26,167 bases of DNA, from positions 1 through 26,167 of the IMG/VR virus record IMGVR_UViG_3300044701_004126. One strand, 5' to 3'. Origin of the DNA: a virus. The translations under genes were made by a program, and so were the position numbers. Within the stretch, counting starts at the first letter, position 1. Every line of letters starts with the position of its first letter. This document shows positions 1-26,167 of the stretch, in pieces. The notes below the pieces were generated by a model. It was not told where the DNA came from. It did not search any database and saw only the letters and a program-made list of their open reading frames with translations.

Positions 1-1
1 A

Positions 2-286
2 TCGATAAACTGGGCAAAACCCGTGAAGCAAGGTGTGGCGGAAGCTATTAAGGGCTGGAAGCACGCGCTCTCAGACATGATGAAGCACCGCGCGGAAGCT
101 GGTAAAGACATTTACTTGGTATCACTAAAGAAGGATGGCATAGAATCAAAAATGCATGACGCCAAGAAGAGCTTCAGGACCGAAGATGAAGCTCGCGAAT
201 ATCACGAAAGAGTCAAAAAATTAAATCCCAACAGAAATATTGCGCACAATCTCTACGTTGGCGGCAAAGTAGAAAAATTGAATTAA
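2..286 (+). CDS. Hypothetical phage protein, 5'-truncated
   Basis: The frame is open to the left edge of the window, so only the C-terminal 94 residues are seen. A GTG at 23 could be read as a start but has no ribosome-binding site, and the upstream codons continue in frame, so truncation is the better reading. The visible part has a helical, Lys/Glu-rich stretch, then a compact segment (YLVSLKKDG ... FRTEDEAREYHERV ... LNPNRNIAHNLYV) that looks like a small alpha/beta domain. I cannot assign a function. The next gene starts 10 nt downstream after an AAGGA site, so the two are probably co-transcribed. Confidence 0.6.
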   Translation, partial: SINWAKPVKQGVAEAIKGWKHALSDMMKHRAEAGKDIYLVSLKKDGIESKMHDAKKSFRTEDEAREYHERVKKLNPNRNIAHNLYVGGKVEKLN

Positions 287-296
287 GGATCGTATC

Positions 297-1037
297 ATGC
301 GCGTTAAAGACCTATTCTCTAATAAAAAGCAGGATGTTGTGGAAGGTGAAGTTATAAAGGCAAATTTTGGGCAAAAATTCAACCCAAAATTAGGTAGAAC
401 TGTACAGACTTCTCCATATAAGCGCAATCCAGACATTGAAGTACCAATGTACGACCCAGTAAAAAATCGCGTTTGGCACAAAGCGATTAGCGATCCAAAT
501 CATAAAGAGCCGTTTGATCATTTTGAGGTTGAGAGAATAGGAAGCTCCGCAAGAATCATTGGAGTAACTAAGCGTGGAAAAAGGATTGTTACCGGGACGA
601 CACCTTCACACGAGTTGGCAGACGCTCTGGCAGACGCGTATAATCGAGGAGGATTTACTGACAAACATATAGAGCGGGTGCGAATGTCAAAAGACGTTCA
701 GGAAGCAAAATCTCCTCAGGAGTTTATGTCGCAGATAACTAAAGTTGATTCTTCTATTCTAGACAAGAAAAAAGATTCACCTTACTACATGGCTGGCAAG
801 ATGCTTGACAGGCACGCGGATAAGCTTGGACGAGATGACATGGATTTTGCCGACTTCAAGCGCCATGCAGCTCTGTTGATGGGGAGTCCAGAAGATAACA
901 TGAAGTCAGCAAAACAAGTTAGAAATTTAGATACTTCTGCTCGTGATGTAATACTTGATAATGTGTGGGAATATTCTGCGACGCAAAAGGATGCTGATAC
1001 TTACTATAAAGTTTCAGGATTTAGAAGAATAAGATAA
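297..1037 (+). CDS. Hypothetical protein with MRVKDLF leader
   Basis: This is a 246-residue protein of unknown function. The start ATG follows AAGGAT by about 8 nt. The N-terminus MRVKDLF is a short amphipathic leader like those of other genes in this region (MKINELF at 4098, MKINEIL at 4602) and resembles the targeting leader of T4 head-internal proteins; that link is inference. The rest is charged and soluble, with no membrane segment or signal peptide. The C-terminal part (about residues 155-246) looks helical. The stop codon shares one base with the start of the next gene (TAATG), indicating translational coupling. Confidence 0.7.
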   Translation: MRVKDLFSNKKQDVVEGEVIKANFGQKFNPKLGRTVQTSPYKRNPDIEVPMYDPVKNRVWHKAISDPNHKEPFDHFEVERIGSSARIIGVTKRGKRIVTGTTPSHELADALADAYNRGGFTDKHIERVRMSKDVQEAKSPQEFMSQITKVDSSILDKKKDSPYYMAGKMLDRHADKLGRDDMDFADFKRHAALLMGSPEDNMKSAKQVRNLDTSARDVILDNVWEYSATQKDADTYYKVSGFRRIR

Positions 1038-1537
1038 TGAACATCTACAAATATCACGCTAACCCAGAATCTCTAGATCTCTACGAAGAGAGGTTAATTC
1101 GAGTTCCTAAACTTGCATTTGAACATGCCATAAGTTTAGGTAAAAGATTTCCTGAGGGAGAGGCGGCTATAGCTAAAGTTTCATGGTATGCTTACGAGTA
1201 CGCTGAGAGCGTCATCAAAGGCAGGTTCCCGGAGGGAGAGGCGGCGATAGCTAAAGATGCAGAGTCGTCATATGAGTACGCCTATTACATCATCAAGGGA
1301 AAATTTCCAGAGGGAGAGGCGGAGATAGTTAAAGATGCAAGGTTTGCATATAAGTACGCTAATTCTGTTATCAAAGGAAGATGGCCAGAGGGAGAAGCGG
1401 CGATAGCTAAAGATGCATGGTTTGCATATAAGTACGCTAAACTCGTCATCAAAGGAAGGTTCCCAGCAGGAGAGGCTGCGATAGCCAATAGCGAGTATAA
1501 AAACGAGTATGAAAGAGAGTTTAACGTAAAACTATGA
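1037..1537 (+). CDS. Repeat protein of MNIYKFHTNPESLD family (4 repeats)
   Basis: This 166-residue protein has the family leader (MNIYKYHANPESLD), a cap segment (residues about 18-36), four full 26-residue repeats starting at Arg37, and a degenerate last unit ending in FNVKL. The repeat consensus is RFPEGEAAIAKDA, two to three variable residues, then AYxYAxxVIKG. Alternating Ala/Tyr-rich and charged stretches suggest a helical solenoid. No catalytic motif is visible. It overlaps its neighbours by 1 base upstream and by ATGA downstream. Four more repeat-bearing paralogs lie at 8340-10633. Repeats of this kind usually mediate binding, but the role here is unknown. Confidence 0.8.
   Translation: MNIYKYHANPESLDLYEERLIRVPKLAFEHAISLGKRFPEGEAAIAKVSWYAYEYAESVIKGRFPEGEAAIAKDAESSYEYAYYIIKGKFPEGEAEIVKDARFAYKYANSVIKGRWPEGEAAIAKDAWFAYKYAKLVIKGRFPAGEAAIANSEYKNEYEREFNVKL
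1145..1456 (+). repeat. Four coding 78-nt tandem repeats
   Basis: Four in-frame 78-nt units each encode 26 residues with the core PEGEAAIAK and end in VIKG or IIKG. A fifth, degenerate unit continues to the stop codon. The units differ mainly at the residues between AKD and the AYxYA block. Confidence 0.85.
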
Positions 1538-1896
1538 ACATCTACAAATTTCACACTAATCCAGAATCTCTTGACCACTTTTATCAAATTGGGCCAATAT
1601 TAGAAGACATTCCTATAGCAATGGGGTTTTTAGAAGAAATTCACGGCAACATTATGAATATAGATTACGACAGCATTGAAGACTGCTTAAATAGTCTCTA
1701 TGATGCCGAACACTTACTTGAGAACGTCTACAAAGTTATGCCAATGAAAAAAGTTAGAGCAGTGCTATCATATATAAATAGGGCTGTCTACTATCTAAAG
1801 CAATGTCTTAAGTTGCGCGCTATCGATCGAAATAGTAGATTTTTGGTATGGCAATGTATGGATACTGCGCTTGATATCACTCTTTATGTAATGTAG
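1534..1896 (+). CDS. Hypothetical protein, MNIYKFHTNPESLD leader, non-repeat body
   Basis: This 120-residue protein starts with MNIYKFHTNPESLD, the same leader as the repeat proteins, but its body lacks the 26-residue repeats. The body matches the gene at 2329 over a helical segment: IP.A, LE, NIMN.D.D, LE.VYKV.P, then V..ALS..N.A. The two are therefore paralogs of a second family type joined to the same leader. No catalytic motif is seen. It overlaps the previous stop by ATGA. A TATAAATA box lies inside the gene at 1773. Confidence 0.75.
   Translation: MNIYKFHTNPESLDHFYQIGPILEDIPIAMGFLEEIHGNIMNIDYDSIEDCLNSLYDAEHLLENVYKVMPMKKVRAVLSYINRAVYYLKQCLKLRAIDRNSRFLVWQCMDTALDITLYVM
1773..1780 (+). promoter_or_regulatory. 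Possible intragenic T4-type late promoter box
   Basis: An exact TATAAATA lies inside the 1534 gene, about 150 nt before the ATG at 1929. T4 late promoters consist of this box at -10 with no -35 element. In DNA this AT-rich a few exact matches are expected by chance, and the distance to the next start is long, so confidence is low. Confidence 0.25.
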
Positions 1897-1928
1897 TAGA
1901 AGGATTGGATTTTAAATAAGGTAAAGCT

Positions 1929-2306
1929 ATGAACGTCTACAAATTTCACACTAATCCAGAGTCTCTTGACTACTATGATAACTTTGTCATAGTGTCATCT
2001 AATATTAATGAGTTGATAGATGTTTTAAATAACATAGACGTTGAATTTCAAAGAGGATCAGATAAAAGCGGTGAGTATAAATTTGCTAATCGCAAAAAAC
2101 TAAACACATTGGTACAAAAGGCATTAGCGCTAGGAGGAAGATTACAAGATAACGAACTTTTTACTAACGCACTAGGAGGAAGACTATATAACATTGATAT
2201 TTTACGTATCTATGAATTATTAGACGAGGTTCATGACTATGAAGACTTGCGTGATGCATGTTATCACATACAAAATACTATAGATGACCTAGAAAATACG
2301 ATATAA
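1929..2306 (+). CDS. Hypothetical protein, MNVYKFHTNPESLD leader
   Basis: This 125-residue protein has the shared leader (MNVYKFHTNPESLD) joined to a unique body. It contains a small internal duplication, with ALGGRL twice about 17 residues apart, the DNA copies being nearly identical. The C-terminal half is acidic and probably helical. The 15 bases up to and including its ATGA read AAG GTA AAG CTA TGA in another frame (KVKL-stop). That matches the FNVKL-stop tail of the repeat genes, so it looks like the remnant of a lost upstream family member. Function unknown. Confidence 0.75.
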   Translation: MNVYKFHTNPESLDYYDNFVIVSSNINELIDVLNNIDVEFQRGSDKSGEYKFANRKKLNTLVQKALALGGRLQDNELFTNALGGRLYNIDILRIYELLDEVHDYEDLRDACYHIQNTIDDLENTI

Positions 2307-2328
2307 CCCTTATATTTAAAGAATAATT

Positions 2329-2730
2329 ATGATCATCTACAAATATTATATAAATCCACAAGCATTAGACCTTTACGATAATTTTGGCTCATTGTTAGCG
2401 GGAATTCCTAAGGCGATAGAAGTTCTAGAAGATGTTCAGAACAACATCATGAATAAAGATGACGACGCCGTTGAAGGCTACGTTCTACACAACCTCGCCG
2501 AAGCTAAAAACGAGCTTGAAGGAGTCTATAAAGTTGTTCCACTAATACAAGTTAGTAGAGCGCTGTCTTCTTTAAATGGTGCTATTAGATTTATAAAGTG
2601 GGCTAAGAATTCAAGCGTTTGGCTATGGACTAAACCTTCAAATAAAAGAGACAACGTGTTGGTGGATGTAGACGATGCCCTGGAAGAACTTAATTATATT
2701 CTGGAAGATTTGAACTCACTAAAAAGATAG
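2329..2730 (+). CDS. Hypothetical protein, divergent leader, paralog of 1534 gene
   Basis: This 133-residue protein begins MIIYKYYINPQALD, the most diverged copy of the leader in this window. Its body aligns by eye with the gene at 1534 (IPKAIEVLE, NNIMNKDDDAVE, LEGVYKVVP, RALSSLNGAI), then adds a C-terminal acidic helix. It closes the first cluster; a late-promoter box and a new unit follow. No enzyme motif, signal peptide or membrane span is visible. Confidence 0.75.
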   Translation: MIIYKYYINPQALDLYDNFGSLLAGIPKAIEVLEDVQNNIMNKDDDAVEGYVLHNLAEAKNELEGVYKVVPLIQVSRALSSLNGAIRFIKWAKNSSVWLWTKPSNKRDNVLVDVDDALEELNYILEDLNSLKR

Positions 2731-2748
2731 TAAAAACATAATTTTACT

Positions 2749-2756
2749 TATAAATA
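2749..2756 (+). promoter_or_regulatory. T4-type late promoter box
   Basis: Exact TATAAATA in the 90-nt intergenic gap, about 65 nt before the ATG at 2821. This is the T4 late -10 consensus read by the gp55/gp33 system in T4. It probably drives the 2821 gene and those downstream. The intergenic position supports it. Confidence 0.6.
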
Positions 2757-2820
2757 AAAGAAGCAGTATGATTTTAAATCATATATAAAAATATTTTGGG
2801 TTAATTAGTGGAGCAACATA

Positions 2821-4077
2821 ATGAAAAAACTCTCTCAAAAAATCGAAGCTTATGGATATAAGTATAACAATAAAGATCAAAGAATAGTATGGAGAAAAGT
2901 TTTCCCCAGCAATGATGCTTTGAATAAATGGGCAGATAGTCAGAACGCAACTGTGATTGGAACTAGAACAATAGGACCTTCAGACCCAGGTTTCAGTAAT
3001 CCAAAATACATGAAGGAAGAGCACGAGCCAGCTTGGCCGCTATTGGGAGATACAGCAGATAAGTTATCAGTTGGTGACAGAGTTATGGTTACCGATAAAA
3101 ACAATACATTTTATAGAATTACTGGAACCATTGACAGCTTTGATTCAAGTAAGGCATTCGTTGTCGTAAACCTAAACAAATATGGTAAAAGAAGCTTTCA
3201 CTCTTCAGATGTTTCTGAGATATTAGACAACATGGATGATGTTCATATCAGCCCAGACGGAGATGAGATAGACGAGTTCTATGTAACTTTCTACACTGAG
3301 AGGGGAGATGTTCCTGAATATTGGGTTGGAAAAGTTGCAATGCACGGCTCCAAGTGGAGAGAGTATTCATTTAAAGGGAAACCAGAATATCGCTGGGGCC
3401 AAACATACATGGGATATTTAACCCCATATCAAGTGGTAGACTGGATAAATAAAGATTATTCAAGATCTTATCAAGTTGGCGGCCCGTTCTTTACTATGGA
3501 AGACCTAAATAATGAGGTTGAACAATATTATGAGGCCAAGTTAAAAGAATCAGCATCTAGCAATAATTCCTTTAAGCTGCTAAGTAATTTACTAGAATCA
3601 AAAAAAAAATTTGATGTAAGCAAATCTAAGTATGAAATAAAAACCTCAGGAAGTGATGTTAATTTTAGCTGTGATGGGGAAAAGCTTTTTACGCTCAGTA
3701 ATCATGAGTGGAAGGATTTAATCGATGCTGTAAGAAACAGAACTACTGGTAATTTTGGTGGATTTGTATTACATCAACTTGGAGATTCATTTGTAATTAA
3801 AGACTCTTCTGGTAAACAGGTTGCATACATCTCTGCTCCAGAGATGGATTATCTTATTTCTAGAACATACGAACTTCTAAAAGAAGAAATTGAGTATAAT
3901 AATTTTGATGCCTGGAAGCGCGCTGTTTTAGATGAATATCCTACGCTAGCAAATAAGATAAGATTCAAGGGTAGAGTAGAAAAGAATAAGATGCTTATTT
4001 CTGCTGAAATTCCTGGTCAAGATAGATCATATGGCGTTTGGGATCAGGATGCCGGTAATGGCGTGGTTTTAAAGTAA
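2821..4077 (+). CDS. Hypothetical phage protein, 418 aa
   Basis: This soluble 418-residue protein is probably multidomain. The N-terminal 50 residues (AYGYKYNN ... IVWRKVF ... WADSQNATVIGTRTI) look like a small beta-rich domain. A middle part (about 75-240) is beta/Trp/Tyr-rich. A Ser/Lys-rich linker (about 240-265) leads to a C-terminal part ending in PGQDRSYGVWDQDAGNGVVL. I do not recognise a catalytic site. It is the first gene after a late-promoter box, so a virion-related or late function is plausible but unproven. It is followed 20 nt later by a gene with a MKINELF leader. Confidence 0.7.
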   Translation: MKKLSQKIEAYGYKYNNKDQRIVWRKVFPSNDALNKWADSQNATVIGTRTIGPSDPGFSNPKYMKEEHEPAWPLLGDTADKLSVGDRVMVTDKNNTFYRITGTIDSFDSSKAFVVVNLNKYGKRSFHSSDVSEILDNMDDVHISPDGDEIDEFYVTFYTERGDVPEYWVGKVAMHGSKWREYSFKGKPEYRWGQTYMGYLTPYQVVDWINKDYSRSYQVGGPFFTMEDLNNEVEQYYEAKLKESASSNNSFKLLSNLLESKKKFDVSKSKYEIKTSGSDVNFSCDGEKLFTLSNHEWKDLIDAVRNRTTGNFGGFVLHQLGDSFVIKDSSGKQVAYISAPEMDYLISRTYELLKEEIEYNNFDAWKRAVLDEYPTLANKIRFKGRVEKNKMLISAEIPGQDRSYGVWDQDAGNGVVLK

Positions 4078-4097
4078 ACAACTAAGGTAAAAACGCT

Positions 4098-4601
4098 ATG
4101 AAGATAAATGAACTCTTTCAGGGTGGAAAATCTGGATCAAGATGGTACAGTGATGATGAAATGATATCTATTGTCGGTCGACATTGGAGATGGGATGACG
4201 GTGATAATGAAACTTCACTAGATAAAGAAGCACAAATCGCTGATGCTCAAGATTGGCTAGATAAACAGGGCTATTCTGTTAGCGTTTTAGATTTAGCGCA
4301 CGTGGGCAAGGAAAACTATTGGAAAATTAGCGGCATATTTATTAAAAAAGTAAATGAAAAGTGGGATGACAGCGGCGCATCAGACGCCAATGGACGTTGG
4401 GCTAAGTATAGAGACAGTGAGATAGGAGTGGGTGCAATGGCTACTTGGCTCTATAACTCTAGAGTGCACAAAAAAACTAAGGTAGAAAAACTTAGATCGG
4501 CATATGGCGCAATTGCTCAACAGGAAAATACATCGAAGCTTATAAGCTCCTCAAAAGCAGACTCATTAAGGGCAGCACTTAAAAAGAAATACGGTGACTG
4601 A
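4098..4601 (+). CDS. Hypothetical protein with MKINELF leader
   Basis: This is a 167-residue protein of unknown function. An AAGG site precedes the ATG. The leader MKINELFQGG resembles that of the next gene (MKINEILGGN) and, more loosely, the T4 Alt leader MELITELF, so it may be a capsid-targeting sequence; this is inference. The middle is Trp- and Asp-rich (RWYSDDEM, RHWRWDDGD). The tail is basic and helical (ADSLRAALKKKYGD). The next ATG follows the stop directly. Confidence 0.65.
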   Translation: MKINELFQGGKSGSRWYSDDEMISIVGRHWRWDDGDNETSLDKEAQIADAQDWLDKQGYSVSVLDLAHVGKENYWKISGIFIKKVNEKWDDSGASDANGRWAKYRDSEIGVGAMATWLYNSRVHKKTKVEKLRSAYGAIAQQENTSKLISSSKADSLRAALKKKYGD

Positions 4602-5537
4602 ATGAAGATCAATGAAATCCTAGGAGGCAATACTAGTTATGATTTTTCATTATCAGAGGCTGCCATACGCGCAAATTCTATGCATGATGCGATGTTGGAA
4701 GCAGTGAAGATAATTAGTAGGGATTGTTCAAAATGGCTTAAGGAGAGTAATTGTAATATTTTTTATCGTGGGATTGGTGTAGACAAATTCCGTTCAGACT
4801 ATAGTTCATTTAAAAAATCTTCCATAGTTAAACTATCATCCGGAGTGCCTAAATCCCCTGAAGATGATTTTTTAATAAAGATGTCTGTACCACAAAATAG
4901 AAAACCCGTTGATTCACCAAACTGGCTTCATAGTGTAATGGACGAAAATCTAGTTAAAAACACAGGTATACCATTTAGATCACGCTCCATATTTGTTCTT
5001 AAAGATATTAGAATCGCAGAAAACTACGGAACACCTTACATGGTATTTCCAATTGGAAACTTTAATTATGCGTGGTCTAAATTATTGGATGATCCGACTT
5101 ATATATTTTATCTAAGCGAGATGGAGTCTGGATTTGGAAGCGTATTGTATAACGATACTGGCATTTATGATATTATAAGAAAATACTGGCGTAATTATGT
5201 AGAGAAAATGGATGCTGCTGGGAAGCTAAGTTTGACTGATTATCATCCTTCAATCGATTCATATTTAAAAAATGTTAGTGGTAGATCAGGTACCATAGAC
5301 ATTAAACGCGGCTCTGAGAGCTCGCTTTACGTAAGAATCATAAAAGACTTTATAAAGAACACCAATCTATGGATGTTTAATAAAGATCTAGCAACGACGG
5401 CAACCAGTGAATATAGTTCACATGAAGTAATGGTTTCAACTAAATATTGTTATGCTATTAATCATAGAAGCGTCTATGACATAGATCAGTTTAAGCAACT
5501 TTTAAAAGACGAAATTAAAAAGGGAAATTTATCATGA
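4602..5537 (+). CDS. Putative ADP-ribosyltransferase-like protein (copy 1)
   Basis: This 311-residue protein has the layout of an arginine-type (R-S-E) ADP-ribosyltransferase: FYRG with Arg56, SRS at 127-129 followed by a segment ending AENYGTPYMVFPIG, and a C-terminal strand SSHEVMVS with Glu275 where the catalytic Glu would lie. T4 Alt has the same order (LYRS, STS, NEMEV). The two downstream paralogs keep these blocks, including DSPxWLH and GIPFRSxS, which supports a shared fold. The leader MKINEILGG may direct it into the head. It would transfer ADP-ribose from NAD+ to host proteins; the target is unknown. It abuts the previous stop and overlaps the next gene by ATGA. The assignment rests on motifs only. 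Confidence 0.55.
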   Translation: MKINEILGGNTSYDFSLSEAAIRANSMHDAMLEAVKIISRDCSKWLKESNCNIFYRGIGVDKFRSDYSSFKKSSIVKLSSGVPKSPEDDFLIKMSVPQNRKPVDSPNWLHSVMDENLVKNTGIPFRSRSIFVLKDIRIAENYGTPYMVFPIGNFNYAWSKLLDDPTYIFYLSEMESGFGSVLYNDTGIYDIIRKYWRNYVEKMDAAGKLSLTDYHPSIDSYLKNVSGRSGTIDIKRGSESSLYVRIIKDFIKNTNLWMFNKDLATTATSEYSSHEVMVSTKYCYAINHRSVYDIDQFKQLLKDEIKKGNLS

Positions 5538-6334
5538 ATGCAATCAACATAGATGAACTGACTAATGAGTTCATAAACGCATATTCAGATGATGTAATGG
5601 GTAACTTTGTTAAAGCGAAAAATTCATATTTAGACGCAGTTTCATCTGCAAAAAACTGGTCTTTGAAGGCTAGTAAACTTTCTAAATCACATCTTCAAAT
5701 GAGCCAAGAGGAGTTTCAAGATGCAGTGATGTTACATTTTGGGGTTTTTCTAAAGAAACACGGGTTCCCTAAGCATCCTAGCAAAGGATGGCATGACGCA
5801 GAATCTGATGCCCTTAAAGCACTTCAAGACAATATCTCAGAGGAATATGATACGGCTGAATCAAATCGTGAATATTTTGATAGTATTCAAGAATGGGCTC
5901 ATACGGCAGAAGAACTAGAAGCAGAAATCAGCATAAGAGATGGAGTCTATATTGCACACGGACCATATGGCGAAATGGGTGAATTTCACCCTGAAACAAA
6001 AATGGGATGGATGGTTACTAAAAAGTTTATTGAAAGTCATAGTCTTCAAAAAGGAATTTCATTTAAAGATTTTCTCTTTGAGGAAGATATAAGAGCTGTG
6101 GCCTCTAAAAAAGCAATGGATATTTTGGGCGCCCCATCTTATAGGGCCTCAAAAAGTGAAGAAAAAGACATATCGAGGCTTCTAGATATAGCGAAACAGG
6201 AAAAGACAGAAAAAATTAACACCCCAATTGGGCCATGGGTGATTAGTCTTTTTAAAACCACAGCAAAAACTTTTGTGGCTGCATATCCTCCTAAAGCATA
6301 TGGAAAAGACCCAATATTTTTCGTAAAGGACTAA
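5534..6334 (+). CDS. Hypothetical protein, 266 aa
   Basis: This soluble, charged protein lies between two ADP-ribosyltransferase-like genes and overlaps the first by ATGA. Residues about 20-135 are mainly helical. A central Gly/His/Pro-containing part (DGVYIAHGPYGEMGEFHPETKMGW) looks like beta structure. An internal stretch ISFKDFLFEED (about 175-185) resembles the leader of the 6543 gene (TFKDFLAEGD), which may mean a fusion of two units. No enzyme motif is recognised. The neighbours suggest an accessory or head-internal protein, but this is weak. Confidence 0.65.
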   Translation: MNAINIDELTNEFINAYSDDVMGNFVKAKNSYLDAVSSAKNWSLKASKLSKSHLQMSQEEFQDAVMLHFGVFLKKHGFPKHPSKGWHDAESDALKALQDNISEEYDTAESNREYFDSIQEWAHTAEELEAEISIRDGVYIAHGPYGEMGEFHPETKMGWMVTKKFIESHSLQKGISFKDFLFEEDIRAVASKKAMDILGAPSYRASKSEEKDISRLLDIAKQEKTEKINTPIGPWVISLFKTTAKTFVAAYPPKAYGKDPIFFVKD

Positions 6335-6336
6335 AC

Positions 6337-6540
6337 ATGAAATTTTTAAAAGATTTATTAAAAGAAACGCATGCTGGCATTTATGAAGATGATAATGAAG
6401 AATGGCCTAAGTTAGTTTCAAAGGCAGACAATTATCGAGTAGAGATAGATGAAAACGAGCAAATATATTTGAAAACAAGAAGCGGAAAAGTTTTAGTAAA
6501 GATGCCTTATGTAATATGGACACAGCTGACTAGAGGATAA
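6337..6540 (+). CDS. Small hypothetical protein with MKFLKDLLKE leader
   Basis: This 67-residue ORF fits exactly between its neighbours, 2 nt after one stop and 2 nt before the next ATG, which supports it being real. The N-terminus MKFLKDLLKE is amphipathic like the other leaders here. The rest (YRVEIDENEQIYLKTRSGKVLVKMPYVIW) reads as three or four beta strands. Function unknown. Confidence 0.6.
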   Translation: MKFLKDLLKETHAGIYEDDNEEWPKLVSKADNYRVEIDENEQIYLKTRSGKVLVKMPYVIWTQLTRG

Positions 6541-6542
6541 AT

Positions 6543-7376
6543 ATGACCGGTACTTTTAAGGACTTCTTGGCTGAAGGTGATTCAAACCTGGATAAAATAG
6601 CTGATATTATAGTGCGTGACTGCAAGAAGTGGCTCATAGATAGTAACTGCATTCCAATATATAGAGGAATGGGGAAACGGTGGTGGGGCAAAGGCGAAGG
6701 TACCGATCTTCTTGAAAACATTTTAAAGATACGTGTCATGAAAGATAGGGAGCCACGAGATTCACCAAAGTGGCTCCATGAATCAATGAGCAAAAAGATG
6801 GTTGCTGATTTTGGGATCCCATTCAGGTCCCAGAGTGTATTTGCTATTAGAAGTATTGACATGGCGTCAAACTTCGGTGAAATCTATATGGTATATCCCA
6901 TAGGGAGATATGACTACGCATGGTCTGCTGTCGTTAACGACGCCACTGTAAGTTTATATGAGTGGTCTGATAACACATTTGTATCCAGAAATACAAAGTG
7001 GGATGATCTTGCTAGTTTTGTAGAAAACATGCCTACAGAGCTAGCAGACATGTTTCAAAGAACATGGGACTTTATGATTAAAGAACACGAGCACCTTAAG
7101 AATAGAGGCTTTGATAGTAGTCTTCAGTCTTTTATGCGTGCTATGCAACTTAATCATGATTTAAAGAAAGAAATCATAGAGTTAGTTATCTTTCAAAATG
7201 ACCTTTGGACTTATAACAATGGATTGATGCAGGTTTTAACTAAACCTGACTTCAATGAAACTGAAATCATGATAGCTACTGATTCTTATTATGCTGTTAA
7301 ATTTGAAAAACACCAAGAACATGAGCTAATACACAAATTAATAGAGAAGCTAAAACATGCCGACGGCAGCACTTAA
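6543..7376 (+). CDS. Putative ADP-ribosyltransferase-like protein (copy 2)
   Basis: This 277-residue protein is paralogous to the 4602 gene. The blocks are IYRG with Arg41, DSPKWLHESM (73-82), GIPFRSQSVF with Ser96 and Ser98, an FGEIYMVYPIGRYDYAW segment, and FNETEIMIA with Glu239 and Glu241, a clean ExE motif as in arginine-specific ADP-ribosyltransferases. The leader MTGTFKDFLAE is very like the T4 internal-protein leader MKTYQEFIAE. It ends in L-A-E, which fits the (L/I)-x-E cleavage rule of the T4 gp21 head protease. A head-carried, injected enzyme acting on host proteins is a reasonable inference. The last 20 nt overlap the next gene. Confidence 0.6.
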   Translation: MTGTFKDFLAEGDSNLDKIADIIVRDCKKWLIDSNCIPIYRGMGKRWWGKGEGTDLLENILKIRVMKDREPRDSPKWLHESMSKKMVADFGIPFRSQSVFAIRSIDMASNFGEIYMVYPIGRYDYAWSAVVNDATVSLYEWSDNTFVSRNTKWDDLASFVENMPTELADMFQRTWDFMIKEHEHLKNRGFDSSLQSFMRAMQLNHDLKKEIIELVIFQNDLWTYNNGLMQVLTKPDFNETEIMIATDSYYAVKFEKHQEHELIHKLIEKLKHADGST

Positions 7377-8343
7377 ACATTTAGCAAAACGTGCAGGAGT
7401 TAAACTTAAGCGTGCCGAGCATCTTTGGGATAAGGCTGGAGATATCGTGTCTGCGGAGTATGATGTAGATAAATCTGATTCAAGCTATTGGGCTCTTAGA
7501 ATGGGCATCACGAAGAGGATGTTGGGATTATCAGAGGATAAGATGACTCTCAAGATGTTTTTAGAAGCTGCGGAAAAAGACCGACCATCATATAAAATGC
7601 TATACGACGCTGATGCGATAAAATTTTTGAATACAAGATGTCAAAACGCTTTATGGATGCTTATGCTAAATAAACCTCTTTTTAGAGGTGATAATGTAAG
7701 TTACAATTTTGCAAAGGTTGATACTTCTAAAACTACGAGAGTGAGCGAGAATACTACAAACTTTTATACGCTGATTCTAGACAACAACCCGTTAATGGTG
7801 GATTTTCCAAAAAGAAGCAGAAGCTTTATTGGTACAGTGGATTATGGCCGTGCCGAACAATATGGGCAGCCTTTTATCATGATACCTGCCGACAACGCAA
7901 AAATAGGAGTGGTTGGTTCAGAGGACATATGGGATGTTAGGATTGACCTCTTTGGTAGAAGAAAAGGTATAGAAAATTTAAATTTACTATACGAAATTCT
8001 GGATCTAAATGATACTGATATTGACAGCTTTTATAAACTTGACAAGCTCCTTAAACAAGATGATCCTGAAAAAGTTAATAAATTTTATGACGCTTTGTCA
8101 ATTGTTTTAAGTTTAAATGAAGAGCAGCTTGAGAATTTAGTATCAGGAAACGCCCACCATGAATTCATGGGATTTATCTTCGACGCTTATTCCCCCGCGG
8201 AAACGGGATTTAAATGGTATTACACTAGCAATATGCCAAAAAATATGTATGATACGGAAGTATGGGTGAGCGGTGAAGTTCTAGTGATATCTGAAGAAGA
8301 ATGGAAAAAATTAGACATAAAGGATGGAAAGTTTTCACTATGA
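7357..8343 (+). CDS. Putative ADP-ribosyltransferase-like protein with N-terminal helical domain (copy 3)
   Basis: This 328-residue protein has two parts. Residues 1-60 form a helical unit (HLAKRAGVKLKRAEHLWDKA ... YWALRMGITKRMLGL) of a kind I associate with small phage domains of unknown role. From residue 63 (MTLKMFLEAAEKD, itself leader-like) comes a diverged ADP-ribosyltransferase-like part: LFRG with Arg110, RSRSF with Ser154 and Ser156, a YGRAEQYGQPFIMIP segment, and YDTEVWVS with Glu301. It is less similar to copies 1 and 2 than they are to each other. Its stop overlaps the start of the first gene of the second repeat cluster (ATGA). Confidence 0.5.
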   Translation: MPTAALKHLAKRAGVKLKRAEHLWDKAGDIVSAEYDVDKSDSSYWALRMGITKRMLGLSEDKMTLKMFLEAAEKDRPSYKMLYDADAIKFLNTRCQNALWMLMLNKPLFRGDNVSYNFAKVDTSKTTRVSENTTNFYTLILDNNPLMVDFPKRSRSFIGTVDYGRAEQYGQPFIMIPADNAKIGVVGSEDIWDVRIDLFGRRKGIENLNLLYEILDLNDTDIDSFYKLDKLLKQDDPEKVNKFYDALSIVLSLNEEQLENLVSGNAHHEFMGFIFDAYSPAETGFKWYYTSNMPKNMYDTEVWVSGEVLVISEEEWKKLDIKDGKFSL

Positions 8344-8885
8344 ACATATACGAATTTCACACCAATCCAGAATCGCTTGATTCATTTAAAGAGGTGAGTA
8401 TTGCAAATCCAAGATTGGCATATCAATGTGCTGAAAAATTAGGTAGAAGATTACCGATCGTAGAAACAGCGATAGCTAAAGATGCACGGTATGCATATTT
8501 GTACGCGGTGCAAGTCATAGACGGAAGATTTCCAGAGGGAGAGCAGGCAATAGCTAAAGATGTGGCGTACGCACCCTATTATGCTAGAGACGTCATCAAG
8601 GGAAGGTGGCCAGAGGGAGAGGCTGCGATAGCTAAAGATGCACGGTATGCATATTTGTACGCTAAATACGTCATCAAGGGAAGATTCCCAGAGGGAGAAG
8701 CAGTGATAGCTAAAGATGGGTGGAGCGCTGCATATTATGCCAAAGACGTCATCAAGGGTAGATGGCTAGAGGCTGAGGAGGTTATAATTATGCAATATCA
8801 GTTCTTAAAGATAGGTTTATTCCTGGAGAGTTTGAAATCAGTGACAGCAGATATAAATACAAATATGAAGATTTCTTTGGAATAG
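8340..8885 (+). CDS. Repeat protein of MNIYKFHTNPESLD family, 3' frameshifted
   Basis: The start is taken at 8340, where ATGA overlaps the previous stop and the leader MNIYEFHTNPESLD begins; an in-frame ATG at 8301 lies inside the previous gene. The 181-residue product has the leader, a cap, four full 26-residue repeats from Arg37, then a broken fifth. From about 8774 the reading frame leaves the family sequence. The DNA at 8799-8885 matches 10030-10116 at all but one base, yet here it is read in another frame. A loss of about 25 nt relative to the paralog at 9468 explains this. In the original frame the gene would end with a TGA overlapping the next ATG at 8890. The product lacks the normal C-terminal cap. 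Confidence 0.75.
   Translation: MNIYEFHTNPESLDSFKEVSIANPRLAYQCAEKLGRRLPIVETAIAKDARYAYLYAVQVIDGRFPEGEQAIAKDVAYAPYYARDVIKGRWPEGEAAIAKDARYAYLYAKYVIKGRFPEGEAVIAKDGWSAAYYAKDVIKGRWLEAEEVIIMQYQFLKIGLFLESLKSVTADINTNMKISLE
8448..8759 (+). repeat. Four coding 78-nt tandem repeats
   Basis: Four 26-residue units. The first is a variant (RLPIVETAIAKDA) shared with the gene at 9468. The fifth unit is cut by the frameshift. Confidence 0.8.
8799..8885 (+). repeat. 87-nt near-perfect direct repeat (copy A)
   Basis: This segment differs from 10030-10116 at one base in 87 (T for C at the GTGACAGC/GCGACAGC position). The reading frames differ between the copies. It contains the TATAAATA box at 8852. It points to recent duplication or gene conversion. 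Confidence 0.85.
8852..8859 (+). promoter_or_regulatory. Candidate late promoter embedded in coding tail
   Basis: Exact TATAAATA starting 38 nt before the ATG at 8890. The same box lies at the same 38-nt distance before the ATG at 10121. The spacing resembles that of the intergenic boxes at 18955 (41 nt) and 25619 (46 nt). It may serve the next gene; it could also be a by-product of the coding sequence RYKYK. Confidence 0.4.
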
Positions 8886-8889
8886 ATCT

Positions 8890-9471
8890 ATGAACATCTA
8901 CAAATTTCACACTGATCCAGAGTCCCTCGACCTCTACGAGGAGAGGTTGACTAAAATCCACAAATTTGCATATGAACACGCAAGGAGTTTAGGCAGAAGG
9001 TTCCCAGAGGGTGAGGCGGCTATAGCTAAAGACGCATGGTATGCATATTTGTACGCCTATTATATCATTAAAGGAAGGTGGCCAGAGGGTGAAGCGGCCA
9101 TAGCTAAAAATGCACAGCTCGCATATCGGTACGCTAAATATATCATCAAAGCAAGGTTCCCAGAGGGAGAGGCGGCGATAGCTAAAGATGCAGGGCATGC
9201 ATGTGAATACGCTAGAGACGTCATCAAAGGAAGGTTTCCAGAGGGCGCGCCGGCCATAGCTAAAGATGCGGCGTACGCACACTATTATGCCAGATACGTC
9301 ATCAGAGGAAGATTCCCAGAGGGAGAGGCGGCGATAGCTAAAGATGCAGGGCATGCATATTTTTACGCTAAGAACGTAATCAAGGGAAGGTGGCCAGAGG
9401 GAGAGGCGGCGATAGCTAAAAATAGGGTTGTCAAACCAGTCTACGAAAAACTGTTTAACGTTAAGCTATGA
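8890..9471 (+). CDS. Repeat protein of MNIYKFHTNPESLD family (5 repeats)
   Basis: This 193-residue protein has the leader MNIYKFHTDPESLD, a cap (LYEERLTKIHKFAYEHARSLG) close to that of the gene at 1037, five full 26-residue repeats from Arg37 and a terminal unit ending in FNVKL. The variable positions in each unit fall just after AKDA and around the YA doublet, as expected for surface residues of a solenoid. It begins 4 nt after the frameshifted neighbour's stop and overlaps the next gene by ATGA. Open frames on the opposite strand (for example 8989-9354) are shadows of the repeat. Function unknown. Confidence 0.8.
   Translation: MNIYKFHTDPESLDLYEERLTKIHKFAYEHARSLGRRFPEGEAAIAKDAWYAYLYAYYIIKGRWPEGEAAIAKNAQLAYRYAKYIIKARFPEGEAAIAKDAGHACEYARDVIKGRFPEGAPAIAKDAAYAHYYARYVIRGRFPEGEAAIAKDAGHAYFYAKNVIKGRWPEGEAAIAKNRVVKPVYEKLFNVKL
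8998..9387 (+). repeat. Five coding 78-nt tandem repeats
   Basis: Five full 78-nt units (26 residues each) plus a terminal degenerate unit. Large parts of the core encoding PEGEAAIAK are near-identical between units at the DNA level. Confidence 0.85.
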
Positions 9472-10124
9472 ACATCTACCAATTTCACACCGACCCAGAA
9501 TCTCTTGATTCATTTAAAGAGATGAGTATTGCACAACCACGTTTGGCATATCAATGCGCTGAAAAATTAGGTAGAAGATTACCGATCGTAGAAACAGCGA
9601 TAGCTAAAGATGGTTGGTATGCATATCTGTACGCTAGAGACGTCATTAAGGGAACGTTCCCAGAAGGAGAGGAGGCGATAGCTAAAAGTTTAAAGTACGC
9701 ATACGATTACGCTAAAGACGTCATCAGAGGAAGATTCCCAGAGGGAGAAGCAGTGATAGCTAAAGATGCAGAGATGGCTTATTACTATGCGGTTAAAGTC
9801 ATCAAGAAAAGATGGCCAGAGGGAGAGGTGACGATAGCTAAAAATGCATATACTGCATATCAATATGCTAAAGACGTCATCAAAGGAAGATGGCCAGAGG
9901 GAGAGGTAGCGATAGCTGAAGATGGGTGGAATGCTGCACACTATGCTAGAGATGTCATCAAAGGAAGGTGGCCAGAAGCAGAGAAGGCCATAGCGAGCTC
10001 TGCAGGAGGTTCATATGACTATGCGGTGTCAGTTCTTAAAGATAGGTTTATTCCTGGAGAGTTTGAAATCAGCGACAGCAGATATAAATACAAATATGAA
10101 GATTTCTTTGGAATAGAGCTATGA
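9468..10124 (+). CDS. Repeat protein of MNIYKFHTNPESLD family (6 repeats)
   Basis: This 218-residue protein is the longest family member here. It has the leader MNIYQFHTDPESLD, a cap (SFKEMSIAQPRLAYQCAEKLG) almost the same as in the 8340 gene, six full 26-residue repeats from Arg37, and a distinct C-terminal cap (RFIPGEFEISDSRYKYKYEDFFGIEL). It is the intact relative of the frameshifted gene at 8340 and shows what that gene's tail should be. It overlaps both neighbours by ATGA. A TATAAATA box lies within its last codons. No catalytic residues are apparent; a binding or scaffold role is a guess. Confidence 0.8.
   Translation: MNIYQFHTDPESLDSFKEMSIAQPRLAYQCAEKLGRRLPIVETAIAKDGWYAYLYARDVIKGTFPEGEEAIAKSLKYAYDYAKDVIRGRFPEGEAVIAKDAEMAYYYAVKVIKKRWPEGEVTIAKNAYTAYQYAKDVIKGRWPEGEVAIAEDGWNAAHYARDVIKGRWPEAEKAIASSAGGSYDYAVSVLKDRFIPGEFEISDSRYKYKYEDFFGIEL
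9576..10043 (+). repeat. Six coding 78-nt tandem repeats
   Basis: Six 26-residue units starting at Arg37 of the protein. The first is the RLPIVETAIAKD variant; later ones have RWPEGE or RFPEGE openings. Confidence 0.8.
10030..10116 (+). repeat. 87-nt near-perfect direct repeat (copy B)
   Basis: Partner of 8799-8885 with one mismatch. Here it is in the correct frame and encodes the C-terminal cap of the protein. Confidence 0.85.
10083..10090 (+). promoter_or_regulatory. Candidate late promoter embedded in coding tail
   Basis: Exact TATAAATA starting 38 nt before the ATG at 10121, inside the codons for RYKYK. It corresponds to the box at 8852. A one-mismatch version (TATAAAAA, 1496-1503) occupies the same position, 38 nt before the ATG at 1534. 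Confidence 0.4.
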
Positions 10125-10633
10125 ACATCTACGAATATCACACTAATCCAGAATCTCTTGGCTTTTACGAAAAGAGATTTACTCGAGTACCTAAACTAGC
10201 ATATAAACGCGCAGCGAGTTTAGGTAGAAGATTCCCAGGGGGAGAGCTGGCTATAGCTAAAGATGCGCAGTATGCATATTTTTACGCTAGAGACGCCACC
10301 AAAGGAAGATTTCCAGAGGGAGAGCCGGCTATAGCTAAAAATAAAATGTGGGCATATTTTTACGCTAAAGACGTCATCAAGGGAACCTTCCCAGAGGGAG
10401 AGGCGGTGATAGCTAAAGATGCAGAATTGGCGTATCTATATGCTGAATACATCATCAAAGAAAGATTCCCTGAAGGAGAGGCAACAATAGCTAAAGATGC
10501 GAAGTATGCATATGAGTACGCTGAAGACGTCATCAAGGGAAGATTTCCAAAGGGAGAGCCGGCTATAGCTAATAGCCAATGGAAATCAGCCTATGAAAAA
10601 CGATTTAACGTAAAGCTGAATTCAAATGATTAA
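10121..10633 (+). CDS. Repeat protein of MNIYKFHTNPESLD family (4 repeats)
   Basis: This 170-residue protein has the leader MNIYEYHTNPESLG, a cap (YEKRFTRVPKLAYKRAASLG), four full 26-residue repeats from Arg37 and a terminal unit reading FNVKLNSND. The extra NSND is unusual: the other intact family members end at the Leu of FNVKL or FGIEL, with the next ATG overlapping. Here the TGA seems lost and the frame runs four codons into the following gene, overlapping it by 8 nt. It closes the second cluster. Function unknown. Confidence 0.8.
   Translation: MNIYEYHTNPESLGFYEKRFTRVPKLAYKRAASLGRRFPGGELAIAKDAQYAYFYARDATKGRFPEGEPAIAKNKMWAYFYAKDVIKGTFPEGEAVIAKDAELAYLYAEYIIKERFPEGEATIAKDAKYAYEYAEDVIKGRFPKGEPAIANSQWKSAYEKRFNVKLNSND
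10229..10540 (+). repeat. Four coding 78-nt tandem repeats
   Basis: Four 26-residue units from Arg37, then a terminal unit (RFPKGEPAIANSQWKSAYEKRFNVKL) close to that ending the 1037 gene. Confidence 0.8.
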
Positions 10634-10907
10634 CGATGAAAATAAACCGGTCCCAATAGCCTTTTCAGTTACATCTAACAGAGTCAATCACTACTCAGAT
10701 ATAGTTGAATACTTAGCTAGCTGTCAAATAAATAACTACAGGATGAAACATAATCGAATGCCCTCTAAAGAGCAGATAGACTTCTTGAAGAAAGAGATCA
10801 TCAGGTACGCAGTAATTAGAAGAGACTTAGAGACAGCCCAGAAGATAAAGATACAAGAGTCGAGGCTATTAAATGAAGAAAATTGTCTACATACATGGAT
10901 TGAATAG
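10626..10907 (+). CDS. Small hypothetical protein upstream of terL
   Basis: This 93-residue protein is mostly helical and charged, overlapping its neighbours by 8 and 35 nt. In T4 the small terminase (gene 16) lies just before gene 17, so position alone raises that possibility. However, the protein is much shorter than T4 gp16 and I see no recognisable match. It is best left as unknown. Confidence 0.6.
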   Translation: MINDENKPVPIAFSVTSNRVNHYSDIVEYLASCQINNYRMKHNRMPSKEQIDFLKKEIIRYAVIRRDLETAQKIKIQESRLLNEENCLHTWIE

Positions 10908-11451
10908 CTCTTGCAAAATATTCAATCATCTCATTCTGTGTCTTCCAGAACATGAAAAAGTCCTCGTTAACTATCAAAGCTCACATCCTATTGAAGACTC
11001 GTATGCTATAGCACTAAAGAAGATACCAAAGACTCAAGAAGTCTTCATAGTTGGGCACAGCCTCGGCGGGATCTTAGCTGCGCTGATATCTGCAAGGAAT
11101 AAAAACCTAAGTGTATCTGGGATAGTCACTATATCGACCCCGTTCGGAGGAAGCGACCACGCTAAGCTCTTGAAGTGGGTGTATCCGTCGTTCAAGATAT
11201 TTTCAGACATTATCCCTAGAAGCCCCATAATAAAAGAAATTCAAACGTTACCAAATTCTAATATGCTTTCGTTAATAAGTGTCGGTGGAAACCTGAACAT
11301 CATGGCCGGCAAGAATGACGGCATAGTAACTGTTTGTTCTCAGCATCAATCTCCAACGCCTAAAAAAATAGAAGTAGACTCAAATCACTTTGAAATACTT
11401 CAAGATGAAAAGACTATAAAAGAAGTCAAAAAGTTTATCTTTAATGGATAA
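10873..11451 (+). CDS. Alpha/beta-hydrolase (esterase/lipase-like)
   Basis: This 192-residue protein has clear alpha/beta-hydrolase features: an early strand and oxyanion-hole motif YIHGLNSS (6-13), the nucleophile elbow GHSLGG with Ser63, a TPFGG segment (89-93), Asp149 in GKNDGIV and His172 in SNHFEIL as the likely catalytic triad. No signal peptide or membrane anchor is seen, so it should act in the host cytoplasm unless packaged. The substrate cannot be told; esterases, lipases and thioesterases share this layout. It starts inside the previous gene with GAGG upstream. It ends just before a small inverted repeat and the terL start. Confidence 0.8.
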   Translation: MKKIVYIHGLNSSCKIFNHLILCLPEHEKVLVNYQSSHPIEDSYAIALKKIPKTQEVFIVGHSLGGILAALISARNKNLSVSGIVTISTPFGGSDHAKLLKWVYPSFKIFSDIIPRSPIIKEIQTLPNSNMLSLISVGGNLNIMAGKNDGIVTVCSQHQSPTPKKIEVDSNHFEILQDEKTIKEVKKFIFNG

Positions 11452-11476
11452 TTTTTTCCAAAGGAAAAAATAAATA
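11452..11476 (+). promoter_or_regulatory. Inverted repeat and near-consensus late box upstream of terL
   Basis: TTTTTTCC, AAA, GGAAAAAA (11452-11470) is a perfect 8-bp inverted repeat right after the hydrolase stop. It overlaps AATAAATA (11469-11476), one base off the late box and 34 nt before the terL ATG, a spacing like that of other late boxes here. It may be a weak late promoter, or only AT-rich spacer. Confidence 0.3.
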
Positions 11477-11509
11477 ATTCATAATCATTTACTATAGGTC
11501 TATCATAAC

Positions 11510-11872
11510 ATGGCTTCTAATTTAATTAAAAGAGCATACTCTGAAACTGAGTATACTCCTGAAAATATACAGGAACTAATAAAGTGTAAAAAGGATCCAG
11601 TATACTTTATATGTAATTATATTTATCTTCAACACCCCACAAAAGGAAAGATGTTGTTTAATTTGTATGACTACCAGCGTGAGCTTGTAGACAACCTTTT
11701 AAATAACCGCTGGATTGTGGCCCTGCTGTCGAGACAAATGGGAAAATGTTTTTCCGGCTCAACTTCTATAGTTATAATTAAGAAGCCATCTAAATTTAAG
11801 ATGGCTATATTAAAAATTATAGATAAAGGTGAATACGAAAATGTTAAAAAGCTGTTTGACATGCAAGATTGA
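11510..11872 (+). CDS. Terminase large subunit, N-terminal fragment fused to split-intein N-part
   Basis: This 120-residue ORF carries the first 79 residues of a T4 gp17-like packaging ATPase, including the adenine-binding region (NLYDYQRELVDNLL) and the start of Walker A (LLSRQMGK). Directly after this Lys the sequence turns into an intein: CFSGSTSIVI (Cys80) is a typical intein block A. The ORF ends after 41 intein residues. The missing part of TerL, starting with the Thr of GKT, is in the ORF at 12815. This half has no complete P-loop and should not hydrolyse ATP alone. Protein trans-splicing with the C-part would rebuild SRQMGKTQT, the gp17 motif. Its end overlaps the homing endonuclease gene. 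Confidence 0.9.
   Translation: MASNLIKRAYSETEYTPENIQELIKCKKDPVYFICNYIYLQHPTKGKMLFNLYDYQRELVDNLLNNRWIVALLSRQMGKCFSGSTSIVIIKKPSKFKMAILKIIDKGEYENVKKLFDMQD
11747..11869 (+). other. Split intein, N-terminal part (IntN, 41 aa)
   Basis: It starts at a Cys codon (TGT 11747-11749) at the GK/T junction of Walker A. Block A reads CFSGSTSIVI. Block B is absent here and lies on the C-part instead, so the break is much nearer the N-terminus than in canonically split inteins. AceL-TerL, an atypically split TerL intein, also has a short N-part. Confidence 0.85.
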
Positions 11873-12839
11873 ATTTGAAGCCAAAACCACTGCTATGTGG
11901 TGCTCCAAAGAATGTAAAAAAGTGCATACTAAAAAGTGCGTTGAAGAAAATAAACGCTTAAAAGCGGAAGAGCAGAAGAAGTCCTTCGTCCAAACAGATG
12001 ATAAGGTGCAGTGCTTAATATGTGGAGGTGCATGGGGCTCACTCTCTTCTCACTTGTCGCGAACACACAATATTACTGCAGATGAATATAAGGCACGATT
12101 TAACGTTGGCTCAGAAGCAATTTTTTCCAAAAAGAATCTGGCACTCATGTCTGAAAGAATGGCAGGCAGCAATAATATAGCCGCTGGCCACGGAGGTAGG
12201 CTTTCGCCGTTTTCTAAGAACAACAAAAAGCTCGACGGTAAAAATGAGTCAGAGAAAGAGGCGTTCGTTAAAGAGTCTGTCGGCAAGTGGATTAAGACCG
12301 TCCCAAAGGAAGACCGGCCGATGAACGTGGAGTACTGGGTGAAGCGGGGCATGACTGAAGAAGAGGCAAAAGCAGAAGTTTCTCGACGTCAAGCAACGTT
12401 CAGCCTAGAAAAATGTATAGAGCGATATGGAAAAGAAGCTGGGCTGAAGAGGTGGCAGGAGAGGCAGGAGTTATGGCACTCTAACTATAAGAAAAGCAAT
12501 TACAGCAAAATTTCTCAAGAACTATTTTTTAATTTGGTTGATTATGTTCCAGATGCACAATTTGCAGAACACACGGGCGAAAAAATTTTTAAAACGCTCA
12601 ACAGCAGTGTTTACAAGCTAGATTTTTGGAGTCCATCTACTAAAAAGATAATAGAATTTGACGGCGATTATTGGCATAGTGAAAAGCTTCTTCAAGCTAA
12701 TCCAGGAAGAAACGAAAATAGAGATAAAGAAATCTTATCTACTGATAAAAGCATTCGCATTATGCACGTTAAGGAAATAGAGTATAAACAAAACAAGGAA
12801 GGCACTATAGAAAAATGTTTAACATTCTTAAAAGAATAA
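11841..12839 (+). CDS. Free-standing homing endonuclease, Vsr-like, nested between terL halves
   Basis: This 332-residue protein has an N-terminal zinc-binding motif (C5-x2-C8, C21-x3-C25), a second zinc motif of ROS/MucR type (C58-x2-C61, H71-x4-H76 in HLSRTHNITADEYKARF), a helical Lys/Glu-rich linker, and a nuclease core LDFWSPSTKKIIEFDGDYWH with Asp261, Glu272, Asp274 and His279. This matches the Vsr-like fold, where FVDGCFWH is the equivalent. ATG 11841 is preferred over GTG 11829 because AAGGTG lies 9 nt before it. The gene overlaps the IntN-coding ORF by 32 nt and the IntC-coding ORF by 25 nt, in a different frame. It probably cuts intein-free terL alleles to spread the element; the target site is inferred. 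Confidence 0.85.
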   Translation: MLKSCLTCKIEFEAKTTAMWCSKECKKVHTKKCVEENKRLKAEEQKKSFVQTDDKVQCLICGGAWGSLSSHLSRTHNITADEYKARFNVGSEAIFSKKNLALMSERMAGSNNIAAGHGGRLSPFSKNNKKLDGKNESEKEAFVKESVGKWIKTVPKEDRPMNVEYWVKRGMTEEEAKAEVSRRQATFSLEKCIERYGKEAGLKRWQERQELWHSNYKKSNYSKISQELFFNLVDYVPDAQFAEHTGEKIFKTLNSSVYKLDFWSPSTKKIIEFDGDYWHSEKLLQANPGRNENRDKEILSTDKSIRIMHVKEIEYKQNKEGTIEKCLTFLKE

Positions 12840-13279
12840 TAGTTAATTGGTGTCTATCTAAAAAAACTACAACAATAGACAATCTATTAAAACATATTGA
12901 TTTAAATCCTACTTGGATTGGCGGGCCAGATGGAGATAGAAAATTTACAGCTAGTGCATACTGTGAAGATCTAGCGGTAAAAACAGACATTGGTTATTCT
13001 AAAGTAAAACAGATATTAGAGACAGTTCAATATGATACATATAAACTTACACTAGAGGATAATTTTGTACTAGAGTGTGCTGATGATCATTTAGTCATTA
13101 AACCAAACTATGAACAAATACAGGTAAAAAAATTAACGTCTACAGATTATGTCATAACCAAAGATGGTCCTAAGCGGGTAATATCAGTAGAAAAATTACA
13201 AAATAAGCAAACAATGTATGACTTAGAATTAAGTGATAAAAGACACTTGTTCTTCACTAATGGAATACTTTCACACAAT
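12815..13279 (+). other. Split intein, C-terminal part (IntC, 155 aa)
   Basis: It ends in SHN (AAT 13277-13279), and ACG (Thr) at 13280 begins the C-extein. It contains blocks B, F and G, and TDIGYSKVKQILET before block B. The first 40-50 residues have no clear intein motif and may be an extra segment or association region. With the 41-residue N-part the intein totals 196 residues, larger than a minimal intein. Confidence 0.85.
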
Positions 13280-14590
13280 ACGCAAACGATCTCTATGTTT
13301 CTGTTATGGTATGCTTCATTCTTCCGAGATCAAACTATCCTCATCGCCAGCAAAAATAACAATCACGCGATGGAAATCATGGATCGGATAAGGTTCGCTT
13401 ATGAGGAACTTCCGAACTGGCTTAAAGCTGGGTGCAAGTATTACAATAAGCATAATATCGAGTTTGATAATGGTTCAAGAATAAAGTCTGAAGCTACAAC
13501 AGAAAAAACCGGACGAGGATTAGCAATTTCTAAACTTTATCTAGACGAGCTCGCGTTCATTAATCCAAGGATACAGACAAATATGTGGACTTCTTTGGCA
13601 CCGACTTTGTCAACCGGCGGTTCAGCGATAATATCATCTACACCAAACGGCGACACCGATCTCTTTGCACAATTATGGAGAGGAGCAAACTCTGGTCAAA
13701 ATTCGTTTAAGCCACTATTTTTCCCCTGGAATAGACACCCAGAAAGAGGAGAGGAGTATTTAAAGGAGATGAAGGGGCAACTTGGTAATACCCAAATGAG
13801 GCAGGAAGTACTTTGTGACTTCTTGTCATCTGACGCACTCCTCATCGACACCATAAAGCTATCATATATCAAGGCTATTGAACCGACTTCATCCAACATG
13901 GGTTTTAGATTTTGGACAGATAAGATAGGCGGACGTGGAAAAACATATTTAGTAGGAGTTGATCCATCAACTGGTAATGGAAACGACTTTACTTCAATAC
14001 AAGTTGTTGAATTTCCATCATTAGTTCAAGTTGCTGAGCTAAGGACAAATATTCTTAACATCCCCTTGATATATGCAAAGATTAAGTGGCTTCTAAAACA
14101 CCTTAGGCAGCCAGATGAAAATCGTGGTAGGGCAGAAGTTATATGGTCCTTTGAAAGGAATGGAATTGGGGAAGCTTTGGTGGCACTCATACAGAATGAT
14201 GACTCACCAGATGGAGGAGTATACATAGACGGTGTAGAGCTTTACAATGAAAAACCTGACCGGTTGGGTGTATATACAACGGGCAAATCTAAAGTTTTGG
14301 CGTGCATGCATCTTAAGAATTTAGTAGAAAAGATAAATGGAGGTCTTAAGATAAATTCTGATGTTTTGTTGTTTGAGCTTCAAAACTTTATAGCTTCTGG
14401 GGGATCCTATAACGCAAAACAAGGAGCTACAGACGATGCCATCATGGCGACGTGTGTTGTGATGAAGGTTCTTAACAGGATGGCTAGCTATGATGAAGCT
14501 GCAAGAAAAGTAGTGTATGAACAGGTAGACCCAGATACAGTAATTAATGGAGATGATTATGGAGACGAACCAATCCCATACGCGATTTAA
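12815..14590 (+). CDS. Split-intein C-part fused to terminase large subunit C-terminal fragment
   Basis: This is a 591-residue ORF. Residues 1-155 are the intein C-part: a block B-like ECADDHLVI (87-95), block F (TMYDLELSDKRHLFFTNG) and block G ILSHN ending at Asn155. The next residue, Thr156, is both the splicing nucleophile and the Thr of Walker A GKT. Residues 156-591 are TerL: Walker B LYLDELAF (Asp244, Glu245), a TTPNG-like SSTPNG, then the RNase H-like nuclease with VGVDPSTGNG (Asp383) and GATDDAIM (Asp540, Asp541). Spliced TerL would have 515 residues (79+436). An AAGGAAGG lies about 12 nt before the ATG. The ORF has the same frame phase as the N-fragment but is separated from it by stops and the endonuclease gene. 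Confidence 0.9.
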   Translation: MFNILKRIIVNWCLSKKTTTIDNLLKHIDLNPTWIGGPDGDRKFTASAYCEDLAVKTDIGYSKVKQILETVQYDTYKLTLEDNFVLECADDHLVIKPNYEQIQVKKLTSTDYVITKDGPKRVISVEKLQNKQTMYDLELSDKRHLFFTNGILSHNTQTISMFLLWYASFFRDQTILIASKNNNHAMEIMDRIRFAYEELPNWLKAGCKYYNKHNIEFDNGSRIKSEATTEKTGRGLAISKLYLDELAFINPRIQTNMWTSLAPTLSTGGSAIISSTPNGDTDLFAQLWRGANSGQNSFKPLFFPWNRHPERGEEYLKEMKGQLGNTQMRQEVLCDFLSSDALLIDTIKLSYIKAIEPTSSNMGFRFWTDKIGGRGKTYLVGVDPSTGNGNDFTSIQVVEFPSLVQVAELRTNILNIPLIYAKIKWLLKHLRQPDENRGRAEVIWSFERNGIGEALVALIQNDDSPDGGVYIDGVELYNEKPDRLGVYTTGKSKVLACMHLKNLVEKINGGLKINSDVLLFELQNFIASGGSYNAKQGATDDAIMATCVVMKVLNRMASYDEAARKVVYEQVDPDTVINGDDYGDEPIPYAI

Positions 14591-14591
14591 T

Positions 14592-14622
14592 TAACACTGC
14601 AGATTTTCTCTAGTGTTATAAT
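14592..14622 (+). promoter_or_regulatory. Sigma70-type extended -10 promoter with overlapping inverted repeat
   Basis: TGTTATAAT (14614-14622) is an exact extended -10 (TGnTATAAT), 25 nt before the ATG at 14647. TTAACA at 14591 could be a -35, but the 20-nt spacer is long. TAACACT (14592-14598) and AGTGTTA (14612-14618) form a 7-bp inverted repeat across the spacer and -10, which could be an operator or a hairpin. It likely marks the start of an early unit after terL. Confidence 0.5.
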
Positions 14623-14646
14623 TCAAAAAAATTATTGGAGATTATT

Positions 14647-15345
14647 ATGAAAGTGTACATTGGACCATATAAGAACTGGTTCGGCCCTTATCAGCTAGCC
14701 GAAAAGCTTATGTTTTGGAGGGATCGTCACGACAATCGCGTTCACAGCTTTGGCACGTTTTTGGCAACAGGATCTTTTGAAAAAGAAGAACAGCATGTTT
14801 CATTTTTAGACTCTAACGAGAAAGAAACGCTGCTATACAAGTTTCTTAAGTGGGTCGGTTCAAAGAAGAAAAGAACAGTAAACATAAAGATTCATGGTTA
14901 TGATGTGTGGAGCATGGATGCAACGCTAGCTCTTATCATCCTTCCCATGCTTAAGATGCTTGAGCAACAAAAGCACGGATCCCCATGCGTTGATGATTCA
15001 GACGTTCCAGAGCACCTTCGATCTAGTTCAGCTAAGCCCTTGACTAAAGAGCAGGTTGACAATGGCCACACTGATGATAACTTTCACTTACGTTGGGACT
15101 GGGTTATTAACGAGATGATATGGGCCTTTGAGCAGCTACAGCCAGAATGTGATTGGCAGCAGCAATACTATACAGGTAGATCAGATTATTTTTGGGAAAA
15201 ATGCGAAGATAGCGATCTATATGAGATGAAGCATGGACCAAACCACACGGAAGTCTTCGACCAAGAAGGATATGCTGCACACAACGAGAGGATTAAGAGA
15301 GGACTAATACTATTTGGCAAATACTATCAAGGACTTTGGGATTAA
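14647..15345 (+). CDS. Conserved phage protein of unknown function
   Basis: This 232-residue protein starts at ATG 14647 with GGAG six bases upstream; an in-frame TTG at 14635 overlaps that site and is not a start. Landmarks are IGPYKNWFGPYQLAEKLMFW near the N-terminus, IKIHGYDVWSMDATLALIILPMLKML, KHGSPCVDDSDVPEHLR, LRWDWVINEMIWAFEQL and a C-terminal GLILFGKYYQGLWD. I recognise this pattern as a conserved hypothetical protein of large phages, without a known activity. No membrane span or enzyme signature can be named. It is the first gene after a sigma70-like promoter, suggesting early expression. Confidence 0.8.
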   Translation: MKVYIGPYKNWFGPYQLAEKLMFWRDRHDNRVHSFGTFLATGSFEKEEQHVSFLDSNEKETLLYKFLKWVGSKKKRTVNIKIHGYDVWSMDATLALIILPMLKMLEQQKHGSPCVDDSDVPEHLRSSSAKPLTKEQVDNGHTDDNFHLRWDWVINEMIWAFEQLQPECDWQQQYYTGRSDYFWEKCEDSDLYEMKHGPNHTEVFDQEGYAAHNERIKRGLILFGKYYQGLWD

Positions 15346-15346
15346 T

Positions 15347-15556
15347 ATGGAATCAACTTTAATAAAACTAGAAACGCAATACAACTTGCTTAAGGCGAAG
15401 ATCGATGCTGCTAAAGATGGCAAGAGCGATTTATACATAGATGAAAAAGACATTGAAAATTATTTCAAGACATATCAAATAAACGGTTATGAAGATCTTC
15501 AGTATATGGTAAATTTCTTCATAAAGAGAGCATTTAGTTCTTTAGATGATTTATAA
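15347..15556 (+). CDS. Small hypothetical protein, 69 aa
   Basis: The start is set at ATG 15347, one base after the previous stop; a TTG at 15314 lies inside the previous gene. An N-terminal helix (ESTLIKLETQYNLLKAKIDAA) could form a coiled coil. The C-terminal part (YIDEKDIENYFKTYQINGYEDLQYMVNFFIKRAF) is helical and aromatic. It overlaps the next gene by 11 nt. Function unknown. Confidence 0.65.
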   Translation: MESTLIKLETQYNLLKAKIDAAKDGKSDLYIDEKDIENYFKTYQINGYEDLQYMVNFFIKRAFSSLDDL

Positions 15557-15947
15557 GATTACGTCTAAAAGTAAATTGAAGAAAATGATGCTTGAAAGCA
15601 TCATGCCTAGTGTTTTATCACAACTAAAAATAAACAAAAGTCGCTATTCATTACAAGTTTTTATAACATCGCAGATAAAAGAAAGTGGGTTAACACCATT
15701 AGAGCCAGTAGATGGCTCTATCATTGTTTTCTTAAATAAAAATCTTTCTATCACAGATTTATGCATCAGTTTTTGTCATGAAATGGTTCATGTGAAGCAG
15801 ATAGTTTCTGGTAAACTTAAACCTGCAAACAATGGGAAAATATGGGTTGGAAAATTTTTTCATGAAAGCACTAACTACATGCAGTGCCCATGGGAAGTTC
15901 AAGCTTACTCTAAGCAAGAAATTATTTTTAGGCGTTGCATAGAATAG
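15546..15947 (+). CDS. Zincin-like metallopeptidase-type protein
   Basis: This 133-residue protein carries HEMVH (His78, Glu79, His82), the HExxH zinc motif, and downstream PWEVQAYSKQE with Glu117 as the likely third ligand. The spacing and the PWExxA context fit small SprT/zincin-like proteins often found in phages. No signal peptide is seen, so it should be intracellular or virion-associated. The substrate is unknown; catalytic activity is likely from the motif but not certain. The N-terminal 15 residues are basic. Confidence 0.7.
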   Translation: MIYKITSKSKLKKMMLESIMPSVLSQLKINKSRYSLQVFITSQIKESGLTPLEPVDGSIIVFLNKNLSITDLCISFCHEMVHVKQIVSGKLKPANNGKIWVGKFFHESTNYMQCPWEVQAYSKQEIIFRRCIE

Positions 15948-15966
15948 CACGTTTCTGTTGTATAAT
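15935..15966 (+). promoter_or_regulatory. Sigma70-type promoter
   Basis: TATAAT at 15961-15966, preceded by TTG, lies 30 nt before the ATG at 15997. TTGCAT at 15935 is a possible -35 but with a 20-nt spacer. The -10 follows the previous stop by 13 nt and gives a short leader, which supports it as the start of a new transcript. Confidence 0.5.
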
Positions 15967-15996
15967 TTCTTCATCGCAAAAAAGCTTGGAGCTCAA

Positions 15997-16431
15997 ATGT
16001 ACTACGTTAAGTTTGATTCTGCTGGAAATGTTGTCAACGTCATTGCACATAGCCAGTGGAAGGAGCTGTCCAATGAAGAGAAAAACAACTTTCAATGCCG
16101 CTGGGATTGGAAGTCGTTTGCTGATGTCGAAAGGATTGCAGCCCTTCTCACGAAGTTTACTGGTAATACTTGGCTTCCATGCGACAAGGAGTGCACATTT
16201 CCCCAGTTTGATGTGGTTGAGGCACCAAAGGTTGGTGACGCCGTGTCCAGTAGCTTTAATGGGGATACTCGTCCTCGTGGGTATGTGACTAAGGTCACTT
16301 CAAAGTTCCAAGTGAATACGTCTACTGGTCACAAGTTTAGGCGCGACAGGAGCACTGCATCCTGGAAGATGTGTAACGGTTACGAGTACCTAGTTCCTGG
16401 TCATATTGAAACCACAAACCCCCACTTCTAA
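15997..16431 (+). CDS. Conserved phage protein of unknown function
   Basis: This 144-residue protein is taken from ATG 15997, which has GGAG 5 nt upstream; an in-frame TTG at 15958 would overlap the -10 box. The C-terminal half (DVVEAPKVGDAVSSSFNGDTRPRGYVTKV ... TSTGHKFRRDRSTASWKM ... LVPGHIETTNPHF) is beta-rich and of a type I have seen as a conserved phage protein without assigned activity. VGD.VS.FNGD followed by TSTG.KFRR suggests a small beta barrel. It precedes the RNA-repair genes by 15 nt. Confidence 0.75.
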   Translation: MYYVKFDSAGNVVNVIAHSQWKELSNEEKNNFQCRWDWKSFADVERIAALLTKFTGNTWLPCDKECTFPQFDVVEAPKVGDAVSSSFNGDTRPRGYVTKVTSKFQVNTSTGHKFRRDRSTASWKMCNGYEYLVPGHIETTNPHF

Positions 16432-16446
16432 AATATAGAGGATGCT

Positions 16447-17085
16447 ATGATCGAGAGAATAAAGTATCCGCGGACATATCATCTTCCGTGGAGCCCCGGT
16501 CGACAGAGCGATGATAAGGTCTTAACTTCTATCGACCATTTCAATGGCCAAAGAGTCATAGTCACAATTAAGATGGATGGCGAGAACTTCACTTGTTATT
16601 CTGATGGCTACGTGCATGCACGCTCCATCGATAGTTCCAGTGGAATTGATCGTGATTGGGTTAAAACCTTCTTAACACAAAATGTGTGCTTTAACTTACC
16701 TTCTGGTTGGAGGGTTTGTGGAGAAAATCTTTGGGCCAAACATAGCATTAGCTATGAAAACCTAGATTCATTTTTCATGGGGTTTAGTATTTGGGATGAT
16801 CAAAATAGATGTCTTTCGTGGGATGATACACTTGATTACTTTGAAAGCCTAAGCATTGTTCCAGTGAAAGTGATCTATAATGGCATTTTTGATGCTGATA
16901 AGATTCAATCCCTTTCGAGATCTTTGATTAATCTTGAAAAAGATGAAGGCTATGTTATGCGAATCGCTGACGGTTTTGACTATGAGTCATTTCCAAAATC
17001 TGTCGCAAAGTATGTAAGGCCAAATCATGTTCAAACTGACAAGCACTGGCGGCACTCAAAGCTAGTTCAAAATGTACTTAGGTAA
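16447..17085 (+). CDS. RNA ligase (nucleotidyltransferase superfamily)
   Basis: This 212-residue protein has the ordered motifs of ATP-dependent RNA ligases: motif I KMDGEN with Lys42 as the AMP-accepting residue, motif III-like GENLWAKHS (Glu93) with a following MGFSIWD, motif IV DEGYVMR (Glu167) and motif V VAKYVR (Lys188). It is short, with no large C-terminal domain, resembling a compact Rnl2-like ligase core. It should seal 3'-OH and 5'-phosphate RNA ends. The next two genes encode an HD phosphohydrolase and a polynucleotide kinase that could prepare those ends, making a complete repair set. The ATG follows an AGAGGA site. Confidence 0.85.
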   Translation: MIERIKYPRTYHLPWSPGRQSDDKVLTSIDHFNGQRVIVTIKMDGENFTCYSDGYVHARSIDSSSGIDRDWVKTFLTQNVCFNLPSGWRVCGENLWAKHSISYENLDSFFMGFSIWDDQNRCLSWDDTLDYFESLSIVPVKVIYNGIFDADKIQSLSRSLINLEKDEGYVMRIADGFDYESFPKSVAKYVRPNHVQTDKHWRHSKLVQNVLR

Positions 17086-17090
17086 ACAAA

Positions 17091-17693
17091 ATGAAAGCAG
17101 TAGATAGATTTAACACTTTCTTTGATATCTTTAAGAAGACTGATCTGTGGAGATCTATGCTTTGCACACGTGAAGATTCACCGTGGCATCGTGAAGAAAA
17201 TGTAGCAGAGCATACACGGATGCTTATTATGTGGTATCAACGAAATTTGCTCAACTATAGGAATGAGCGGCAGAACATTCTTACGCTAGTGTCTTGTCTC
17301 ATGCATGATGTTGGGAAGCCACTAGCGCAAGTTGTAAAAACCTCTGAAGAACGAGGTGTTTATCGAGCATATACTGGTCATGAACTTATCTCTGCTAGGA
17401 TTTGGTCAGATTACGCGCTAAGCAATTTTATGCTCATAAGTGATTTGTTCAGGTTCAAGCTTGACGATATCTCTAACATCTCGTTTTTCCTAGAGCATCA
17501 CGTGCCCTTTGGTCTAAAGAACGAAACAAAGAGAAGTGCTCTTAAACGTTCCATCATCGCCAGAACAGGAGAAGAGGGGCACAGGGCATGGCTAGATCTT
17601 CTGCTGAGCGATCAGCATGGTCGGATCTCAGATGACCAAGCAACTAAGCTCGATGCTGTTGATGAATGGATGCATAATTGGAAACAAGTCTAA
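17091..17693 (+). CDS. HD-domain phosphohydrolase, probable RNA end-healing phosphoesterase
   Basis: This 200-residue protein has HD-superfamily metal-binding residues: His41 in NVAEHT, His72-Asp73 in MHDVGKP, His97 in GHEL, a later LEHHVPFG, and Asp/His in LLSDQHGR. It lies between an RNA ligase and a 5' kinase. In Runella slithyformis HD-Pnk, an HD domain with 2',3'-phosphoesterase activity is fused to a polynucleotide kinase, so the same partnership here, encoded as separate genes, is likely. It would replace the HAD-type 3'-phosphatase domain that T4 Pnkp has and the neighbouring kinase lacks. A nucleotidase role is the main alternative. Confidence 0.75.
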   Translation: MKAVDRFNTFFDIFKKTDLWRSMLCTREDSPWHREENVAEHTRMLIMWYQRNLLNYRNERQNILTLVSCLMHDVGKPLAQVVKTSEERGVYRAYTGHELISARIWSDYALSNFMLISDLFRFKLDDISNISFFLEHHVPFGLKNETKRSALKRSIIARTGEEGHRAWLDLLLSDQHGRISDDQATKLDAVDEWMHNWKQV

Positions 17694-17707
17694 ATTAGGG
17701 ATATAAT
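17678..17707 (+). promoter_or_regulatory. Sigma70-type promoter before kinase gene
   Basis: TTGGAA (17678-17683), an 18-nt spacer, then TATAAT (17702-17707), 35 nt before the ATG at 17743. The -35 lies in the last codons of the HD gene. It is the best-spaced sigma70-like promoter I found in the window and would give the kinase its own transcript. Confidence 0.55.
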
Positions 17708-17742
17708 ACTAACGTGTCTAATTAAATAACCGAGATAAAACT

Positions 17743-18267
17743 ATGAACAAGAAGGTTTGCTACATGTTGGTTGGAATCACTGGCGCTGGAAAGTCCACGA
17801 TTGCCAAGCAGCTTATTGAGGAAAATCCTGAAGCATTCGTGTTTTCTCTTGATACTCTCAGGCTTAAGCTCTTTGAGTCTAAGGATATTGGATCTCCTGT
17901 CAAGGAGCAGTACAGCCTTGCTTTTAATTATGCAAATGAGAATCGTCAGGAGTTTGACACCCTCGTGAATGATGAATGGGCTAAGGCGCTGAAGTCGCAT
18001 GTTGTTATCGTTGACAATATGAATCACACACGAAAGAGTCGGGCTAGGTGGATCACGTCTGCTCGGGCAAAGGGATTCACCATCGTCGCGATTGATGTTA
18101 TGTGCCCTCTTGACGTTCTCATCGAGCGCCAAAATACCCGTGCTGATAAGTCTGTTCCTGCAGATGTGGTGAGGCGCTCTTATTATTCTTATCAAGAGTT
18201 GTCTGTGGATGAGGCTGACATTGTTATTCGTATTAACGGTATCACGGGCATGCCGATTAATCCGTAG
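17743..18267 (+). CDS. Polynucleotide 5'-kinase domain protein
   Basis: This 174-residue P-loop kinase has GITGAGKST (11-19), Asp37 in FSLDTLR (the position of the phosphoacceptor-activating Asp in T4 Pnkp), a VIVDNMNH strand, RKSRARWITSARAKGF, and a lid/closing segment RQNTRADKSVPADVVRRSY. The order matches the N-terminal kinase half of T4 Pnkp. The phosphatase half is absent, which fits the HD protein next door supplying that step. It should phosphorylate 5'-OH ends of cleaved RNA, or DNA, for ligation. Confidence 0.8.
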   Translation: MNKKVCYMLVGITGAGKSTIAKQLIEENPEAFVFSLDTLRLKLFESKDIGSPVKEQYSLAFNYANENRQEFDTLVNDEWAKALKSHVVIVDNMNHTRKSRARWITSARAKGFTIVAIDVMCPLDVLIERQNTRADKSVPADVVRRSYYSYQELSVDEADIVIRINGITGMPINP

Positions 18268-18277
18268 GGATCAATAT

Positions 18278-18928
18278 ATGAAGTTAAATGAGGTGAAGGT
18301 TTTGGGATCTAGATCAAGTTTTGTTGAAACTTGGTTAACAGAAATGCCCAGCGGATTGGGACGTTTTGACACGTATGAAGCACTGGTTTATAGTATCAAA
18401 GACTTTTTAAAGCATGGTATCAATCCAGCGTTAAAAGAACCTCTCTATAAAATAGACGCTGGTGATAAATTATTTTATTGGATTGGACCTAATATAGATA
18501 TAGCTACAGAAGTACACGTTAAACCAGAGGGATTAGTTGTAAGCATCACAGGAAAAAATCCTACTCTAAGAGGAAATCCTCCATTTGCGAGCGATCTTTA
18601 TTCGCTCATACTAAAGGAATCTGAAAAGAATATAAAGCTTTTAAGCGATGATCAGCTCAGTGATGAGGGATTTTCTATATGGAAAAACATGGTAAAGCTT
18701 GGGGCAAAAGTCTCTGTATATGACGCTAGAAATCCTGGAAAAACATTTAAGACAATTGATGATCCATCAGAGCTTGAAGACTTTTTTAAACATGATGATT
18801 CAGACTTTAGACAATATCGCTTTGTGTTATCAGAGAATTTAATAAGTTTCTTATCAATGAGATCTAGTTTTAGGCTAAGACTTTTGAGAGAGTCTACCCC
18901 TGGAATGGCTCTCACTGATTATGTTTGA
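18278..18928 (+). CDS. Hypothetical protein with MKLNEV leader
   Basis: The start is ATG 18278 with AGGGA seven bases upstream, giving 216 residues; an in-frame ATG at 18209 lies inside the kinase gene. It begins MKLNEVKVLGSRSSFVETWLTEMPSG and looks like a mixed alpha/beta protein (LFYWIGPNIDIATEVHVKPEGLVVSITGKN), with a helical part near residues 100-135 and a Ser/Arg-rich end. I have seen this FVETWLTEMP type of opening in large phages without assigned function. It is the last gene before a late promoter and the second endonuclease. Confidence 0.7.
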   Translation: MKLNEVKVLGSRSSFVETWLTEMPSGLGRFDTYEALVYSIKDFLKHGINPALKEPLYKIDAGDKLFYWIGPNIDIATEVHVKPEGLVVSITGKNPTLRGNPPFASDLYSLILKESEKNIKLLSDDQLSDEGFSIWKNMVKLGAKVSVYDARNPGKTFKTIDDPSELEDFFKHDDSDFRQYRFVLSENLISFLSMRSSFRLRLLRESTPGMALTDYV

Positions 18929-18954
18929 TTCACAAACTTTAACCCAAAGAAAAC

Positions 18955-18962
18955 TATAAATA
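18955..18962 (+). promoter_or_regulatory. T4-type late promoter box
   Basis: Exact TATAAATA in the 67-nt intergenic gap, 41 nt before the ATG at 18996. Intergenic position and short distance support a real late promoter for the endonuclease gene, and possibly for gp32 readthrough. Confidence 0.6.
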
Positions 18963-18995
18963 ATGATATCTTTAATGTTTTAATTTTTTATTTTT

Positions 18996-20549
18996 ATGAT
19001 TAATGCGAAAATATTTTGTGATTTAATAGAAACCAATAACTATGACGCTCTTAGGAACGCGCACAACTCGGGAGAGTTGAATGCCGTCAAATGGTCATGG
19101 GTCACTAGGTTGAACCCATCGATAAGTCTAGAGGAAGAATACGTTAAAATAACAGGCATTGATCGCCCACAATGTAAAGTGTGTTGCGTTAATCCAGTTT
19201 CTTCATTCATTTCATTCGCCGCTGGGTTCAACAAGTATTGCTCAAAATCTTGCGCAAAGAGGGACCCAAACGTAGAGCAGAAGAAGGCCAAAACACTTAA
19301 GAGTAAACCAAATTGGAAGGTTGAGGCATTAGAAAAAGCTAAGTCAACCAACATGTTAAAGTATGGAGTAACAAGTCCATTAAAAAGCCCAGAAATTCTT
19401 CAGCGCCGAAGAGAAACTAACCTTAGCCTTTATGGCTCTACGGAAGTACTATCTGCTAAAAGCTCAATTCGAAATAAAATAACATCAGATATTGCTGTTA
19501 ATAAGGTTTTTTCGAGAGTTGATAATTTTTCTCACGTAATCCCACTCTTCACTAGAGAAGAGTTTAAGACAGCAGATGATACGTATAGTTGGAAATGCTT
19601 GGGGTGCTCCTCTATATTTTATTCTGCCTTAAACGATGGTAATATACCTAGATGCACTAGGTGCAATCCAAAAACATCTAGCGCGGGAGAGCACGAGCTC
19701 AGAAAGTATGTAGAGGATCTTCTAGACGAGGAAGTAATTCAAGGACACAAATTAAATAGTGGCCTTGAGGTCGACATATTCGTTCCCTCTAGAAAATTAG
19801 GAATAGAATTTAATGGGATCTACTGGCATTCAGAGCTTGCGGGTAAGTCTAAGGATTACCATATCAATAAAAAGAAGGAATGTCAAGAAGCTGGAATTAA
19901 TCTAATGCAGTTTTGGGACACGCAATGGTCTAATAAAAAGGAAATAGTAAAATCAATCATCGCTGGATCATTAGGATTTAATAAAAAGATATATGCCAGA
20001 AAGTGTATAATTAAGACTGTTCATGAAAAAGAATCATCAAAATTCTTAGAAAGTAATCATTTATCTGGTAATGCAAAAGGATCCTTTTTAAGGATCGGCT
20101 TATATTATGACGATAATCTGATTTGTCTTGCTACATTTAGTAAGCCACGTTTTAGTAAGAATGAAACTGAATCCATTGAGTTATTAAGGTTCTGTACCGC
20201 ACTAAATACAACTTGCGTAGGAGGTGCATCAAAACTAATTAGTGAAGCAATAAAAGTATGTAGGCCTAAGAAAATAATTTCATTTTGTGATGAAATGTGT
20301 TTTAATGGTTCAGTTTACAAAAATTTGAATTTTGTTAAAATATCATCTGGTAAACCATCATCATGGTATTTTTCAAGTGATGGTATATTAAAGCACCGTG
20401 TTTCTTTTCAGAAGAAAAAGTTGCTTGGTATGTTAAACTTAAGTGAATCGCCTTTGACAGAATGGCAATTGGCTCGTGAGCTTAAGTTGAATAGAGTTTG
20501 GGATTGTGGAAATTCCAAATGGGAGCTCGATGTTAGCTCTTCACGATGA
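18996..20549 (+). CDS. Free-standing homing endonuclease, Vsr-like (Hef type)
   Basis: This 517-residue protein has an N-terminal zinc motif (QCKVCC ... KYCSKSC), a helical region with repeated LKYGVTSPLKSPE / LSLYGSTEVLSAKS units likely to bind DNA, a second zinc motif (CLGC ... CTRC), and the nuclease core LEVDIFVPSRKLGIEFNGIYWH with Asp260, Glu271, Asn273 and His278. The C-terminal 190 residues look like a GNAT-like fold (FLRIGLYYDDNLICLATF, GGASKLI, YKNLNFVKIS), a combination I associate with phage Hef-type endonucleases. It sits just before gp32 under its own late promoter, so gp32 or its flank is the likely homing site. It shares the nuclease type with the terL endonuclease, but the rest differs. 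Confidence 0.8.
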   Translation: MINAKIFCDLIETNNYDALRNAHNSGELNAVKWSWVTRLNPSISLEEEYVKITGIDRPQCKVCCVNPVSSFISFAAGFNKYCSKSCAKRDPNVEQKKAKTLKSKPNWKVEALEKAKSTNMLKYGVTSPLKSPEILQRRRETNLSLYGSTEVLSAKSSIRNKITSDIAVNKVFSRVDNFSHVIPLFTREEFKTADDTYSWKCLGCSSIFYSALNDGNIPRCTRCNPKTSSAGEHELRKYVEDLLDEEVIQGHKLNSGLEVDIFVPSRKLGIEFNGIYWHSELAGKSKDYHINKKKECQEAGINLMQFWDTQWSNKKEIVKSIIAGSLGFNKKIYARKCIIKTVHEKESSKFLESNHLSGNAKGSFLRIGLYYDDNLICLATFSKPRFSKNETESIELLRFCTALNTTCVGGASKLISEAIKVCRPKKIISFCDEMCFNGSVYKNLNFVKISSGKPSSWYFSSDGILKHRVSFQKKKLLGMLNLSESPLTEWQLARELKLNRVWDCGNSKWELDVSSSR

Positions 20550-20591
20550 CACCCTTTGTGTTTTGTTTTTAATTTTTAAGGAGAAATTTTT

Positions 20592-21449
20592 ATGTCAGCC
20601 AAAAATAAACTAGAAGCCCTACGTAGCGCCTTTGAAAAGAAGGTAGGTGACGAATCAACATCTGACCAAAGCTGGAAGCTTTTCTATCCATTTTGGAAAA
20701 TGCCTGAAGGCGGCACAGCGATCGTACGCTTTCTTCCTGATCTAGACGAAGACAACAGCCTTCAGTTCCTTGTTGAGAATCTTCAGCACGAGCTCGTTAT
20801 CAACGGTCAACGAAAGAAGGTTCCTTGCCTTTCAATGCATGGTGAAGATTGCCCAATCTGTGCTCTTTCACGTAAGTACTATGACGAGGAAAATAAGGAC
20901 CTAGGTAAGAAGTACTACCGTAAGAAGTCCTATATTGGCCAAGTCATCGTGATCGAGTCTCCATTCGAACATGATCAAAACCAACTAGTTAAGCTAGTAG
21001 AGTTTGGTCCTCAAGTCTTCAAGCAAATTGAGGCGGCCTTCCAATCTGGTGATCTAGAAGAAGTTCCATATTCCTTTAAGGGTGGTTACAATTTCCGCTT
21101 CCGCAAGACTAAGACTGGATCCGGCGAGAATTCCTACACCACATCAAATTTTGCTCCAAAGCAAACTGATCTTGATGATGATCTAATCGAAAGCCTGAAG
21201 CTATTTAACTTGGTTGACTATCGTGGCCAAAAGGTTGATGCTTCAGCGATGGAAGCGATGATCATTGCTGATCAAACCGGTTCTGCTTTTGGTTCTGAGC
21301 CTAAGGCTAAGGTGGAACCTGAAGTGAAAAAGCCTGCTCCAGCAAAGGAGGTTGAACCAGCCGCCAAGACTGAAAAGCCAGCATCAACTGGAACTATGTC
21401 AGTTCTTGAGCAACTTCGTGCACGAAGCAAAGCACAGCAAGGTGCTTAA
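20592..21449 (+). CDS. 32: Single-stranded DNA-binding protein, T4 gp32-like
   Basis: This 285-residue protein has the T4 gp32 zinc site: His66-x12-Cys79-x7-Cys87-x2-Cys90 (CPIC). The OB-fold core follows (KKSYIGQVIVIESPFEHD ... LVKLVEFGPQVFKQIEAAF), and the N-terminal basic/helical self-association region resembles T4's (KLEALRSAFEKK). A strong AAGGAG lies 10 nt before the ATG. It coats ssDNA during replication and loads UvsX/UvsY in recombination, matching the genes that follow. Oddly, the C-terminus is a Lys/Glu/Pro/Ala linker ending MSVLEQLRARSKAQQGA, basic rather than the acidic tail by which T4 gp32 recruits partners. Confidence 0.92.
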   Translation: MSAKNKLEALRSAFEKKVGDESTSDQSWKLFYPFWKMPEGGTAIVRFLPDLDEDNSLQFLVENLQHELVINGQRKKVPCLSMHGEDCPICALSRKYYDEENKDLGKKYYRKKSYIGQVIVIESPFEHDQNQLVKLVEFGPQVFKQIEAAFQSGDLEEVPYSFKGGYNFRFRKTKTGSGENSYTTSNFAPKQTDLDDDLIESLKLFNLVDYRGQKVDASAMEAMIIADQTGSAFGSEPKAKVEPEVKKPAPAKEVEPAAKTEKPASTGTMSVLEQLRARSKAQQGA

Positions 21450-21475
21450 TAGCGCGTAAGGAGAAGAACTAAAGA

Positions 21476-21499
21476 GGTAGGCCCAATATTGGGCCTACC
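21476..21499. terminator. Perfect 24-nt palindrome between gp32 and uvsX
   Basis: GGTAGGCCCAAT is followed directly by its reverse complement ATTGGGCCTACC. In RNA this gives a GC-rich stem of about 10 bp with a 4-nt loop, 27 nt after the gp32 stop. There is no U-tract on either strand (AAAAATAAA follows), so it is not a standard intrinsic terminator. It may block or stabilise 3' ends of gp32 mRNA, or bind a dimeric protein. Confidence 0.5.
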
Positions 21500-21536
21500 A
21501 AAAATAAAGCGCATTTAAGTGGGGAGACAATCAACT

Positions 21537-22601
21537 ATGAGTTTATCTTTTTTAAAAGACTTCAAAAAATCTATATCTAAAATGGATTCAGTTACTACTG
21601 ACTTTGGACCACCGAGTTACTGGTACAGTACGGGCAACCTAGCGCTTAACAAGGTCATTTCTGGATCATTCACGAAGGGGATCCCGCAGGGACGCATAAC
21701 TGCCCTAGCGGGACCCAGTGGATCTGGAAAAAGTTTTATCCTGTCCAATATCGTCAAGAACGCGCAGGCAGAAGGAGCGTTTGTGCTAATGTTAGACTCA
21801 GAGCACGCTTTGGACATGGGCTACTTAAGTAAGATCGGGGTTAAAGTGGATGCCGATCACTTTGATTATGCTGGAGTCACCACGTTCAGCGACGTAGTTA
21901 AGGTGGTGTCTGAATTTATCACGATGTACGAAAAGACTTACGGCCGGGGTAACCCAAACAGCCCAAAGGTTGTCATCGCCCTAGACTCAATTGACATGCT
22001 CATTACAGACACCGAGAACGATCACTTTGAGTCTGGAACTCAACGGGGGGACCAAGGTCAAAGAGCAAAACAATCTAAGCAACTGCTTAGAACGCTTGTA
22101 AGCAGAATCAAACGGAATCCAATGACTTTTATACTTACCCATCAGGTGTATCCAAACACCGACCTTTTAAACGGTCAAGGCCTATGGATAATCAATAACG
22201 CGATTCGCTACTCAGCCTCTCAAATCCTGTTGATCACTCCTGCGAAGCTCAAGGAAGGAACCGACGTGATTGGCGTGCGTATGAAGGTAGAGACATATAA
22301 GTCTCGCTTTGCACAAATTGGGACAAAGGTAGAAGTTGAAGTTCCATACACCACTGGAATGAACCCTTATTCTGGTTTCTTAGACCTCATGGAGGATATG
22401 GGTGTCGTTAAAGCTTCAGGTGCTTGGAAGTCTCTAGAGATTCCTGGCAAGGAACCCAGGAAGTTTCAGACCAAGGGTCTTGATGCAGATTTAGTAAGCG
22501 AAATTTTGTCTCACCCAAAGGTTGTAGAGTCTGAGAAGTCAGTGTTAGATCTCATGTCCAGTGACACTGGAGAAGAGCTAAGCGAAGAAGATAAGGTTTA
22601 A
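21537..22601 (+). CDS. uvsX: UvsX RecA-like recombinase
   Basis: This 354-residue protein is taken from ATG 21537, with GGGGAGA about 10 nt upstream; an in-frame GTG at 21519 overlaps that site. Walker A is GPSGSGKS (59-66) and Walker B VVIALDSIDML (145-155, Asp150). The glutamate in MLDSEHALD and the QRAKQSKQLLRTLVSRI region fit the RecA/UvsX core. The C-terminal acidic tail (SSDTGEELSEEDKV) is typical. It forms filaments on ssDNA and drives strand exchange in recombination-dependent replication with gp32 and UvsY. Its length is slightly below T4 UvsX (391). Confidence 0.92.
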   Translation: MSLSFLKDFKKSISKMDSVTTDFGPPSYWYSTGNLALNKVISGSFTKGIPQGRITALAGPSGSGKSFILSNIVKNAQAEGAFVLMLDSEHALDMGYLSKIGVKVDADHFDYAGVTTFSDVVKVVSEFITMYEKTYGRGNPNSPKVVIALDSIDMLITDTENDHFESGTQRGDQGQRAKQSKQLLRTLVSRIKRNPMTFILTHQVYPNTDLLNGQGLWIINNAIRYSASQILLITPAKLKEGTDVIGVRMKVETYKSRFAQIGTKVEVEVPYTTGMNPYSGFLDLMEDMGVVKASGAWKSLEIPGKEPRKFQTKGLDADLVSEILSHPKVVESEKSVLDLMSSDTGEELSEEDKV

Positions 22602-22624
22602 TGAACATAAAATGTAGTTAAACT

Positions 22625-22653
22625 ACTAAGGGGAGAAAATTTCTCCCCTTAGT
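22625..22653 (+). terminator. Hairpin after uvsX
   Basis: ACTAAGGGGAGAAA, one A, then TTTCTCCCCTTAGT: a perfect 14-bp inverted repeat starting 24 nt after the uvsX stop. The realistic stem has a CCCC/GGGG core with an A/U-rich tip. There is no strong U-tract after it (CCTGTCAAATAA), so it is a terminator-like or RNA-stabilising hairpin. Confidence 0.55.
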
Positions 22654-22681
22654 CCTGTCAAATAATAGCTAGGAAACTAAA

Positions 22682-23143
22682 ATGTCATTTCTTCTTAAGT
22701 TAGACGAATATAAACTTGAGGAAATAGTTCCTCTTTTACCAAAGTATGAAGAAAAAATAAACGCTGCTGAACAAATCTTTAAATTGGAAGGACGACGCCT
22801 TGAGGAAATCATGCGCACCTTACCACATTATCAATCATCATATGATCAATCTTATCAGGAACTTAAAGCCCTAGAAGAATGGGTTAATAATATTAAAGAA
22901 AAAAATATAGGTAGGCTTTGGAAAAAATATAATGAAAACTACTCTCGAGCTTTAGCATCAAAAGATATACAGGCATATATTAATAGTGAAAAAGATATCG
23001 TCGAGCTAAATCAAATTATAATAGAAATTACACTATTAAAGAATATGACATTTTCTATCGTTGATGCATTAAAGCAATTAGGATGGCAAATGGGCTCTAT
23101 TACTAAATTAAGAATTGCAGAGATGCAGGAGGCAATCTTATGA
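22682..23143 (+). CDS. uvsY: UvsY-like recombination mediator
   Basis: This 153-residue, mostly helical protein matches the T4 UvsY layout: a central charged helix, YINSEKDIVELNQIIIEITLLKNMTFSIVDALKQLGWQMGSITKLRIAEM aligning with the C-terminal block of UvsY (ADKDVLKVD ... ALDAIKSRGFAIKHIQDMRAFE), and a similar total length (T4 137). It would help UvsX displace gp32 from ssDNA. Its position right after uvsX and near uvsW supports the call. AGGA precedes the ATG; the stop overlaps the next start (ATGA). Confidence 0.8.
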   Translation: MSFLLKLDEYKLEEIVPLLPKYEEKINAAEQIFKLEGRRLEEIMRTLPHYQSSYDQSYQELKALEEWVNNIKEKNIGRLWKKYNENYSRALASKDIQAYINSEKDIVELNQIIIEITLLKNMTFSIVDALKQLGWQMGSITKLRIAEMQEAIL

Positions 23144-23592
23144 ATATAACAGATGATACTATAATTATTAATTCAAATGGCAATAGCGCAGGCGTGGGAA
23201 ATTCTTATGGAACTATCACGTCTGGTGGAGTTGGTACGTTGCCATCGTATAATATTACTGGCCAAACTTATTCTCAGTCTTATACGTCAGTACAAAACAG
23301 TTCCGCTTCTCAAATCACCAAGTCAGTAACAAAAACAAGCGTCATTTTTGTTATCATTAAATCAAACGGTGAAACACTAGAGCTAGTTACACAAAACATG
23401 ATAACACCAAGTGAAATCTTGGGCATTTCTAAATTTATAGCTTTAGCTGGCCGTGGCGGATCATATATTCAATGGTCAACTATCATCTCTACTCTAGACA
23501 TTGAGAGGCATTTTGTTCGTGGTCATGATAAGTCTTTTTATATAAACTCAAATACAGCAGAAATGTTTGTATTACTACACGATGCAGAATGA
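23140..23592 (+). CDS. Hypothetical protein between uvsY and uvsW
   Basis: This 150-residue protein overlaps both uvsY and uvsW by ATGA, so it is translated within the recombination operon. The first 65 residues are rich in Ser, Thr, Asn and Gly and look disordered or beta-like. The rest (SVIFVIIKSNGETLELVTQNMITPSEILGISKFIALAGRGG) is a compact alpha/beta segment. No motif is recognised. Given its position it could assist replication/recombination, but nothing in the sequence shows this. Confidence 0.7.
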   Translation: MNITDDTIIINSNGNSAGVGNSYGTITSGGVGTLPSYNITGQTYSQSYTSVQNSSASQITKSVTKTSVIFVIIKSNGETLELVTQNMITPSEILGISKFIALAGRGGSYIQWSTIISTLDIERHFVRGHDKSFYINSNTAEMFVLLHDAE

Positions 23593-25061
23593 CTAAAACT
23601 TGTACTATCACTGTCACAGATGAAGTTTGGTGTTTAATATCTGGACTTAGCCCAGGAGAACACGAATTTCTATGGAATGAATTTGCTAAATATGTAGACG
23701 GCTATTTCTTCATGCCATCATATAAGCTTGGTCGGTTTGATGGGAAAATCAGATTCTATCAAAAAACTGGAAAAACATACATTAGACTTTTAGATAAGAT
23801 ACTGCCACACATTGTTGAAACATGGGGCTATGATGTTCAAATAAATGATAAAAGAAAGGTGTTTGAATCACCATCTACCGTTGGATCAATTGAAAAGGTA
23901 GATGAAACAAACGGGATAGCAACTGAAGCCACAGGTTTAGATTTGTTTGGTGACACTACAGAAACGGCAGGTCGTAAGATTGAGCTTAGACCATATCAGC
24001 TTCAATGCATAAATGATGCTGTTACAGCTGGATCAGGATTAATTATCGCTGGCACAGGAGCTGGGAAAACGCTTATTACCGCAGGTATCTCATGCGTTTA
24101 CGGCAAGATGGGGTATAAGATCATAACGGTGGTACCTTCAGCAGACCTAGTTGAGCAGACGAGAGAAAGCTACGTTGCGGCCGGATTAGATGTTGGCGTA
24201 TACTCTGGAACAGAAAAGGATATAAACCATACCCACGTAGTAGCGACCTGGCAGTCGATCCAATACAACCCCAGCATGATGCAGGAATTTCAAGTGTTCA
24301 TCTGGGATGAATGCCATAGCCTAAAAGCGTCAGTTGCACAAGAGCTAATTAACAACAATGGAAAGAATACTCCTTTTCGGTTTGGAGTTACTGGCACTTT
24401 TCCTAAAGGAGATGTTGATGGTTTAGCTATCAACTCCTCTGTTGGACCAATCTTGCGAGAAATTCCTGCAGAGTGGCTTATTAAGATGGGATACCTATCT
24501 AAGCTAGAAATTCAGCCGATAGAAACTAATGAAACATATATTGACGAGGAATTTCCAGACTATGCATCAGAAAAAGCCTTTCTGTCAAAGTCCCCGGCAA
24601 GACTAGAAAAAATTGCTGACCTAATAATCTCTCAATGTGCAGAACATGGCAATACTCTTGTTTTGGTTAACTCAATACAGTTTGGTGAGAGGTTATCGGC
24701 ACTGATAAAAGACTCTGTATTCCTGTACGGAGAATCTCCTTCTGATTTAAGAAAAGAACACTATGACATGTTCAAGGATAGGGATGACCTTATCGTGATA
24801 GCTTCGGCTGGAATAGCTGCTCAAGGAATCTCAATCGATCGTGTTTTTTGTCTCATGATGGTTGACGCCGGAAAATCCTTCATTAAGGCGATTCAATCCA
24901 TCGGCCGCGGCCTTAGAAAAGGACACGATAAAGACTTTGTCACCGTTGTAGATGTCTACTCAAAACAAAAGTGGGCAAAAAAGCATTTTAAGCTTCGAGA
25001 GAAATATTACAAAGAAGCTAAGTATCCAATCTTGAAAAAACAAACACTTAAGGTTAAATAA
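23589..25061 (+). CDS. uvsW: UvsW-like superfamily 2 DNA helicase
   Basis: This 490-residue protein has an N-terminal domain (residues about 1-100, with FMPSYKLGRFDGKIRFY as in T4 UvsW), then SF2 motifs: Q-motif-like RPYQLQCI, motif I GTGAGKT (155-161), Ia VPSADLVEQT, motif II DECH (240-243), motif III TGTF, motif V ASAGIAAQGISIDR and motif VI QSIGRGLR (436-443). T4 UvsW is similar in size (502). It unwinds R-loops and branched DNA and controls the switch from origin- to recombination-dependent replication. It is coupled to the preceding gene by ATGA and followed 3 nt later by an unknown gene. Confidence 0.92.
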   Translation: MTKTCTITVTDEVWCLISGLSPGEHEFLWNEFAKYVDGYFFMPSYKLGRFDGKIRFYQKTGKTYIRLLDKILPHIVETWGYDVQINDKRKVFESPSTVGSIEKVDETNGIATEATGLDLFGDTTETAGRKIELRPYQLQCINDAVTAGSGLIIAGTGAGKTLITAGISCVYGKMGYKIITVVPSADLVEQTRESYVAAGLDVGVYSGTEKDINHTHVVATWQSIQYNPSMMQEFQVFIWDECHSLKASVAQELINNNGKNTPFRFGVTGTFPKGDVDGLAINSSVGPILREIPAEWLIKMGYLSKLEIQPIETNETYIDEEFPDYASEKAFLSKSPARLEKIADLIISQCAEHGNTLVLVNSIQFGERLSALIKDSVFLYGESPSDLRKEHYDMFKDRDDLIVIASAGIAAQGISIDRVFCLMMVDAGKSFIKAIQSIGRGLRKGHDKDFVTVVDVYSKQKWAKKHFKLREKYYKEAKYPILKKQTLKVK

Positions 25062-25064
25062 ACT

Positions 25065-25589
25065 ATGTTAATACTACCAGATTATTCTAAGCCATATCTA
25101 ATAGATTCGCTGACAGCTCCAATAATTGTGAAATATCATTGGATTTTTAGTGGCCCGCAGGCTGACTTTATGCTATCCCCAATTACATATTTGGAGGAGA
25201 CCACAGGAGAAGCTCTTAAAGTTAGGATAAATGATTCAGAATTTTGGATTCCTAAGAGCTGGAATATTTTAGTCACTGATAAAGACACTGCAAAAGTCGA
25301 TACCGTTCCTATAAAATCATGTGCAACTGTCAAACATTCCATTTTTGCGTTTTCAACTAATGAAACGCGCCTTAGAACACTTGATGTAGAGATCATAGAC
25401 GAAACTCCGTACGACACCAGGATGTCTCTGGTTCATCCGATGATTACTAAGGGCACTATGTTGGTCCATCCAGTTGGCCCGGCATTCATCCAAAACAGTA
25501 AAGACACGCATCTTTGCGTGGTGATTGGGCCGCATGACCTTTATAAATATCTTTCTGACCTATCAATTGGTGATTTAATTACGTGGTGA
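25065..25589 (+). CDS. Conserved hypothetical protein after uvsW
   Basis: This 174-residue protein is predicted beta-rich, with the core FWIPKSWNILVTDKDTAKVDTVPI, then a segment ending MVHP-like (SLVHPMITKGTMLVHPVGPAFI) and a final LYKYLSDLSIGDLITW. I have an impression of similar proteins (IPxSWNILV.D..T) in marine T4-like phages, but no function is attached to them. It starts 3 nt after uvsW, so it is probably in the same operon. Confidence 0.7.
   Translation: MLILPDYSKPYLIDSLTAPIIVKYHWIFSGPQADFMLSPITYLEETTGEALKVRINDSEFWIPKSWNILVTDKDTAKVDTVPIKSCATVKHSIFAFSTNETRLRTLDVEIIDETPYDTRMSLVHPMITKGTMLVHPVGPAFIQNSKDTHLCVVIGPHDLYKYLSDLSIGDLITW
25542..25549 (+). promoter_or_regulatory. Possible intragenic late promoter box
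   Basis: Exact TATAAATA inside the codons for LYKYL of the preceding gene, 123 nt before the endolysin ATG. The intergenic box at 25619 is better placed, so this one may be chance. Confidence 0.2.
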
Positions 25590-25618
25590 TAGTTTTTACA
25601 TCTTCTTAGAATTTAAAC

Positions 25619-25626
25619 TATAAATA
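25619..25626 (+). promoter_or_regulatory. T4-type late promoter box
   Basis: Exact TATAAATA in the 75-nt gap before the endolysin gene, 46 nt before its ATG at 25665. Late timing is what a lysis enzyme needs, which strengthens the call. Confidence 0.6.
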
Positions 25627-25664
25627 ATTCCATATTTCTTCCCTAAACAGTAAAGGACTCCAAT

Positions 25665-26167
25665 ATGGACGATCAAGAACTTTCATACTTTGAAAAATCC
25701 TTTAATCACGCTATGTTGTATGAAGTTGGGCCATTTTGGGATCCGACCGACCCTGATGTAATAGCGGGCAATATACAAACCAGAGAACAAAAGCGAAAAG
25801 TTGGTTACGTAAACATCAAGCAGGATACTGGTGGAGAAACTAAGTACGGGATAGCTCAAAATAAAAACCCAAATATCAATGTAAGGGATCTAAATTTAGA
25901 AGAGGCTATGAATGTATATTACAAAGAATATTGGTTAAAAAGTTCTTGTGATAAAATTAAATTTCCGGTTCATATAATGCATTTTGATTCTTGTGTTAAT
26001 CACGGGATAAATCGTGGAAATCAATTTTTGCAAATGGCCACAGAAGTTCATGCCGATGGAATTGTTGGGAATGTTACTTTAGCCGCAGTATCAAATGCTG
26101 ATAGTTACAAAATCATTAACAGCATCTATCTAAACAGGGAAAACTTCTATAAAAACATAGTGAAGAG
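25665..26167 (+). CDS. GH108-type endolysin (N-acetylmuramidase), 3'-truncated
   Basis: The first 167 codons are present and the window ends before the stop. AAAGGA lies about 8 nt before the ATG. The sequence follows glycoside hydrolase family 108: a catalytic-Glu position in LYEVGPFWDPTDPD (Glu20; the family usually has EGG), GGETKYGIAQ, LNLEEAMNVYYKEYW, then the second domain with MHFDSCVNHGINRGNQFLQMA and DGIVGNVTLAAV. It would cut glycan strands of host peptidoglycan at lysis. No signal peptide is seen, so a holin elsewhere is expected. There is an insertion of about 20 residues between the Glu motif and GGETKYG. Confidence 0.8.
   Translation, partial: MDDQELSYFEKSFNHAMLYEVGPFWDPTDPDVIAGNIQTREQKRKVGYVNIKQDTGGETKYGIAQNKNPNINVRDLNLEEAMNVYYKEYWLKSSCDKIKFPVHIMHFDSCVNHGINRGNQFLQMATEVHADGIVGNVTLAAVSNADSYKIINSIYLNRENFYKNIVK

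What the first reader, a model, noticed from the sequence alone, without database searches (positions are those of the whole stretch)
11510..14590. Large terminase gene fractured by an atypically split intein at the Walker A Lys-Thr bond, with a nested homing endonuclease gene
Seen: an ORF ending SRQMGK then CFSGSTSIVI, and a later ORF with ILSHN followed by TQT and the rest of TerL, with an independent Vsr-like nuclease gene between them overlapping both. Known: fractured genes with split inteins plus a free-standing endonuclease were described from metagenomes, and AceL-TerL is an atypically split TerL intein. Inferred: this locus combines both, with a 41-residue N-part and block B on the C-part. 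Without trans-splicing the P-loop is incomplete, so packaging would depend on splicing.
Basis: partly seen in the sequence, partly recalled or inferred. Interest (0 to 1): 0.88.

Follow-up and report, generated by a model that had tools for sequence, protein, structure and literature searches.

The report
Phage terminase gene split by intein
An essential phage DNA-packaging gene is cut in two inside its ATP-binding site by a self-splicing protein element with a DNA-cutting mobility gene in the gap, so the two half-proteins must be stitched together to package DNA; the arrangement is a new example of a known kind that proves to be widespread, and its relatives show several stages in how genes become split.

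Summary
terL is broken exactly between Lys79 and Thr80 of the spliced product (Walker A GK/T). A 41-aa N-intein ends ORF 11510-11872. A 155-aa C-intein (blocks B, F, G) opens ORF 12815-14590. Between them lies an EDxHD/Vsr-type homing endonuclease gene (11841-12839) overlapping both by 32 and 25 nt.

Close relatives are uninterrupted at this codon. Contiguous inteins elsewhere align end to end with IN+IC (40%, E 7e-39), and the break falls in their disordered inter-helix loop. The fold is HINT (VidaL best) and the nuclease matches I-Bth0305I.

The arrangement is not unique: 94 distinct loci share this site, intein type and endonuclease. In 85, including the window, the terL frame carries stops at the chance level (truly split). 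Cultured phages carry the site too: F379 fractured versus CP220 contiguous at 97% DNA identity; Atu_ph07 split without endonuclease; SCTP-2 with three unlinked terL pieces. One clade keeps the terL frame stop-free beneath an out-of-frame endonuclease.

Verdict: a fractured gene with an atypically split intein at the P-loop, a new member of a known kind. Trans-splicing and homing are inferred, not shown.

The parts
11510..11746 (+). TerL N-extein, 79 aa, ending ...SRQMGK (first part of Walker A)
   Evidence: phrog_5989 terminase E 4e-21; collinear with T4 gp17
11747..11869 (+). N-intein IN, 41 aa, Cys1, block A; ends in a predicted helix followed by the break
   Evidence: aligned to contiguous inteins L127/L133 E 8e-7/1e-5; HINT model of the homologue
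11870..11872 (+). stop codon of the N ORF; first of 36 terL-frame stops before the C part
11825..11831 (+). AAAGGTG, possible ribosome-binding site of the endonuclease gene (ATG 11841)
   Evidence: sequence; inference
11841..12839 (+). free-standing homing endonuclease gene, 332 aa; overlaps the N ORF by 32 nt and the C ORF by 25 nt; +1 frame relative to terL
   Evidence: profile hit to I-Bth0305I 3r3p E 1e-4; fold hit 3r3p prob 1.00, then Vsr
11853..12100 (+). endonuclease N-terminal region with CxxC...CxxxC zinc motif and Ros/MucR-like C2H2 zinc finger (presumed DNA binding)
   Evidence: Pfam ROS_MUCR E 1e-9; PDB 2jsp E 7e-7
12600..12836 (+). endonuclease C-terminal EDxHD/Vsr-like nuclease domain, motif KKIIEFDGDYWH
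12795..12802 (+). AAGGAAGG, possible ribosome-binding site of the C part (ATG 12815), inside the endonuclease gene; spacing of 12 nt is long
   Evidence: sequence; inference
12815..13279 (+). C-intein IC, 155 aa: extra helical segment, block B (CADDH), block F (MYDLEL), block G (ILSHN)
   Evidence: TIGR01443 intein_Cterm above cut-off; Pfam Intein_splicing 6e-5, below its cut-off; PDB VidaL/gp41-1/CatC; 34% to Atu_ph07 split terL
13280..14590 (+). TerL C-extein, 436 aa, +1 Thr (last residue of GKT), rest of ATPase and nuclease domains
   Evidence: phrog_36964 E 5e-66; 68-76% to uninterrupted relatives

Best explanation
This is a fractured terL gene. A HINT intein sits at the Walker A GK/T codon boundary of the large terminase and is divided between blocks A and B into two polypeptides, with a free-standing EDxHD/Vsr-type homing endonuclease gene occupying the break. 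N-TerL-IN and IC-TerL-C are made from separate start codons on one presumed transcript. IN docks into the nearly complete IC fold, the intein splices in trans (Cys1, Asn155, +1 Thr), and intact 515-aa TerL with a restored P-loop results. The endonuclease is presumed to cut intein-free terL of co-infecting relatives so that repair copies IN-HEG-IC into the site. Shown here: anatomy, homology, exact insertion, closed terL frame, fold. Inferred: trans-splicing, homing and translational coupling.
For: Exact GK/T junction and uninterrupted relatives at 68-76% identity. IN+IC aligns end to end with contiguous inteins at the same site. AF2 model of such a contiguous homologue (pLDDT 90) is a HINT fold, best match VidaL (atypical), and the window's break lies in its low-confidence loop between two helices. 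The endonuclease matches I-Bth0305I by profile and by fold. 145 of 152 loci with this endonuclease carry the same IC next to it. 94 distinct loci have the endonuclease at this terL site, and in 85 the terL frame has stops at the chance level. In cultured phages SCTP-2 and VmeM-32 the terL halves at this site lie far apart in the genome, so cis mechanisms cannot restore TerL there. Atu_ph07 has the same kind of split with no endonuclease.
Against: No splicing or cleavage was measured. The record is a 26-kb fragment, so a second intact terL elsewhere cannot be excluded. Block B has Ala where many inteins have Thr (ADDH), though this is invariant in the family. Ribosome-binding sites are weak. 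Endonuclease catalysis is inferred from a C-terminal domain match with only part of the motif checked.
Confidence: 0.9

Rival explanations
1. Programmed frameshifting (+1, then -1) joins N part, endonuclease and C part into one long precursor that splices in cis, like an ordinary large intein with an inserted endonuclease domain.
For: N part and C part are in the same frame in the window and in 47 of 82 split loci with an N part; the overlaps are short. Va1 and L154 have the endonuclease in frame with the C part.
Against: The frame of the C part relative to the endonuclease varies between loci (70 with one offset, 24 with the other, a few in frame), whereas an ATG at the start of the C part is kept in most split loci. 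In SCTP-2 and VmeM-32 the halves are not linked at all.
Confidence: 0.04
2. The gap is a self-splicing RNA intron carrying an endonuclease, and the intein is contiguous in the mature mRNA.
For: EDxHD endonucleases also occur in group I introns; F379 and IBB_35 were annotated this way (PMC3322345).
Against: No Rfam intron family matches the region even at E 1 or the window at gathering. Nearly all of the gap is endonuclease coding sequence overlapping both halves, which leaves no room for an intron core. In-frame stop and ATG border the break.
Confidence: 0.02
3. The split terL is a dead or decaying copy, or the two TerL parts work without being joined.
For: Incomplete genome; no activity data. 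[quoted passage not shown]
Against: Both ORFs and all splice-junction residues are intact. The break parts GK from T of the ATP-binding loop, so unjoined parts should not bind ATP normally. Dozens of diverged loci keep the same residues.
Confidence: 0.03
4. Assembly or chimera artefact.
For: Metagenomic contig; intein and endonuclease differ in G+C (0.28-0.30 vs 0.41).
Against: The same arrangement occurs in many contigs from different metagenomes and in cultured Campylobacter phages F379 and CJLB-13.
Confidence: 0.01

Closest known systems
Fractured genes with split inteins and a free-standing Vsr-like endonuclease (Dassa et al. 2009, doi 10.1093/nar/gkp095; not held, content from own knowledge and citing papers)
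   Same: Conserved phage enzyme gene broken by a split intein, endonuclease gene between the halves, endonuclease of the EDxHD/Vsr family
   Different: Host gene is terL at the Walker A; split lies between blocks A and B (IN 41 aa) rather than at the usual central endonuclease site; as I recall, the 2009 set was DNA synthesis and repair enzymes
AceL-TerL and GOS-TerL naturally split inteins (PMC11766414)
   Same: Natural TerL inteins with short IN (25, 37 aa) and block B on IC; consensus CatC (6dsl) is a profile hit
   Different: +1 Cys and a different insertion site (the /CEF site, seen here in L011-L014, L049, L087); window has +1 Thr at GK/T, IN 41, IC 155 with an extra helical segment
VidaL atypically split intein (PDB 6vgv)
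   Same: Best structural match of the homologue model (TM 0.85 by target); atypical split
   Different: Low sequence identity (15%); host context not compared here
Campylobacter phages F379/CJLB-13 versus CP220, CP21, IBB_35
   Same: TerL intein near the same P-loop position; F379 and CJLB-13 have N part, endonuclease gene, C part
   Different: Insertion is after RQ before SS of a variant P-loop; F379 endonuclease shares only part of the profile and has a different C-terminal nuclease; CP220 is contiguous at 97% DNA identity
Agrobacterium phage Atu_ph07 terL (ASV44708 + ASV44707)
   Same: Same GK/T site, IN 42 aa, IC 148 aa with the same kind of hydrophobic start, closest cultured relative of the IC over full length
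   Different: No endonuclease in the gap; Ser1 instead of Cys1; not reported as an intein in its genome paper (PMC6102473)
Pseudomonas phage MIJ3 DNA polymerase B split intein with HNH gene between (PMC6892783)
   Same: Fractured gene with endonuclease in a cultured phage
   Different: Host gene PolB, HNH endonuclease, central split
ShiLan hidden out-of-frame HNH in a phage methylase (PMC11855218)
   Same: Precedent for the stop-free host frame over an out-of-frame endonuclease seen in the L075-L118 clade
   Different: No intein there; the window itself is not in this state (36 stops)

Membership tests
Intein (HINT protein-splicing element) | Cys/Ser1, block A, block B His, block F, His-Asn end, Cys/Ser/Thr at +1 | tested here: met
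   Cys80 of the N ORF, CADDH, MYDLEL, ILSHN, Thr; block B Thr is replaced by Ala throughout the family
Intein (HINT protein-splicing element) | HINT fold | tested here: met
   Model of contiguous homologue L127 (40% identical), pLDDT 90, best hit VidaL; window IN+IC could not be folded as one chain
Intein (HINT protein-splicing element) | Exact in-frame insertion into a host protein that lacks it in relatives | tested here: met
   RQMGK/TQT uninterrupted in L002-L010
Intein (HINT protein-splicing element) | Protein splicing activity | not testable with these tools
   needs expression
Naturally split intein, atypical (A/B) split | Two separate reading frames, IN under about 45 aa, block B on IC | tested here: met
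   IN 41, IC 155, 36 stops between, sole start ATG 12815
AceL/GOS-TerL intein allele | Same insertion site, +1 Cys (CEF) | tested here: not met
   Window is at GK/T with +1 Thr; /CEF site is separate
Fractured gene (split intein plus free-standing endonuclease) | Endonuclease gene with its own start between the two intein halves | tested here: met
   repeated in 94 distinct loci
EDxHD/Vsr-like homing endonuclease | Similarity to I-Bth0305I / Vsr catalytic domain | tested here: met
   3r3p E 1e-4 by profile; fold prob 1.00, E 0.015; Vsr next
EDxHD/Vsr-like homing endonuclease | All four catalytic residues in register | tested here: inconclusive
   Glu272 of KKIIEFDGDYWH aligns with IEVNGVYW of 3r3p; other positions not verified
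EDxHD/Vsr-like homing endonuclease | Cleavage of the intein-free allele | not testable with these tools
   needs assay
Group I or II intron | Intron core RNA in the gap | tested here: not met
   no Rfam hit

The most novel reading that the evidence does not exclude
The window is one station of a reversible cycle at a single codon boundary of terL: empty site, contiguous intein, intein fractured by an endonuclease gene, split intein without endonuclease, and a 'sealed' state in which the terL frame has become open again beneath the out-of-frame endonuclease gene (nine distinct loci, zero stops where 8-21 are expected; endonuclease frame conserved, terL frame free to change except that no stop appears). 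If so, gene fracture by endonuclease insertion can be healed by overprinting, and split inteins need not be dead ends.
Probability: 0.5. Interest if true: 0.82.

Novelty: new member of a known kind. Interest (0 to 1): 0.6.

Why it matters
It shows that the ATP-binding loop of the packaging motor is a recurrent home for a fractured-gene element. The relatives supply what the origin of split inteins has lacked: near-identical cultured phages that differ in the state of the same intein (CP220 contiguous, F379 fractured), splits without endonuclease (Atu_ph07), unlinked pieces of one essential protein (SCTP-2, VmeM-32), and a clade with the frame kept open under the endonuclease. That makes the steps from contiguous to split intein testable. 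The short IN with +1 Thr at GK/T is also a new type of candidate for protein semisynthesis.

Tried and rejected
RNA intron in the gap: Rfam at E up to 1 and whole window at gathering, nothing credible. Window itself as an overprinted contiguous intein: rejected, 36 terL-frame stops versus 36 expected. Membership in the AceL-TerL allele: rejected by site and +1 residue. Single-sequence scan with the IC alone found nothing; an alignment was needed. NCBIfam gave no hit for the N ORF or the endonuclease; Pfam hit IpgD on the N ORF (E 0.08) is chance. Endonuclease fold search has no hit below E 0.001; the I-Bth0305I match rests on probability 1.00, rank 1 and the independent profile hit. Direction of change between split and open-frame states could not be decided because the tree is unrooted. 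The Dassa 2009 paper is not in the library.

Full report
What is there. The window is a 26,167-base virus record, a linear fragment, with T4-like genes (TerL, gp32-like SSB, UvsX, UvsY-like, UvsW-like). ORF 11510-11872 encodes 79 aa of TerL up to SRQMGK followed by 41 aa beginning CFSGSTSIVI. ORF 12815-14590 encodes 155 aa ending ILSHN followed by TQTISM and the rest of TerL. Joined, the exteins give 515 aa, collinear with T4 gp17 (E 2e-50); the junction is the GK/T of Walker A. Between them ORF 11841-12839 (332 aa) overlaps the first ORF by 32 nt and the second by 25 nt. The terL frame has 36 stops between the halves, and the only start codon before the C-intein is ATG 12815.

It is an intein inserted exactly. 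Thirteen IMG/VR relatives of the C ORF were found at 68-76% identity; L002-L010 read straight through RQMGKTQT. TIGR01443 matches above its cut-off; Pfam Intein_splicing matches at 6e-5 but below its cut-off. Profiles of the C-intein family hit VidaL, gp41-1, the AceL/GOS consensus CatC and NrdJ-1 in the PDB. Two other phage contigs, L127 and L133, carry contiguous inteins at the same site, and the window's IN+IC aligns with them from end to end (39.5%, E 7e-39; 36.7%, E 3e-37). AlphaFold2 on L127 (pLDDT 90) gives a HINT fold with VidaL as best hit (TM 0.85 by target). Its one poorly ordered stretch, residues 31-50 between two helices, is where the window's intein is broken. So the split lies in a helical insert peculiar to this subfamily, between blocks A and B.

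The gene in the gap. The 332-aa product has zinc-binding motifs and a Ros/MucR-like finger at its N-terminus (Pfam 1e-9; PDB 2jsp 7e-7) and a C-terminal domain matching the catalytic domain of I-Bth0305I (3r3p, profile E 1e-4; Foldseek rank 1, prob 1.00, then Vsr). This is the EDxHD/Vsr homing endonuclease family, whose reference is the fractured-genes paper (cited in PMC12350094).

How common it is. Of 152 loci with the endonuclease profile, 145 also carry the C-intein profile. At the terL GK/T site, 94 distinct loci combine C-intein and endonuclease. In 85 the terL frame through the endonuclease has stops at the number expected from synonymous shuffling (median ratio 0.99, range 0.75-1.24). 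These counts come from capped, best-first searches and are not prevalence. Cultured phages carry the site too: Atu_ph07 (split, no endonuclease, Ser1), PhiW-14 (split, no endonuclease), Kuja, VAP7 and LIMEstone1 (contiguous), and Campylobacter phages, where F379 and CJLB-13 are fractured while CP220 and others are contiguous at about 97% DNA identity. IBB_35 was described as having an intein plus an intron with an endonuclease in terL (PMC3322345).

Why trans-splicing is the likely mechanism. In Salicola phage SCTP-2 the TerL pieces at this site lie at about 429 kb and 257 kb, and a third piece, beyond a second split intein at a Y/CDEF site, at about 216 kb; strands differ. In VmeM-32 the N piece is at 80 kb and the rest at 1.1 kb. 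Neither frameshifting nor a cis RNA intron can rebuild TerL there. Frame relations between endonuclease and C part vary among loci while the initiating ATG is mostly kept. For the window, separate translation and protein trans-splicing is therefore the best reading; it remains inferred.

A related surprise. In nine distinct loci (L075, L086, L099, L100, L102, L106, L109, L118 and the truncated L022) the terL ORF is open throughout the endonuclease gene, which lies in another frame: 0 stops against 8-21 expected, while the third frame has the usual number. They form one clade (SH-aLRT 97) in an endonuclease tree of 70 rows. Between close pairs the endonuclease frame is conserved (for example 21 synonymous, 9 nonsynonymous) and the terL frame is not (3 and 27), yet no stop appears, although about 9-13% of endonuclease-silent changes would create one. 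Two of the nine have lost any start codon at the place where split C-inteins begin. The simplest reading is a contiguous precursor with an overprinted endonuclease, selected only to stay open. The published parallel is the ShiLan insertion (PMC11855218), which is not an intein. The window is not in this state.

Placement. The endonuclease of the window groups only with L049 (100), a 291,687-bp contig whose TerL is in three pieces with two split inteins. Near relatives L011-L014 lack the GK/T intein but have a split intein at the /CEF site, the site type of AceL-TerL by its +1 Cys-Glu-Phe (identification of the AceL site from own knowledge of its CEF extein). The finding is thus a new member of a known kind, in a family much larger and more varied in state than I found described.

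Limits. No experiment; incomplete genome; the Dassa paper not available; endonuclease catalytic residues only partly checked; the order of states on the tree undetermined.

Noticed in passing
L075, L086, L099, L100, L102, L106, L109, L118, L022 (terL GK/T site): terL ORF stays stop-free through an out-of-frame endonuclease gene (0 stops vs 8-21 expected); one clade; endonuclease frame conserved, terL frame free except for stops.
   Followed up: partly
L047, L037/L044, L041 (Salicola phage SCTP-2, MF360958, about 429, 257 and 216 kb): TerL encoded in three unlinked pieces with two split inteins, plus what looks like a third, contiguous intein in the last piece.
   Followed up: partly
L046 and L040 (Vibrio phage vB_VmeM-32, KU160494, 80 kb and 1.1 kb): TerL N piece with IN is about 79 kb from the IC-C piece in the record; the C piece holds a second, contiguous intein at a Walker B-like DE/C site.
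   Followed up: partly
L049 (IMGVR_UViG_3300042566_001780), 4523-8121: TerL in three pieces: fractured at GK/T with endonuclease (55% identical to the window's) and split again at /CEF.
   Followed up: partly
L059: TerL appears split at three sites (profile positions 81, 164, 258), i.e. four pieces.
   Followed up: no
L031 (Campylobacter phage F379) versus L030 (CP220): 97% identical DNA; F379 terL intein is broken by an endonuclease gene, CP220 is contiguous: a natural test pair. The F379 endonuclease shares the middle of the profile but has a different nuclease end.
   Followed up: partly
L034 (Vibrio phage Va1), 3311-5599, and L154: Endonuclease in one frame with the C-intein and TerL C part, suggesting a fused endonuclease-IC protein; Va1 is at the /CEF-type site.
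   Followed up: no
L136-L139, L147-L153, L160-L163, L183, L189-L203: The same C-intein, mostly with the endonuclease, precedes other host sequences (LSHN/SMWLNN, STMLDA, SIWLAN, TAIVEG), so the element is probably also in genes other than terL.
   Followed up: no
L033 (Caulobacter phage Cr30), 3995-5017: Relative of the endonuclease stands just upstream of an uninterrupted terL.
   Followed up: no
window 18996-20549: 517-aa protein, phrog_3339 homing endonuclease with a Mom-like region, between RNA-repair genes and the SSB gene.
   Followed up: no
window 17091-17693 and 17743-18267: Two ORFs match successive parts (11-159, 183-334) of one PHROG (phrog_6931, polynucleotide-kinase-like), so this gene may be in two pieces; 16447-17085 likewise matches only the C-terminal part of an RNA ligase family.
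   Followed up: partly
window 8301-10633: Run of ORFs with repeated segments of the type FPEGEAVIAKDAxxAYxYA, apparently paralogous to each other.
   Followed up: no
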